Shown piece after piece: positions 1 to 64,000 of a stretch of DNA of 64,000 nucleotides; position 1 is the first letter of the stretch; each line of letters starts with the position of its first letter. The stretch comes from a bacterium (lineage in GTDB: Bacteria > SZUA-79 > Acidulodesulfobacterales > Acidulodesulfobacteraceae). A program made the position numbers and the translations under genes. The notes below the pieces were generated by a model. The model was not told the DNA's origin. It worked only from the letters and a program-made list of their open reading frames with translations, and searched no databases. The DNA lies in NCBI GenBank assembly GCA_021789605.1, contig JAJYJI010000005.1:21951-85950 (forward strand). The letters run 5' to 3'.

Positions 1-265
1 TACGGTCTTTATCCCGATAGAAAGATAATGACAATATTAATATAGATATTTATGTAACTCGTCCAAATCCGGTCGTCCCGGTCAGGGCTTTCCATGCCGT
101 AGTGCATAGTTTTAGATAAGCAAGGTTTAAAAACGAGATGGCGGAAGTAATCGTTGCGAAGCACTAATGCGCTAAAATGCTCGAATGTAACAGATATTCG
201 TTTAATCTTATTTTTGAGAATAAAAGGGAAAATGAGTAAAAAATAGCGGTTATTATCGATGTCTT

Positions 266-718
266 TTATTTGCCGGCAATAATTTCTTCCTCGACCGGCG
301 AAGAATTCCTATCCGGCATCAGGTAACTTTTAATATCGGAGACGGAGCCGGGGCTATTGCCTTTTACCGAAAGTATCACATAGGAATAATAAGGCCACGA
401 AGCGTTTATGTCGAAGTTTGACGGAATTGCCGGATGGTTCGGATGAGTGTGGTAAAACCCCAAAATATCCAGATTCTCCTTTCTTGAAATTTTATCCATT
501 TCGAGCATATCTTTGGGTTCTATTTCAAAGCTGTCCCATGCTATTTTTCCGAATCGGTTTTCGGCGGGATAAACTTTTACGATAATTTTATTTTCGCCTT
601 CGAGCCTTCCTAAAAGTCCTCCGCATGCTTCGTATGGGAAAATTTCCTCCGCATGCTTTTTTATAATTTCGAGTTCATTTTTCTGTATTATTATTGGCAT
701 AAAATAAAGATAACGCAA
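266..718 (-). CDS. JAMM/MPN+ (Mov34/Mec-type) metalloprotease
   Basis: JAMM motif: upstream Glu (FPYEACGGLLG) and HTHPNHPAIPSNFD (HxHPx7SxxD); last gene of the sulfur-carrier cluster. Confidence 0.85.
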   Translation of the reverse strand: MRYLYFMPIIIQKNELEIIKKHAEEIFPYEACGGLLGRLEGENKIIVKVYPAENRFGKIAWDSFEIEPKDMLEMDKISRKENLDILGFYHTHPNHPAIPSNFDINASWPYYSYVILSVKGNSPGSVSDIKSYLMPDRNSSPVEEEIIAGK

Positions 719-835
719 ATAAATAATTAGTTTAATCGTAAATTATCAATCCAGATTCGGCTTTTGCCTATATTCCGGGAATTTCCGCCCGCGCTTGCCG
801 GAAAGCGTTTTATGTTTTGATAAATATAAATAAAG

Positions 836-1756
836 CTAAAAATCGGAAAACACGCGCGTCGAAAGATATCTCGAACCCGTGTCGGGCAGAACGGTGGCAA
901 AGTTTCCTTTATATTTGACGGCAAGCTTATAGATTCCGTACACGTTGGCTCCGGAAGAAAATCCGCATAAAAGACCTTCTTCCTTGACGAGCCTTTTAAG
1001 CATGGCATAACTGCCTTCCGTATCGACCTTAACAAAATCGTCTATTATTTTATTGTGGTCGAAACCCTCGAAATTAAGGCAATAGTTATATTTCCATCCT
1101 TCTATTCCGTGTATTTGGCTGTCGGGGACTATTGCCACGACCTTAATTTTATCGTTATATTCCTTAAGCCTTTTCCCCACGCCCAATATCGTTCCTCCCG
1201 TGCCGATGCCTGCGGCGAAATAGTCTATATTGCCGCCGGTTTGTTCGAGCAGTTCCATCGCCGTAGTTTCGTAATGCGCGATAGGATTAAACGGGTTATT
1301 GTACTGGTCCGGCATATAATATAAGTCCCTGCCTCCCCTTTCGTATTCCTCTATCGACCTTTTTATCGCCCCGTCGGTGCTTTCTTCCGCAGGCGTAAGG
1401 ATTAACTCGGCTCCGAAAAGCCGCATTATTTTTTTTCTCTCGTCGCTCATGTTTGAAGGGGCGTAAATTTTAACCTTGATTCCCATGAAAGCCCCGAGCA
1501 TCGCGTAAGAAATACCCGTATTGCCGGAGGAGGAGTCAATTATAGTGGTTCCGGTTTTTAAAAGGCCCTTTTCCACGGCATTTTTCAGCATATATAAAGC
1601 GGGCCTGTCTTTGACGGAGCCGCCCGGATTAAGGCATTCCAATTTTGCGTATAATTTCGACCCCGTTCCCGGATTAATTATTTTATTTAAAAGAACCGCT
1701 CCGGTAGCCCCTATGTTCGATAAAGCGCTAAAAATATAAGGATTATTTTTTTCCAT
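836..1756 (-). CDS. PLP-dependent cysteine synthase family protein (CysK/CysM-like)
   Basis: LNPGGSVKDR PLP lysine motif, SSGNTGISYAM loop, GTGGTILGVG. Confidence 0.9.
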   Translation of the reverse strand: MEKNNPYIFSALSNIGATGAVLLNKIINPGTGSKLYAKLECLNPGGSVKDRPALYMLKNAVEKGLLKTGTTIIDSSSGNTGISYAMLGAFMGIKVKIYAPSNMSDERKKIMRLFGAELILTPAEESTDGAIKRSIEEYERGGRDLYYMPDQYNNPFNPIAHYETTAMELLEQTGGNIDYFAAGIGTGGTILGVGKRLKEYNDKIKVVAIVPDSQIHGIEGWKYNYCLNFEGFDHNKIIDDFVKVDTEGSYAMLKRLVKEEGLLCGFSSGANVYGIYKLAVKYKGNFATVLPDTGSRYLSTRVFSDF

Positions 1757-1991
1757 CTTTTTCCACGATAATTTCGTAATCGGTGTCGTTAATTTTATTG
1801 ACGGAGAGAACTTTATGCCCCTGTTCCTCCATAGAGCGGGGAACGTTTCTGATGGCGGGTTCGTAATCGACTACGACCCTTAAAATTTCGCCTTTTTTCA
1901 TCTTCTCCAAGGCGAGTTTGGATTTTACGAACGTGAAAGGGCATATTTCTCCCTTAATATTCAATTCGCCGTTTTCTTTATATCCGGACAT
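1743..1991 (-). CDS. TusA/SirA-like sulfurtransferase
   Basis: 82 aa, small fold with CPFTFVKSK motif; overlaps the cysK start. Confidence 0.8.
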   Translation of the reverse strand: MSGYKENGELNIKGEICPFTFVKSKLALEKMKKGEILRVVVDYEPAIRNVPRSMEEQGHKVLSVNKINDTDYEIIVEKDGKK

Positions 1992-2090
1992 TTAATTTAT
2001 ACCTCTGTATGCGTTTATATTTAGGTTATATTTAGGCATCATATTATAATTATCGTTATGCGTCTTGGCGCTCGCCGCGCAGGCGCATTT

Positions 2091-2894
2091 TCAGCTCCTG
2101 AATTCGCAGAGGTCGCCGCATTCTATCAATTCAAAAATGCTCGGGTTTTCTCCGCACAGCGGGCACGTTTTATCTTTTCTTAATTTCATCTCTGTAAATT
2201 TCATATCTAAGGCATCGTAAATCAAAAGCCTGCCGTTTAAAGTAGTTCCAATTTCCAAAATAATTTTTATAACCTCGTTTGCCTGAATCGCGCCTATCAC
2301 TCCCGGAAGAACTCCCAGAACCCCGGCTTCCTGACAGCTTGGAACAAGGCCGGCGGGCGGGGGAGACGGAAAAAGGCATCTGTAGCACGGTCCGGTTTCG
2401 GGCAGAAATACCGTCGCCTGCCCGTCAAACCGAAAAATGGAGCCGTAAACGAGAGGCTTTTTCATAAAATGGCAGGCGTCGTTTATAAGATATCTCGTAG
2501 GAAAATTATCGGTCGCGTCTACGACCACGTCGTAATCTTTTATTAAATCTTTTATGTTGGCGGCATTTATGCTTTCCTTGTAAGTTACGACCTTTACGTC
2601 GGTATTAATCCGCGCTATGGAATCTTTCGCCGAATCGACCTTATATCTTCCTACGTCGGCAGTGCCGTGCCATATCTGTCTTTGAAGATTTGACAAATCT
2701 ACCGTGTCGAAATCCACTATGCCCAGCGTTCCAATTCCCGCCGCGCCGAGATAGTATCCGCAAGGCGCGCCGAGACCGCCGGCTCCTATCAATAAAACCT
2801 TGGACGATAATAGCTTCATCTGCCCTTCGCCGCCTACTTCAGGCAATATTATATGCCGCGCATATCTTTTAATCCGTTCTTCGGTGAATTCCAA
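2091..2894 (-). CDS. ThiF/MoeB/HesA-type E1-like adenylyltransferase
   Basis: RYARHIILPEVGGEGQ, GAGGLGAPCGYYL nucleotide-binding loop, CPLCG zinc site. Confidence 0.9.
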   Translation of the reverse strand: MEFTEERIKRYARHIILPEVGGEGQMKLLSSKVLLIGAGGLGAPCGYYLGAAGIGTLGIVDFDTVDLSNLQRQIWHGTADVGRYKVDSAKDSIARINTDVKVVTYKESINAANIKDLIKDYDVVVDATDNFPTRYLINDACHFMKKPLVYGSIFRFDGQATVFLPETGPCYRCLFPSPPPAGLVPSCQEAGVLGVLPGVIGAIQANEVIKIILEIGTTLNGRLLIYDALDMKFTEMKLRKDKTCPLCGENPSIFELIECGDLCEFRS

Positions 2895-2966
2895 AATTTT
2901 TCCTCCGTTGCCGGTCCGCCTTTATTTCTTTGCCTGCCGCAGCCGGTTATACGATTAATTATTTTT

Positions 2967-3482
2967 TTATTCCACTACGTTAAGGACTATGGGTTCTACG
3001 GTTACTCCCTTAGATTCCAAAAATTTTACCGCTTTTTCTATTTCGTCGGGACTGCCTTCAAGTTCTATCGCGATTATGCCTATATCGTTCGAGATGCTGG
3101 CGCTTCTAATGTTGGTTATTACGTTAAAATTTTTTCCTATGAGATATATAAGGGGCTCTTTAATAACATCTTGCGGATAGTTAAGATAAAACTTTTTTTT
3201 TTCGGAAACCCCTCCGGCGATTGCGGGAATTATGGAAATCGTATCCCCGTCTTTAACTTTGGAATTTATACTGTCTATAAACCTTATATCTTCGTCGTTA
3301 AGATAGACGTTGACGAATCTCCTGACCTGGTCGTTCTGTTCGCATATCCTTTCTTTAATGCCTGAAAAATTTTTTTCTAAATCGTTTATAATTTCGAGTA
3401 TGGTAAAGCCGTTCGACTCTACTTCGGCTTTTCCGCCTGTTAAGGACCTTAACGGCGTGGGTATTCTGACTTTTATAGACAT
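2967..3482 (-). CDS. ThiS/MoaD-like sulfur carrier fused to NIL domain
   Basis: N-terminal ubiquitin-like fold ending in internal ...IIPAIAGG, followed by a ~75 aa ACT/NIL-like domain. Confidence 0.8.
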   Translation of the reverse strand: MSIKVRIPTPLRSLTGGKAEVESNGFTILEIINDLEKNFSGIKERICEQNDQVRRFVNVYLNDEDIRFIDSINSKVKDGDTISIIPAIAGGVSEKKKFYLNYPQDVIKEPLIYLIGKNFNVITNIRSASISNDIGIIAIELEGSPDEIEKAVKFLESKGVTVEPIVLNVVE

Positions 3483-3584
3483 TTAAGCCTCCTTTTGCTT
3501 ATTTCTTATTTATAATTAAATGATGATTTTATTTTGTTATTTTTATCTATTAAAGTTAAGTTAATCTATCTTCCTTTATCTATT

Positions 3585-4832
3585 TTATTGATTTTTCCCT
3601 TTAATTTTTTCAAGAACTTTTTCGAATTCGCCTAAGTTGGCCTCTATCGTTGCCGGCTCTTTCAGTTTTCCGTTTACCGCTTCAAGCGTTTTTAAGCCGT
3701 TTCCGGTTATCGCAAGAACCGTGGTTTCATTTTTATTTATGCGGCCTTTTTCTATGAGTTTTTTGGCAACGGCAACGGTAACCCCGCCCGCCGTTTCGGT
3801 AAAGATTCCTTCGGTTCCAGCCAAAAGTTTCATTCCTTCCACGATTTCGTCGTCCGTCGCGTCTTCGCCGTACCCGCCGGATTTATTCATAAGGTCGGAC
3901 GCATAGTATCCGTCGGCGGGATTGCCTATCGCAAGAGATTTTGCAATAGTATCCGGCGTCCTGACCGGCTTGATGAATTCCCTTTTTTCTTTAACGGAAG
4001 CGGTTATGGGGTTGCATCCAGTAGCCTGCGCCCCGAAAATTTTCGTATGCGGTTTTTCTTTTAATAAGCCGCAGTATTCAAATTCATCTATGGCTTTTCC
4101 GACTTTCGTAATCAGCGAACCGCCAGCCATAGGAACTACGACGTTGTCGGGCGCTTTAAATCCTAACTGTTCAAGCATTTCAAAAGTAAGAGACTTTGAG
4201 CCTTCGGCATAGTAAGGCCTTAAATTTATGTTTACGAATGCCCAGCTGTATTTGCCGGCAATTTCGGTGCACAGCCTGTTTACTTTATCGTAGCTTCCGT
4301 TAATTTTTACAAGATTTGTGCCGTATATTAACGTTCCCAGAACTTTTCCGATTTCAAGGTTGGACGGTATGAATACAAAACTTTCGTAACCGGAAGAAGC
4401 CGCCAGAGCGGCGACAGAATTAGCGAGATTTCCGGTAGAGGCGCATGCCACGACATTGAAGCCGAATTCTTTGGCTTTTGCTATGGCTACGGAAACGACC
4501 CTGTCTTTAAAAGAAAGGGTCGGGAAATTTACCGCGTCGTTTTTTATGTATAATTCTTTAACGCCCAATGCCTTAGCAAGGTTATCGGCCTTAACAAGCG
4601 GGGTATATCCTACGTTTTTTCCTATTTTTATTTCTCCCTTTATAGGGAGAAGCTCCTGATAGCGCCACATATTGGGCTCTCTGGATTTAATTTTTTCGAC
4701 GGTTATTTGTTTTTTAATATTGTCGTAATCGTAATCTACTTCCAATGGACCGAAACAGTAATCGCAAACATATAGCGGACTATCCGGATATTCTTTTCCG
4801 CATTCCCTGCACTTTAAACCTTTAACGAACAT
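3585..4832 (-). CDS. thrC: threonine synthase-family PLP enzyme
   Basis: N-terminal zinc ribbon CRECG...CDYC, PTLSFKDR lysine motif, ACASTGNLANS. Confidence 0.85.
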   Translation of the reverse strand: MFVKGLKCRECGKEYPDSPLYVCDYCFGPLEVDYDYDNIKKQITVEKIKSREPNMWRYQELLPIKGEIKIGKNVGYTPLVKADNLAKALGVKELYIKNDAVNFPTLSFKDRVVSVAIAKAKEFGFNVVACASTGNLANSVAALAASSGYESFVFIPSNLEIGKVLGTLIYGTNLVKINGSYDKVNRLCTEIAGKYSWAFVNINLRPYYAEGSKSLTFEMLEQLGFKAPDNVVVPMAGGSLITKVGKAIDEFEYCGLLKEKPHTKIFGAQATGCNPITASVKEKREFIKPVRTPDTIAKSLAIGNPADGYYASDLMNKSGGYGEDATDDEIVEGMKLLAGTEGIFTETAGGVTVAVAKKLIEKGRINKNETTVLAITGNGLKTLEAVNGKLKEPATIEANLGEFEKVLEKIKGKNQ

Positions 4833-4913
4833 TTTTTCTCCTTATGTTATCTTAAAATTTATTTATTTTATATTTATTCCGACGGCAATAAATTAACATT
4901 AAAATAATAAAAA

Positions 4914-4950
4914 AACCCCTTCTTCCTAATGAAATATAGAAGAAGAGGTT
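4914..4950 (-). terminator. intrinsic terminator in thrC leader (riboswitch expression platform)
   Basis: minus strand aacctcttcttcta-tatttca-ttaggaagaaggggtt followed by ttttttt. Confidence 0.75.
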
Positions 4951-4965
4951 TTTAAAAACTCTTTT

Positions 4966-5069
4966 CTTCTTATCTTCCAGGAATAAACCTGCGGGAATTA
5001 GCACCGATTTTGTCAGACATCGGTTGCTGCGGTTTCAAAGGGCCCGTCCCTCTACCGCTCTCGATAAGA
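4966..5069 (-). promoter_or_regulatory. SAM-I (S-box) riboswitch
   Basis: minus strand cttatcgagagcggtagagggacgggccctttgaaaccgcagcaaccgatgt...atcggtgctaattcccgcaggtttattcctggaagataag matches the S-box consensus. Confidence 0.93.
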
Positions 5070-5430
5070 ACCTTACGATTTTATTTAAAAGAACAATTTT
5101 GTTTAGAATTAAATTATACGATATTTCTATTATATAGAATATATCGCAAGATTGTCAAATAAAAAAATAATAAAAAACAACAATAAAAAAAATAATAAAA
5201 CGTCGGCGGTTGATAATTAATAGATATCAAAATGCCCGCCTGTTAATAACTTTTAATTTGTCTATTCCTTAACTAAAAATAAAAGTAAAAACAATCGGCG
5301 CATATTTGCATTATTAATATTTTTATATTTAATATTTGTATTTGTAATAATTTGAAATTAAAATATAATAAAAATAACAAGCAAGATAAAAAAATTACAA
5401 CTAAATTCAGACAAAAATACGGGTATTTTT

Positions 5431-6161
5431 ATGGCCGAAACGTCCCTTGCGGAAGAACAGTTGCTGCTGAAGAATATTATAAAATATATCAAGGAAAAAA
5501 AGCATAAAGTTCAGGCGTTATGGTTCGGAGAAGAAAATTTGTCGTGCGGGGCGATTATATCCGGCATTAATGACGAATATTCCGTCGTAAGCCTGCATTT
5601 CGACAGCAAAATATTGCGTATGCCGCAGATTGGAAGCTTCGTAATATTAAGGGTTTTTTTCTTTTTTCTCCTATTACCGGAAAAATTAAAAAAATAAACG
5701 GGGACAAGTCCGTCGTTATAGAATCTATAAGCTTCGTAAAGCCTAAAATAAATAAGAGGCGGTATCCGAGATTTATTTTATACGAATTGGTAGAGGCGCA
5801 GGTAATGATAGGCAACAGTATTTTTTCGATAGAAATAAACGATATTTCCAAGGACGGAATAGGATTTATACTGCCGTCCGAAAGAAACATGATGGGACTT
5901 ATAGGGAAATCCGGGTTTATCCAGCTAAATTATAAAAACAACCTTACGAGAATAAACGGAAACATCGTATGGGTCAACAGGTTTTCCGAAAATAAATACG
6001 TAGGCGGAATGGTTCTTTACACTACAAATAAAGATAAAGATATAATTACCGACATAATATTCGAAAATATATATATAGCCGAAAAGGAAATTTTTAAACT
6101 CATATCTTATTCCGGAACAAATAATGAAGAACAAGCCGTTTCCGCGCAAACCGGCATATGA
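5431..6161 (+). pseudogene. PilZ-domain (c-di-GMP binding) protein, split by a frameshift at a poly-T run
   Basis: ORFs 5431..5697 and 5787..6161 join if one T is added near 5654-5667; downstream frame carries RRYPRF (RxxxR) and NDISKDG (D/NxSxxG) PilZ motifs. Confidence 0.7.
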
Positions 6162-6855
6162 AATATCTTTTTTAATACTATCCGTTTTTATTTTAATCCC
6201 GGCGCTTTCCGGATGCGTTCCTTATATTGTAGGCGGCCGCTCTTCCGAATATTATCCGCCTCAAAAAACTTCCAAAAATGTCGAGATAGGAATTGCATCG
6301 TGGTACGGCCCAGGCTTTCAAGGCAGGGCGACGGCGAGCGGACAAATTTATAATATGTACGATATGACCGCCGCTTCAAAAACCCTTCCGTTGAAGGGCT
6401 ATGCTTACGTTACGGATATTCAAAACCATAGAAGCGTGGAAGTTTACGTTAACGACAGGGGGCCGTACGTAGGCGGCAGGATTATAGACCTTTCTTACGC
6501 GGCCGCGAAAGCCCTCAATATGATAGGGCCGGGTACCGCATTGGTAAGGATACAGTATCTGGGGCGGAGCCCGGTATCAATAAATTATGCAAACGGATAT
6601 AACGAAAAATATATCCCCCCTTTATTCGGCTATACGCTTCAATTTGCGGCATATACGGAAAAATCCAAAGCGTTGAATAAAATTAACGAGATGAAAAAAA
6701 TAGTTCCGGGAGTCCATTTAACGACTAAAAAAGTTGACGGGACACTCTATTATAAAGTGGTATTGGGCAAATTTAGAAATTTAAAAGGCGCTTATAATTT
6801 TGCCAAGATTATCGCGAGTTACGGGTACGACGTCTATATAACCAAAATAGAGTAG
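6124..6855 (+). CDS. rlpA: RlpA-like lipoprotein (double-psi beta barrel + C-terminal SPOR-like)
   Basis: lipobox LSGC, ASWYGPGFQGRATASG, NDRGPYVGGRIIDLS, C-terminal SPOR-like repeat. Confidence 0.88.
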   Translation: MKNKPFPRKPAYEISFLILSVFILIPALSGCVPYIVGGRSSEYYPPQKTSKNVEIGIASWYGPGFQGRATASGQIYNMYDMTAASKTLPLKGYAYVTDIQNHRSVEVYVNDRGPYVGGRIIDLSYAAAKALNMIGPGTALVRIQYLGRSPVSINYANGYNEKYIPPLFGYTLQFAAYTEKSKALNKINEMKKIVPGVHLTTKKVDGTLYYKVVLGKFRNLKGAYNFAKIIASYGYDVYITKIE

Positions 6856-6900
6856 AACAAAATTATTTAAATTTTAATTTATTTATAATAAAATATTCAA

Positions 6901-7668
6901 ATGAAAAAAATAGTCGCGGTTATACCGGCCAGATATAAATCCACAAGGTTCGAAGGCAAGCCTCTCGCTTTAATCATGGGCAAGCCTATGATAAAGCATG
7001 TTTATGACGGCGTTATAAAATCTGGCATGTTATCGGACGTTATAATCGCTACGGAAGACAGGAGAATATATGACGTTTGCAGGGATTTCGGAGCAAATGC
7101 CGTTATGACGAAAGAGTCGCATCAAACGGGAACGGACAGGATAATAGAAGCCATAAGCGGCATCGATGCGGATATCGTTTTAAACATTCAGGGGGACGAG
7201 CCGTTAGTTAATGCCGAAATAATAGAAGCGCTAATAAAACCTTTCGGCGAAGAGGACAATATTTCATATACCAGCGTAAAAACGCATATTTATTCTTACG
7301 AAGAATTCATTGACCCAAATAACGTAAAGGTCATCGTGGATAAAAATAACTTCGGCATTTATTTCTCGAGAAGCCCTATTCCGTATGACAGGGAAAAGGC
7401 GCCAAACCTTAAAGATTTTAAAGGCGTTTTCGGTTACAAGCACCTTGGCTTTTACGGATATACCATGGAATTCCTTATGAAATTCGGAAAAATGAACGCA
7501 TCTTATTTAGAAAAAAAAGAGATGTTGGAACAGCTAAGAGCGGTAGAAAACGGGTACAGGATAAAAGTCGAAACCGTTAATATCTCTACTATTCCCGTAG
7601 ATGTTCCAGGCGATATAAAAAAGGTTGAAAATTTTATTTTAAAATCTTATAATGATAAGCTTGAATAA
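6901..7668 (+). CDS. kdsB: 3-deoxy-manno-octulosonate cytidylyltransferase
   Basis: VIPARYKSTRFEGKPL, NIQGDEPLV, SRSPIPYDR. Confidence 0.95.
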   Translation: MKKIVAVIPARYKSTRFEGKPLALIMGKPMIKHVYDGVIKSGMLSDVIIATEDRRIYDVCRDFGANAVMTKESHQTGTDRIIEAISGIDADIVLNIQGDEPLVNAEIIEALIKPFGEEDNISYTSVKTHIYSYEEFIDPNNVKVIVDKNNFGIYFSRSPIPYDREKAPNLKDFKGVFGYKHLGFYGYTMEFLMKFGKMNASYLEKKEMLEQLRAVENGYRIKVETVNISTIPVDVPGDIKKVENFILKSYNDKLE

Positions 7669-7710
7669 TTTAAAATAATAATTTTTAAAAAGCAAAGGAG
7701 CATTAAGAAA

Positions 7711-7926
7711 ATGAAAGAAGGAATACACCCTAAAATTTATCAGGCAAAGGTAAAATGCGCATGCGGCGAAGAGTTTATTACCGGAAGTACCGCCCCGGAA
7801 ATTCACGTCGATATATGCTCGAAATGCCACCCTTTCTATACCGGCAAACAAAAATTCGTGGATAGCGCAGGAAGAATCGATAAATTTAATAAAAAATACG
7901 CCAAGATAAGCAACAATAAGAAATAA
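7711..7926 (+). CDS. rpmE: ribosomal protein bL31 (zinc-binding form)
   Basis: [35 protein letters not shown]. Confidence 0.95.
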
Positions 7927-7973
7927 AATCAGAAATAAAGAAAGTTCGCTTTACGGCCTTTCCTTTTTAATTA

Positions 7974-8684
7974 ATGGTTAAACTAATCAACTATACTTCT
8001 AAACCCGAAATTACCATAGCGATAGCCGCCCGGCTTTGCTACAGCTCCTATGATATCGCAAAAATTGAAAAAGATTTTAACGACGGGGAAAAGGGATTAG
8101 AAAAAGCAAGAAAATTAATTAAAAGAATCAGAACCTCCGGCCACGATTCCGTCTTGGAACATTCAAGCTTTTCCTTCGGCGTAGAAAGACTTTCGAGAAG
8201 CGCCTCGCATCAATTAGTCAGGCACCGCATCGCGTCTTATTCCCAAAGAAGCCAGCGTTACGTTAAGGAGTTAAAGCCGTGCTATGTTATTCCCGATTCC
8301 ATATCCGGAAATAAAGAATTTTTGGCAAAATACAATAAAACGGTCGAGGCTATTTTCTCCTTATACGGTTATTTTATAGAGAACGGAATTCCGGCCGAAG
8401 ATGCAAGATACCTGCTTCCCAACGCAACCGAAACGCAGCTCGTATTTACTATGAACGCAAGAGAGCTTCTGCATTTTTTCAGACTGAGGGGATGCCGGAG
8501 AGCGCAGTGGGAGATAAGGCGGGTCGCGGGGGAAATGTTCAAGCTTGTTTATCCTATCGCCCCGTCAGTTTTTCAGGGCGCTGGTCCCGCATGCGTGAGA
8601 GGAAACTGTTCGGAGGGAGAATTTTCTTGCGGAAATCCTTCGGAAGTTAGGTCTTCATGGCTAAAAGGCGGTTTAGACTTTTAA
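7974..8684 (+). CDS. thyX: flavin-dependent thymidylate synthase
   Basis: RHRIASYSQRSQRY ThyX motif. Confidence 0.95.
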   Translation: MVKLINYTSKPEITIAIAARLCYSSYDIAKIEKDFNDGEKGLEKARKLIKRIRTSGHDSVLEHSSFSFGVERLSRSASHQLVRHRIASYSQRSQRYVKELKPCYVIPDSISGNKEFLAKYNKTVEAIFSLYGYFIENGIPAEDARYLLPNATETQLVFTMNARELLHFFRLRGCRRAQWEIRRVAGEMFKLVYPIAPSVFQGAGPACVRGNCSEGEFSCGNPSEVRSSWLKGGLDF

Positions 8685-8741
8685 TTTTCAGCCGTAAAAG
8701 TTTTCGATAGATTTTTATTTTGTCAAAAGGTGCAATTTTAA

Positions 8742-9815
8742 ATGCTGGACGATATTTTAATAAAAAAAGCTCAGGAATTAGCCGATAAATCTAAAGAGAT
8801 ATACGGCAGAATACGCGAAGAAAGTTCCAAAGGATTCAGCTCCAACATAAAAGAACTTTCCAAGCAATATAACCTTATCAAAAAAACCGCGGAGCAGTTT
8901 GCCGAACACAATAAAATAGAATCCGACATTAAAGACCTAGAGGACCTGGTTAGGCACGAATCCGACGAGGCGCTGATAGGATTGGAAACCGAAGAGATAA
9001 ATTCTTTAAAAAACAAAGCTTCAAAATTAGCCGAAGAAATAAAAGTTTTTTTTTACCCGAAAGAAAATCTTAAGGATAAAGATATTTTGCTTGAAATAAG
9101 GGCTGCCACGGGGGGAGAAGAGGCCGCCCTTTTCGCGCTCGACCTTTTTAAAATGTATAATAAATACGCTCTTAGCAAAAACTTTCAGTTCGAGGCGATT
9201 TCTTTAAGCCCATCGTCTTCCGGCGGACTGAAGGAAGCGGTGGTATCCGTAAAAGGCAAAGACGCCTACCGTCTTTTAAAATATGAGAGCGGAGTTCACA
9301 GGGTCCAAAGGATACCGGCTACCGAAACGCAGGGAAGGGTGCATACTTCTGCGGCAACCGTTGCCGTTATGCCGGAACCGGAAGAAGTCGAGCTTAAAAT
9401 AAACGGCGAAGATTTAAGGATAGACGTTTACAGGTCTTCGGGACACGGAGGGCAGAGCGTAAATACGACAGATTCGGCGGTAAGGGTTACCCATATTCCC
9501 ACCGGTCTCGTGGTTACGTGCCAGGACGAAAAATCCCAGCATAAAAACAAAGCAAAAGCCTTAAGAATCTTAAGGTCGAGGCTTCTGAGCAGAATGGAAG
9601 CGGATAAAAAAAGCGTAGAGGCGCAAAGCAGGAAGAGCATGGTCGGAAGCGGCGATAGAAGCGAGAAAATAAGAACGTATAATTTTCCTCAAGGCAGGGT
9701 TACCGACCACCGGGCGGGAATAACCATACATAAACTGTCGTCTTTTATCGACGGCAATATGGATGAACTTTTAGCGCCCCTGGCAGATTATTTTGAATCC
9801 CAAATACAGTCGTAA
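8742..9815 (+). CDS. prfA: peptide chain release factor 1
   Basis: SSGHGGQSVNTTDSAVRVTHIPTG (GGQ motif). Confidence 0.95.
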   Translation: MLDDILIKKAQELADKSKEIYGRIREESSKGFSSNIKELSKQYNLIKKTAEQFAEHNKIESDIKDLEDLVRHESDEALIGLETEEINSLKNKASKLAEEIKVFFYPKENLKDKDILLEIRAATGGEEAALFALDLFKMYNKYALSKNFQFEAISLSPSSSGGLKEAVVSVKGKDAYRLLKYESGVHRVQRIPATETQGRVHTSAATVAVMPEPEEVELKINGEDLRIDVYRSSGHGGQSVNTTDSAVRVTHIPTGLVVTCQDEKSQHKNKAKALRILRSRLLSRMEADKKSVEAQSRKSMVGSGDRSEKIRTYNFPQGRVTDHRAGITIHKLSSFIDGNMDELLAPLADYFESQIQS

Positions 9816-9820
9816 TTAAT

Positions 9821-10759
9821 ATGAACGAAGATTTATCGGTTTATAAATTAATTAAATGGGGCGAGGCTTGCTTTAAAAGCAAAAATATTAAAAATGCTTT
9901 TAACGAATCCGCTTCCATAATGAAATACGCATTAAAAAAATCGTTAGAAGAAATTATTATTTCTTATAACGACAAACCTGCCCCGAATAAAATAAAATTT
10001 TTCAGAAGATTAGTCGGAAGAAGAAGCGGCTTTGAGCCATACGCTTACATCGTCAATAAAAAAGAGTTTTACTCCATAGATTTTTTTGTGAACAGGTCAG
10101 TCCTGATACCGAGGCCCGATACCGAATGTCTTGTGGACGAGGCGCTGAAAGAGGCAAAAAAATTAGAAAGCGGCCTTAAAAGAAAAATCCGCATTCTTGA
10201 TTTAGGGACGGGTTCGGGGGCAATTGCGATTTCTATTGCAAAGAATTCCGATAATGTTATAATTTATGCAGCGGATAACAGCGTCAGAAGCTTGAACGCC
10301 GCGAGAAAAAACATAATTGCAAACGGAGTGGGAGAAAAAGTTATCCCCGTTTATTTTAATATGCTTAAACCTGATGCATCGGCTCAAAAACCCGAATATT
10401 ATTCAAAAAATTTAGATATAGGCGACTTCGATAATTTCGATATAATAGTTTCGAACCCTCCGTATATAGAAACCGCCGAACTAAAGACTCTTGACGCAGG
10501 CGTTAGATTTTATGAACCTTTTAGGGCATTGGACGGCGGCATGGACGGCCTCAGGTTTTATAAAAAAATATTCGCTCAGGCGGCTATCCGCGCTAAAAAG
10601 AGAAAAAGCCTTATTCTTGAAATAGATTATAGGAAAAAAAACGATATATATTCGATGTATAAAGAAAAATTTAAAAAAAAAGATATAAAATTCAAGCGCA
10701 TGACCTTTTTAAACGATATAAATAATAAAGAAAGGGCGGTAAAAATAATATATGGATAA
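9821..10759 (+). CDS. prmC: release factor glutamine methyltransferase
   Basis: NPPY motif, LDLGTGSGAIAIS, adjacent to prfA. Confidence 0.93.
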   Translation: MNEDLSVYKLIKWGEACFKSKNIKNAFNESASIMKYALKKSLEEIIISYNDKPAPNKIKFFRRLVGRRSGFEPYAYIVNKKEFYSIDFFVNRSVLIPRPDTECLVDEALKEAKKLESGLKRKIRILDLGTGSGAIAISIAKNSDNVIIYAADNSVRSLNAARKNIIANGVGEKVIPVYFNMLKPDASAQKPEYYSKNLDIGDFDNFDIIVSNPPYIETAELKTLDAGVRFYEPFRALDGGMDGLRFYKKIFAQAAIRAKKRKSLILEIDYRKKNDIYSMYKEKFKKKDIKFKRMTFLNDINNKERAVKIIYG

Positions 10760-12083
10760 AATGGTCATAGAGGGGGGATTTCCTTTAATCGGGGAGGTTT
10801 CCATAAGCGGCTCTAAAAACGCTTCTTTGCCTATAATAGTTTCTTCGATAATGTTCGACGGCTGCGACAGCGAAATCCACAACGTTCCTGACCTCGAAGA
10901 CATTAAAACTATTAAAAAACTTTTGACAAGCCTTGGAGCGGAGATTAAAGAATCCGATAAACCCGATAAGCTTATCATTAATACTTCCGGCATTAACAAC
11001 TATGAAGCCCCATACGACCTTGTAAAGACCATGAGGGCTTCCGTCCTAGTTCTAGGTCCTCTTCTTGCCAAATATAAACGGGCAAGGGTGTCTTTGCCCG
11101 GAGGGTGCGCCATAGGGGCAAGACCCATAGATTTTCATCTGAATGCGTTTAAGCTTTTAGGCGTTACCGTAGAAGTGGAACACGGCTACGTCGAAGTATA
11201 TGCCGATAAGCTTAAAGGCGCCGAGATAAGTTTCCCCATCCCTTCCGTTACCGGAACGGAAAACGTAATTATGGCGGCGACGCTTGCCGAAGGCACTACC
11301 GTAATAAAAAATGCCGCAAGAGAACCGGAAATAGACGATATGATTCTTGCGCTCAATAACGGAGGCGCGGATATAAAAAGAACCGAACCTTCCGTAATAA
11401 TCGTAAACGGGGTTAAAAAACTTAATAAATTAAACCATAAAGTTCTTCCCGACAGAATAGAAGCGGGAACTTTTATGGTGGCTTCGGCGGTAACCAAAGG
11501 GGATATCGTCCTTAAAGATATAAACGTAAGCCATCTTAGAACCGTTATAGACAAGCTTTCGGAGTCGGGGGCAAAGATTATTATTAATTCCTCTTCGTCT
11601 TTAAGGATTAAAGGCGCTAAAACTATTAAGAGCGTGGATATTTCTACCGCTCCGTATCCGGATTTTCCTACCGACATGCAGGCGCAAATGATGGCCCTGA
11701 TGACGATTTCGAGCGGATTATGCGTTATTACGGAAAATGTTTTCGAGAATAGATTTATGCACGTCGCGGAGCTTATACGTCTTGGAGCCAGTATAAAGGT
11801 AAGAAATAATTTTGCGATAGTAAAAGGCGTAAGGAAACTTTCAGGAGCCGAGGTAATGGCTACGGATTTGAGGGCAAGCGCATCGCTTGTTCTGGCGGGG
11901 CTTGCATCTTCGGACGGCCTCACGACCGTTTCTAGAATATACCACTTAGACCGCGGTTATGAAAAGATGGAAAAAAAATTGTCGAATTTAGGGGCTATTA
12001 TTTCCAGAGTAAAGGCAAGCGAACCTTCCGCGATTCCGGACGAACAGGTATTTAAAGATTTAAATTACGGCAAGGGGGCATAG
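10752..12083 (+). CDS. murA: UDP-N-acetylglucosamine 1-carboxyvinyltransferase
   Basis: GGFPLIGEVSISGSKNASLP; LPGGCAIGARPID with active-site Cys; overlaps prmC by 8 nt. Confidence 0.95.
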   Translation: MDKMVIEGGFPLIGEVSISGSKNASLPIIVSSIMFDGCDSEIHNVPDLEDIKTIKKLLTSLGAEIKESDKPDKLIINTSGINNYEAPYDLVKTMRASVLVLGPLLAKYKRARVSLPGGCAIGARPIDFHLNAFKLLGVTVEVEHGYVEVYADKLKGAEISFPIPSVTGTENVIMAATLAEGTTVIKNAAREPEIDDMILALNNGGADIKRTEPSVIIVNGVKKLNKLNHKVLPDRIEAGTFMVASAVTKGDIVLKDINVSHLRTVIDKLSESGAKIIINSSSSLRIKGAKTIKSVDISTAPYPDFPTDMQAQMMALMTISSGLCVITENVFENRFMHVAELIRLGASIKVRNNFAIVKGVRKLSGAEVMATDLRASASLVLAGLASSDGLTTVSRIYHLDRGYEKMEKKLSNLGAIISRVKASEPSAIPDEQVFKDLNYGKGA

Positions 12084-12149
12084 CCGTTAAGCCGGCATGG
12101 CCGCAAAAAAGACGCGGCCGGCACCCGCTACCCGCAACGATAAAATAAA

Positions 12150-12854
12150 ATGAAAATTAAACGTAATAAAAATAAAAAACTTAAAATAGCGGTGCCTAAA
12201 GGCAGAATCCTTACGGAAGGACTCGACCTTTTAAGAAAATCCGGATATATCAAACATCCAGACTCCGATTACGATTCAAGGAGGCTGATTTTCGAATACG
12301 AAGACGACGACGTCAACCTTCTTATAGTCAAGCCGTGGGACGTTCCCACTTTTGTGGAATACGGGGCGGCGGATGCGGGTATTTCCGGCAAGGACGTCTT
12401 GCTCGAAAAACCTAAAAATGTTTACGAGCCTTTAGATTTGGGAATAGGCAGATGTAAAATCGTAGCGGCGGCCAAGAAAGGCTTATCCGGCGATGCCATG
12501 CATTATTCAAAGGCAAATCTCCGCATTGCTACGAAATACGTCCGCATAGCGCGGGAATTTTTCAATAAGAAGGGCGTTTCCAACGTCCAGATTATAAAGC
12601 TGTACGGCAACGTAGAGCTTGCCCCCGTATCGGGGCTATGCGACCTTATCGTAGACCTAGTTTCGACCGGAGAAACATTAAAGCAGAATAATCTTATTCC
12701 TATCGAAGACGTGGCTCTTGTAACGTCGAGGCTTATCGTTAACAGGGCAAGCCTTAAAATTAATCCCGAAGAGATTTCCTTCCTTATAAATAATTTAAAA
12801 AAAGCGATTCAAAACGAACCGCTGCCGGAAAAAAAAATTCGTAAAAAACTTTAG
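12150..12854 (+). CDS. hisG: ATP phosphoribosyltransferase (short-form length)
   Basis: KIAVPKGRI, LYGNVELAPVSGLCDLIVDLVSTGETL; 234 aa; head of his cluster. Confidence 0.93.
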   Translation: MKIKRNKNKKLKIAVPKGRILTEGLDLLRKSGYIKHPDSDYDSRRLIFEYEDDDVNLLIVKPWDVPTFVEYGAADAGISGKDVLLEKPKNVYEPLDLGIGRCKIVAAAKKGLSGDAMHYSKANLRIATKYVRIAREFFNKKGVSNVQIIKLYGNVELAPVSGLCDLIVDLVSTGETLKQNNLIPIEDVALVTSRLIVNRASLKINPEEISFLINNLKKAIQNEPLPEKKIRKKL

Positions 12855-12868
12855 GGAGCAGATACGAA

Positions 12869-14170
12869 ATGCAGGTCTTCGATTCCAAAAAAGGCGGTTT
12901 TAGCGAATTTTTAAAAAAAAGAAGGCTCGGACAGTTCGATTTCTCCGATAAAATTCAGCATGAGCTTAAAATCATACGCTCCGCCGTTATAGCGAAGGGC
13001 GACGAAGCGTTATCGTTTTATACCGAAAAATTCGATAAAATTAAAATTGACCCGCAGGATTTTTTAATTAAAGAAGAAGATAAGCAAAAAGCCTTAAAAT
13101 TGCTGACTAAAAATGAACGAAAAAGCATAGAAGACACGATAGAAAGAGTTTACGGCTATCATTCCAAGCAGAAGCTCCAAACATGGTTTTCGCGCAGCGA
13201 AGACGGGCTTATAACCGGACAGCTCGTAGCGCCGCTGAAAAGAGCCGGCATATACGTTCCGGGCGGAAAAGCAAGCTATCCGTCTTCCGTTATTATGAAT
13301 GCCGTTCCCGCATCGGCGGCTGGGGTAAATGAGATAATCATGGTTACCCCCCCGTCGGATAAACTGAGCTATTACGTGCTTGCGGCGGCAGTTTTATGCG
13401 GCATAAAAAAAATATTTAAAATAGGGGGCCCTCACGCCATATTTGCTCTTGCTTACGGCACGGAAACCATACCGCGGGCGGATAAGATAGCCGGTCCGGG
13501 CAATATATACGTTGCGACGGCAAAGAAAATGGTTTACGGCGACGTAGATATAGATATGATTGCGGGGCCCAGCGAGATTGCGATAATATGCGATGAATTT
13601 GCCGACCCGGAACTTGCCGCGATAGATATGCTAAGCCAGGCGGAACATGATGAAATGGCGGTTTCGACGCTTATAAGCAATTCGGCGAAACTAATAAAAG
13701 AGGTCGGGCGAGTTTTACCCGCGCTGATTAAAAAAGAAAACAGGAAAGACATAATAAAAAAGTCCATAGATTCTAACGCTTCATTAGTTTTAACGTGCTC
13801 GGTAAACGAATCCATAGAGCTTGCCAACGAGCTTGCGCCGGAACATTTGGAACTTTATGTAAAGGACCCTTTCGAGAAGCTTTTTCTGATAAAAAACGCC
13901 GGAGCCGTGTTTCTTGGCGGCAATACTCCGGAAGCGATAGGAGATTATGTTGCCGGCCCTAGCCATGTCCTGCCGACGGGCGGCACCGCCAGATTTTTTT
14001 CGCCGTTAGATACGCTGTCTTTCCTTAAAAGAACGAGCGTTATTTCTTCGAGTCCGGAATTTTTATCGAAAAGCGCTTCCGACGTCAAATTTTTTTCGGA
14101 AGCGGAAGGGCTTGGAGCCCACGGCAAATCGGTTAGTTTTCGCGTTAGAAATCTAAAAAAAAAGCTATGA
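12869..14170 (+). CDS. hisD: histidinol dehydrogenase
   Basis: YVPGGKASYPSSVIMNAVPA, AGPGNIYVATAKK, SQAEHDE. Confidence 0.95.
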   Translation: MQVFDSKKGGFSEFLKKRRLGQFDFSDKIQHELKIIRSAVIAKGDEALSFYTEKFDKIKIDPQDFLIKEEDKQKALKLLTKNERKSIEDTIERVYGYHSKQKLQTWFSRSEDGLITGQLVAPLKRAGIYVPGGKASYPSSVIMNAVPASAAGVNEIIMVTPPSDKLSYYVLAAAVLCGIKKIFKIGGPHAIFALAYGTETIPRADKIAGPGNIYVATAKKMVYGDVDIDMIAGPSEIAIICDEFADPELAAIDMLSQAEHDEMAVSTLISNSAKLIKEVGRVLPALIKKENRKDIIKKSIDSNASLVLTCSVNESIELANELAPEHLELYVKDPFEKLFLIKNAGAVFLGGNTPEAIGDYVAGPSHVLPTGGTARFFSPLDTLSFLKRTSVISSSPEFLSKSASDVKFFSEAEGLGAHGKSVSFRVRNLKKKL

Positions 14171-14220
14171 TTTAATAGCGCAGGATTTATATATTTACAT
14201 AAATAAAAGGAAGATTATTT

Positions 14221-15300
14221 ATGCCTTCGATAAAAATAGAAAATTTCATTAAAAACAGCGTTATCGGTCTCCAAGCCTACAAAGTAAGCGAACTTGACGC
14301 ACAGGGAACATTAAAGCTAGACGCCAACGAGTCCAATTATACCCTGGGCAAAAATGTTAAGCGAAGATACGCAAATTTTATAAAAGACACTCTTATAAAT
14401 CTCTATCCGGATTCAGGTTCAAAAAATCTTATTAAATCGTTAGAAGCTTTTTATAAAACGCCGGCTAAAAATTTTATGTTCGGCAACGGTTCCGACGAAC
14501 TTATTTCTATTATCCTGCTCAGCCTTAAAAAAGATGTTTCCGTGAATATTCCGTCGCCGTCTTTTTCGATGTACGATATCATCGCAAGATACAACGACTT
14601 AAAGACCAACCGCATACCGCTTGACGGAAAATCTTTCGACCTGCCTAAAAATACCGGCGCAGACAAGAATGCCGGCAGCAGTATATATTTTTTCAGCTAT
14701 CCGAATAATCCCACCGGAAATCATTTCGACCGCGATATTATGAAAAGCCTTCTTAAAAACAAAAACAATATAGTCGTAGTCGATGAGGCTTATATATATT
14801 TTTCTGATGCGGAGTCTTTCATAAAATATATACCGGAATACGACAACCTTATAGTCCTAAGGACATTTTCCAAGATTGGACTTGCCGGACTGCGGTTCGG
14901 GATGCTTTTTGCCGGCGATAAGCTTATAGGAGAGTTTAAAAAAATAAAACTGCCTTTTAATATTAATTCCCTGACGTTAAGTTCTATCGAATTTTTTTTA
15001 AATAATTTTGGCGAATTCGAGAAAAACATAAAAAAGACGGTCGGCCAGAGGGATAAACTGTATTCGGCATTAAATAAATTGGATTTTATCTTTGCCTATC
15101 CTTCCGATGCCAATTTTATTTTAATAAAACTTAAAGATAATAAATTAAAAAACAAATTTAATCGGTTTCTTGAAAGAAATAAAATCATTATTAGAAGTTT
15201 TACCGGAGAAATGGAGTTATTTTATAGAATAACCGTCGGTACGCCCTCTGAAAATAAAAAATTAATAGATTATTTTAAGAATTTTACGGCGAGCCTATAA
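14221..15300 (+). CDS. hisC: histidinol-phosphate aminotransferase
   Basis: LDANES, YPNNPTG, FSKIGLAGLRFG PLP lysine motif. Confidence 0.93.
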   Translation: MPSIKIENFIKNSVIGLQAYKVSELDAQGTLKLDANESNYTLGKNVKRRYANFIKDTLINLYPDSGSKNLIKSLEAFYKTPAKNFMFGNGSDELISIILLSLKKDVSVNIPSPSFSMYDIIARYNDLKTNRIPLDGKSFDLPKNTGADKNAGSSIYFFSYPNNPTGNHFDRDIMKSLLKNKNNIVVVDEAYIYFSDAESFIKYIPEYDNLIVLRTFSKIGLAGLRFGMLFAGDKLIGEFKKIKLPFNINSLTLSSIEFFLNNFGEFEKNIKKTVGQRDKLYSALNKLDFIFAYPSDANFILIKLKDNKLKNKFNRFLERNKIIIRSFTGEMELFYRITVGTPSENKKLIDYFKNFTASL

Positions 15301-15408
15301 TTTATCCCTTAATCCGCATTTCGTTTTCCATTCAAATCTATTCAAATTTTTTTATTAATGTTGTATAATTTTTATATTGCATTCTGCAAATAAACGGAAA
15401 AATCTAAA

Positions 15409-16269
15409 GTGAAAAATAAGAATACCGTGGCGGAGCAATCCCGCCGCAGGGAACGAAAAGGCAATTTTACCAGAAAAACAACCGAAACCGATATAAAACT
15501 CTCGTTAAATCTCGACGGGAAAGGAATATACGATATAAACACGGGCATACCGTTTTTTAATCATATGCTCGAACAGTTTTCAAAGCATTCCCGTTTCGAT
15601 ACGGCTCTTAACGCAAAGGGGGACATAGAGGTCGATTTTCACCACTTGGTCGAAGACGCGGGTATCGTCATAGGCGGCGCCCTAAAAGAATTATCCGGCG
15701 ATAAAAATGGAATCAGAAGGTTCGGTTTTGCGTCTGTTCCCATGGATGAAGCTCTTGTGCAGACGGAAGCGCGGGCGGAGGCATCGGTCGATTTTTGCGG
15801 CAGGTCTTTTTTCGTTTATAATAAAAACGGGGAAGAAAGCTCCGGAAAGCGGGCCAAAGGTTTAATCGCTTCGGCGCCTAAACCTCTGGAGCAAGGCGAA
15901 GACCCGGTAAGTTCCCTGCTGAACGCGTTGAAACGGGACAAAAATATAATAGATTCCGTGCTTAAAAAAAACAAGGGCAACGAGTCTATAACCAGAGAAC
16001 AGCTGTATAAAGAAATTCAGGCCAGAATATATAATAATTACGGAACTGCGGGCGAAATAATGGCAGAAAAGTTTTTTTACGATTACGTGAGTATATTTTT
16101 TGATGCGTTAAGTAAAAATGCCTTGATGACTCTGCATATAAACGTAATGTACGGCTCAAACATGCACCATATCGTCGAGGCGATATTCAAATCGGCCGGC
16201 AGAGCCATAGCCGATGCCCTTAAGATTGACGGCAATTACGGGGTGCCGTCCACAAAAGGCAGTATTTAA
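15409..16269 (+). CDS. hisB: imidazoleglycerol-phosphate dehydratase with internal insertion
   Basis: GIPFFNHMLEQFSKHSRFD, DFHHLVEDAGI, GSNMHHIVEAIFK; ~80 aa insertion before the last third. Confidence 0.92.
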   Translation: MKNKNTVAEQSRRRERKGNFTRKTTETDIKLSLNLDGKGIYDINTGIPFFNHMLEQFSKHSRFDTALNAKGDIEVDFHHLVEDAGIVIGGALKELSGDKNGIRRFGFASVPMDEALVQTEARAEASVDFCGRSFFVYNKNGEESSGKRAKGLIASAPKPLEQGEDPVSSLLNALKRDKNIIDSVLKKNKGNESITREQLYKEIQARIYNNYGTAGEIMAEKFFYDYVSIFFDALSKNALMTLHINVMYGSNMHHIVEAIFKSAGRAIADALKIDGNYGVPSTKGSI

Positions 16270-16318
16270 AAAATATAAAATCTATTCTATTATTTTTGTT
16301 TATGAGGATTGCGGCAGC

Positions 16319-17350
16319 ATGAAGAAAATATTTTTTATTTTGCTCTTATTTGCGCTATTTTATGGTAACGCCGTATCCGAAAGCGTTTACGCGTACGGCA
16401 GCGATGCGGCGAAAATTACCGGCGTTTATATAGACGGCGCCGGCGGAACCGTAAGCGTCGATACAATAGGCCGGCCTTTTTATAAAGGATTTTTATTTAA
16501 AAGCGGGAATAAAAATTTTTTTATTTTGTCTTTCAGGCATTCGATTTTATACGGCCGCGGAAAAAAAATAGAGAAGCCTTTTGAGGGAATATTTTCGGTT
16601 TCGTATTCTCAATTTAGCACCGCCCCTAAATATTCAGTCCATATAGTTATAAGGCAAACTTTACCGGCGAGACCGCCGGTAAAAACCGTAGCCCTCGGCA
16701 ACAACCGCTATAAAGTCGTTATTTACGTTTCGAAGAAGCCTGAGCTTAAGCGGGGAAAAGCCGCGTTAGGCAAAATTAAGCCGTTTGCCGTTAAAGGGGT
16801 AAAAAGCGCGAATTTTAACGTTTTTATAGATGCCGGCCACGGCGGCGGCGACCCCGGGGGAATAGGCCCTATGGGACTGCCGGAGAGTTTCGTCAACCTT
16901 AGCGTAGCGCTAAAACTGAAAAAATTTTTGGAAGCCAAGGGCATAAAAGCGGAAATAGACAGGGCTTCCAATATAAGCGTAAGCTTGCAGCAGAGGGCGG
17001 AGCAGGCAAACGGGAGCGGAGCAAATTTATTTATAGGCTTATACTGCAATTCGGTCGTCGTTCCTTATCTTTACGGAACTACGGTTTATTACTTCCACGG
17101 AAATTCATATAAGTTCGCGAGTTATCTGGAACGCCGCGTTTCTTCCCGTTTAAATCTGAAATACGACGGCGTCGTAAGAGACGACCTTTACGTATTGAGG
17201 TTTACGAAGATGCCCGCAGTGGTAATAGAATACGGTTTTATTTCAAATCCTCACGAGGAGCATCTTCTTGGTTCTTCGACGTTCAGGCGGCTGATTGCAA
17301 ACGAGATAGCAAATGCGGTTTACAAATATTTTATTATAGAAAAGCGGTAA
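16319..17350 (+). CDS. N-acetylmuramoyl-L-alanine amidase (Amidase_3/AmiC type)
   Basis: signal peptide MKKIFFILLLFALFYGNAVSESVYA; FIDAGHGGGDPGGIGP; VVIEYGFISN. Start chosen at 16319 rather than ORF start 16214, which lies inside hisB. Confidence 0.88.
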   Translation: MKKIFFILLLFALFYGNAVSESVYAYGSDAAKITGVYIDGAGGTVSVDTIGRPFYKGFLFKSGNKNFFILSFRHSILYGRGKKIEKPFEGIFSVSYSQFSTAPKYSVHIVIRQTLPARPPVKTVALGNNRYKVVIYVSKKPELKRGKAALGKIKPFAVKGVKSANFNVFIDAGHGGGDPGGIGPMGLPESFVNLSVALKLKKFLEAKGIKAEIDRASNISVSLQQRAEQANGSGANLFIGLYCNSVVVPYLYGTTVYYFHGNSYKFASYLERRVSSRLNLKYDGVVRDDLYVLRFTKMPAVVIEYGFISNPHEEHLLGSSTFRRLIANEIANAVYKYFIIEKR

Positions 17351-17358
17351 ATATATTT

Positions 17359-17994
17359 ATGAATCTTAATAATTTCGATAAACCGGAAAAAAAAATAGCG
17401 ATAATCGATTACGGCATGGGAAACCTGAAAAACGTGCGCAACGCTTTTACTTATTTGGGATTCGACGCAAAAATCACCGGCGATTATAAAGATATCGAAC
17501 GCTCCTCCCATCTCATACTTCCGGGAGTGGGCGGATTTAAAGACGCCATGCTTACCCTTAAGCAAAAAGGCTTAGCCGAACCAGTTAAAGAAGCTGTCGA
17601 AGCAGGAAAGAATTTTTTGGGCATATGCCTTGGAATGCAGCTTTTGTTTGAATCTTCCGAGGAGTTCGGATACAGCGAAGGCCTCGGTATACTGAAAGGA
17701 AAAGTAATAAAATTCGACGAAAAAAAAGTCCCCCTGATACCTCATATAGGATGGAACGATATATGTATAGAGGGTCAGGCAAAAGAGTTTGACGGAATAA
17801 AAAATAATTCTTTTTTTTATTTCCTCCACTCATATTATTGCGTGCCGGAGGAGGATATCACCGCCGCCTTCTGCGATTATTACGTCAGATTCAGCGCCTG
17901 CGTAAAAAAGGGCAACATTTTTGCGTGCCAGTTTCATCCGGAGAAAAGCCATACGGAAGGGCTGGCGCTGTTGGAAAATTTTATCGGGAGTTAA
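17359..17994 (+). CDS. hisH: imidazole glycerol phosphate synthase glutaminase subunit
   Basis: IDYGMGNLKNV, GICLGMQLLFE, FHPEKSH. Confidence 0.95.
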   Translation: MNLNNFDKPEKKIAIIDYGMGNLKNVRNAFTYLGFDAKITGDYKDIERSSHLILPGVGGFKDAMLTLKQKGLAEPVKEAVEAGKNFLGICLGMQLLFESSEEFGYSEGLGILKGKVIKFDEKKVPLIPHIGWNDICIEGQAKEFDGIKNNSFFYFLHSYYCVPEEDITAAFCDYYVRFSACVKKGNIFACQFHPEKSHTEGLALLENFIGS

Positions 17995-18039
17995 ATAAAT
18001 TTAATCGATTTACGATAAATAAATAATATTTAAGGGATT

Positions 18040-18762
18040 ATGATTATAATACCGGCGGTCGATATACTCGGTTCAAAATGCGTAAGGCTTTCCATGGGAG
18101 ATTATGACGCGAAGAAGGAGTATGAGCTTTCGCCGATAGAAGCCGCGCTTAAATGGCAAGAGCAGGGAGCGAAAAGGCTTCATCTCGTCGATTTGGACGG
18201 GGCGAAATCCGGATGCCCCCATAATTTCGAGATTATTAGCAAAATTATAAATGCCCTTAAAATTCCGGCCGAGGCCGGGGGCGGCATCAGGGACGACGAA
18301 ACGATAGAAAACTATTTCGGCGCAGGTGCATCATACGTCGTTTTAGGCTCGGTATTATTTAAAGATAGAAATTCCGTAAAGTCGTCATTATTAAAATACA
18401 GGGGTAAAATAATAGCCGGAATCGATTTATATGAAGGAAAGATTGCCGTTTCCGGCTGGAGGGAATTCGTAGAAACGCCGTTTGCCGATGCGGTCGAAAA
18501 ATTAAGGGACGATTACGGGATAGAAACTTTTATATTTACCGATATAAAAAAAGACGGAATGCTTTCAGGGGTCAATCTGGAAATGATATCCAACCTTGAA
18601 AAATTTAACGTAAGCCTTATTGCGTCTGGCGGAGTTTCTGCCTTTGAAGACATTATTAAACTTAGAGAATTAAATCTTTCATGCCTCAAAGGCGTAATTA
18701 TAGGCAAAGCCCTTTACGACGGAAGAATAGACCTGAAAACGGCTAACGCTCTGGCGGATTAA
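18040..18762 (+). CDS. hisA: phosphoribosylformimino-AICAR ribotide isomerase
   Basis: IIPAVDILGSKCVRL, AGGGIRDDETI. Confidence 0.95.
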   Translation: MIIIPAVDILGSKCVRLSMGDYDAKKEYELSPIEAALKWQEQGAKRLHLVDLDGAKSGCPHNFEIISKIINALKIPAEAGGGIRDDETIENYFGAGASYVVLGSVLFKDRNSVKSSLLKYRGKIIAGIDLYEGKIAVSGWREFVETPFADAVEKLRDDYGIETFIFTDIKKDGMLSGVNLEMISNLEKFNVSLIASGGVSAFEDIIKLRELNLSCLKGVIIGKALYDGRIDLKTANALAD

Positions 18763-18809
18763 ATTTAAATTAAAAGTAACGATGCACAATATAATCCAAT
18801 AAATTTTTT

Positions 18810-19565
18810 ATGCTCGCTAAAAGAATAATACCCTGTTTGGATATTAAAAACAACGAAGTCGTAAAAGGAATAAATTTCGAAAGCCTGCGCAGCGCCGGCG
18901 ACCCCGTCGAACTTGCAAAAAGATACGACGGCGAGCTTGCCGACGAGCTTATGTTTTTGGATATTACTGCATCTCACGAGGAAAGGAAAACCATTCTCGA
19001 ACTCGTAAGAAAGATTTCGGAAAATATCTTTATCCCTTTCAGCGTGGGCGGCGGGGTCTCAGATATAGAAGACATAAGAAATCTGCTGAACAACGGGGCG
19101 GATAAAGTTTCAATCAACACCTCCGCCGTTCTCAACCCCAGGCTTATAGACCTTGCAGCGAAAAAATTCGGTTCTTCCACGATAGTAATAGCGATAGACG
19201 CAAAAAAAGCGGGAGGCGGATACTCCGTTTTTACCCATGGCGGAAGGAAAGATTCGGGAATAGACGCGGTGGATTGGGCAAAAGAAGCGTATAACCGCGG
19301 CGCCGGAGAGATACTGCTGACGAGCATGGACAGGGACGGAACCAAAAACGGATACGAGATAGACCTTACCTCGTCCGTAGTGAACAGCGTAAAAATTCCG
19401 GTGATAGCTTCGGGAGGCGCAAGGGACGCGGCGGACATGGAAGAAGTATTTGTAAAGGCGGACGCAAGCGCCGCTCTTGCCGCATCGATATTTCATTACG
19501 AGGAAACGGGCATCATAAATATAAAAAAGTATTTAAAATCGAAAGGTATAAACGTAAGATTGTAA
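18810..19565 (+). CDS. hisF: imidazole glycerol phosphate synthase cyclase subunit
   Basis: [34 protein letters not shown]. Confidence 0.95.
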
Positions 19566-19581
19566 AAAGGTCGAAATTTTT

Positions 19582-20370
19582 TTGAAATTTTGCGAAATTA
19601 TGGATAAAAAAGAAGAAAATTTAAGCGATATCACAGTTAACGTTTTTGACGAAGAAACCCTTGCGTCGTTTTTAAAAAAAATCGATTTTTCAAAACTTAA
19701 CGGATTGATTCCGGCGGTAGCTCAGGATTATTATTCCAAAGAAATTTTAATGCTTGCTTTTATGAACGAAGAAGCGCTTAGGAAAACTGTGGAAACCGGT
19801 TACGCGCATTATTTTTCCCGCTCGAGGAATAAACTGTGGAAAAAAGGGGAATCGTCCGGCAATATACAGGAAGTGGAGGAAGTTTTTTTTGATTGCGATA
19901 GCGACAGCATCCTGCTTAAGGTTATACAGAAAGGTCCGGCATGCCATACCGGACGCAAGACCTGTTTTTATTCAAAGCTGAACAGCCGTTTATCCGGCGG
20001 CCGTAAAAATATTTATAAACGGGAAGCCGCATCTCAAGATACGGGCAGGGATAAAGACGTTTTTTATTCGCTTAAATTATTATACGACCTCATCGCAGGC
20101 AGAAAGGATGCCGGCCACGAAAAATCCTATACGGCAAAACTTCTGGAATCCGGACCCGAAAAAATCGGGAAAAAGCTTCAGGAAGAATCTCTAGAGGTTA
20201 TTTTATCCGTTATAAGCGGCGATAAGGAAAAGATAATTTACGAATCCGCTGATTTAATGTTTTTTTATATAGTCATGCTGGTTTATTCCGGAATAGATTT
20301 TTTTTCTATAATAAATGAATTGAAAAAGCGGGAAGGTATTTCGGGATTGGACGAAAAAAAATCGAGGTAA
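19582..20370 (+). CDS. hisIE: bifunctional phosphoribosyl-AMP cyclohydrolase / phosphoribosyl-ATP pyrophosphatase
   Basis: [47 protein letters not shown]-terminal His[10 protein letters not shown]. Confidence 0.93.
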
Positions 20371-20463
20371 AATTTATGGGTTGACAAAGCAATACAAAAT
20401 ATATGATACTATAATATAATATGCAACATAAAATATTAAATTGCAAAGGAGGCGAAAAGAAGT

Positions 20464-20658
20464 TTGTCGATCGTAAAAATCAAAGAAAACGAATCTTTTG
20501 AAAATGCGCTTAGAAGATTTAAAAAATCTTGCGAAAGAGCGGGAATTCTCTCTGAAATCAGAAAAAGAGAGCATTACGAAAAACCCAGCGTCAAGAAAAA
20601 GAAAAAGGCAGCGGCTTCAAGAAAACGAAACTCAAAAAAGAACTATTTTAATTATTAA
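20464..20658 (+). CDS. rpsU: ribosomal protein bS21
   Basis: [37 protein letters not shown] start with upstream aaaggaggc. Confidence 0.93.
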
Positions 20659-20667
20659 TAAAATTTT

Positions 20668-21146
20668 ATGAGCTATATCGATATAGCCTTTTTAATTATA
20701 TTTATCATAATCATGATAAGGGGCTTTTTTAGAGGCTTTATAAAAGAGGCTATATCTTTGGCGGGGGTTTTTTTTGCTTATTTCGGAGCTTTATATATAA
20801 GCTCTAAAGTAAAAAGCACATATTATATTAACGTAATCCATGATAAAGAAATAGGCAGAATCGTAATTTTTGCCGGCGCATTCATATTCATTATAATTAT
20901 CTTTGCAGTAATTTCGCTTATGATAACCAAGATTGTAAATTTGCTTAAATTGGGGCTTTGCAACAGAATAAGCGGTTTTTTTTTGCCGGTATCAAAGCTT
21001 TTTTATTAATAGGTTTAGTCTTATATTTTCTTTTTACGTTTCCGGCGGTAAATAAGCGTTTCGGATATTATAAATCAAAAAGTTTTTTTCCTTATTTCCT
21101 TAAAGCAGGCAAATTTTTATCCCCATATATCGATAAGTTAGTTTAA
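20668..21146 (+). pseudogene. CvpA family membrane protein, split by a frameshift at a T9 run
   Basis: 20668..21009 supplies the N-terminal helices up to NRISGFF; 20958..21146 continues FFFAGIKAFLLIGLVLYFLF; one added T in the run at 20996-21004 restores the frame. Confidence 0.65.
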
Positions 21147-21376
21147 AAGATTTAGCTCCTTTAATAACCGCGTTTAATAACCGCGCGTCCGCAACCGCGC
21201 CATTTGCTTCATCCGCTATTGAGAGATGACTTTGCTTTGCGGCGGTTAAAGGAAAGCTGCGGTTTTCATGCCGCCGGAATGCAAGCCGCCGCAGCCGGCG
21301 AACTTAAATCTTTCGCATAATAATACTATTGAAGTTTGTAGATATTGAACCGCGGGAACATCGGGCGTTATAATTT

Positions 21377-23272
21377 ATGGACAGAAATATAGAAACAGTT
21401 TTATCATACGTAAACATAGTCGATGAAATATCGGGTTTTGTAAAACTTAAAAAAGCCGGCCGGAATTATTCCGGATTGTGCCCTTTTCATTCCGAAAAGA
21501 CCCCGTCTTTTCACGTTAACGAAGCAAAAGGCCTATATTATTGTTTCGGATGCGGAAAAGGCGGAAACGTTATCGGATTCTTAAAAGACATAAAAGGCGA
21601 GCCGTTCAGCGAAATAATAAATTACCTTAAGAAAAAATATAACATTCCGCTCGAAGACTCAAAATTTTATAAATTTAATAAAAATGCGGAGAACGAAGCT
21701 CCCGTCAAAAAAATTCTAAATCTCGCCTTAAATTTTTATTATGAAAATCTTTTCGTTTATATATCGGGCAGCCGCCATATAATTAAATATCTTAACGAAA
21801 GGGGGATAGGCGAAAATACCGCCAAGGACTTTAAACTTGGGTATGCCGGATTCGGAAACGGATTAACCGCGCTATTGTTAAACAACAAAACCGACCTCGA
21901 TATTGCCGCAAGCATAGGATTGTTAATTAAAAAACAGGACGGCAACGGCAGATATTCAGACAGATTCGTAAATAAGCTTATTATTCCCATAATGGACAGA
22001 AACGGGGAGCCCGTCGCATTTGCTTCCCGCCTTATGCCCTACGGAAGCGAGGCGTCTTCTTTTAACGCTCCTAAATACGTCAATACCAATAATTCCGAAG
22101 TTTTTATAAAAAATAACACCCTGTACGGTTTAGACAAATCCCTGCCTTTTATTAAAAAAGAAAATGCGGCGTTTGTCGTAGAAGGCTATTTCGACATGAT
22201 AACGCTTTATTCCAAGGGCGTTAAAAACGTAGCGGCCACCATGGGAACGGCCCTTTCCAAAAACCACATAATAAATTTGTCGCGGTTGTGCGATGAAATT
22301 ATTTTGCTCTACGACGGCGATAAAGCCGGCATAAATGCAATCAACAGAGGAATGGAATTATTTGCGGGCTTTATGGACAGTCCCGATAAAAATATCTATG
22401 CCGTTTGCCTTAACGACGGCAGCGACCCCGACAGCTTCGTAAGAAAATACGGGGCGGACAGCCTTATGGAACTGATATCGAAAAATAAAAAAACGCCGGT
22501 GGATTTCGCATTTGATTATTATCTCAATAAACTTTCGGGAAATCCTGTTGAAATAACGGAAAACGGAGGTATAATAAATAATATGAATGAAGTATCCGCG
22601 CTTAAAAAGAAAATATCGGCCGTTAGGGAGGTAGTTCCCTTTTTAAAGAAAATAGACAACAGCATTATACTTTCGCATTACGTGAATTTATTGGCTAACA
22701 GATTGGGATTAAAAGAAAATACCATAAGGGAATATATTTATGCGAAAGAGTTTTCCGGTCCGGGTATTTATTCTAACGGCGGCGGCGCCGAAGAAGACGT
22801 CCAAGTTTCCATTCTGAAGGAAGATTTAAATATAGAAGAATTAACAGTAGGCAAAATTTTTTGCGATTTGCTATTGACAGAATATATTAACGATGATATA
22901 ATTAACGAATTTTCCGATAAAGACGCCGTTTTAATAATTAGAGAAATAAAAAATATGTTAAAAAACGGCATAAAAAATGAAAACGTTAACGGAATAATAG
23001 AAGAAATAATTTCTAAAACCGAAAATAATTTGAAATGGAGCAGGATATTTTATTCGGGCATGCTGTCGCCCGAAAACAAAACCGGCAGAGAAGATTTTAA
23101 GAAGCTTCTTATCAAGCTAAAAGTAAATAATATAAATAAAGCGTGCGGAGGGCTTTTAAGCGAAATTAAAAGCGGCTTATTGGACGATAGAGGAAGGCTT
23201 TTAAAGCTTAAAGAGCTTAACAGGCTGAAATATATTTCCGGCGAATTCCAAAGAAAAATTTGCGGTTTTTAA
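21377..23272 (+). CDS. dnaG: DNA primase
   Basis: CPFHSEKTPSFHVNEAKGLYYCFGCGKGG zinc finger; VVEGYFDMI TOPRIM. Confidence 0.95.
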   Translation: MDRNIETVLSYVNIVDEISGFVKLKKAGRNYSGLCPFHSEKTPSFHVNEAKGLYYCFGCGKGGNVIGFLKDIKGEPFSEIINYLKKKYNIPLEDSKFYKFNKNAENEAPVKKILNLALNFYYENLFVYISGSRHIIKYLNERGIGENTAKDFKLGYAGFGNGLTALLLNNKTDLDIAASIGLLIKKQDGNGRYSDRFVNKLIIPIMDRNGEPVAFASRLMPYGSEASSFNAPKYVNTNNSEVFIKNNTLYGLDKSLPFIKKENAAFVVEGYFDMITLYSKGVKNVAATMGTALSKNHIINLSRLCDEIILLYDGDKAGINAINRGMELFAGFMDSPDKNIYAVCLNDGSDPDSFVRKYGADSLMELISKNKKTPVDFAFDYYLNKLSGNPVEITENGGIINNMNEVSALKKKISAVREVVPFLKKIDNSIILSHYVNLLANRLGLKENTIREYIYAKEFSGPGIYSNGGGAEEDVQVSILKEDLNIEELTVGKIFCDLLLTEYINDDIINEFSDKDAVLIIREIKNMLKNGIKNENVNGIIEEIISKTENNLKWSRIFYSGMLSPENKTGREDFKKLLIKLKVNNINKACGGLLSEIKSGLLDDRGRLLKLKELNRLKYISGEFQRKICGF

Positions 23273-23296
23273 AAAAGCCGGGAAAATTTAAAATAT

Positions 23297-25261
23297 ATGA
23301 ATAAAAAAAATATAAATACCGGCAATATAAATACCGGCAAAAATAAAGACGACAAAAAACCGGTTTCCAAGACGGTTTCCGAAACGTTAAAAAACAAAGA
23401 AAGCGTATCCGGCGCCGCGGCGGATACGGTGCGCAAATCTTTAGAAAATCAGATAATTGGCAAAAGCATTGAAAAAGCTAAAGAGCGGGTCGGCAGGCTA
23501 AGCTACGACGATTTCAACGATATACTGCCGCAGGATATCGTATCTCCCGACCAGATAGACGACCTGATAAGCATGCTCGGAGAAAAAGATATAGACCTAG
23601 GCAGAGACGCTTCCTCTATTTTTACCAAAGCGGGGCATCATGCAAAGTTTATAGGCGAAGAAGCATTCGGCGAGGAAACGGAAGGAGAGGAGGATTTATC
23701 ACTTAAAACGAACGACCCCGTAAGAATGTATTTGAAAGAAATGGGTTCCGTATCTTTACTGACGCGCGAAAGAGAAATCGAAATCGCGAAAAGCATCGAA
23801 GAAGGCGAGGAAGAGATTTTTTCGTCCGTCCTTAATTCCGATATTTTAATCAAATGGGTTATATCCATAGGCGACAGGCTTAGGAGCCAGGAGCTTAATA
23901 TTACCAACATAATATCAGATTTTGACGACGTCGATTTTCCAAGCGATAAGGATATAGAAAAATCTACGGGCAGGGTTCTGTCCGTTATAGAAAAAATTAA
24001 GAAAGAAGTCGGCTACGTCAATAATAATACAAAAAACGATAATGCGAATAAAAAACGCAAAAAGGATAAAAAGACGGACGAACCGGCCGTCAAAAACGGT
24101 TTAACCGTTAGCGCCGAAAATTATCGTAACTCCGGCGAATCAAACGCGCAGGATATTGACCACGAGGATATCATCAGGGATATTTCGTGGACAAGCCCGA
24201 AAAATTTATCCTCCGATATTAAAAAAAAGATATTGGGCCATATTAAGGAATTAAGGCTTAAAAAGAAAATATCCGATAAAGTAATAATGAGGCTTAAAAA
24301 TCAGAATATAAAAATATTGGAATATGAAGAAAGCATAAAAGAGCTTGAATCTACTTATAAAAAGAAAAATGAAAGAAGCCAGCAGTCTAAATCGCAGGAG
24401 CATAAGCGTTTAGAGAGCATTAATAAAATTATCAATGAATATAGGTCCAAAATATCGGCGTCCGAAGAAGAAGTGGGCGTTTCCAAGCATGAACTTAAAA
24501 AAATAGTCGAGTCGATAAAAATCGGCGAAGAAAAGTCTAAAGCCGCAAAAACAGAACTCGTAGAGGCAAATTTAAGGCTTGTCGTATCTATCGCCAAAAA
24601 ATATTCCAATAGGGGACTCCAGTTTTTGGACCTCATTCAGGAAGGCAATATCGGACTTATGAAAGCGGTCGAAAAATTTCAGTATCAAAGAGGATATAAA
24701 TTTTCTACATATGCGACGTGGTGGATAAGGCAGGCTATTACAAGGGCGATTGCCGACCAGGCAAGGACGATAAGAATCCCCGTTCATATGATAGAAACGA
24801 TAAATAAATTAATAAGGACTTCAAGGGCGTTGGTTCAGGAAATAGGAAGAGAGCCCGTTCCCGAAGAAATAGCGGAAAGAATGGACCTTCCTATCGACAA
24901 AGTCAGAAAGGTTTTAAAAATAGCAAAAGAGCCTATCTCTTTAGAAACCCCCATAGGTGAAGAAGAAGACACCCATCTTGGAGATTTCATAGAAGACAAA
25001 GCGACGGTTCTTCCTTTAGAAGCGGCGATAAATTCCGACCTCGAAGAGCAGACCGGAAGAGTTCTTTCTACTCTTACGGAAAGAGAAGAGAAGGTTCTTA
25101 GGATGAGGTTCGGAATAGGAATAAAATCGGACCATACGCTGGAAGAAGTCGGTCAGGAGTTTGGAGTTACAAGGGAAAGGATAAGGCAGATAGAGGCCAA
25201 AGCCCTTAGGAAGCTTAGACATCCAAGCCGTTCCAAAAGGCTTAAAACATTTGTAAAGTAG
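23297..25261 (+). CDS. rpoD: RNA polymerase sigma-70 primary factor
   Basis: [61 protein letters not shown]; region 4.2 at C-terminus. Confidence 0.95.
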
Positions 25262-25269
25262 TGGATTTA

Positions 25270-25345
25270 GGGCCTATAGCTCAGCTGGTAGAGCGGCCGG
25301 CTCATAACCGGTTGGTCCCTGGTTCGAACCCGGGTGGGCCCACCA
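25270..25345 (+). tRNA. tRNA with CAT anticodon (Met or lysidine-modified Ile2; isotype unresolved)
   Basis: gggccta acceptor pairs with tgggccc, anticodon loop ctcataa, ggttcgaacc T-arm, encoded CCA. Confidence 0.93.
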
Positions 25346-25353
25346 TTTTAAAA

Positions 25354-26475
25354 ATGCCATTATTAATAAAAGATGCCGTAGATAAATTGGAGAATCTGGT
25401 TCCGCTTGAGCTTCAAGAAGACTGGGACAATTCGGGCTATCAAATAAAACTTGCAGGCGCTCCTTTAACCGGTATCGTAACATCGCTGGATATTTCCGAA
25501 GAATGCGCCGGTTTAGCGGCAAACAAGGGTTTTAATCTTATTTTATTGCATCATCCGTTTTTTTTCCATCCCCGCCGTTCGATAGATTTAGATTCCAAAG
25601 ACGGAGAAATTTTCAATCTGTTGGTAAAAAACCGCATCTGCGTTTACTCCATGCATACTAATTTCGATTCTTCGGCATATTCGATGAGCAGGTTCATGGC
25701 CGGCAAGCTGGACGCAAAAGAAATTTTCCCTCTCGTTCCGCATAAAAGAAAACTTTATAAGCTGTCGGTTTTTATTCCCAAAGGCTACGTTAAAACCGTG
25801 AGAGACGCTCTTTTTGCTTACGGCAATCCCAAAATAGGAAATTACGAAAATTGTTCTTTTGAAACTAAAGGAAAAGGCTCGTTTAAGGCGCTAGAAGGCT
25901 CAGAACCATTTATAGGCGGCTTTTCAGGAACGACTTTTACCGACGAATCTAAACTGGAACTTTTAATAGAAGAAAGAAATATAAAAAAAGCGGTCGCCGA
26001 AATGAAAAAAGTCCATCCCTACGAAGAAGCGGCATACGATTTATATCCGTTGCGCGATTTTGGCGGAAGCGCCTTAGAAGGCATGGGGGCAGTCGGAAAC
26101 TTTGAAACCGGCGTTACTTTAGCTCAATTATCGGATAAAATACAGGCATTATTCTCTCCGGTATTTATAAATTATTGCGGTAATTTAAATAAAAAAATAA
26201 AAAAAATCGCCGTTGTTTCGGGAAGCGGATTTTCTTTTTTAGACAGCGCCGTAAAATCCCGATGCGATGTTTTAATATCTTCGGAACTTACGCATAGCAG
26301 GGCGATAGAAGCAGGCAAAAAAGGCATATGCCTTATAGAGCTTTCGCATTTCGACACAGAAAAGCATTTTACCGGCATAGTCAATGAATTGTTATCCAAA
26401 GAATTCGATATACCCGCTATTAAAAATAATTTTGAATTTAACCCGTTTTTTAAATATAAAGGAGGAGAACTTTGA
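25354..26475 (+). CDS. Nif3-like dinuclear metal center protein
   Basis: WDNSGYQIKL, LLHHPFFFHP, HVHPYEE-type motif (VHPYEEAAYDLYPL); start moved to 25354 because upstream ORF reads through the tRNA. Confidence 0.9.
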   Translation: MPLLIKDAVDKLENLVPLELQEDWDNSGYQIKLAGAPLTGIVTSLDISEECAGLAANKGFNLILLHHPFFFHPRRSIDLDSKDGEIFNLLVKNRICVYSMHTNFDSSAYSMSRFMAGKLDAKEIFPLVPHKRKLYKLSVFIPKGYVKTVRDALFAYGNPKIGNYENCSFETKGKGSFKALEGSEPFIGGFSGTTFTDESKLELLIEERNIKKAVAEMKKVHPYEEAAYDLYPLRDFGGSALEGMGAVGNFETGVTLAQLSDKIQALFSPVFINYCGNLNKKIKKIAVVSGSGFSFLDSAVKSRCDVLISSELTHSRAIEAGKKGICLIELSHFDTEKHFTGIVNELLSKEFDIPAIKNNFEFNPFFKYKGGEL

Positions 26476-27260
26476 ACGAGCAGATTTCTTTTATAATCGA
26501 TATTCAAAATATCGATATGGAGTTATCGAAATTAGACGAACTGCTTAAAAAAATAATAATAGAAATTGAGGAATCGGGACTGGCCCTCAGAACGAAAGAA
26601 GCCGAGCTTGAAAGGTTGAAAGAAGAGTTATTGGAGGTAAATAAAAAAATTGGCGGCTCGGAGCTTGACGCAAAATCCTTCGAAGAAAAAATAATTAAAA
26701 TGAAAGACGCGCAAAAACTGATAAAAACAAACAAAGAATATAACGCCGTTCAAAAGTCCATAAAAGACAGCGAAGCGCTTAAAAAGAAGTCGGAGGACGA
26801 AACGATATCCCATATGGAGAAAAAAGAATCCATAAACGACGAGATATCCCGCATTCAAAAAGATATAGAAGAAATCGAGAACGGCTTATCCGATAAAAAT
26901 TCCGAATACAAAAAAAACGAGCAGGAATTCGATGCAATTAAAAAAGATTTTATAAATAAAAGAGAAGATGCGAAAAAAAAGATTAAAAAGGATTATTTGG
27001 ACATATACGAAACGCTTAAAAGAAACAAAGGATTTCCGGCGATAGCCCCGGTAATGAAATCCGGAGCCTGTACCGGATGTTACAGGATGCTTCCCCCGCA
27101 GCAGTTTAACGAACTTATATCGGGAAATATATTTATGCAATGCCCCATATGCTCGAGAATACTTTATATAGACGCCGCCGCCGCGCGCGTCGAGCCCGAC
27201 CCAGACGAAGGCAAGAAAAATAATAAGAAAAAAGCGGCGCGCGTATCGTGCATAAAATGA
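26472..27260 (+). CDS. coiled-coil C4-type zinc-ribbon protein
   Basis: long coiled coil then CTGCYRMLPPQQFNEL...QCPICSRILY. Confidence 0.85.
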   Translation: MNEQISFIIDIQNIDMELSKLDELLKKIIIEIEESGLALRTKEAELERLKEELLEVNKKIGGSELDAKSFEEKIIKMKDAQKLIKTNKEYNAVQKSIKDSEALKKKSEDETISHMEKKESINDEISRIQKDIEEIENGLSDKNSEYKKNEQEFDAIKKDFINKREDAKKKIKKDYLDIYETLKRNKGFPAIAPVMKSGACTGCYRMLPPQQFNELISGNIFMQCPICSRILYIDAAAARVEPDPDEGKKNNKKKAARVSCIK

Positions 27261-27715
27261 CTATAACCGTTTATACGGACGGAGCGTCAAGGGGCAATCC
27301 CGGAAAGTCGGGAGCAGGCGTGTTGATTTTTAACGAACATAACCGCCCCGTCGCTTCTTTGCACGAATACATAGGCACCTGCACAAATAACGAGGCCGAG
27401 TATAAGGCGCTGATTATCGCCCTCGAATATCTGCCTAAAATATGGGCTGATAAGAACCCCCCCGACGAAATAATTTTTTTATCGGATTCACAACTCCTCG
27501 TCTTGCAGATGAACGGAAAATATTCCGTTAAAAGCCCGAATATAATTCCGCTTTACAATAAAGCGAAAGAACTTCTTAAAGATATAGCCGCCTTAAAAAA
27601 ATTCGAACATATTCCGAGAAAATTAAATAAAGAGGCCGATAAATTAGCAAATATGGCGATAGACGGATATGCCGATATACCCGGGAGTTCCACAAATACA
27701 TTGACGAAAAGATAG
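27248..27715 (+). CDS. ribonuclease HI family protein
   Basis: YTDGASRGNPGKSGAGV, NNEAEYKAL, SDSQLLV. Confidence 0.9.
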   Translation: MHKMTITVYTDGASRGNPGKSGAGVLIFNEHNRPVASLHEYIGTCTNNEAEYKALIIALEYLPKIWADKNPPDEIIFLSDSQLLVLQMNGKYSVKSPNIIPLYNKAKELLKDIAALKKFEHIPRKLNKEADKLANMAIDGYADIPGSSTNTLTKR

Positions 27716-27735
27716 GAAGCTGTTAAAATGTCTTT

Positions 27736-28082
27736 GTAGCCTCAAGCAAAAGCAGTCGGTCGCGAAAGGCTTAAGCGCCTTTCGAGGAAAGTCCGGGCTC
27801 CGCAGAGCATAACGCCGTTTTATACCGGTGAAGGCGACTTTAAGGAAAGCGCAACAGAAAATATACCGCCGCGTAAAATTAACATTTAATGCGGTAAGGG
27901 TGAAATAGCGAGGTAAGAGCTCACTTGGACATTATGCAAATAATGTTTATGGCAAGCCCCGTTAGGAGCAAGAACAAATAGGAAGGCTTAAGGCTGCTCG
28001 TCTTTTAATGCCTTCGGGTTGTTTGCTAAGAGAAATGACCGTCCTACGACAGAACCCGGCTTATGATTTTGCTTGCGGCTAC
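27736..28082 (+). ncRNA. rnpB: RNase P RNA (bacterial type A)
   Basis: gaggaaagtccgggctccgcagag, ggtaagggtgaaatagcgaggtaagagctcac, gacagaacccggctta; P1 pairing gtagcctcaagcaaaa / ttttgcttgcggctac. Confidence 0.95.
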
Positions 28083-28100
28083 CAATTATTATAAATCCCA

Positions 28101-29906
28101 ATGGAAATAAAAAACATCAGAAACTTTTCTATTATAGCCCATATAGACCATGGGAAATCTACGCTTGCGGACAGGTTTCTGGATTTTACCGGGGCAATCA
28201 CCGAGAGGGAAAAGGTTTCCCAATTTTTAGACAATATGGACCTCGAGCGCGAAAGAGGAATCACCATAAAAGCTCAAACCGTAAGATTAAATTATAATTA
28301 TAACGGCGCGCTTTACACCCTCAATCTTATCGATACTCCGGGACATGTGGATTTTTCCTACGAGGTTTCCAAATCCTTGGCCGCATGCGAAGGCGCGCTT
28401 CTCGTGGTCGATGCCACGCAGGGCGTAGAAGCCCAGACCCTTGCCAATGTTTATATCGCTTCCGATATGAATTTAACAGTCGTTCCGGTTATAAATAAAA
28501 TAGACCTGCCGAGCGCGGACCCGGAAAAGACTAAAAAAGAAATCGAGGAAGTCGTCGGCATAGAAGCAGAAAGCGCCATTTTGGCAAGCGCAAAAGAAGG
28601 CATCGGAATAAAAGAAATACTGGAGGCGGTTATAGATAAAATCCCTCCGCCCAACGGCGATGCGTCTTTCCCCTTAAAAGCCTTGATTTTCGATTCATGG
28701 TTCGATTCATACCAAGGGGTCGTAGCGCTAATAAGGCTCTTTGACGGCAAAGTAGCCCCGGGCGATATTATACTGTTAATGAATTCAAAAGTTTCCTACG
28801 AAGTCCAGAAAGTCGGCGTTTATAATCCCTATATGAAGGAGTTGGACGTCCTCAGCGCCGGAGAGGTCGGGTTTATCATTGCCAACATAAAAGATTCCGG
28901 CAGTTTTAAAATAGGAGATACGATTACTTTAAAGGCTAATCCAGCAAAAGAACCCCTGCCGGATTTTAAAGAACCTAAGCCTATGGTATTCGCAGGCATT
29001 TATCCCATAGATTCCGACGATTATCCCGAACTTAAAGACTCAATAGAAAAACTTAAACTGAACGACCCTTCGTTTTCTTACGAGCCCGAAAACTCCCTTG
29101 CGCTGGGATTTGGTTTTAGATGCGGTTTTTTAGGGCTTCTGCATATGGAAATAATAGTCGAAAGATTAGAAAGGGAATACGGATTAAGCCTTATATCTAC
29201 GTCTCCTACCGTTCTTTATAATATAATTACCGGAACCGGACAGATAAAGCCCGCCCTAAATCCTATGAAATTTCCTCCTTCAAAAGAAATACCCATGCAG
29301 GAAGTTGACCGCATAGAAGAGCCTTTTATCAGGGCAAACATATACGTTCCTTCGGAATTTCTTGGGAAAATAATTAATCTGTGCGTGGAGAAAAGGGGAC
29401 AGCAGGTCGAACTTAAATATATAACCAAAAACAGGGTGCAGCTCGTTTATGAATTGCCTTTATCTGAAATAGTCCTGGATTTTTACGACCAGCTCAAATC
29501 TTTATCCAAGGGTTATGCCTCCTTTGACTATGAATTCAGCGGATACAGGCCTGCCGATATGATAAAGCTTGAAATTTTAGTAAATAAAGAGCCCGTCGAT
29601 GCCTTGTCCGTAATCGTCCACAGGGATAAAGCATACAACCGCGGAAGAAATATCGTGGAAAAATTGAGGACGCTGATACCGAGGCAGATGTTCGAAGTCG
29701 TTCTTCAGGCGCAGATAGGGTCTAAGATTATCGCAAGAGAGGAAATAAAGGCTTTAAGGAAAAACGTCCTTGCCAAATGTTACGGCGGAGACATAACGAG
29801 AAAAAGGAAGCTTTTGGAAAAGCAGAAAGAAGGAAAGAAAAAGATGAAAAATATCGGTTCCGTCGAAATCCCCCAGGAAGCTTTTCTTTCGATATTAAAA
29901 GTCTGA
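28101..29906 (+). CDS. lepA: elongation factor 4
   Basis: [63 protein letters not shown]; full length. Confidence 0.97.
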
Positions 29907-30005
29907 CGCCGCGACCCATATATAAAAGTTTATTTATTAGACTTAAAAAAGAAAAATTGATATAATTATAAAGTTTAAAACAAACCGGCCGCTAAAATTT
30001 ATAAT

Positions 30006-30659
30006 ATGGAAAAGCATACTTCTTTATGGGATTATTTTAAGGCAATAATTATAGCTATAATTATTGCCTTAATTTTCAGAACGTTTGTGGTCGAGGCGTT
30101 TAAGATACCTTCCGGCTCTATGGAACCGGCCCTGATACCCGGCGACCATATATTAGTCAATAAATTTACGTACGGTATCCGCTTCCCTTTTATAAATTAC
30201 TATATTCCCGTATCCCGTCCAAAAACCGGACAGGTTATAGTATTTAAATTTCCTTATGCAAGTAAATATAATCTGCACAGGGGAATGGATTTTATCAAAA
30301 GAGTGGTCGGAATTCCGGGCGATAAGATTCAAATAGTCGATAACGTGGTTTATATAAACAACCGCGTATATAAATGCAAATATGCGGTATGGAAATCAAA
30401 AAAAATTTTGCCGGCATACGATTCTCCCAGAGATAACTATGGCCCCGTTACCGTTCCCAAAAATAAACTTTTTGTCATGGGAGACAACAGGGATAACAGT
30501 TTCGATTCGAGATACTGGGGCTTTGTGCCTTATAAAGACGTCGTGGGACGCGCGTTTATGATTTATTTTTCGTGGAATCCGGCAAACCATTTCGATATTT
30601 ATTTCAGGCGTTTTTTTAAAAAGATTCGTTCTTGCCGTTTTAAAAATGAGGTAGGGTGA
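30006..30659 (+). CDS. lepB: signal peptidase I
   Basis: KIPSGSMEPALIPGDHILVNK, IKRVVGIPGDKI, VMGDNRDNSFDSRYWGFV. Confidence 0.95.
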   Translation: MEKHTSLWDYFKAIIIAIIIALIFRTFVVEAFKIPSGSMEPALIPGDHILVNKFTYGIRFPFINYYIPVSRPKTGQVIVFKFPYASKYNLHRGMDFIKRVVGIPGDKIQIVDNVVYINNRVYKCKYAVWKSKKILPAYDSPRDNYGPVTVPKNKLFVMGDNRDNSFDSRYWGFVPYKDVVGRAFMIYFSWNPANHFDIYFRRFFKKIRSCRFKNEVG

Positions 30660-30668
30660 TTTGTAATA

Positions 30669-31193
30669 TTGAATTCCGAAATAATATTAAACGATAAAGA
30701 AACCTCTTTTGTCCTGAACGGCTTTATAAACGATATTTTAACGTCGAAGATTAATTTCCGCAATACGGCTATAATAGGAATAAAGAACGGGGGCGTTCCT
30801 TTGGCCGGATTAATAAAAAAGGCTGTTTCCGAAAATCTTAAGATAGAATGCGAAATAGGGTATGTTGATATGACGCTTTACAGGGACGACCCTTTTGCCG
30901 TCAAAAAATCTTCTAATGCTACGGAATTGCCTTTCGATATAAATAATAAAGAAATTATACTCGTCGACGACGTTATAAGCAGCGGCAGAACAGTAAGGGC
31001 ATCCATAGACCAGATTTTTGATTTTGGAAGACCCGGTAAAATAAAGCTTGCCGTTTTTATCGATAAAGGCGGAAGAGAATTGCCGATTTGCCCTGATTTT
31101 ACAGGTAAAAAAATAAAAACGGGCAAAAAGGAAATAATACGCGTAGATGTTTTGAACAAAGAAAAGTTCGTAGAAAAAATAATTAAAAAATAA
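30669..31193 (+). CDS. pyrR: PyrR bifunctional regulator / uracil phosphoribosyltransferase
   Basis: GIKNGGVPLA, ILVDDVISSGRTVRA; first gene of pyr cluster. Confidence 0.9.
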   Translation: MNSEIILNDKETSFVLNGFINDILTSKINFRNTAIIGIKNGGVPLAGLIKKAVSENLKIECEIGYVDMTLYRDDPFAVKKSSNATELPFDINNKEIILVDDVISSGRTVRASIDQIFDFGRPGKIKLAVFIDKGGRELPICPDFTGKKIKTGKKEIIRVDVLNKEKFVEKIIKK

Positions 31194-31212
31194 TATAAAA
31201 TATATTATAATA

Positions 31213-32145
31213 ATGGCCTTTAATAAAAAAGACCTCATTTCCATTAACGAACTTACCGCATCCGATATTCGCTATTTTATAGAAACCGCCAAAGAATTTA
31301 AAAAAATATCGTTAAAGGACATTAAAAAAGTTCCGACTCTCAGAGGAAAAACAGTCGTAAATATTTTTTACGAACCTTCTACGCGCACGCGGTCGTCCTT
31401 CGAAATTGCGCAGAAGCGGCTTAGCGCCGATTCTTTAAGCATAGCCGTTTCGCAAAGTTCCGTAGTCAAAGGGGAAAGCCTGAAAGATACCATACTGAAT
31501 CTGGAATCTATGAAGCCGGATGCCTTTGTTATAAGGCATAACGAATCTGGTGCGGCATATTTTATATCTAAATGCACAAGGGCTTCCGTTTTAAACGCCG
31601 GAGACGGGATAAACGAACATCCGACGCAGTGCCTTTTGGATATTATGACGGTTAAGGAAGAAAAAAATAATATCGGGTCGCTTAAGGTGTCTATTATAGG
31701 CGACATATATCATTCTAGAGTAGCAAGGTCGGATATTTACGGTTTTTCTAAATTAGGAGCCGACGTTTATTTATATGGGCCGCATTCTTTACTGCCAAGG
31801 CCGGAGGTTTTGCTTAAGAACGTAAGGATAGCGGAAAGCATGGAGGAAGCGGTTAAGAATGCCGACGTAATAATAATGTTAAGAATACAAAAAGAAAGGG
31901 CGAGCTATTATTTTATACCGTCTATCGAAGAATACAGGAATTTCTTCCAGTTAACGCCCTCTCTTTTGTCTTTGGCGGCAAAAGGCGTTACGGTTCTTCA
32001 TCCGGGACCGGTAAACAGAGACGTAGAAATAGCCGGCAGTATAATAGACGGCAACAGGACGCGTATTTTCAAGCAGGTCGAGAACGGCGTAGCGGTAAGA
32101 ATGGCCTGCCTTTATATTTTACTCGGCTATCAGAAAAATAATTAA
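31213..32145 (+). CDS. pyrB: aspartate carbamoyltransferase catalytic subunit
   Basis: FYEPSTRTRSSFE, HPTQCLLDI, HPGPVNRDVE. Confidence 0.96.
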   Translation: MAFNKKDLISINELTASDIRYFIETAKEFKKISLKDIKKVPTLRGKTVVNIFYEPSTRTRSSFEIAQKRLSADSLSIAVSQSSVVKGESLKDTILNLESMKPDAFVIRHNESGAAYFISKCTRASVLNAGDGINEHPTQCLLDIMTVKEEKNNIGSLKVSIIGDIYHSRVARSDIYGFSKLGADVYLYGPHSLLPRPEVLLKNVRIAESMEEAVKNADVIIMLRIQKERASYYFIPSIEEYRNFFQLTPSLLSLAAKGVTVLHPGPVNRDVEIAGSIIDGNRTRIFKQVENGVAVRMACLYILLGYQKNN

Positions 32146-32179
32146 ATTAAATTTATAAATATAAAATAATTATTCCATA

Positions 32180-33460
32180 ATGCAAAAGCTTCTTATAAAA
32201 AACGGCATAGCCGTCGACCCCCTTACGAAAACTAAAGTAAGAAGGGATATTTACGCTGAAGGCGGAATAATAAAAGATATGCCTTCCGGACAAAAAATTA
32301 ACGGCGCGAAAATTTTAGACGCCCAAGGTTCCGCGGTTTTTCCGGGTTTAATAGATATGCACGTTCATTTAAGGGAACCCGGATTCGAATATAAAGAAAC
32401 CCTAAAATCCGGAATGAACGCGGCTGTCGCCGGCGGTTTTACTTCCGTCTGCTGTATGCCGAATACCAATCCCGTAAACGATTCCAAGACCGTAACAAGA
32501 TTTTTGCTCGATAAAGCAAAAAGCCTCGAACTGATAAATCTATTCCCGATAGGCGCTATATCCAAAGGACTTCAGGGCTCGTCCCTTTCAAACATCGGGG
32601 AATTAAAAGAATCCGGCGCAGTCGCCTTGAGCGACGACGGTAATCCGGTGGAAGACTCCGCGCTTATGGGAAGGGCGCTTTTATATGCCCGCACTTTTAA
32701 TTTGCCGGTAATTTCGCACAGCGAAGATATTAAACTGCGGGGCAAAGGGTCGGTTAACGAGGGGATTATGTCGGAGCATCTCGGAGTAGTCGGAATACCT
32801 AGCGTTGCCGAAGAAATCGGCGTTTCGAGAGACGTTATGCTTGCAGGATATTACGGCGTAAAAGTCCATATCGCCCATGTTTCTACAAGCGGTTCGGTCG
32901 ATATAATAAGAACGGCAAAAGCGGCCGGTATAAATATTACATGCGAAACATGTCCGCACTATTTTTCGCTTACCGAAGACGCCCTGCTTAATTATAATAC
33001 CTATGCAAAAATGAACCCCCCCTTAAGGACGGGTAAAGACGTCGCGGCCATAATCGAAGGGTTAGCCGACGGGACAATCGACGCAATAGCTTCCGACCAC
33101 GCCCCTCACAGCGAAGACGAAAAGAATACGACCTTAGACGCGGCGCCGTTCGGAATTATAGGACTTCAGACCTCGCTCCCTTTAACTTTAAGGCTTTATT
33201 ACCTGAAAAAAATATCGCTTTTGGACATAGCCGGACTTATGTCTCTTAATCCCGCAAAAATTTTAAATCTGGGGAAAAGAGGCTCTTTGCAAAATGGATT
33301 TACAGCCGATATTACAGTAATAGACCTTAAAAAAGAGTGGATATTTACGGAAAATAAAATTAAATCATTAAGCAAAAATTCGCCGTTTATAGGGGAAAAA
33401 TTCAAAGGAATCGCCACGCATGTCGCCTTAGGCGGAAATTTAATAGAAGCAAATCCATAA
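32180..33460 (+). CDS. pyrC: dihydroorotase
   Basis: GLIDMHVHLREPGFEYKET, CCMPNTNPV, SDHAPHS. Confidence 0.96.
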   Translation: MQKLLIKNGIAVDPLTKTKVRRDIYAEGGIIKDMPSGQKINGAKILDAQGSAVFPGLIDMHVHLREPGFEYKETLKSGMNAAVAGGFTSVCCMPNTNPVNDSKTVTRFLLDKAKSLELINLFPIGAISKGLQGSSLSNIGELKESGAVALSDDGNPVEDSALMGRALLYARTFNLPVISHSEDIKLRGKGSVNEGIMSEHLGVVGIPSVAEEIGVSRDVMLAGYYGVKVHIAHVSTSGSVDIIRTAKAAGINITCETCPHYFSLTEDALLNYNTYAKMNPPLRTGKDVAAIIEGLADGTIDAIASDHAPHSEDEKNTTLDAAPFGIIGLQTSLPLTLRLYYLKKISLLDIAGLMSLNPAKILNLGKRGSLQNGFTADITVIDLKKEWIFTENKIKSLSKNSPFIGEKFKGIATHVALGGNLIEANP

Positions 33461-33491
33461 TTTAATCAAACAATATAAATATTATAAGGAC

Positions 33492-34604
33492 ATGGCGGGT
33501 TCAAAAAAAGAAAAAGCCGTATTAATGCTGGATGACGGCAGCTATTACGAAGGATTTTACGAAGGGCGGACAATAGAATCCGGCGGCGAAGCAGTATTTA
33601 ATACGGCAATGAACGGATATCAGGAATTGATTACCGACCCGTCTTACGACGGACAGGTAGTCGTAATGACGTATCCTATGATAGGCAACTACGGAATAAA
33701 CGATTTGGATTTCGAATCCCAAAACGTATGGGTCTCGGGTCTTATCGTAAAAAACTACGCCGAAAAATTTTCGCATCACAGCGCTTCAAAAAGCCTCGCG
33801 GAGTTTGTCAACGCTTTCGGACGCCCTTTGATATCCGGCATAGACACGAGGCACGTAACTATTTTACTAAGAGACGGGGGGCAGTTAAACGCATATATCG
33901 CCCCGAAAGAAGCCGGAATTGCCCACATAAGGAAAAAATTAGATTTATTGCCCAAAATGGAGGGACTAAATTTGGTTCCAAACGTTTCGACCGCTCTCCC
34001 TTACGAAAAGAAAGTCGAATCCCCTGAGTTCAGGGTAACGGTGATAGATTACGGCGTAAAATTAAACACCCTTAGATGTTTGAACGGGCTTAAAGCCGAC
34101 GTTGCCGTGGCGCCCCATAATTTTTCTAAACGGGAAATAATGAATACCGAACCCGACGGAATTCTTTTATCCAACGGTCCCGGCGACCCGAAAACCATGG
34201 CGGAAGAAATAGAAACATTAAAAAGCCTGCTTGGCGAAAGGCCGGTTTTCGGCATTTGCCTGGGACATCAACTGCTTTCTTTGGCTCTCGGTTTCGATAC
34301 TTATAAGCTGAAATTCGGACATCACGGAATAAATCAGCCCGTAAAAAATATTTGCACGGGAGAAATAGAGATTACGTCTCAAAATCACGGTTTTTGCGTC
34401 GATATGCTTAAGGCGGGCGCGGATAACGCAAAAAATACAAGGCTTACGCATATCAATCTTAACGATAATACCGTCGAAGGCATTAAAAACGATGAGCTTA
34501 AAGCTTTTTCGGTTCAATATCATCCCGAAAGTTCTCCGGGACCCAGGGATTCGAGATATCTTTTTGCGGAATTTAAAGATTTGTGTTTAAATAATAAAAA
34601 ATGA
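33492..34604 (+). CDS. carA: carbamoyl-phosphate synthase small subunit
   Basis: FNTAMNGYQELITDPSY, GICLGHQLL, SQNHGF, QYHPE. Confidence 0.96.
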   Translation: MAGSKKEKAVLMLDDGSYYEGFYEGRTIESGGEAVFNTAMNGYQELITDPSYDGQVVVMTYPMIGNYGINDLDFESQNVWVSGLIVKNYAEKFSHHSASKSLAEFVNAFGRPLISGIDTRHVTILLRDGGQLNAYIAPKEAGIAHIRKKLDLLPKMEGLNLVPNVSTALPYEKKVESPEFRVTVIDYGVKLNTLRCLNGLKADVAVAPHNFSKREIMNTEPDGILLSNGPGDPKTMAEEIETLKSLLGERPVFGICLGHQLLSLALGFDTYKLKFGHHGINQPVKNICTGEIEITSQNHGFCVDMLKAGADNAKNTRLTHINLNDNTVEGIKNDELKAFSVQYHPESSPGPRDSRYLFAEFKDLCLNNKK

Positions 34605-35554
34605 AATCGAAGCCTGTTCCGTCCTATCTGACTATTTCAAATAGCGAATTTATAGCAAAAATAGACGGGCTTTACGAATTGTCGGAAAATTGCGGACTTT
34701 GCCCCCGCAAATGCGGGGCTAAAAGGTTAAAAGGCGAAAAAGGCCTGTGCGGTGCGGCGGACAAATTAAAGATAGCAAGCATAAACCTGCATTTCGGGGA
34801 AGAACCCCCGATATCCGGCAAAACCGGTTCCGGAACCGTATTTTTTAGCGGCTGTTCTTTAAAATGCAAATTTTGCCAGAACTATCCTATAAGCAGGTTT
34901 TGCGTCGGAAATATTTACGATGCTTCCGAGCTTGCCGGCGGAATGATTAAACTGCAGGAAAAAGGCGCCTGCAATATTAATCTGGTATCGTCCGCGCATT
35001 ATATGCCTTTTGTGGCGGAAGCGATTTATTTGGCAAAAGAGCAGGGATTAAAAATTCCAATAGTATATAATAGTTCCGGCTATGAAGAAGAAAAACTGCT
35101 CGCTTTTTTGGACAAAATTATAGACATATATCTTCCGGATATAAAATATTCCGACGATAGATATGCCTTAAAATATTCAGGGGCGCCCGATTACGTCGGC
35201 GTCAACAGAAAAGCGTTAAAAGTTATGTACGGGCAGGTGGGAGAACTTATCGTGGATAAAAACGGGAAAGCCGTCCGCGGCCTTTTGATAAGGCATCTTG
35301 TATTGCCGGAAGGCATAAGCGGCTCTGCGGATTCTTTCGAGTATATAGGACGCGCTCTCGGCGATAACGTGCCCATAAGCCTTATGAACCAGTATTTTCC
35401 GGCGTATAAAGCCGCGTATGATTCTAAAATCAACAGAAAAATTACCGATGACGAATATTTAGACGCCGTAAAGGAAATAATCCGTATGAATTTAACGGGG
35501 TTTTTTCAGCGCAGCGATAATTTAGACATAGACAATATGTACGGTTTAATTTAA
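34601..35554 (+). CDS. radical SAM protein, PflA/PflX-like
   Basis: CGLCPRKCGAKR...GLCG; FFSGCSLKCKFCQNYPIS (CxxxCxxC). Confidence 0.85.
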   Translation: MKSKPVPSYLTISNSEFIAKIDGLYELSENCGLCPRKCGAKRLKGEKGLCGAADKLKIASINLHFGEEPPISGKTGSGTVFFSGCSLKCKFCQNYPISRFCVGNIYDASELAGGMIKLQEKGACNINLVSSAHYMPFVAEAIYLAKEQGLKIPIVYNSSGYEEEKLLAFLDKIIDIYLPDIKYSDDRYALKYSGAPDYVGVNRKALKVMYGQVGELIVDKNGKAVRGLLIRHLVLPEGISGSADSFEYIGRALGDNVPISLMNQYFPAYKAAYDSKINRKITDDEYLDAVKEIIRMNLTGFFQRSDNLDIDNMYGLI

Positions 35555-35583
35555 TAAACATTAATATATAAAAAAATAAATAT

Positions 35584-38500
35584 ATGCCTAAAAGGACCGA
35601 TATTAAAAAAATCTTAATAATAGGTTCCGGCCCTATAATTATCGGACAGGCCGCGGAATTCGATTATTCCGGCACTCAGGGGGCAAAAGCGTTAGCCGAG
35701 GAAGGCTATGAAGTCGTCCTCGTAAATTCCAATCCGGCTACGATAATGACCGACCCGGATTATGCCTATAAAACATACGTAGAGCCGCTTACCAAGGATT
35801 TTCTCGCCAAAATTATAGAAAAAGAAAAACCTGACAGCATAATTCCCACTTTAGGCGGGCAGACCGCGCTTAACATAACGCTGGAACTTTACGACGCAGG
35901 AGTTATACAAAAATACGGCATAAACGTTCTGGGCGCAAACATAGATGCGATAAAAAAAGCCGAAGACAGGGAATATTTTAAAAAAAGCATGGAAAAGATA
36001 GGAGTTCCGGTCCTGCAGGGCGGTTTTGCGACCAATATGAACGAAGCGTACGAGGTTCAAAAGAGCATAGGTTTCCCGGTAATAGTAAGGCCTTCCTTTA
36101 CTCTCGGCGGAACCGGCGGAGGCATAGCCTACAATATCTTTGAATTTGGGGAAATCGCCTTAAGCGGTATAAACGCAAGCCCCATTTCGGAAATATTAAT
36201 AGAAAAGTCGGCTATCGGCTTTAAAGAAGTGGAACTTGAGGTCATGACGGATAAAAACAAAAATACAATTATAATATGCTCCATAGAAAATTTCGACCCT
36301 ATGGGGATACACACCGGAGATTCCATTACTATTGCCCCGGTGCAGACCCTTACGGATAAAGACTTGCAGAAACTTCGCGATTATTCGATAAAAATAATGG
36401 GCGAGATAGGGGTAGAAACGGGCGGGTCAAATATTCAATTCGCTCTAGACCCATGCTCCGACGCGGCATATGTTATAGAGATGAATCCAAGAGTTTCGAG
36501 AAGCTCCAGTTTAGCGTCGAAGGCGACCGGTTTCGCCATAGCAAAAATTGCGGCTAAGCTTGCGGTCGGTTATACTTTGGATGAAATTACCAACGATATT
36601 ACCAAAAAAACGCTTGCATGTTTCGAGCCTTCCATAGATTACGTAGTTACTAAAATACCGAGGTTTACGTTTGAAAAATTTCCTCAGACTGACAATACCC
36701 TTACGACACATATGAAGTCGGTCGGCGAAGTAATGGCGATAGGCAGAACGTTTTGCGAGTCGGTTCAAAAAGCGGCGAGGTCTTTAGAAGACGGTTATTA
36801 CGGAATAGAATCGCTTTACGGATTAGATTTATCCTACGGCGTTTGCGGCATCCCGGAAAAGAAGCACGATTTCGAGATAATAAAAGAAGAAATAAAGTCT
36901 TTAATAAAAAATAACGATTACAGGAGGCTTTTATTAATAACCGACGCTTTAAGGATAAATTTTACGCCATGCGAAATCAATGAGTTTTCCAAGATAGATA
37001 TATGGTTCCTTGAACAAATCAAACTTATAACAGACCATGAAAAAAAATTATTTTTCGCCGAAAATCCGGCTGAAGACGCAGAGCTTATAAAGCTGTCGAA
37101 GGAAATGGGCTTTTCGAACAGAATTATAGCAAAAATAATAACCAGAAAAAAAAACGGGGAACATATTTCGCCGGAAGAATATTTTAGAAAAGACCCGGAT
37201 ACGCTGTCTTTAATAGAAAAAACGGAAAAAGCCATAGAAGAAACATGCAAAAAAAATATTATTTCGAGAGTCTATAAAAAAGTCGATACCTGCGCCGCGG
37301 AATTTGAAGCGGCTACGCCCTACATGTATTCGTCTTACGATAAATTTAACGAAATAGAACCGGTTGAAGACAAAAAAGTGATTATACTTGGAAGCGGACC
37401 AAACAGGATAGGGCAGGGAATAGAATTCGACTACTGCTGCGTCCACTGTTCCTTCGCTTTAAAAGAAAATAATTATTCGTCCATTATGATTAACTGCAAT
37501 CCCGAAACCGTTTCCACGGACTACGATACGTCCTCGAGGCTTTATTTCGAGCCTTTGACTTTCGAAGACGCGTCGGCGGTATGCGAGGCGGAAGGAAATC
37601 CTCCCGTAATACTGCAATTCGGGGGACAAACGCCGCTTAAACTTGCTAAAAAATTCGATTCTAAAGGTATCAGAATACTGGGCACCCCATTTAAATATAT
37701 CGACATAGCGGAAGACAGGGAAAAGTTTAAAAATATTATAGAAAAGCTCAATCTTTTACAGCCGGAAAGTTCTATGGCGTTTAACGACGAAGAAATTTAC
37801 GAAAAAGCAGGCGCCATAGGGTTCCCGGTATTATTGAGGCCTTCTTACGTTCTCGGCGGAAGGGCTATGGAGATAATTTACAACGAAAGCGGTTTGCTTT
37901 CATACATTAAAAAGATACTTAAACAGGATATTTCCTTCCCTATACTTATAGACAAATTCCTCGAAGACGCGATAGAGGTCGATGCCGATGCATTAAGCGA
38001 CGGCGAATCCGTATACATTGCCGGAATAATGGAGCATATAGAAGAAGCGGGAGTCCATTCCGGCGACAGCGCCTGTTCTTTGCCGGCGTTTTCTTTGGCG
38101 GAAGGCGCGGTGGAAAAAATAAAAGATATCACGGAGATAATATGCCGCGAATTTCATGTCAAAGGGCTTATCAATATTCAGTACGCCGTAAAAAACAATG
38201 AAATCTACATAATAGAAGTTAATCCCAGGGCGTCTAGAACCGTTCCCTTTGTAAGCAAAGCCACTGGAGTTCCCGTCGCAAAACTCGCGACCAAGGTTCT
38301 ACTCGGAGAAAAAATCGGAGCTTTCGGGCTCGGAAGGTCTTTTAGCATTAATTATTTTTGCGTTAAAGAAGCGGTATTTCCATTTTCTAAATTTTCCAAC
38401 GTCGACCCTATGCTTGGACCGGAAATGAGGTCGACCGGGGAAGTAATGGGAATAGACGTAAATTTCGGCATGGCTTACGCAAAATCACAGATTGCCGCCG

Positions 38501-38928
38501 GACAAAATCTTCCGCTATCCGGGAACGTGCTTATAAGCGTAAAAGACGAGGATAAAAAACATCTGAACGGCTTATGCAAGTCATTGACGGATATGGGCTT
38601 AAACATAGTTGCGACTAAAGGAACCTCGGAATATTTAAACGGAATCGGCATTAAAAATAAAAAAATAAATAAATATAAAGAAGGAAGGCCGCATATAATA
38701 GACGCGCTAAAGAACAAAGAAATTTCCATGATTTTCAATACGCCGAGGGGAATGAAATCCCTTGAAGATTCTTATGCGATAAGAAGAAGCGCCATAGAAT
38801 TTTCCCTGCCCTATTTTACCACCATAAGGGGCGCGACCGCCGCATGCATGGCGATAAGGGCGCTTAAGGAAAATAATTTGTCGGTAAACGCGTTGCAGGA
38901 TTATTATAAAAACATATATAAAACATAA
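35584..38928 (+). CDS. carB: carbamoyl-phosphate synthase large subunit
   Basis: 1114 aa duplicated ATP-grasp; [37 protein letters not shown]. Confidence 0.97.
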
Positions 38929-38979
38929 TTGTTAATTATAATATTACGGGATTAACAAAGATTTACGGAGGTAATTATA

Positions 38980-39465
38980 TTGGCGGATAACGAAAAAGCT
39001 TTTTATATAACGAAAGAAGGCTACGAAAATTTAGTCAAAGAGTTAAAGCGGTTAAAGTCGGTCGATAGGCCGGCAAACATTAAGGCGATAGAAGAAGCAA
39101 TCGCGCACGGGGATTTATCAGAAAATGCCGAATATCATTCAGCGAAAGAAAAACAAAGTTTTTTGCAGGGCAAAATAATAGAACTGGAAGATAAAATAGC
39201 CCGCGCACAGGTAATAGACGTTTCTAAAATCTGCGAAGAAAAGGTCGTATTCGGCGCAAAAGTAAAACTTTTAGATTTAATTGCCGACAGGGAAGTTTCC
39301 TATCAGATAGTCGGAGATACCGAGTCCGATATAAAAGCAGGAAAAATATCGATAGGCTCTCCCATAGCCAAAGCTCTTATAGGCAAGAGCGCCGGAGACG
39401 AAGTGTCCATAAAGGTTCCTAACGGCGTCAAAGAGTTTGAGATTCTTGACATAAGGTATGCTTAG
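38980..39465 (+). CDS. greA: transcription elongation factor GreA
   Basis: YITKEGYENLVKELKRL, EAIAHGDLSENAEYHSAKEKQSF. Confidence 0.96.
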   Translation: MADNEKAFYITKEGYENLVKELKRLKSVDRPANIKAIEEAIAHGDLSENAEYHSAKEKQSFLQGKIIELEDKIARAQVIDVSKICEEKVVFGAKVKLLDLIADREVSYQIVGDTESDIKAGKISIGSPIAKALIGKSAGDEVSIKVPNGVKEFEILDIRYA

Positions 39466-39535
39466 ATAGTATAATAAACTTAGATATGCGCATGTTTAGA
39501 AGAGCGCGCCAAATTCATTAAATCGGAGGATTGTC

Positions 39536-39766
39536 ATGGCTTTAGATAAAGCTCAGGTGTCAAAGGTTATAGATGAAATAAGGCCTTCGCTGCAATATGA
39601 CGGAGGAGACGTAGAATTGGTCGATATTCTTGAGGACGGAACCGTTAACGTAAGGCTTAAAGGAGCCTGCGCCCACTGCATGGGTTCCATAATGACTCTT
39701 AAAGGCGGTATAGAACGCCTGCTTAAAGAGCGCATACCCGGAGTCAAAGAGGTTAAGGCGGTTTAA
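39536..39766 (+). CDS. NifU C-terminal (Nfu-like) Fe-S scaffold protein
   Basis: IRPSLQYDGGDVELVDI, GACAHCMGSIMTLK. Confidence 0.93.
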   Translation: MALDKAQVSKVIDEIRPSLQYDGGDVELVDILEDGTVNVRLKGACAHCMGSIMTLKGGIERLLKERIPGVKEVKAV

Positions 39767-39778
39767 AGGAGTCGGGAA

Positions 39779-41644
39779 ATGGACAGCGAAGAAGTTAATC
39801 TGCCTGAACCCAACAAGGTTCAGGCAGGAAGGCTGGGAGATTATTTAATAAGAAAGGGCATCGCGACAGCGCAGGATGTTTCCAACGCTTTGCTTACCCA
39901 GGAACGGATAAGGACGGGAATAGCCAAAGGGGAGAAACTGCGTGATTTAAAGCTCGGCGAAATTCTTTTAAGAAATAACATTATAACCGTAGAAGAGCTT
40001 GAAGAGGCCTTTGCGGAACAAGGGCATTCCGGCGGCAGCATAAGCACCAATTTAACAAAATTAGGCTATGTGAGCGGCAACGAAATCGACTCGCTATTAT
40101 CGTACGAATCCGAAATACCCGTCGTTAATCTGCTCAAAGAGGATATTCCGGAAAACATCATAAAACTTATCCCTTCCGAATTAGCCATAAAATACAAAAT
40201 AATTCCGTTAAAACAATTCAAAGGAACCCTCTATTTAGCAATATCTGAACATTCAAAAATAGACGCGCTTGACGATATAAAATTCCTAACCGGATTAAAC
40301 GTAGAGATAATCGTTGTTTCCGATAACGAAATCGCATCCGCGCTATCCAAATATTATTATTATAACGCGCTTAATATTCTTGCCGAAAATAAGGAATACA
40401 TAAATTCCATATCTTCCGAGGATTTTAAGGAAGAAATAAACGTTTCCGAACTTGAAAGTTCGTCCTCCGAAGAGCCCATTATAAAATTCGTCAATAAGGT
40501 TCTTTTAGACGGCGTTAAAATGAGCGCAAGCGATATCCACATAGAGCCCTACGAATCCATAGTCAGGATAAGATACCGCATGGACGGAAAATTAATAGAA
40601 CAGATGAAAATACCGGCACAGCTTAAGAGCCGTGTAATTTCCAGATTAAAAATAATGTCGCAGCTTGACATCGCCGATAAAAGGTCTGCCCAGGACGGCC
40701 GCATAAAAGCAAAAATGGAAGGCAAAGATATAGATATGAGGGTATCGAGCCTTCCGACCCTTTTCGGAGAAAAAATAGTCATAAGAATATTGGATAAATC
40801 CAATCTTCAGCTCGATATGCGAAAACTGGGATTCTCCGAAGAACAGATGCAGGATTTTAATACAGCCATTCACAGTCCGTACGGCATGATTCTGGTTACC
40901 GGCCCTACCGGCTCCGGAAAAACCACGACCCTTTACAGCGCGTTATCGGAGCTCAACAAGCCGGACGTAAATATTTCCACGGCCGAAGACCCGGTAGAAT
41001 ACAATATTCAAGGCATAAACCAGGTGCACGTCGGCGAAGGAAACAATCTTACTTTTGCTTCCGCGCTAAGGTCTTTTTTAAGGCAGGACCCGGACATAAT
41101 AATGGTCGGCGAAATAAGAGACCTCGAAACGGCGGAAATTGCCATAAAGGCGGCTCTTACGGGGCATCTGGTCCTTTCGACCATCCATACCAACAATGCC
41201 GCATCGACTATATCGAGGCTTATAAATATGGATGTAGAGCCGTTTCTCGTCGCTTCCAGTTTAAACCTTATAATCGCCCAGAGGCTCGTCAGGAAATTAT
41301 GCAACGAATGCAAGGAGCCTTATTACGAGGATGAAAATGTCTTAACGGGGCTTGGTTTTACGAAAAAAGAAATTTCCGGAATACGCTTTTATAAAGAAAA
41401 AGGATGTTCCGCCTGCAACAAAACCGGCTATAAAGGCAGAATCGCGATATACGAAGTGCTGAACATAAGCGACGACGTTAAAAGCAAAATTTACGAAAAC
41501 GCCAGCGAGTTTGAGATACAGGCCGCGGCCGTCAAAAACGGAATGAAGACGCTAAAGGAATCGGCAAAGGAAATATTTTTAAACGGCATTACTTCCCTAA
41601 AGGAAATTATGCAGTACGTAAATACCATTAAAGGCAGATATTAA
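39779..41644 (+). CDS. GspE/PilB family secretion/type IV pilus ATPase
   Basis: GPTGSGKTTTLYSALSELN Walker A, QDPDIIMVGEIRDLETAEIAIKAALTGHLVLSTIHTN, CxxC zinc motifs. Confidence 0.93.
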   Translation: MDSEEVNLPEPNKVQAGRLGDYLIRKGIATAQDVSNALLTQERIRTGIAKGEKLRDLKLGEILLRNNIITVEELEEAFAEQGHSGGSISTNLTKLGYVSGNEIDSLLSYESEIPVVNLLKEDIPENIIKLIPSELAIKYKIIPLKQFKGTLYLAISEHSKIDALDDIKFLTGLNVEIIVVSDNEIASALSKYYYYNALNILAENKEYINSISSEDFKEEINVSELESSSSEEPIIKFVNKVLLDGVKMSASDIHIEPYESIVRIRYRMDGKLIEQMKIPAQLKSRVISRLKIMSQLDIADKRSAQDGRIKAKMEGKDIDMRVSSLPTLFGEKIVIRILDKSNLQLDMRKLGFSEEQMQDFNTAIHSPYGMILVTGPTGSGKTTTLYSALSELNKPDVNISTAEDPVEYNIQGINQVHVGEGNNLTFASALRSFLRQDPDIIMVGEIRDLETAEIAIKAALTGHLVLSTIHTNNAASTISRLINMDVEPFLVASSLNLIIAQRLVRKLCNECKEPYYEDENVLTGLGFTKKEISGIRFYKEKGCSACNKTGYKGRIAIYEVLNISDDVKSKIYENASEFEIQAAAVKNGMKTLKESAKEIFLNGITSLKEIMQYVNTIKGRY

Positions 41645-41654
41645 TTTGCGTCGG

Positions 41655-42791
41655 CTATAAATAAATTCTTTTGTTCGATTTTCCGAAATTAAGGCATATT
41701 TCGTAGGGAATTGTTCCGGCGGCGGAAGCGATTTCTTCCAGCGTAATTTCTTTCTTACCGCTATTTCCGGCTATTATAACCTCGTCTCCGGCTTTTACGC
41801 CCTCTATTCCGGTAACGTCCGCCATGGTCAGGTTCATGGTGACTATGCCCGTTATACCCGCAAATTTGCCGTTTATTAAAAATCTGCCTTTGTTTGACAG
41901 AAGCCTCGGAATACCGTTGTCGTATCCGGCAGAAACAATTGCGATAGCCATATCTCGCGGGGCTTTATAAGTATTGTTGTAAGAAACGAAACCGCCTTTT
42001 AAGACTTTTTTAACCTGAATAACATAGGATTTTAATGTCATCAGCGGTTTAAGGCCGATAGCTGAACTATCGTAAGGAATATTGCATAAATTTGAGTTGG
42101 GATTTATGCCGTAAATAGAAATCCCCGGCCTTACGGCATTTGAATAATCGTGCGTTATGCCGCAGTTTAGAAGCGACGAACTGGCGCTTATATGTTTATA
42201 CGTTGGTTTAATGCCGCGCCGCTCTAACAGGGATGCCATTTTTTTATAATTGTTTATTTGAAAATCGGTATATTCGGAATCGCTTCCGGCAGAGGAAAGA
42301 TGGCTGAAAAACCCTTCCGCATCGAGGAATTTTTTATTTTCGTTTATAATTTCCGCGGCGGAACGCATTTCATTTTCGTTCAATCCCAGCCGGTTCATTC
42401 CCGAATCGTATTTAATATGAATTTTCGCGCGTTTGCGAGTCGTTCTTGCCTTGCCTAAAAGCATCTTAAGATAATCTAAGCTTATGACCGCAATGCTTAA
42501 GTCAAGGTCCATCGCTTCCTTTATATCTTCTTCGGGGACGCCTTTAAGCATCAAAAGTTTTGCGCCGGGGATATTGCTAAGAATAGCCGCCGCTTCTCCG
42601 ACGTTAATAATCCCAAAAAAATTTATTCCGTTGCGAAAAAGCGTTTCGGCGACGGGGATTAATCCGTGGCCGTATGCGTCGGACTTTATTACGGCGATGA
42701 CTGTTTTATTCTTTGAAAATTTAAGAGACTTTATAAGGCTTATATTGTTTTCTAGATTTTTAATATTTACATAAAGAGAGGTATCGAGCAT
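41655..42791 (-). CDS. alr: alanine racemase
   Basis: AVIKSDAYGHGL PLP lysine motif; VRPGISIYG; start set to 42791 (MLDTSLYVNIKNLENN) because the longer ORF lacks homology-like sequence and overlaps tldD. Confidence 0.93.
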   Translation of the reverse strand: MLDTSLYVNIKNLENNISLIKSLKFSKNKTVIAVIKSDAYGHGLIPVAETLFRNGINFFGIINVGEAAAILSNIPGAKLLMLKGVPEEDIKEAMDLDLSIAVISLDYLKMLLGKARTTRKRAKIHIKYDSGMNRLGLNENEMRSAAEIINENKKFLDAEGFFSHLSSAGSDSEYTDFQINNYKKMASLLERRGIKPTYKHISASSSLLNCGITHDYSNAVRPGISIYGINPNSNLCNIPYDSSAIGLKPLMTLKSYVIQVKKVLKGGFVSYNNTYKAPRDMAIAIVSAGYDNGIPRLLSNKGRFLINGKFAGITGIVTMNLTMADVTGIEGVKAGDEVIIAGNSGKKEITLEEIASAAGTIPYEICLNFGKSNKRIYL

Positions 42792-42915
42792 ATTATATAT
42801 TTTAAGAAAATATTGCTTAAATGTCAATTTTACGATATTTTTACGATATTCGTTCTTGTCCGCAGGCCCGGTTTCTGATATTATATAAACATATATAAAA
42901 TATATAGGGGATAAA

Positions 42916-44331
42916 ATGAAAATAACGGATTTGAATTTTAACGCAATTTTTAAGAGCGCTTTTTTGAACGAGGAAGATTTTGCAGACATATTTATCGAAA
43001 CCAAGGTTTCGACTTTGCTTTCCAACGAAGGCAAAAGGCTTGAGAAAGCTATTAACGGCGCAATTCAGGGCGCGGGCCTCAGGCTCATTTCGAATAAAAA
43101 AACATATTACGCTTATACGAACGATATAGAAGAAAATAATCTGATAAAAATCGCAAAAGGATTAAAAGAAGCGGCAAGCATGGGCGTTAATGAAAAAAGC
43201 AAAAAAAGCGCCGCGTTTAAACCGTTGAATTTTAAAGAAAAAAAGCCAAAAATAGATTTCAGCGTCATAAAAGATATCGCGGACGTTTCCATAGACGAAA
43301 AGTTGGAGGCCATACTGCCCGCCGTTAAATACTCATGGTCTTTCGACAAAAGGGTAGTCCAGGTTAACATAACGTATTCGGATTATAAGCAGGATGTCGT
43401 AATTGCAAATTCTTACGGCGATTTAGTAAAAGACTGCAGGGAAAATTTAGCGTTTTTAGCCCACGCGGTCGTATCCGACGGAGAAAGAATCGAGGTGGGT
43501 TACGAAGCGGCGGGAGGATTTACCGGATTTGAATTTTTCGACAAAAACGTTCCGGAGGATATTGCCAAAAAAGCCTTAGAAAGGGCGTTAACACAACTTT
43601 CAGCCCCTTTTGCCCCGTCCGGAACCATGCCGGTAGTTTTGTCGAGCGAGGCGGGCGGCACGATGATACATGAAGCGATAGGCCACGGACTAGAGGCGGA
43701 TATCGCGGGCAACGGTTTAAGCGTATATTCGGATAAAATAGGAGAGCAGGTCGCGTCTAAATTGATAACCGTCATAGACGATTCTTCTTTAACCGGAAAA
43801 AGAGGTTTTTACAGATTCGACGATGAAGGAACGCATTCCGGCAAAAACGTGCTTGTAGAAGGCGGAATTCTTAAGAAATATATGTCTGACAGGCTGTCTT
43901 ATATTAAATACGGTTATGAACTTACCGGCAACGGCAGGAGGCAGTCTTACGAGCACCCTCCCATAGTCAGAATGTCTAATACGATGATATCTAAAGGCGA
44001 AACTAATCCGGAAGATATCATAAAGAGCGTGGCTCGCGGCATCTTTGTAAAAAAAATGGGCGGAGGACAGGTTAATACCGTTACGGGGGATTTCGTGTTC
44101 GACGTTATGGAAGGCTACGCCATAAAAGAAGGGGCTGTGGGAGAAGCGGTCAGCGGCGCAACTCTCATGGGAAACGGCCCCGAAATTTTAAAAAATATAG
44201 ATATGGTCGGAAGCGATTTAGGATTCGGCATCGGCACATGCGGAAAAGACGGACAAGGCGTTCCGGTATCCGATGCCCAGCCGACTCTTAGGATTCCGTC
44301 TATAATAGTAGGCGGGAAAAATCAGAAATAA
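42916..44331 (+). CDS. tldD: TldD-family metalloprotease
   Basis: HEAIGHGLEADI, GGGQVNTVTGDFVFDVMEGYAIKEG. Confidence 0.94.
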   Translation: MKITDLNFNAIFKSAFLNEEDFADIFIETKVSTLLSNEGKRLEKAINGAIQGAGLRLISNKKTYYAYTNDIEENNLIKIAKGLKEAASMGVNEKSKKSAAFKPLNFKEKKPKIDFSVIKDIADVSIDEKLEAILPAVKYSWSFDKRVVQVNITYSDYKQDVVIANSYGDLVKDCRENLAFLAHAVVSDGERIEVGYEAAGGFTGFEFFDKNVPEDIAKKALERALTQLSAPFAPSGTMPVVLSSEAGGTMIHEAIGHGLEADIAGNGLSVYSDKIGEQVASKLITVIDDSSLTGKRGFYRFDDEGTHSGKNVLVEGGILKKYMSDRLSYIKYGYELTGNGRRQSYEHPPIVRMSNTMISKGETNPEDIIKSVARGIFVKKMGGGQVNTVTGDFVFDVMEGYAIKEGAVGEAVSGATLMGNGPEILKNIDMVGSDLGFGIGTCGKDGQGVPVSDAQPTLRIPSIIVGGKNQK

Positions 44332-44342
44332 TATTAAAAAGG

Positions 44343-45701
44343 ATGGAAAGAATAAAAGGCTGGAAATCATACCAAAAAACGCTCAACAAAAGAAAGGGCA
44401 AAGACAATAGACCCGCTTCTTTCATAAAATATATCTCTATCTTAATATTCGCCGCTTTATTTCTTTACGGTTTTTATAAACTTTATTTTTACGGCAATGC
44501 GTTCTTATTTGCCGGAAATAAAAAAATCGGGGGAACGGGAATAAGGCCTATCGCATTTATTAAAGACAAGATAGGCGGCCTGCGGCTTTCGGGATTCGAG
44601 GCCTCAGGCGTCAAATCGCTTAAATCCTTAAAAAAGTATTTTAAGCATAATCCTCCCATATTCAAAACTATTATGAACGGCAGCTACGTTCAAAAAATAG
44701 GCAAATATACGGTTGTTTACACGATAGACCCCGTCGTGCAGAAAGAGGCGGAAAATATTTTTAAAAAATACGACGTTCCTTTCGGAGTTTTGGCGGCGGT
44801 TGAACCCGATACCGGTGAAGTGCTGGGTTTCGCGTCGTATTCTCATAACGAAAGAAAAAGCGAAGAAATTTCCCCCCTTTTTTCTTATCCCCCCGGTTCT
44901 TTAGCTAAAATAATAACGGCATCGGCGGCAATAGAATCCAGCGGCTTTTATCCCGGATTCGATATATGTTTTAACGGCGGATTATACGGAACGGATAAAA
45001 CTTTCTGGAAGCAGAACATCGGAACGGGGAAAAATAAAATATCCTTTAAGCAGGCTTTTGCCAAATCATGCGACGTAGCGTTCGGCAAGGTTGCAGGATA
45101 TTACGTCGGAGGAAAATTATTAACACATTATTTCGATAAGTTTTATTTTAATAGAAAAATACCTTTTATTTTAAATCTCGAACGAAGCAAAGCTTATATA
45201 CCCAAAAGATTTTTCCAATTAGAGTTGACGGGGGCAGGATTTAAAAATATAAAGGCGACGCCCCTTCATGCGGCGTTAATTGCGGCAACGGCGATAAACG
45301 GCGGGAAGATGTTAGAACCATTCATTATAAAAGAAATTATATCTTCTTCCGGAAAAATAATATATATTCATAAGAATGTCAAGCTATTGGACAGGCCGAT
45401 AACGGAAAAAACGGCGCAGAGCTTAAAACAGATGATGATTGCGACCGTCACTAAAGGGGCGGCGCATAAAAATTTTTATAATATGAACGATAAATATATG
45501 CTTCCCGGGGTTGTTTCGGGCGGCAAGACCGGAACGATTTCCGGCGATAACCCCAGCGGCCTTTATCAATGGTTTGCGGGTTTCGGAGAGATGAAAGGGA
45601 AAAAAATTGCGCTTTCGTCTCTCGTAATAGAAAAGCCGGTATGGAAAATAGGAGGCGCCGGAGCCGCGGAAAAAGTCATTTTTGCATATTTTTTCCGATA
45701 A
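44343..45701 (+). CDS. penicillin-binding protein transpeptidase
   Basis: N-terminal TM; SLAK (SxxK), SCD (SxN position), SGGKTGT (KTG). Confidence 0.85.
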   Translation: MERIKGWKSYQKTLNKRKGKDNRPASFIKYISILIFAALFLYGFYKLYFYGNAFLFAGNKKIGGTGIRPIAFIKDKIGGLRLSGFEASGVKSLKSLKKYFKHNPPIFKTIMNGSYVQKIGKYTVVYTIDPVVQKEAENIFKKYDVPFGVLAAVEPDTGEVLGFASYSHNERKSEEISPLFSYPPGSLAKIITASAAIESSGFYPGFDICFNGGLYGTDKTFWKQNIGTGKNKISFKQAFAKSCDVAFGKVAGYYVGGKLLTHYFDKFYFNRKIPFILNLERSKAYIPKRFFQLELTGAGFKNIKATPLHAALIAATAINGGKMLEPFIIKEIISSSGKIIYIHKNVKLLDRPITEKTAQSLKQMMIATVTKGAAHKNFYNMNDKYMLPGVVSGGKTGTISGDNPSGLYQWFAGFGEMKGKKIALSSLVIEKPVWKIGGAGAAEKVIFAYFFR

Positions 45702-45824
45702 ATATTGTTTAATATAATTATCCATGCAAAACATAATATTATAAATTACATTATAATTAAAACATGGGCATAAATTTAAAATCACAAAAAACTAACGTAT
45801 TTTTTTTTTAGCGGAGGCTTAAAG

Positions 45825-46232
45825 ATGGCAAAAATTATTCCGTTTGAATATTTCGAGACGGTCCTGCAGCATTCGGTTTCCAATATGAAAAGGATAAAAA
45901 AGGAGCTTGGCCTTGCCGAAGAAATAGAATCTATCGATTTTATCGGACTAGTTATTTTAAATATTAAAAAATTTACGGATGATTTCGTAAAAACTCTTGA
46001 AGGGGTATTAAGGGATTCGGATGTAATCTCCGTCAATAACGGCCTTGTATATTTATTTTTGCCCGGAACAAGCTTCGAAGGCTCCGTCAACATAATAAGC
46101 GATTTTAAGGAATTTTACGAAGATGTTTTCGAATATCTTGTTTCCGTAACTCTTTTAAAAGATTTGAAAGACTCTGGAGATATTCTGGCGGAATTGAATA
46201 AGCTTGCTTCCGATAAGGGATGGAAGCCATAA
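45825..46232 (+). CDS. hypothetical protein (135 aa)
   Basis: ORF with upstream agcggagg RBS between PBP and comM; no family recognised. Confidence 0.6.
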   Translation: MAKIIPFEYFETVLQHSVSNMKRIKKELGLAEEIESIDFIGLVILNIKKFTDDFVKTLEGVLRDSDVISVNNGLVYLFLPGTSFEGSVNIISDFKEFYEDVFEYLVSVTLLKDLKDSGDILAELNKLASDKGWKP

Positions 46233-46292
46233 CTTAATCTATATTTAACAAAAATTTAACCGTATTGTAACATTTCTTTCATAATACGGAAA

Positions 46293-46345
46293 CAATACCT
46301 TTGTATAATAATGAATATAATTTATATTATTATACAAAGGTATTG
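46293..46345 (+). promoter_or_regulatory. perfect 20-bp inverted repeat covering the comM Shine-Dalgarno
   Basis: caatacctttgtataataat / 13-nt loop / attattatacaaaggtattg ending 2 nt before the comM ATG; aaagg lies in the right arm. Confidence 0.75.
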
Positions 46346-46347
46346 TC

Positions 46348-47976
46348 ATGATGATAACCGCCCTTAAAAGCGCTACGTTTATAGGCATCGATGCGGTTCC
46401 GGTCGACGTAGAAGTATTTATATCAAACGGCATACCCGGAATTATGATTGTGGGACTGCCTGATGCCTCCACTAAAGAAGCTAAGGACAGAGTTAAAGCC
46501 GCTATAAAAAATTCCGGCTTCGAATATCCGGTCAAAAAAATAACTATAAATCTGGCCCCGGCGGATTTAAGGAAAGAAGGCCCCATTTTCGACCTGCCGC
46601 TGGCGATAGGGATTCTTATTTCCGCCGGCAGGCTCGCGTGCGCGGTCAACCTCGACGATTACATTATAGCGGGCGAACTTTCCTTAAACGGTAAAATAAA
46701 CCGAATTAACGGCATAATAGCTCTATGCAGGCTTGCAGGAAAATTAAATAAAAAACTTATAATCCCGTACGATAATATTAATTCCGCCTGCTATATAGGA
46801 ATAGATTTTCTCGCTTTCCGCAGGCTGAAAGACGTTTGCGGTTTTATTTCCAGCGGATACGCAAAAGATTCCGAAAGAAACGGAGCAATTTATGTTCATG
46901 ACGTTAAAAATATTTTTAAGGATAAAGAAGGAAACGAAGAATTTTTTTTTAGGAAATATATCGCCGAGGCAGATAACGCGCTTAAAAAAACAAAAATCGA
47001 TTATCCTGATTTCTCAGATATAAAAGGACAGGAATTAACTAAACGGGCAATTTTAATTGCAGTTTGCGGACGTCATAATATTTTAATGGTCGGGCCTCCG
47101 GGAAGCGGCAAAACAATGCTGGCTCAAAGCATAGCCGGCATTCAACCGGATATTTTGCTTGAAGAATCTATCGAAACGTCTAACATCTACAGTTTTTCGA
47201 ATAAGAAAATAGGAGGCGAAAGCGGCCTTATCGGAAAAAGGCCGTTTATTCCGGTTCACCATACGGTATCGACGGCGGGATTGATAGGAGGCGGAGCGTT
47301 GAATCCAGCGCCGGGAGACATAAGCCTGGCTCACAACGGAGTTTTATTTATCGACGAGTTTTCGGAGCTAAGCAGAAAAACCTTGGATAGTTTAAGGCAG
47401 CCTATGGAAGATAAGACCGTAAATCTATCGAGGAGCAGGTTTTCTATAATTCTACCATGCGACTTTATGCTCGTCGCCGCAATGAATCCTTGTCCATGCG
47501 GATATTACGGAGATAAAAATCATGAATGCAGATGTTCGGGCGCCGAAATTTATAAATTTTACGCAAAATTATCGGGCCCTATTCTAGACAGATTCGATAT
47601 ATTTATAGAAGTTTATTCTTCGAATTTGGACGAGCTGACCGAAGGCAGGGTCATAGAAAACTCTTCCGAAGTTCAGAAAACGGTTGAGAGGGTAAGGCAA
47701 ATTCAGTTGGAAAGATATAAAGGCAAAGACTGCGGAGGCATAAAATTTAACGCGTCCCTTAGAAGTTCAGACGCAGATAAGTATTTGCTTATTTCCCCGC
47801 CGGCTTTAGAATTGGTAAAAAATGCCGTTAAAAAATTAAATATATCTTCGAGAGGATATTTTAGAATATTAAGAGTTTCCCGAACTATCGCCGATATGGA
47901 CGGAAAAAAGGAAGTCGATGCCGGCTCCGTCTTAGAGGCTTTAAATTACAGAAACACAAAACTCCTGAACGTATAA
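46348..47976 (+). CDS. comM: YifB/ComM family Mg-chelatase-like AAA ATPase
   Basis: VEVFISNGIPGIMIVGLPDASTKEAKDRVKAAIKNSGFEYP; GPPGSGKTMLAQ. Confidence 0.95.
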   Translation: MMITALKSATFIGIDAVPVDVEVFISNGIPGIMIVGLPDASTKEAKDRVKAAIKNSGFEYPVKKITINLAPADLRKEGPIFDLPLAIGILISAGRLACAVNLDDYIIAGELSLNGKINRINGIIALCRLAGKLNKKLIIPYDNINSACYIGIDFLAFRRLKDVCGFISSGYAKDSERNGAIYVHDVKNIFKDKEGNEEFFFRKYIAEADNALKKTKIDYPDFSDIKGQELTKRAILIAVCGRHNILMVGPPGSGKTMLAQSIAGIQPDILLEESIETSNIYSFSNKKIGGESGLIGKRPFIPVHHTVSTAGLIGGGALNPAPGDISLAHNGVLFIDEFSELSRKTLDSLRQPMEDKTVNLSRSRFSIILPCDFMLVAAMNPCPCGYYGDKNHECRCSGAEIYKFYAKLSGPILDRFDIFIEVYSSNLDELTEGRVIENSSEVQKTVERVRQIQLERYKGKDCGGIKFNASLRSSDADKYLLISPPALELVKNAVKKLNISSRGYFRILRVSRTIADMDGKKEVDAGSVLEALNYRNTKLLNV

Positions 47977-48067
47977 TAAAATAATCAATCCTATTGCAAC
48001 CCGCGAATCTAATATGTATGCGGCAGCGACGAACAAACGGATATAGCGGTAACCCTATGCCGTTTTA

Positions 48068-50365
48068 TTAAAAATATCCGAGCTGCCTTAATTTATCCAT
48101 AGCCGCTTCCTTGTCCTGCGACCTCCCGGAACGTTCGGCTTCGCCCCCCGTAATTTTTGTGCAAGGCTTGCAGTCTATCGACCTGTAGCCTTGTTCATAC
48201 AGGGGGCAGTAAGGAATATTATTCAATTTTATATAATCCCAGATATCCGACTCGGTAAAGTGGAGAATGGGATGGACGCGGTAATGGTGGGGCGCTTCTC
48301 TTTTGGAAAAATATTTTTCGTTTGCGCGCGATTCGTTTTCGTCTTTTCTTATTCCGGTCATTAAAGCCTTTAAATGCAGTTCTTTGACGGCATTTTTTAT
48401 AGGAACGGTTTTTAACAGGCTGCAGCAGTTTTGTTTATCTTCGGCGATAGAAATAGTTTTCAGGGCTTCGGTATTTGTATATACCAGCAAATCGAAATTC
48501 CATTCTTTTTTTAATTTCTCTATAAAATCGCGTATCTCCTGAAATTCAACCGAAGTTTCGATAGTGAATATTTTGAACGGAATTTGTCCGTCGAAGGCGT
48601 TTCTTACCAAATGAAGCAGAACGGAAGAATCTTTACCCCCCGTAAAAGCTATTCCTATTTTTTCTCCGAAACGGTCGTACGCTTCTTTTATAATTTCGAC
48701 GCTTAGCGATATTTTTTGATTGAGCAGAACAAGGGATTCGTTTTTACCGTCTTTTTTAGGTTCGTTAATAATTATGCCCGTTTTTTTAACGCTGTCGAAT
48801 AAATTTTCGGTAGAAACCGATTTCTTTTCGATATTATTTAATATTTCGACGTATTTGGCGGATTCTGTCAAATCCGGGTTAAAGTTTATTGGGTTTTCTT
48901 CATAAAGGTCGTTGGAAAGGTCGTAGTAAAAATTTAAATTTCTATTGTATATATCCGAGTTAGTTATATTTTTATATAAATTTAATCTTGCGTTTTTATC
49001 GGTTTTAAGGGATTTAAGAGAGTTTAATAATTGTAAGAATTCGACCTTGCCTATGCGCTTTCTGAGGATGTCGTTAAATATGCTGATAATATAATCTTCA
49101 TCCGACAGCATTACGTTTTCGATAATATTTTTTGTCTGGAGTTCGGAAATCTTATCGGGCATAAATATATATTTTTTATCGGCCGTCCTGATGGCGCGCT
49201 GAGACAAAAAGTATTTATCTTTGGACGAAGCGCCGTTTTTATTCCTGTCGTATTCGTTAGCTGTAAATTGCATTATTTCGTTGTACATATTTTGAGTGTA
49301 AAATTCGGAATAGCAGAATTCCCTTTTTTCGAATAGCGATTGGCCGTCTATTCCGCGACCCGAACCGTTTGAATTTTCCGTTATTTTTTTGCCGTTCGAA
49401 TCCCCGTTCAAATTATAAGGCTCCAAGCCGGATAAAGAAATTAAAGTAGGAAAGATATCGGTTATAGAAGTTAATTTTTCGTAAATTTTATTCTCGATTT
49501 CGGGGGCGTGAAAAATAAGGGGCAAATGAATTACTTCGTCATATAGTTCTCCCATATGCCCGAATACCGACTGGTCGAACATGGTTATCCTTCCTTCTCC
49601 GTGGTCGGAAAAAACGGCGAAAATATTTTCGGGATTAAAATACCCCATTTCTTTTAAAGATTTATAAATCCCGCGGAAGCGTCCTTTATCGAATTTATTG
49701 ATGCCGTAGATATAAGGGGGGAGCATAACGTTTAAATCGTAATGGACTTTGCCGGCAAAATAGTTCCATAGGGCGAAAGGATTATCGGTGTTAGTCGGAG
49801 TTTTATAAAGGACCGACATTTTCTTCATAAAATCGAAATATTCGCGGTTGTAATTATCCTCGTTGTAATTCTGCGAATAAATATAGGGTTCGTGGACGTC
49901 GAAAAGATGAACGAAGCAAAAAATATTTTCATCTTTAACCGCTGAGAGCTGTTTAATAAGGTCGTTAATATTTCCGGCAGTTTTGTAATCGAATCCTTTT
50001 GCCAGCCCCAACGGCTCGAATAATTCAAACACGTCCGTATAAAATATAGTTTTATAGCCGTTTTTTTTATAAACTTCCGCAAGCGTAACGGCGTCGCCGT
50101 TTAATTTTTTATAGAAAAACGGCCTTACTCCGTGGGCGGGAGGATATAAACCGGTGAACAGCGATGCATGGGCGGACGTTGTATAACTTGACGTGGAAAA
50201 AAAATTAGTAAAAATAGACGCGTTAGACGAAATTTCGTCCAACGTGGGGGTATCTACGAGGGTATCGACGTAATACTGCTTTAGATGTGCCCTGTTTTTA
50301 TTATAGCCGACGCAGTCGTATCTTAGGTTGTCGATAGATATGAGCAAAACTTTTTTTGGTTCCAT
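48068..50365 (-). CDS. sulfatase/alkaline-phosphatase-fold hydrolase fused to PAPS reductase-like PP-loop domain
   Basis: N-term VLLISIDNLRYDCVGYN, TTSAHASLFTGLYPPAHGVR, FSDHGEG; C-term IAFTGGKDSSVLLHL, GIRKDENESRANE, CKPC. Confidence 0.85.
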   Translation of the reverse strand: MEPKKVLLISIDNLRYDCVGYNKNRAHLKQYYVDTLVDTPTLDEISSNASIFTNFFSTSSYTTSAHASLFTGLYPPAHGVRPFFYKKLNGDAVTLAEVYKKNGYKTIFYTDVFELFEPLGLAKGFDYKTAGNINDLIKQLSAVKDENIFCFVHLFDVHEPYIYSQNYNEDNYNREYFDFMKKMSVLYKTPTNTDNPFALWNYFAGKVHYDLNVMLPPYIYGINKFDKGRFRGIYKSLKEMGYFNPENIFAVFSDHGEGRITMFDQSVFGHMGELYDEVIHLPLIFHAPEIENKIYEKLTSITDIFPTLISLSGLEPYNLNGDSNGKKITENSNGSGRGIDGQSLFEKREFCYSEFYTQNMYNEIMQFTANEYDRNKNGASSKDKYFLSQRAIRTADKKYIFMPDKISELQTKNIIENVMLSDEDYIISIFNDILRKRIGKVEFLQLLNSLKSLKTDKNARLNLYKNITNSDIYNRNLNFYYDLSNDLYEENPINFNPDLTESAKYVEILNNIEKKSVSTENLFDSVKKTGIIINEPKKDGKNESLVLLNQKISLSVEIIKEAYDRFGEKIGIAFTGGKDSSVLLHLVRNAFDGQIPFKIFTIETSVEFQEIRDFIEKLKKEWNFDLLVYTNTEALKTISIAEDKQNCCSLLKTVPIKNAVKELHLKALMTGIRKDENESRANEKYFSKREAPHHYRVHPILHFTESDIWDYIKLNNIPYCPLYEQGYRSIDCKPCTKITGGEAERSGRSQDKEAAMDKLRQLGYF

Positions 50366-50769
50366 ACGTTTTCCTTAATTTTAGATTTTATTTGAGTTTA
50401 TTTTATTAATTTAATTAATAAAAATTTATTTTAACGCTTGAGAAAACTTTCAAAAACTAAACGCCTTAAATGTAATAATTATAATTCATTATAACTTAAC
50501 TTTGTTAATATATTATAAACTTTTTATTTTTGTCTTTAAATAAAAAAATAAACATAAAAAAATAAAAAATTATACGCGCGATAAATATATCTATATCGCC
50601 TTATTATAGCCGTGCCTCACGCTCTTACGCGACTCGCGCGCGGTTCAGCTCGGTTCACGCATGCCGGTCATGCCGGTTGGTCATGCCGGTTTGACTTTTC
50701 ATAATTTGGGTGATAGACTTTCAATATACTTTTTATATAAGAAAGTATTTATAAACATTCATACTTTAT

Positions 50770-50958
50770 CTTAAAGGTTTAAGGGAAACAGGTTAAATTC
50801 CTGTGCTGTTCCCGCAGCCGTAAGAACTTATAACGGAAAGTTTCCAAGACTCTCCGTTATTAAAAATATTCCCATATGCCACTGGCGGCGTCTATTATAA
50901 TAATAGCCGGGAAGGCGGAAATATTTGCATGTTCAAGCCGGAATACCTGCTTTTAAGA
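50770..50958 (+). promoter_or_regulatory. cobalamin riboswitch
   Basis: ggttaaattcctgtgctgttcccgcagccgtaa...gccactgg...gccgggaaggcgg...aagccggaatacctgc matches the B12-box consensus; precedes the NicO gene. Confidence 0.92.
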
Positions 50959-51000
50959 TAATAAAATTTAATTTAATTTTAATTAGCGGGAGGTCTAATT

Positions 51001-52038
51001 ATGTTTTTACCGTTTTTACGTCCGTCTTTATTAAGCTTTAGACAGAGGATTTTTCTGCTCTACGGATTTTTGCTATCCCTTTTACTAATCTCCATTATAC
51101 TTTTAATCGACAGGTCGAGCGTATTCCCCGTATTATTAAGCCTTGGTTCGCTCGCATTCTTCTTCGGCGTGAAGCACGCGCTTGATGCCGACCATATCGC
51201 CGCGATAGACAACACTACCAGAAAATTGATGAACGACGGAAAAAAACCCGTAGGAGTGGGTTTTTTCTTTTCCGTGGGGCATGCTTTGTCGGTTTTTGCC
51301 TTAACCATAATAACCGTTATTATAGGAAAATTTGTCGTTAAAGCGTATCCGGAACTCGGCAATATAAGCGACATGGTCGGCACCGGCGTATCGGCTCTAT
51401 TTTTATACCTGATAGCCTTTATGAACATCGTTATTCTTATCAGCATTGTTAAAATCGCAAAAGATTTTAAAAATCTTCAGAGCAAGAAAATAGAAGAAGA
51501 GCTTTTAAAGAGAGGTTTTATGTTCCGTTATTTTAACGGAATAATGAAACTTATTACGTCGAGCTGGCAGATGCTTTTTGTAGGCATTTTATTCGGCATA
51601 GGATTCGACACTGCAACGGAGGTCGCCATACTTTCTATGTCGGCGGTATTTGCATCCGCGGGCAGGCCGTTAATAGACGTTCTTATACTGCCGTTGGTAT
51701 TTGCTTCAGGAATGATACTTTTAGATTCTACCGACGGCGTCGTAATGCAGTTTGCTTACAGCTGGGCTTTTTTAAATCCCGTAAGAAAAATATTTTATAA
51801 CATTTCTATTACAAGCATTTCAGTCTTTCTGGCATTCGGCATAGGAACGCTCGAATGGCTTCAGGTTATAGGAGCGGAATACAATCTGAAAGGCCAGCCG
51901 TGGGATTTTTTTAATAACGTTTCTTTTGCCATGCTCGGCGGAATAATAGCCGGCATTTTGACGTCGGCGTGGCTTTTGTCCTTATTGGTATATAAGTTCA
52001 GCAGGGTGGAAGAAAGATACTACGGCAATACAGAATGA
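51001..52038 (+). CDS. NicO/HoxN family Ni/Co transporter (cobalt likely)
   Basis: KHALDADHIAAIDNTTRKLM signature (HxxxxDH), GFDTATE; multi-TM; under cobalamin riboswitch. Confidence 0.92.
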   Translation: MFLPFLRPSLLSFRQRIFLLYGFLLSLLLISIILLIDRSSVFPVLLSLGSLAFFFGVKHALDADHIAAIDNTTRKLMNDGKKPVGVGFFFSVGHALSVFALTIITVIIGKFVVKAYPELGNISDMVGTGVSALFLYLIAFMNIVILISIVKIAKDFKNLQSKKIEEELLKRGFMFRYFNGIMKLITSSWQMLFVGILFGIGFDTATEVAILSMSAVFASAGRPLIDVLILPLVFASGMILLDSTDGVVMQFAYSWAFLNPVRKIFYNISITSISVFLAFGIGTLEWLQVIGAEYNLKGQPWDFFNNVSFAMLGGIIAGILTSAWLLSLLVYKFSRVEERYYGNTE

Positions 52039-52129
52039 AAAGCCCGCGAATATACGAAAACATGAAATTATTAAATTAACCTTTAAACAAAATAAGCGCA
52101 ATATATAGATATGCTTATATATTTTTATT

Positions 52130-53146
52130 ATGGATGCTTATAATTACAGAGCGGAAAATAACGAATTTTATATACAATGGCACTTCGTTAGCTCCTGCAA
52201 TTTAAGATGTATTCACTGCTATCAAAACGATTATAAACGCGAAAACCCCGCACCGGATAAACTTAAATCAATTTTTTTAAAAATAGATGAAGCTATGTCT
52301 AAATGGAAAATGAAATGTTTTGTTTCGCTGACCGGAGGCGAGCCCTTTCTGGAGCAGGATTCCCTTTTCTATTTAACGGATTTAATCGAGAAATCTGATA
52401 ATTTCCGCAATATCGCCATACTAACAAACGGCACATTAATCGACGATGAAGCAATCAGCCTGTTAAAAAAATATAAAAAAATTTCCGAAATTCAAATATC
52501 TTTAGACGGACACGACGAAAAAACGCATGACGCTATAAGGGGACGAGGAACCTTTTTAAAAGCTGCGGAATCTATACGCAGGCTGAAAGATGCCGGGATT
52601 AAAACATCGATAATGTTTACCCTGCATAAAAAAAATAAAGGGTCCGTTTTAAGCATGCCGGAATTAACATGCTCTTTAAAAGCCGACGCCCTTACCGTCG
52701 AGAGAATGACGACCATGAACCAAACCGAAGAGAAGGATTTTTTCATAGAGCCGCAGGAATTAAAGGCTATTTATTCAGATATTTACAGCAAAACAAAAGA
52801 CGTCTTTTTTGGTAAAAACGCTAAATTTATTACGTCGAGGCCTCTATGGAATCTGGTTGACGAAAATATAGGCGGCTACTGCCCCGCAGGGCTTTCCTCC
52901 TTATGCATACTCGAAGACGGAACTTTACTGCCGTGCAGAAGGCTTTATCTGCCGTTGGGGAATATCTTAACGGACGGGTTGTTTAAAGTATGGTATAATT
53001 CCGACATTTTATGGGATATCAGGAAAAAGGCCGGCGGAAGCGAATGTTCGGACTGTTCCCATTCCGAGAGGTGCGGCGGGTGTAAAGCCGTAAGCTACTA
53101 CCGCAACGGCGATTTAAATTCGAAAGACCCCCAATGCTGGGTATAA
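52130..53146 (+). CDS. radical SAM/SPASM domain protein, candidate RiPP maturase
   Basis: SSCNLRCIHCYQ (CxxxCxxC), LTGGEPF, C-terminal SPASM CSDCSHSERCGGCKA...C. Confidence 0.9.
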   Translation: MDAYNYRAENNEFYIQWHFVSSCNLRCIHCYQNDYKRENPAPDKLKSIFLKIDEAMSKWKMKCFVSLTGGEPFLEQDSLFYLTDLIEKSDNFRNIAILTNGTLIDDEAISLLKKYKKISEIQISLDGHDEKTHDAIRGRGTFLKAAESIRRLKDAGIKTSIMFTLHKKNKGSVLSMPELTCSLKADALTVERMTTMNQTEEKDFFIEPQELKAIYSDIYSKTKDVFFGKNAKFITSRPLWNLVDENIGGYCPAGLSSLCILEDGTLLPCRRLYLPLGNILTDGLFKVWYNSDILWDIRKKAGGSECSDCSHSERCGGCKAVSYYRNGDLNSKDPQCWV

Positions 53147-53189
53147 GAAGCCGGCCAAGAAAGCCGAAAAAAGGGAGATAATATAAGAT

Positions 53190-53453
53190 ATGGGGATATT
53201 TAAACTTTCTGAAAATATAAGCATAAAAAAGAAAGGCGAAAATTATTTACTTTTCGATAACCTTAACGGAAACATATATAAAATAAACGAAGTATCGTAT
53301 AAAATTTTATCTTTGTGCAACGGCAAAAACACGGAAGAAGATATAATAAAAAATATTACAAGCTCTTTCAGCGTCGCGCATGAAGAAGCGGTAAAAGATT
53401 TTAACGTTTTAATGCAAAATCTCTTAGAGAGGCTGTATGTAGCAAACGTATAA
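53190..53453 (+). CDS. PqqD-like RiPP recognition element (RRE)
   Basis: 87 aa; LLFDNLNGNIYKINEVSYKILSLCNGKNTEEDIIKNI typical PqqD pattern; downstream of rSAM/SPASM. Confidence 0.88.
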   Translation: MGIFKLSENISIKKKGENYLLFDNLNGNIYKINEVSYKILSLCNGKNTEEDIIKNITSSFSVAHEEAVKDFNVLMQNLLERLYVANV

Positions 53454-53492
53454 AAATAATCGAACGTTAACGCAACCAAGGAGGTGAAATTT

Positions 53493-53597
53493 ATGAAAAG
53501 GGTTTATGAAAAACCGGTGTTTCAGGAAATTCCCGCAGAAGAATTTTATGCTTTAATCATGGAAGATTACGGGATTAAGGGCTCTTGCTATTCCTGA
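53493..53597 (+). CDS. candidate RiPP precursor peptide MKRVYEKPVFQEIPAEEFYALIMEDYGIKGSCYS
   Basis: 34-codon ORF not in the supplied ORF track; strong RBS aaggaggtg 6 nt upstream; YEKPVF leader-like start, Cys near C-terminus; directly follows PqqD gene. Confidence 0.75.
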   Translation: MKRVYEKPVFQEIPAEEFYALIMEDYGIKGSCYS

Positions 53598-53633
53598 AAG
53601 TCTTGCAAATAAGCGCAGTTAGCGCTTCCTAAA

Positions 53634-53703
53634 CCTTCTCCCTTCCTGAAAGTTATACGGCCGTACATCTTCATTTTAGGCTAAAAAGAGGGAAGGGAGA
53701 AGG
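53634..53703 (+). terminator. long hairpin downstream of the candidate precursor peptide
   Basis: perfect 13-bp arms ccttctcccttcc / ggaagggagaagg; no strong U tract so terminator function is tentative. Confidence 0.5.
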
Positions 53704-53765
53704 GCAAATATGCATCGTTTATATTTTATATTTATTTATAAATTTTATTAAAACGGATTAACGGC

Positions 53766-54248
53766 TCAATCGAATATAAAAACGGTATCGGGATTACTTT
53801 CGTGCCTTATTTCGTCAATTTCGCTTTTTTTCATTTTTCCGGCATAAAGCTTATTGGCGGCATTTATAACCAAGCCGTTTTTTCCGCCTACGTTTTTATA
53901 TGCGTGGACGACACCCGGAGGCACCATAAGCGCCGCAGGCTTGTTTTCTCCTAAAAACAGCGTCATTTTATTGAGGTATGTAGCGGAATTTTTCCGGTTG
54001 TCCCATAATATAATTTTAAAATCGGAAGGGCCTAAAAAACAGAAATAATCCGTCTGGTAAATATGTTCGTGCGGCCCCCTTCTGATATCCGGCATAGTCA
54101 AAGAAATATACGCCATTTGAGGGAATAAAGGTTCGTCCATTTCGTCGCTTCTGTAGAGCTCGGCAAGCCAGCCTCTTTCATCTATATGTTTTTTAATATC
54201 TTTGACGAACACGCCGTTAATTTCAGCCATGTTGAAAGTGGGGTTCAT
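53766..54248 (-). CDS. dTDP-4-dehydrorhamnose 3,5-epimerase-family cupin
   Basis: DERGWLAELYRSD, RGPHEHIYQTDYFCFL, PPGVVHAYKNVG. Confidence 0.8.
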   Translation of the reverse strand: MNPTFNMAEINGVFVKDIKKHIDERGWLAELYRSDEMDEPLFPQMAYISLTMPDIRRGPHEHIYQTDYFCFLGPSDFKIILWDNRKNSATYLNKMTLFLGENKPAALMVPPGVVHAYKNVGGKNGLVINAANKLYAGKMKKSEIDEIRHESNPDTVFIFD

Positions 54249-54739
54249 TCCGCATCCTTTATTTATATTTTTAGATTAAAGTTTTTATGTTAGAGCTATC
54301 GTTATAGTTAAAACAACGCAATATGGCGTATAATAGAGTAGCATAGGCATAATAGCATAACGCATGTGTTTTGCAGTTTATTCCGGTTCTAAAGGAAAAA
54401 GCCGCGATTAAATTTAATTATTTTTTGATTATATTATAAATTTAAACTCCAAAGCAATGAAAAACTATTGCCTTGAACCCGCGTTAGAAAATATTCTGCT
54501 CTTTATATTATATGCAGATGCCGTATTCCGGGTTTCCCGGAAACTGCGCCGTTTAAGCTAAAGGTTAAAATTGGGCGCCGTCGTTTCCGCGGCGGCGCAA
54601 AGCCGGAAATAAAATTTTCAACGCAGGTTCAAGATGTTTAAAGATAACCGCCGGATATGCCCGCGCGAAAACGTTAAAAAAACAAGAACCTGCCGTGAGA
54701 CCGCAAACCGCAGGTCACGTAAGGAGCCTGCGACGATAA

Positions 54740-56272
54740 TCAGCGGTGGACCTTATTTTTTAGCATAACTGCGGGTATTATGCCTGCAAGGCAAAACACG
54801 CCTGCGACTATAAACACGTCGTCGTATGATTGAACCGTTGCAAACATCTTGACTAAGCTGTCTATAATTCCAAGGCCGGGATTTATTTTTGCCGTGCCGG
54901 CTATGACCCCGACGTTAGATTTAAACAATCCGTTAGAATTAAAATAAGACTTTGCTTTAAGAAAGGCAAAATTTCTATAGTTAATTTTATCCCCGTATCT
55001 TGTCGTATAATAAACCTGTTTTTCCGCAAGATAATTTGCAAAGTAAGCTATTCCGAATCCCGACGCAAGCCTCATAGTAATAGGCAAGAGTCCCGATGCC
55101 TCGGGAATTTGTTCCATCTTTACGGAATTTAACCCCGTGCTCATGATAGGGGAATATAGCATTCCGAGCCCTATGCCCCTTATGATAGAAGGGTATATTA
55201 TATCGTAAAGGCTCGATTGCACAGATAAATTCCAGTATAAAAATAGAGATAAGGCTGTTAACGCCATTCCGAAAACGATAAAATATTTAGGGCCGAACCT
55301 ATCGGCGCCTTTGCCGAAAACGGGAGCGGATAAAGCAACCGCAAAGGCGGACGGCATCATAATAAGACCGGTGGCATAAGGGGTATAATCCATAATGTTT
55401 TCAAGATAAACCGGTATTATAAACAAAGAGCCGAAAAGCGCGATAGCCCTTACGGCGTTGATTAGGGTAATCAGGGTAAAATTATAATTTTTAAAAATGT
55501 TAAAATCTATTAACGGATGGGATATAAAAGGCTCAAACAAAAAAAACATTATGAATCCGCCCGCGCTTATAAGCTCGCAGGTATAAATATAGGTAGAATC
55601 CCAGCCTTTGTTCTGCCCTTCGTTAAACGCCACAAGGATAAAGGCTATGGCAGCCGCAAAAAAAACAAATCCTATAAAGTCGAAATTTGCTTTAAAATGC
55701 TGGGCTTTATGGTCATCTTCCATAATTATCAATATGCCTATAAGGGTTATTATTGCTACGGGAACATTCACGAAAAATACCCATCTCCACGTTAAGTGGT
55801 CGGTAATCCATCCGCCGAGAGTCGGGCCTATGGCGGGTGCCGCCATGGCTCCTATGCCCCAAATTCCCATCGCCCTGCCTCTTTCCCGCGGTTCGAACAC
55901 TTTACCCATAAGGGCAAGACCCAGAGGCGCTATCCCGCCGCCAGACAATCCCTGAATTATTCTAAAAATTATAAGCATATTAATAGATGTGGCAAATCCG
56001 CATGCTATAGAAGATACGGTAAAAAATATAATGCTTAATGCAATCGGAATTTTGAGCCCTATTTTTTTAATTATGAACGTTATAGGCATAATTATTATAG
56101 CGGTTGCCACGTTATAAGCAATCATAATCCAATCCACTTCTTCCAAATCGACCCCGAGGCTCGACATAATTTTTGGAATGGCTATCGTTACGATGCTCAT
56201 ATCGAGCATTACCATAAAGAAAAAAGCTACAAGAAGTATTAGAATGAGATTTTTATATTCCTTTGAATACAT
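54740..56272 (-). CDS. DHA2-family MFS multidrug transporter (EmrB/QacA-like)
   Basis: 510 aa multi-TM; MLDMSIVTIAIPKI, FRIIQGLSGGGIAPLGLALMGKVFEPRERGRAMGIWG. Confidence 0.9.
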   Translation of the reverse strand: MYSKEYKNLILILLVAFFFMVMLDMSIVTIAIPKIMSSLGVDLEEVDWIMIAYNVATAIIIMPITFIIKKIGLKIPIALSIIFFTVSSIACGFATSINMLIIFRIIQGLSGGGIAPLGLALMGKVFEPRERGRAMGIWGIGAMAAPAIGPTLGGWITDHLTWRWVFFVNVPVAIITLIGILIIMEDDHKAQHFKANFDFIGFVFFAAAIAFILVAFNEGQNKGWDSTYIYTCELISAGGFIMFFLFEPFISHPLIDFNIFKNYNFTLITLINAVRAIALFGSLFIIPVYLENIMDYTPYATGLIMMPSAFAVALSAPVFGKGADRFGPKYFIVFGMALTALSLFLYWNLSVQSSLYDIIYPSIIRGIGLGMLYSPIMSTGLNSVKMEQIPEASGLLPITMRLASGFGIAYFANYLAEKQVYYTTRYGDKINYRNFAFLKAKSYFNSNGLFKSNVGVIAGTAKINPGLGIIDSLVKMFATVQSYDDVFIVAGVFCLAGIIPAVMLKNKVHR

Positions 56273-56471
56273 AAGCTTTATAATTATATAAAATTATGAC
56301 ACAGGCCGGCCGGATTTTTATTTATTTGCATTATCCTTACACAACAAGAGTTTACCATAAAATGACCTGAAAGTCATTCATTATATTTTCGTTGTTAATT
56401 TTTTGAGAAAATACCTCGAAAATACCTTAATGACGGGGATTTAATAAAATAACCGGTTTGGAATTCAATAT

Positions 56472-57224
56472 CTAAATTTGCGTGAATTCAAGGCTGCTTA
56501 TTGAAATCAATTCTAAAATGGATATGATATTGGAATAATATATAACCTGATTTTCCGATTTCTCGACGTTATCGATATTTCCGCCCTTAATATTTAAAAA
56601 AAATTCATTTATTATTTTATGTCCGTAAGACATAATTTTTTTTAATTCGACAGACGTTTTATCGCCCGTTTCAGGATTTTTACCGGAATTCGCAAAAAAA
56701 ATATCTATGTTTTCTTTAAAAAACGAACTTAAAGCAAGAATGAAATCGGGAATATATGCCTGCTTTTTGAAAGCCGGATATTTATAAAGTTCGTTGAGGT
56801 TAATCTTAATCAATAAAATTGCATTATTGATATCCTTTAAATGGCTTGAGAATTTTATCAACCTTATAACTTCCGGTATAAAATTAATACCGGCGGCATC
56901 GTCCCACCGGAATACGGCCTCAATAAATAATTTTTTTTTACTTTTAGGAAGCGCAATCATAGATAGCGCAATTTCGTTAATTTCGCCGTATAATTTATTA
57001 GATTCGTTTTTAATTATATTATCGGAAGCATAATCGAACCGCCTGTAATTATTTGCGATAAGCTCGTTTAAGATTTCTTCGAGATTCTGTTCTACTATAT
57101 TTGAGAATTCGATTATTTTCGCATTTAATATTTTTAGATTATAGTTTTTTTTCATAATCTCCAAATTTATAATATTGCCTACCCGCATAGGCTGATGCGG
57201 CAGATATGAAATTATAAGTTTCAT
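56472..57224 (-). CDS. hypothetical helical protein (possibly PhoU-like)
   Basis: 250 aa ORF, mostly predicted helical; no clear signature. Confidence 0.5.
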   Translation of the reverse strand: MKLIISYLPHQPMRVGNIINLEIMKKNYNLKILNAKIIEFSNIVEQNLEEILNELIANNYRRFDYASDNIIKNESNKLYGEINEIALSMIALPKSKKKLFIEAVFRWDDAAGINFIPEVIRLIKFSSHLKDINNAILLIKINLNELYKYPAFKKQAYIPDFILALSSFFKENIDIFFANSGKNPETGDKTSVELKKIMSYGHKIINEFFLNIKGGNIDNVEKSENQVIYYSNIISILELISISSLEFTQI

Positions 57225-57695
57225 TTATTGGCTCAAATCCCGATTTAGAATTACCTATATAAAATAATAATAACCCAAATTAGCCGATAGAAATTAGCTT
57301 AAAAACTAAAAAACTCCTTTATTTATCTGCTTTTCAGAGATATAATTATTGCTAATTATATTTCGCCCGCCAGGCGAGAAACAAATAAACAAGGAGATTA
57401 ATAATATGTTAAAACAATTAGGATTAAATTTCAAGTTATGGCCGAGTTCCCTAAATTGCCGATAGAAATTTTTCGTTCCGTTCGGACGCCGGTTTAAGAG
57501 ATTTTTGGAAAATATAAATTTTTAAGTCAGGATTTAGGATTTGCGTTTAGGATTGAATTTAATATGCGTTTATTATATTATTATATATGTCTGGATTGCG
57601 GTATTTTGATTGATTAAGGCTTATCCCGCGCTATTTTTGGGCACAGTCATTGCGTATCGCATGAATAGCCTAATTACAATTTAGCCGTTATTTAT

Positions 57696-57772
57696 GTGTC
57701 CGTAGCTCATCTGGATAGAGTTCAGGACTCCGACTCCTGAGGTAGCGGGTTCGAATCCCGCCGGACACACCA
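57696..57772 (+). tRNA. tRNA-Arg (CCG anticodon)
   Basis: gtgtccg / cggacac acceptor, anticodon stem cagga-ctccgac-tcctg, ggttcgaatcc T-arm, encoded CCA. Confidence 0.93.
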
Positions 57773-57820
57773 GTTAAAAATCAACTATTTTTCAAGCTCT
57801 TGTAAGTTCCAAAAGTTATT

Positions 57821-57880
57821 GATACTCTACAAAATAAATTGACACCGAACAAAAGATAATGATACTGAAATAAAATATAT
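57821..57880 (+). repeat. three 20-bp-period degenerate direct repeats (possible transposon-end sites)
   Basis: gatactctacaaaataaatt | gacaccgaacaaaagataat | gatactgaaataaaatatat. Confidence 0.5.
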
Positions 57881-57915
57881 TATAAAGCCGAAGTCGGAGC
57901 CGGATTCGATGCGAT

Positions 57916-59637
57916 ATGATAAAGGCGAGCGACCTAAGGCTTCATAAACTCGGCAGTCCTAAATACGCCGACGTACGGTTCCACCTCCATTGGATAGGCG
58001 GCATTTCCACCGCTCCCGGCAAAAATTTCTACTACGCAAGATTCCGCAGCATTAAAAATAAAAATAATTTTACCATAACTGAAGAAATTCCGCCAGAACT
58101 CCTCCGGCATTACGTAATCGGCAATATCTACCGGCAAGGCGGGCTTATCGGAAAAATAAACAGCCGGAGCCGGTTCAGCATTACGCTGCCGGAAGGGAAA
58201 AGCAGGATTGTCAAAATAAAGGACATCCCGCCGCCGGAACCGGATGGCGACGGCTCTCCAGCACTACTACGCCCGTCCTGGATAGAAAACCAGTATGCCC
58301 TTCTCAGCGAGGACGGCGGCTATTCCATAGTAATTCCCTGCCATGTCATAGGCGCGGCCTTCTATTTCACGTGCACCGCCATGCGGAAAAGGGTGTTTGA
58401 CGCACGCATCGAGGAATTATATTCTGAAACCGGCTTCGACGAGGAAAAGGGGCTGCCGTACATAATGCCGAAGTCCGGAGTTTCGGACAGGGACGCCGCC
58501 TACGTTTACTTTTACGCCTCGGACGAATATGCAAACCGGGCCTGGCACTCCGTAAGGAACGGCATGTACGCCGAATATGCCGCCGCCGGGGGTTCAGGCG
58601 CCAATTTGACAGAAGGCGTTCCGCTAAAGGTGGAGCCGCCGTTCCGCAGTAGCGTCAGGATGTTCGTGGACGGGATAGTCGTGGAGCAAAGGAAGATGTT
58701 CGTCGTTTACGATATTCTTAAGCTCGAAACGCCGATATTCGACTACGACAGCCTCATAGTCCGGCGTTATCGCGGCGGTTCAGTAAAGGAAAGCGAGGTC
58801 GGCCTGAGAGAGGCGGTTTTCAGGATAAGGGCAAGGACGGGCAGGACGGTGTCGGGCGAGCGGCCTTCGTGGAAGAACCCGAAAAAAGGCGTTGTAAACG
58901 ACGCCAAGGACGGGGACGTATTTTCGTCCGTCGAACTGGTCAGGGAAACGATAACCGGCAGCGGTCAGGGCACAGGTAAGGCTTCAGGCGGCACCGCGAT
59001 TAAAAATGCTGTCCAATTGAAGGACGGGGGGACGAAAAGCCTCAGCTTCAATTCTTCTACCGATGCAAGGAACCGTGATGCGCGCCAGGCGCATGCGTCG
59101 CTGAAAGGCAAGGACCCGTTCACGTTCGAGGACTTCAAGGAATTGATCGGAATGTTTATCGATAAATATTCCGAAGACATAAAGGGCGGCAATGCCGTTT
59201 TTTCCGGCCCGTTTAAAATGCCCGTCGATAGGGAAAGGAGCTATCTTAGGGAGAAGGAGGGATACGACAGGAAAGACAGTATAAGGGAATATATGACGGC
59301 AAGGTTCGTGTTCCAGAGGGGAACAGAAGAAAAGTATATCCTGCTGGTAGAGTTAAGCCGGAAAAGCTCCCTAAAGGGATTTTCGACGTTTATATTCGTA
59401 GGCAAAACCGTTATAAGTGAGGCGATCGTAAGGGATTTTCTCAAGGAATACGTCTCGAACGAGACGCTCGACAGGATTACCGGCATATTCAGGAGGTTGG
59501 GCGTTAATCTTTTCAGGAAGAAGCACCCGGACAAGGGTGATAAGGACAAGAGTTTCAGGGCTTGGGGAAAGGATTTATATAGAAAGCTAAAAATAATTAA
59601 AATTTTAACTTTACATACAATATATAGGGATTTATAA
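57916..59637 (+). CDS. hypothetical protein, possibly TnsE-like
   Basis: 573 aa; SIVIPCHVIGAAFYF, GERPSWKNPKKG, EEKYILLVELSRKSSLKGFSTFIFVG resemble recalled segments of Tn7 TnsE; no search run. Confidence 0.4.
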   Translation: MIKASDLRLHKLGSPKYADVRFHLHWIGGISTAPGKNFYYARFRSIKNKNNFTITEEIPPELLRHYVIGNIYRQGGLIGKINSRSRFSITLPEGKSRIVKIKDIPPPEPDGDGSPALLRPSWIENQYALLSEDGGYSIVIPCHVIGAAFYFTCTAMRKRVFDARIEELYSETGFDEEKGLPYIMPKSGVSDRDAAYVYFYASDEYANRAWHSVRNGMYAEYAAAGGSGANLTEGVPLKVEPPFRSSVRMFVDGIVVEQRKMFVVYDILKLETPIFDYDSLIVRRYRGGSVKESEVGLREAVFRIRARTGRTVSGERPSWKNPKKGVVNDAKDGDVFSSVELVRETITGSGQGTGKASGGTAIKNAVQLKDGGTKSLSFNSSTDARNRDARQAHASLKGKDPFTFEDFKELIGMFIDKYSEDIKGGNAVFSGPFKMPVDRERSYLREKEGYDRKDSIREYMTARFVFQRGTEEKYILLVELSRKSSLKGFSTFIFVGKTVISEAIVRDFLKEYVSNETLDRITGIFRRLGVNLFRKKHPDKGDKDKSFRAWGKDLYRKLKIIKILTLHTIYRDL

Positions 59638-59685
59638 TTTAATAATATCAATATAATGTATTATTTAAATCAATAAGGATTTGCT

Positions 59686-60801
59686 TTGGAAAATAATATT
59701 GGTTGCGAAATAGATTTTCTTCCGGTAGGTAATGGCGACAAGAGCGGGGATGCTATCGCCGTAAGATATGGCTATCCTGGAAACTTTAAAGTTATGGTCT
59801 ATGACGGTGGCACTAAGGAGTCCGGTGAAGCTTTAGTTGAACATATTCGTAAACATTACGGAACATCATATGTAGATTATGTTGTCAATTCCCACCCTGA
59901 TTCCGACCATGCCTCCGGCTTATCTGTAGTTCTTGAAGAATTAAAGGTGGGGGAATTATGGATGCACAGGCCATGGGAACACTCGTCAAAAATATTAAAT
60001 AGTTTCAGAGACGGTCGAATTACTAAAAATAGTCTTTCAGAGAGGTTAAAAGACAGTCTTTATGCTGCATATCACCTTGAAGAACTTGCGTTAGAAAAGG
60101 AAATTTCCATACACGAGCCATTTCAAGGTAATAAGATTGGTGAATTCATGGTGCTGTCACCAGAGAGAGGGTGGTATATTGATAATCTTATCCCTGAATT
60201 TGATAAATCTCCGGAACAAAAAGAGATAGAAGAAAGCTACTTTAGCCCTGGCTATATTTTACAATCACTGAATGAGGGTATCTCATATTTAACTTCTTTA
60301 ATTAAAAGTTCTTGGAATATCGATATGTTACGTGATGATGTGGAGACTTCTGCCGAAAACGAAAGCAGCGTTATTTTATTTTTGCCATTTAAAAAACATC
60401 CCATTCTTCTTACCGGAGATGCTGGAGTTCAGGCTCTAAAAAAGGCAGCTTATTTTGCTGAATTGAAATTTGATATCCATTTGAATAAAATTTTAAAATT
60501 TATTCAGGTTCCTCATCATGGCAGTCGGCATAATGTTTCATCCCCCGTGTTGGATAGAATTGTTGGCATGCGTAAAGATAGGAATGATGGATTAACCAGT
60601 AAAACCGTTTTTGTATCTTCTTCGAAAGAGTCGACCAAGCACCCTCGAAAAGCGGTTATCAATTCTTTCATCAGGCGAGGGGTTAAAGTGTTTAATACTA
60701 AAGGAAGAGCAATAAGGCACTCTTTTAATATGGCTAAACGACCTGGATGGGTCCCCCTTGCTCCTGTGCAGTTTTCTGATAATGAAGAAGGATGGGATTA
60801 G
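59686..60801 (+). CDS. MBL-fold metallo-hydrolase (ComEC/Rec2-MBL-like)
   Basis: VVNSHPDSDHASGL, PILLTGDAG, IQVPHHGSRHN; TTG start. Confidence 0.85.
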   Translation: MENNIGCEIDFLPVGNGDKSGDAIAVRYGYPGNFKVMVYDGGTKESGEALVEHIRKHYGTSYVDYVVNSHPDSDHASGLSVVLEELKVGELWMHRPWEHSSKILNSFRDGRITKNSLSERLKDSLYAAYHLEELALEKEISIHEPFQGNKIGEFMVLSPERGWYIDNLIPEFDKSPEQKEIEESYFSPGYILQSLNEGISYLTSLIKSSWNIDMLRDDVETSAENESSVILFLPFKKHPILLTGDAGVQALKKAAYFAELKFDIHLNKILKFIQVPHHGSRHNVSSPVLDRIVGMRKDRNDGLTSKTVFVSSSKESTKHPRKAVINSFIRRGVKVFNTKGRAIRHSFNMAKRPGWVPLAPVQFSDNEEGWD

Positions 60802-60839
60802 TTGGTTTATAATAAAATAAGAATTTATAATATTATTAT

Positions 60840-61742
60840 ATGAGCATAATTAAATCATTTTCGGTCGGAAACGGCGACATGTTTTATATCTTCCACGACA
60901 GCGACAATTTTTCCATTATAGATTGTTGTCTAAATGATGACAATCGGGATAAGATATTGAAAGAGATTTCTTCATTAAGCAATAAAAAGGGAATTATAAG
61001 GTTTATTTCGACGCATCCTGATGAAGACCATATTGGAGGCTTGGAGTATCTTGATGAAAGGGTAGGAATTATTAATTTTTACGTGGTAGGCAACGGGGCA
61101 ACCAAAGCCGACGAAACCGGAAGCTTCAAAAGATACTGTAAACTTAGAGACCACAACGAATATTCTTTTAAAATATACCATGGTTGTACCAGAAAATGGA
61201 TGAATCTGTCCGATGAGAAAAGGGAAACATCAGGAATCGATATTTTATGGCCCAGGACTGAAAATATAGAATTTAAAAAAGCGTTAAAAGAAACAGAAAA
61301 TGGAGGAAGTCCAAATAATATTTCTCCGATAATAAGATATTCTTCTCCTGGAGGTGTTAGGGTACTTTGGATGGGCGACATGGAAACAGAGTTTATGAAC
61401 AATATTGAGGATGAACTGTTAGGCATTCTTACGGAAATTGACATTCTTTTCGCTCCTCATCACGGAAGAAATACAGGAAGGGTTCCGGCGGGAATTTTAA
61501 AAATACTAAACCCCAAGATTATAGTTATTGGCGAGGGTGATTCCGAAGATCTTAATTATTATAATGGTTATAAAACCATCACCCAGAATTCATATGGCGA
61601 TATTGTTTTTGAGTGCAAAAATAATAGATTCTGCGTATACTCTTCAAAAAAAAGCAGTATAAATTCGCTATTTAATTCGTCGTTGCTTAATTGTAATTTT
61701 CTATATACCATATATATTAATAAATATCCGAGGTTCATTTGA
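60840..61742 (+). CDS. MBL-fold metallo-hydrolase
   Basis: FSVGNGDMFYI, FISTHPDEDHIGGLEYL, VLWMGDME, LFAPHHGRN. Confidence 0.85.
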   Translation: MSIIKSFSVGNGDMFYIFHDSDNFSIIDCCLNDDNRDKILKEISSLSNKKGIIRFISTHPDEDHIGGLEYLDERVGIINFYVVGNGATKADETGSFKRYCKLRDHNEYSFKIYHGCTRKWMNLSDEKRETSGIDILWPRTENIEFKKALKETENGGSPNNISPIIRYSSPGGVRVLWMGDMETEFMNNIEDELLGILTEIDILFAPHHGRNTGRVPAGILKILNPKIIVIGEGDSEDLNYYNGYKTITQNSYGDIVFECKNNRFCVYSSKKSSINSLFNSSLLNCNFLYTIYINKYPRFI

Positions 61743-62446
61743 TTTTACTAGGCCATTACAGTTATCGCGCCCGGTTCCAGCCGGTTCTTTTGGTGCTCCT
61801 GCCTTTGGCGCTGGGGGTGTTTGTCTGGACATGGCCTAATACAAAGTGGGAATCTGGGCTATGGACTATTTTTATAACCTCGGGCGTTGCTTATTTTTCT
61901 GCGATATTTGCAAGAAACCTGGGCAAAAAGACCGAAAGGAAACTTTGGGAGTCGTGGGGTGGTGCCCCGACAACACAGCTTTTGCGCTATTCTGGTTCGT
62001 TAAATCCAATATTACGCCAAAGGTGGCATAATAAATTGTCGCAGATCCTTGAGAGGACATTTCCTACTAAGCAAAATGAAGATGATAATCCCAAGGAAGC
62101 CGATAAATTATACGAGGCGGCAGTAACGCTCCTGAGAATAAAGACCCGCGATATAAAAAAATTTAATCTCATTTATAGCGAAAATGCGTCTTACGGTTTT
62201 TGCCGCAATCTGGTTGCAATGAGGACGATAGGTATCTGCACGGCATTGCTTGGCGTTGCGCTTACTGCTTCGGCCGGAATCTGGTTTTATATGCATAATA
62301 AAGCGGTTAGTCCATATATGGCGGTATGTTTAGGCGTAAATATATCGTCTTTATTCCTATGGGTGCTTGTAATTAAGCCGTCATGGGTAAAAACCTCCGC
62401 ATTCGCTTACGCCAGGCGGTTGCTTGAAGCGATAGAGGAAATTTAA
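61739..62446 (+). CDS. multi-TM (about 4 TM) hypothetical protein
   Basis: two hydrophobic pairs (VLLVLLPLALGVFVW, LWTIFITSGVAYFSAIF; TIGICTALLGVALTASAGIWFY, YMAVCLGVNISSLFLWVLVI); overlaps MBL stop by 4 nt. Confidence 0.7.
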   Translation: MILLGHYSYRARFQPVLLVLLPLALGVFVWTWPNTKWESGLWTIFITSGVAYFSAIFARNLGKKTERKLWESWGGAPTTQLLRYSGSLNPILRQRWHNKLSQILERTFPTKQNEDDNPKEADKLYEAAVTLLRIKTRDIKKFNLIYSENASYGFCRNLVAMRTIGICTALLGVALTASAGIWFYMHNKAVSPYMAVCLGVNISSLFLWVLVIKPSWVKTSAFAYARRLLEAIEEI

Positions 62447-62521
62447 AATTTGTGACAATTATTACATGAAGTTACCTATTTTTTAATTGAAAATGTCCAT
62501 TTTTTCTATTATATTATTGAT

Positions 62522-63490
62522 ATGGATACAATAAAATCGGAACCAGTAGAAGAAGAATACACTAAATTAGCAAATTTATTATCTGATAATCTTAATGCGG
62601 ATATTATTATCTATACTGGTGAAATCAATGATTCAACAGTTGATGTGCTTATAAATTATACTAAGGATCCTGGTAAGAAAGAGAATGTTGTTTTGTTATT
62701 GACTACCAACGGAGGATCTCCAGATGCTGCTTATAGGATGGCTCGTTGTTTGCAACGTCAGTATAAGAATTTTATTCTTTTCATTTATGGTATCTGCAAA
62801 AGTGCGGGAACCCTAGTTGCTGTTGGAGCAAATGAAATTATTTTGTCTGATTTTGGTGAATTTGGTCCGTTAGATATCCAACTAGGTATGCGAGACGAAC
62901 TCTTTGAGATGTTTTCTGGCTTAAATATTACCCAGGCAATAAATTCTTTAGCTACTCGTTCTATTAATACTTGGCGTGAAATACTTATTGATTTTAAGGC
63001 TGGAAGTAGAGGACAAATAACAACCAAACTAGCATCTGAGATTGCTGCCAACCTTACTGTTGGTCTTTATGATAAAATTTATGCCCAAATTGATCCTGCT
63101 CAATTAGGACAAATTGAGCGTTCAATGAATATTGCTTCTGATTATGGAAAACGCCTTGCAAAAAAGACAAAAAATGTGAAAGATGAAGCGATTGATAAGT
63201 TAATTTCTGGTTATCCGTCTCATAGTTTTGTTATAGATAGAGAAGAAGCTCAAGAACTTTTTAATATTGTTCGCAACCCAAATGAACTTGAAGAAAAATT
63301 AGCAGAATGTATAAAATGGGCGATTAGAAATCCCTTAGGTACGCCTTTTACTATAAAAATTAATATTGTAAAAAAGGAGAAATTAAATGGAGAACAGATT
63401 TGCAGTGCGACAACAGACGAAGGCGGAAACAGAACGCACTCGGGAGGCAGTAAGAATAACTCGGCTGCTTCTAAAGAAACCGTTGAATAA
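62522..63490 (+). CDS. SDH-family Clp-fold serine peptidase
   Basis: LLLTTNGGSPDAAYRMARCL, YGICKSAGTLVAVGANEIILSDFGEFGPLDIQ. Confidence 0.8.
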   Translation: MDTIKSEPVEEEYTKLANLLSDNLNADIIIYTGEINDSTVDVLINYTKDPGKKENVVLLLTTNGGSPDAAYRMARCLQRQYKNFILFIYGICKSAGTLVAVGANEIILSDFGEFGPLDIQLGMRDELFEMFSGLNITQAINSLATRSINTWREILIDFKAGSRGQITTKLASEIAANLTVGLYDKIYAQIDPAQLGQIERSMNIASDYGKRLAKKTKNVKDEAIDKLISGYPSHSFVIDREEAQELFNIVRNPNELEEKLAECIKWAIRNPLGTPFTIKINIVKKEKLNGEQICSATTDEGGNRTHSGGSKNNSAASKETVE

Positions 63491-63596
63491 GGAACAAAAA
63501 TTACCTGGAGAGATTACTTGGGAAGTATTATCTAAAGCTGAAGAAGAATCTAAAACTTGTTCAAATCGTAGCAATTATTTTCCTCACAGTATTTGA
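63387..63596 (+). CDS. small hypothetical protein overlapping the SDH protease 3' end
   Basis: 69 aa, RBS aaaaaggag upstream of ATG; overlaps the preceding ORF by 104 nt in another frame. Confidence 0.45.
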   Translation: MENRFAVRQQTKAETERTREAVRITRLLLKKPLNKEQKLPGEITWEVLSKAEEESKTCSNRSNYFPHSI

Positions 63597-63732
63597 GTTT
63601 TTAAATTCATTTTTTTGTTTTATGAAAAGAAACAATTTCTTACCCGGAAAAATTAGTATCTCTATAACAATAACATAAATTTTAAGATTGAAGAGCCTTG
63701 ACCGTTTTGACCTTTAATGGGAAATCATTATC

Positions 63733-63864
63733 ATGGATTTAATAAAAACTATTAATGCTATTTCAGATGTTATACAGAATAGACCTGCGCCCATAAGAGA
63801 ATTTGATCAGATTTATATGAAGGCTGGGGATATGGTATTGCAGAGTGATATCATAGCAAAATGG
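63733..63864 (+). pseudogene. 5' fragment of a SAM-dependent methyltransferase/BpsA-like gene, interrupted
   Basis: MDLIKTINAISDVIQNRPAPIREFDQIYMKAGDMVLQSDIIAKW, then runs into repeat-bearing element end. Confidence 0.4.
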
Positions 63865-64000
63865 TGTAATGATTGCATGCAGCGGACTTCGTCGGACACC
63901 CGTAGCGGTTTTCGTCGGACGCTAAAAACGGTTTTCACCGGACACCCGTAGCGGAAATAACCGGACACTCGTATCGGTCTCTGTCGGACACTTGAACTTA
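63865..64000. mobile_element. probable terminus of an insertion sequence (IS21-family type), continuing past the window
   Basis: starts TGTAATG; five copies of a 23-bp-period repeat (cggacacccgtagcgg...) at 63893, 63916, 63939, 63962, 63985. Confidence 0.5.

Follow-up and report, generated by a model that had tools for sequence, protein, structure and literature searches.

Known selenopeptide systems and the locus

Only one precursor of a RiPP containing selenocysteine (Sec), SbtA (TIGR04081, with the motif SGUG), is listed in a 2026 review (PMC13188914), and its radical SAM enzyme, SbtM, makes a thio(seleno)oxazole (PMC11002830). PapB is reported to hold the Cys or Sec of its substrate at an auxiliary cluster and, when the peptide contains Sec, to form a selenoether (PMC10470005). 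Our search of the literature for the core sequences described below and for Sec RiPPs, outside subscription papers and unpublished models, returned SbtA/SbtM alone.

The locus described here lies in the window, a stretch of 64,000 nucleotides from a genome of 2.0 Mb (99% complete, 5% contamination) whose relatives are SZUA-79/Deltaproteobacteria/Ca. Acididesulfobacter diazotrophicus; the Ca. Acididesulfobacter group was described from acid mine drainage (PMC6776010). Three genes follow one another on the + strand and encode a radical SAM/SPASM enzyme, a PqqD-type protein and a small peptide. This is the arrangement that the original prediction had reported, and the coordinates and Pfam scores agree with it. 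The features are:

52130..53146 (+): radical SAM/SPASM peptide maturase, 338 aa (Pfam, alignments, AlphaFold model)
53190..53453 (+): stand-alone PqqD-type RiPP recognition element (RRE), 87 aa (PF05402; same place, in the gap between the radical SAM and peptide genes, in relatives)
53478..53486 (+): RBS aaggaggtg of the precursor gene (sequence)
53493..53612 (+): precursor peptide gene, 39 codons and TAA, MKRVYEKPVFQEIPAEEFYALIMEDYGIKGSCYS-U-KSCK (orthologues, paralogues, alignment)
53595..53597 (+): in-frame TGA, predicted selenocysteine codon (TGC/TGT in ten paralogues)
53611..53627 (+): SECIS-type hairpin AAGCGC-AGTTA-GCGCTT, with its loop starting 19 nt past the TGA (hairpin analyses)

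No protease or exporter gene adjoins the operon, and a scan for sigma-70 promoters scored the window no better than shuffles. Directly preceding the operon are a cobalamin riboswitch (RF00174, 72.7 bits; window 50758-50968, + strand) and, 3' of it, a NicO/HoxN-type Ni/Co transporter gene (51001-52038); other genes occupy this place in the related loci examined. An ORF of 765 aa on the − strand (48068-50365) appears, from a look at its sequence, to have a sulfatase-type N-terminus and a PAPS-reductase-like C-terminus. A long inverted repeat (CCTTCTCCCTTCC ... GGAAGGGAGAAGG; 53637-53704) lies 3' of the precursor gene; it lacks a T run, and a terminator and a mobile repeat are both possible readings of it.

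The radical SAM protein scores 87 bits against PF04055 and 29 bits against the SPASM model PF13186, and the PqqD protein scores 39.6 bits against PF05402, all above the cut-offs. The radical SAM protein is 61-75% identical across the family, and an alignment of 32 homologues shows that the CxxxCxxC motif (C23, C27 and C30) and the complete seven-Cys SPASM set (C251, C269, C306, C309, C315, C318 and C336) are invariant. The nearest folds in the PDB to its AlphaFold model (pLDDT 87) are SkfB, SuiB, anSME and CteB, and searching the solved structures with a profile points the same way. The features by which radical SAM RiPP systems are generally recognized (a radical SAM/SPASM fold, an RRE protein and a co-encoded, conserved leader-core peptide) are all present.

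The system resembles SbtA/SbtM (the 'selenobacteriocin' pair, TIGR04081/TIGR04082) in that a short predicted Sec precursor with a SECIS element is paired with a radical SAM/SPASM enzyme. It differs in having a separate PqqD protein and a CxxUxxC core instead of SGUG, with no match to TIGR04081, and its radical SAM enzyme reaches 129.3 bits against TIGR04082 (cut-off 350 bits), covering positions 197-515 of the model, with the N-terminal 196 positions absent. Since the enzyme is far below the SbtM cut-off and the read-through peptide matches none of the NCBIfam families at E ≤ 10, the system is not SbtA/SbtM; nor does any Pfam or NCBIfam model cover the precursor. The best-scoring named radical SAM family is TIGR04340 of the ACGX system (140 bits; cut-off 400 bits). 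ACGX systems have Cys-rich short peptides, but the window peptide lacks ACGX repeats, and the system is not of this type either. The enzyme shares its fold and a Cys-containing substrate with the sactipeptide and ranthipeptide maturases SkfB, CteB and PapB. Whereas the RRE of such maturases is fused at the N-terminus, the PqqD protein of the window system stands alone, and the predicted substrate has a natural Sec in a CxxUxxC core.

Three further assignments were tried and rejected. GeoRSP (TIGR04302/TIGR04303) also combines a radical SAM/SPASM enzyme with a PqqD-family protein, but the scores here are 130.6 bits for the radical SAM protein (TIGR04303; cut-off 400) and 18.1 bits for the PqqD protein (TIGR04302; cut-off 100). 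For PQQ, the PqqD protein has 25.4 bits against TIGR03859 (cut-off 46) and no PqqA precursor is matched; for mycofactocin, the radical SAM protein has 110.5 bits against TIGR03962 (cut-off 265) and no MftA precursor is matched. The original prediction was of an undescribed system, distinct from PqqA and MftA, and it was to be abandoned if the peptide belonged to the Geobacter-type geopeptide system or was not conserved beside homologous radical SAM/PqqD pairs. It stands on all of these points: no named precursor family is matched, the GeoRSP scores are too low and, as shown below, the peptide is conserved.

The precursor peptide and its in-frame TGA

The precursor peptide is present in 27 of the 30 SZUA-79/Ca. 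Acididesulfobacter genomes, with the radical SAM and PqqD genes adjoining it in most of them, and the gene is thus real and not a chance ORF. Some copies are orphan paralogues, and a genome can hold up to four paralogous precursors. The strong RBS noted originally is found just before the ATG at 53493, and the leader-like start YEKPVF corresponds to a YxxP leader. A GTG start at 53484, which would give 37 aa, was dropped as the RBS and the orthologues favour the ATG.

The original reading of a 34-aa peptide with the core GIKGSCYS and one Cys has to be changed, as the TGA at 53595-53597 very probably encodes selenocysteine. The core would then be SCYSUKSCK (CxxUxxC). We base the Sec reading on the exchange of TGA with Cys codons, a coding signature after the TGA, hairpins linked to the TGA and the presence of Sec machinery in the genome.

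The precursor ORF continues past the TGA through U-K-S-C-K to a TAA at 53610-53612. When all copies are aligned, every peptide ending in SCYS ends at a TGA, and K[SE]CK and a stop follow in frame; the paralogues with the cores SCYSCKSCK, SCYSCKGCK, SCHTCRACF and SCCSCKSCK have TGC or TGT at the TGA site. A 39-position profile run over the 30 genomes found TGA at this site in 25 copies, a Cys codon in ten and TAA or TAG in none, with one decayed copy (G007:C88) that has a TAA upstream as well as the TGA. Ordinary genes in these genomes use 63 TAA, 18 TGA and five TAG stops. The codons that follow the TGA vary synonymously (AAA/AAG, TCC/TCT/TCA or GAA/GAG, TGC/TGT and AAA/AAG).

Bacterial SECIS elements are modelled as a stem of 4-16 bp and a loop of 3-9 nt with a G in the first two loop positions, 16-37 nt after the UGA and with an MFE of ≤ −7.5 (PMC13188914). 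The window hairpin fits this model (6 bp, loop AGTTA, 19 nt spacing, −7.5 to −8.0 kcal/mol), with a short stem that lies mostly 3' of the stop codon and an energy (−7.5 kcal/mol) right at the limit that the model sets; the minimal stems of several relatives are weaker (−5 to −6.6 kcal/mol). A hairpin of the SECIS model accompanies 23 of the 24 distinct TGA copies, the exception being the decayed copy, compared with two of the ten Cys copies (Fisher p = 2e-5, the copies being related and the counts not independent events). The hairpin is lost or broken in eight of the Cys copies, whole in one and reduced to the same stem with a different loop in one, which is the pattern expected if Cys replaced Sec and the SECIS then decayed. 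The loop of the precursor hairpins reads AG[GT]T followed by a single base that varies, with its A, G and T invariant, and the covariation in the stem is 0.375 against 0.176 in shuffled alignments (0 of 500 shuffles as high). A comparable hairpin arises in 4% of shuffled downstream sequences at a looser threshold of −4, and a hairpin with an AG[GT]T loop at −5 or better follows none of 40 ordinary TGA stops of these genomes. Rfam has no model matching the precursor hairpin.

The window genome encodes selA, selB, tRNA-Sec and selD, all above the cut-offs. An in-frame UGA (SAHG-U-GCK) also occurs in this selD, together with a hairpin of its own, which supports a Sec-decoding trait in this very genome; SelD was taken as the proof of decoding because the full-length FdhA of the window genome has no in-frame TGA. 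The formate dehydrogenase FdhA of two sister genomes (G001 and G012) has Sec in the context ...ARI-U-HAPTV, with a SECIS loop AGTTT at a spacing of 19, and this loop is the same as that of the precursor genes.

Cys-only relatives and their neighbourhoods

A genome-wide scan with the radical SAM alignment found relatives in Firmicutes, Desulfobacterota, Nitrospirota, Actinobacteria and archaea. Most of the closest distant loci have, in order, a radical SAM gene, a PqqD gene and a peptide of 39-59 aa with a Y..P leader and a C-terminal core such as CFGCTNCNCN or CRQCSSCHGCR. In the wider peptide alignment Y, P, F and CxxCxxC are invariant, and in SZUA-79 Sec takes the position of the middle Cys. 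As the relatives have Cys at this same position, Sec would be a replacement particular to this lineage, within a CxxCxxC peptide family that is widespread. No TGA version with a conserved tail occurs among the limited sample of distant loci, and a scan of 395 genomes from a different phylum (around G051) with the profile of the wider peptide family had one clear match, which lacks a TGA. Sec thus seems to be confined to SZUA-79, where it has apparently been changed back to Cys on several occasions.

Several Cys precursors (SCYSCKSCK, SCCSCKSCK, SCHTCRACF and SCRTCRACF) are found near the radical SAM operon in two genomes (G014 and G011; L052:2878-6574 and L062:5431-8502). They lie 3' of secreted DsrE-like proteins or of a conserved secreted protein (∼210 aa) that no Pfam model matches, a placement that suggests a sulfur-related role. 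Ca. Acididesulfobacter diazotrophicus (G021; L066 and L108) has, as well as the Sec system, a second radical SAM protein, 38% identical, with a PqqD protein and a CRQCSSCHACR peptide, near a glycosyltransferase-like gene and a further radical SAM gene.

Downstream genes in the relatives that have no counterpart in the window encode an amidohydrolase-GNAT fusion, a class II tRNA-synthetase-like protein, a prenyltransferase-type toroid, a second radical SAM protein and an asparagine-synthase-like protein. The larger clusters around radical SAM relatives (L087:7431-11608, L103:7449-11322 and L100:7349-9089) also hold a DNA methylase and a metallo-β-lactamase-domain protein of ∼1050 aa.

Proposed pathway, alternatives and significance

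The assignment of the operon to the RiPPs is strongly indicated by the fold neighbours of the radical SAM protein, the gene order of radical SAM, PqqD and peptide, and the invariant Y..P, F and CxxCxxC in distant phyla. We consider it probable that the three-gene unit makes a selenium-containing RiPP through SelB read-through, leader binding by PqqD and modification by the radical SAM enzyme. SelB, helped by the hairpin at 53611-53627, would read the UGA at 53595 as selenocysteine to give a 39-aa precursor. By analogy with other PqqD/RRE systems, the YxxP leader would be bound by the PqqD protein, which would pass the C-terminal core SCYS-U-KSCK to the radical SAM/SPASM enzyme. There the Cys or Sec may be held by an auxiliary [4Fe-4S] cluster, and the enzyme would most likely form a bond from S or Se to a carbon nearby, as the sactipeptide and ranthipeptide maturases do. 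Cleavage of the leader and export would fall to enzymes encoded elsewhere. A thioether or selenoether within SCYSUKSCK is our best guess for the modification; no acceptor is conserved between the Cys residues beyond small or polar residues.

In its full form, this proposal describes a second natural Sec-RiPP class with a CxxUxxC core and PqqD-guided radical SAM/SPASM formation of selenoether and also thioether bonds, the Cys-only relatives of Firmicutes, Desulfobacterota, Nitrospirota and archaea making up one widespread family for which no curated model of the precursor exists; we hold it tentatively, at a little short of an even chance. A reading that keeps the Sec and changes the chemistry is a serious contender, though we would also place it below even, at around two in five: an SbtM-like oxazole or a change at Tyr or Ser, with CxxUxxC serving in redox reactions or in the binding of metal or chalcogen. 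SbtM offers a precedent for different chemistry on a Sec peptide (PMC11002830), redox selenoprotein motifs include CxxU and UxxC (PMC13188914), and the Cys paralogues of G014 and G011, which follow secreted DsrE-like proteins, also favour this reading. Against this, thioether and peptide-cross-link maturases are the closest folds among solved structures, the radical SAM protein has 129 of the 350 bits required for SbtM and the peptide lacks SGUG, the motif of SbtA.

A PQQ-like or mycofactocin-like cofactor excised from the peptide, a product close to the one originally envisaged from the lack of an adjoining protease or exporter, seems to us improbable. The combination of a radical SAM protein, PqqD and a short peptide follows that logic, no exporter adjoins, and the radical SAM operon is conserved in the family at close to one per genome. 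However, PqqA and MftA are not matched, PqqD (25.4 against 46 bits) and the radical SAM protein (110 against 265 bits) fall short, the CxxC/UxxC core is conserved and genomes have up to four paralogous precursors; the Cys-rich core of the family points instead to an S or Se cross-link or to thiol or selenol chemistry. Least credible of all is an ordinary stop at the TGA, with a one-Cys peptide ending in ...GSCYS. That is what standard translation returns; against it stand the exchange of TGA with TGC/TGT, the coding signature downstream, the SECIS-type hairpins tied to TGA and the working Sec system of the genome, and we regard it as extremely improbable.

With the Sec reading preferred, gene callers would truncate such precursors precisely at the active residue. 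Matched Sec and Cys precursors exist for one enzyme family, sometimes in the same genome (G014, G011 and G020), so the effect of replacing S by Se on radical SAM chemistry is directly testable. If the proposal is true, this would be a second family of Sec precursors, with a core motif unrelated to that of SbtA and occurring almost throughout an uncultured acidophilic phylum, and selenocysteine, the 21st amino acid, would occur in more than one kind of bacterial peptide natural product.
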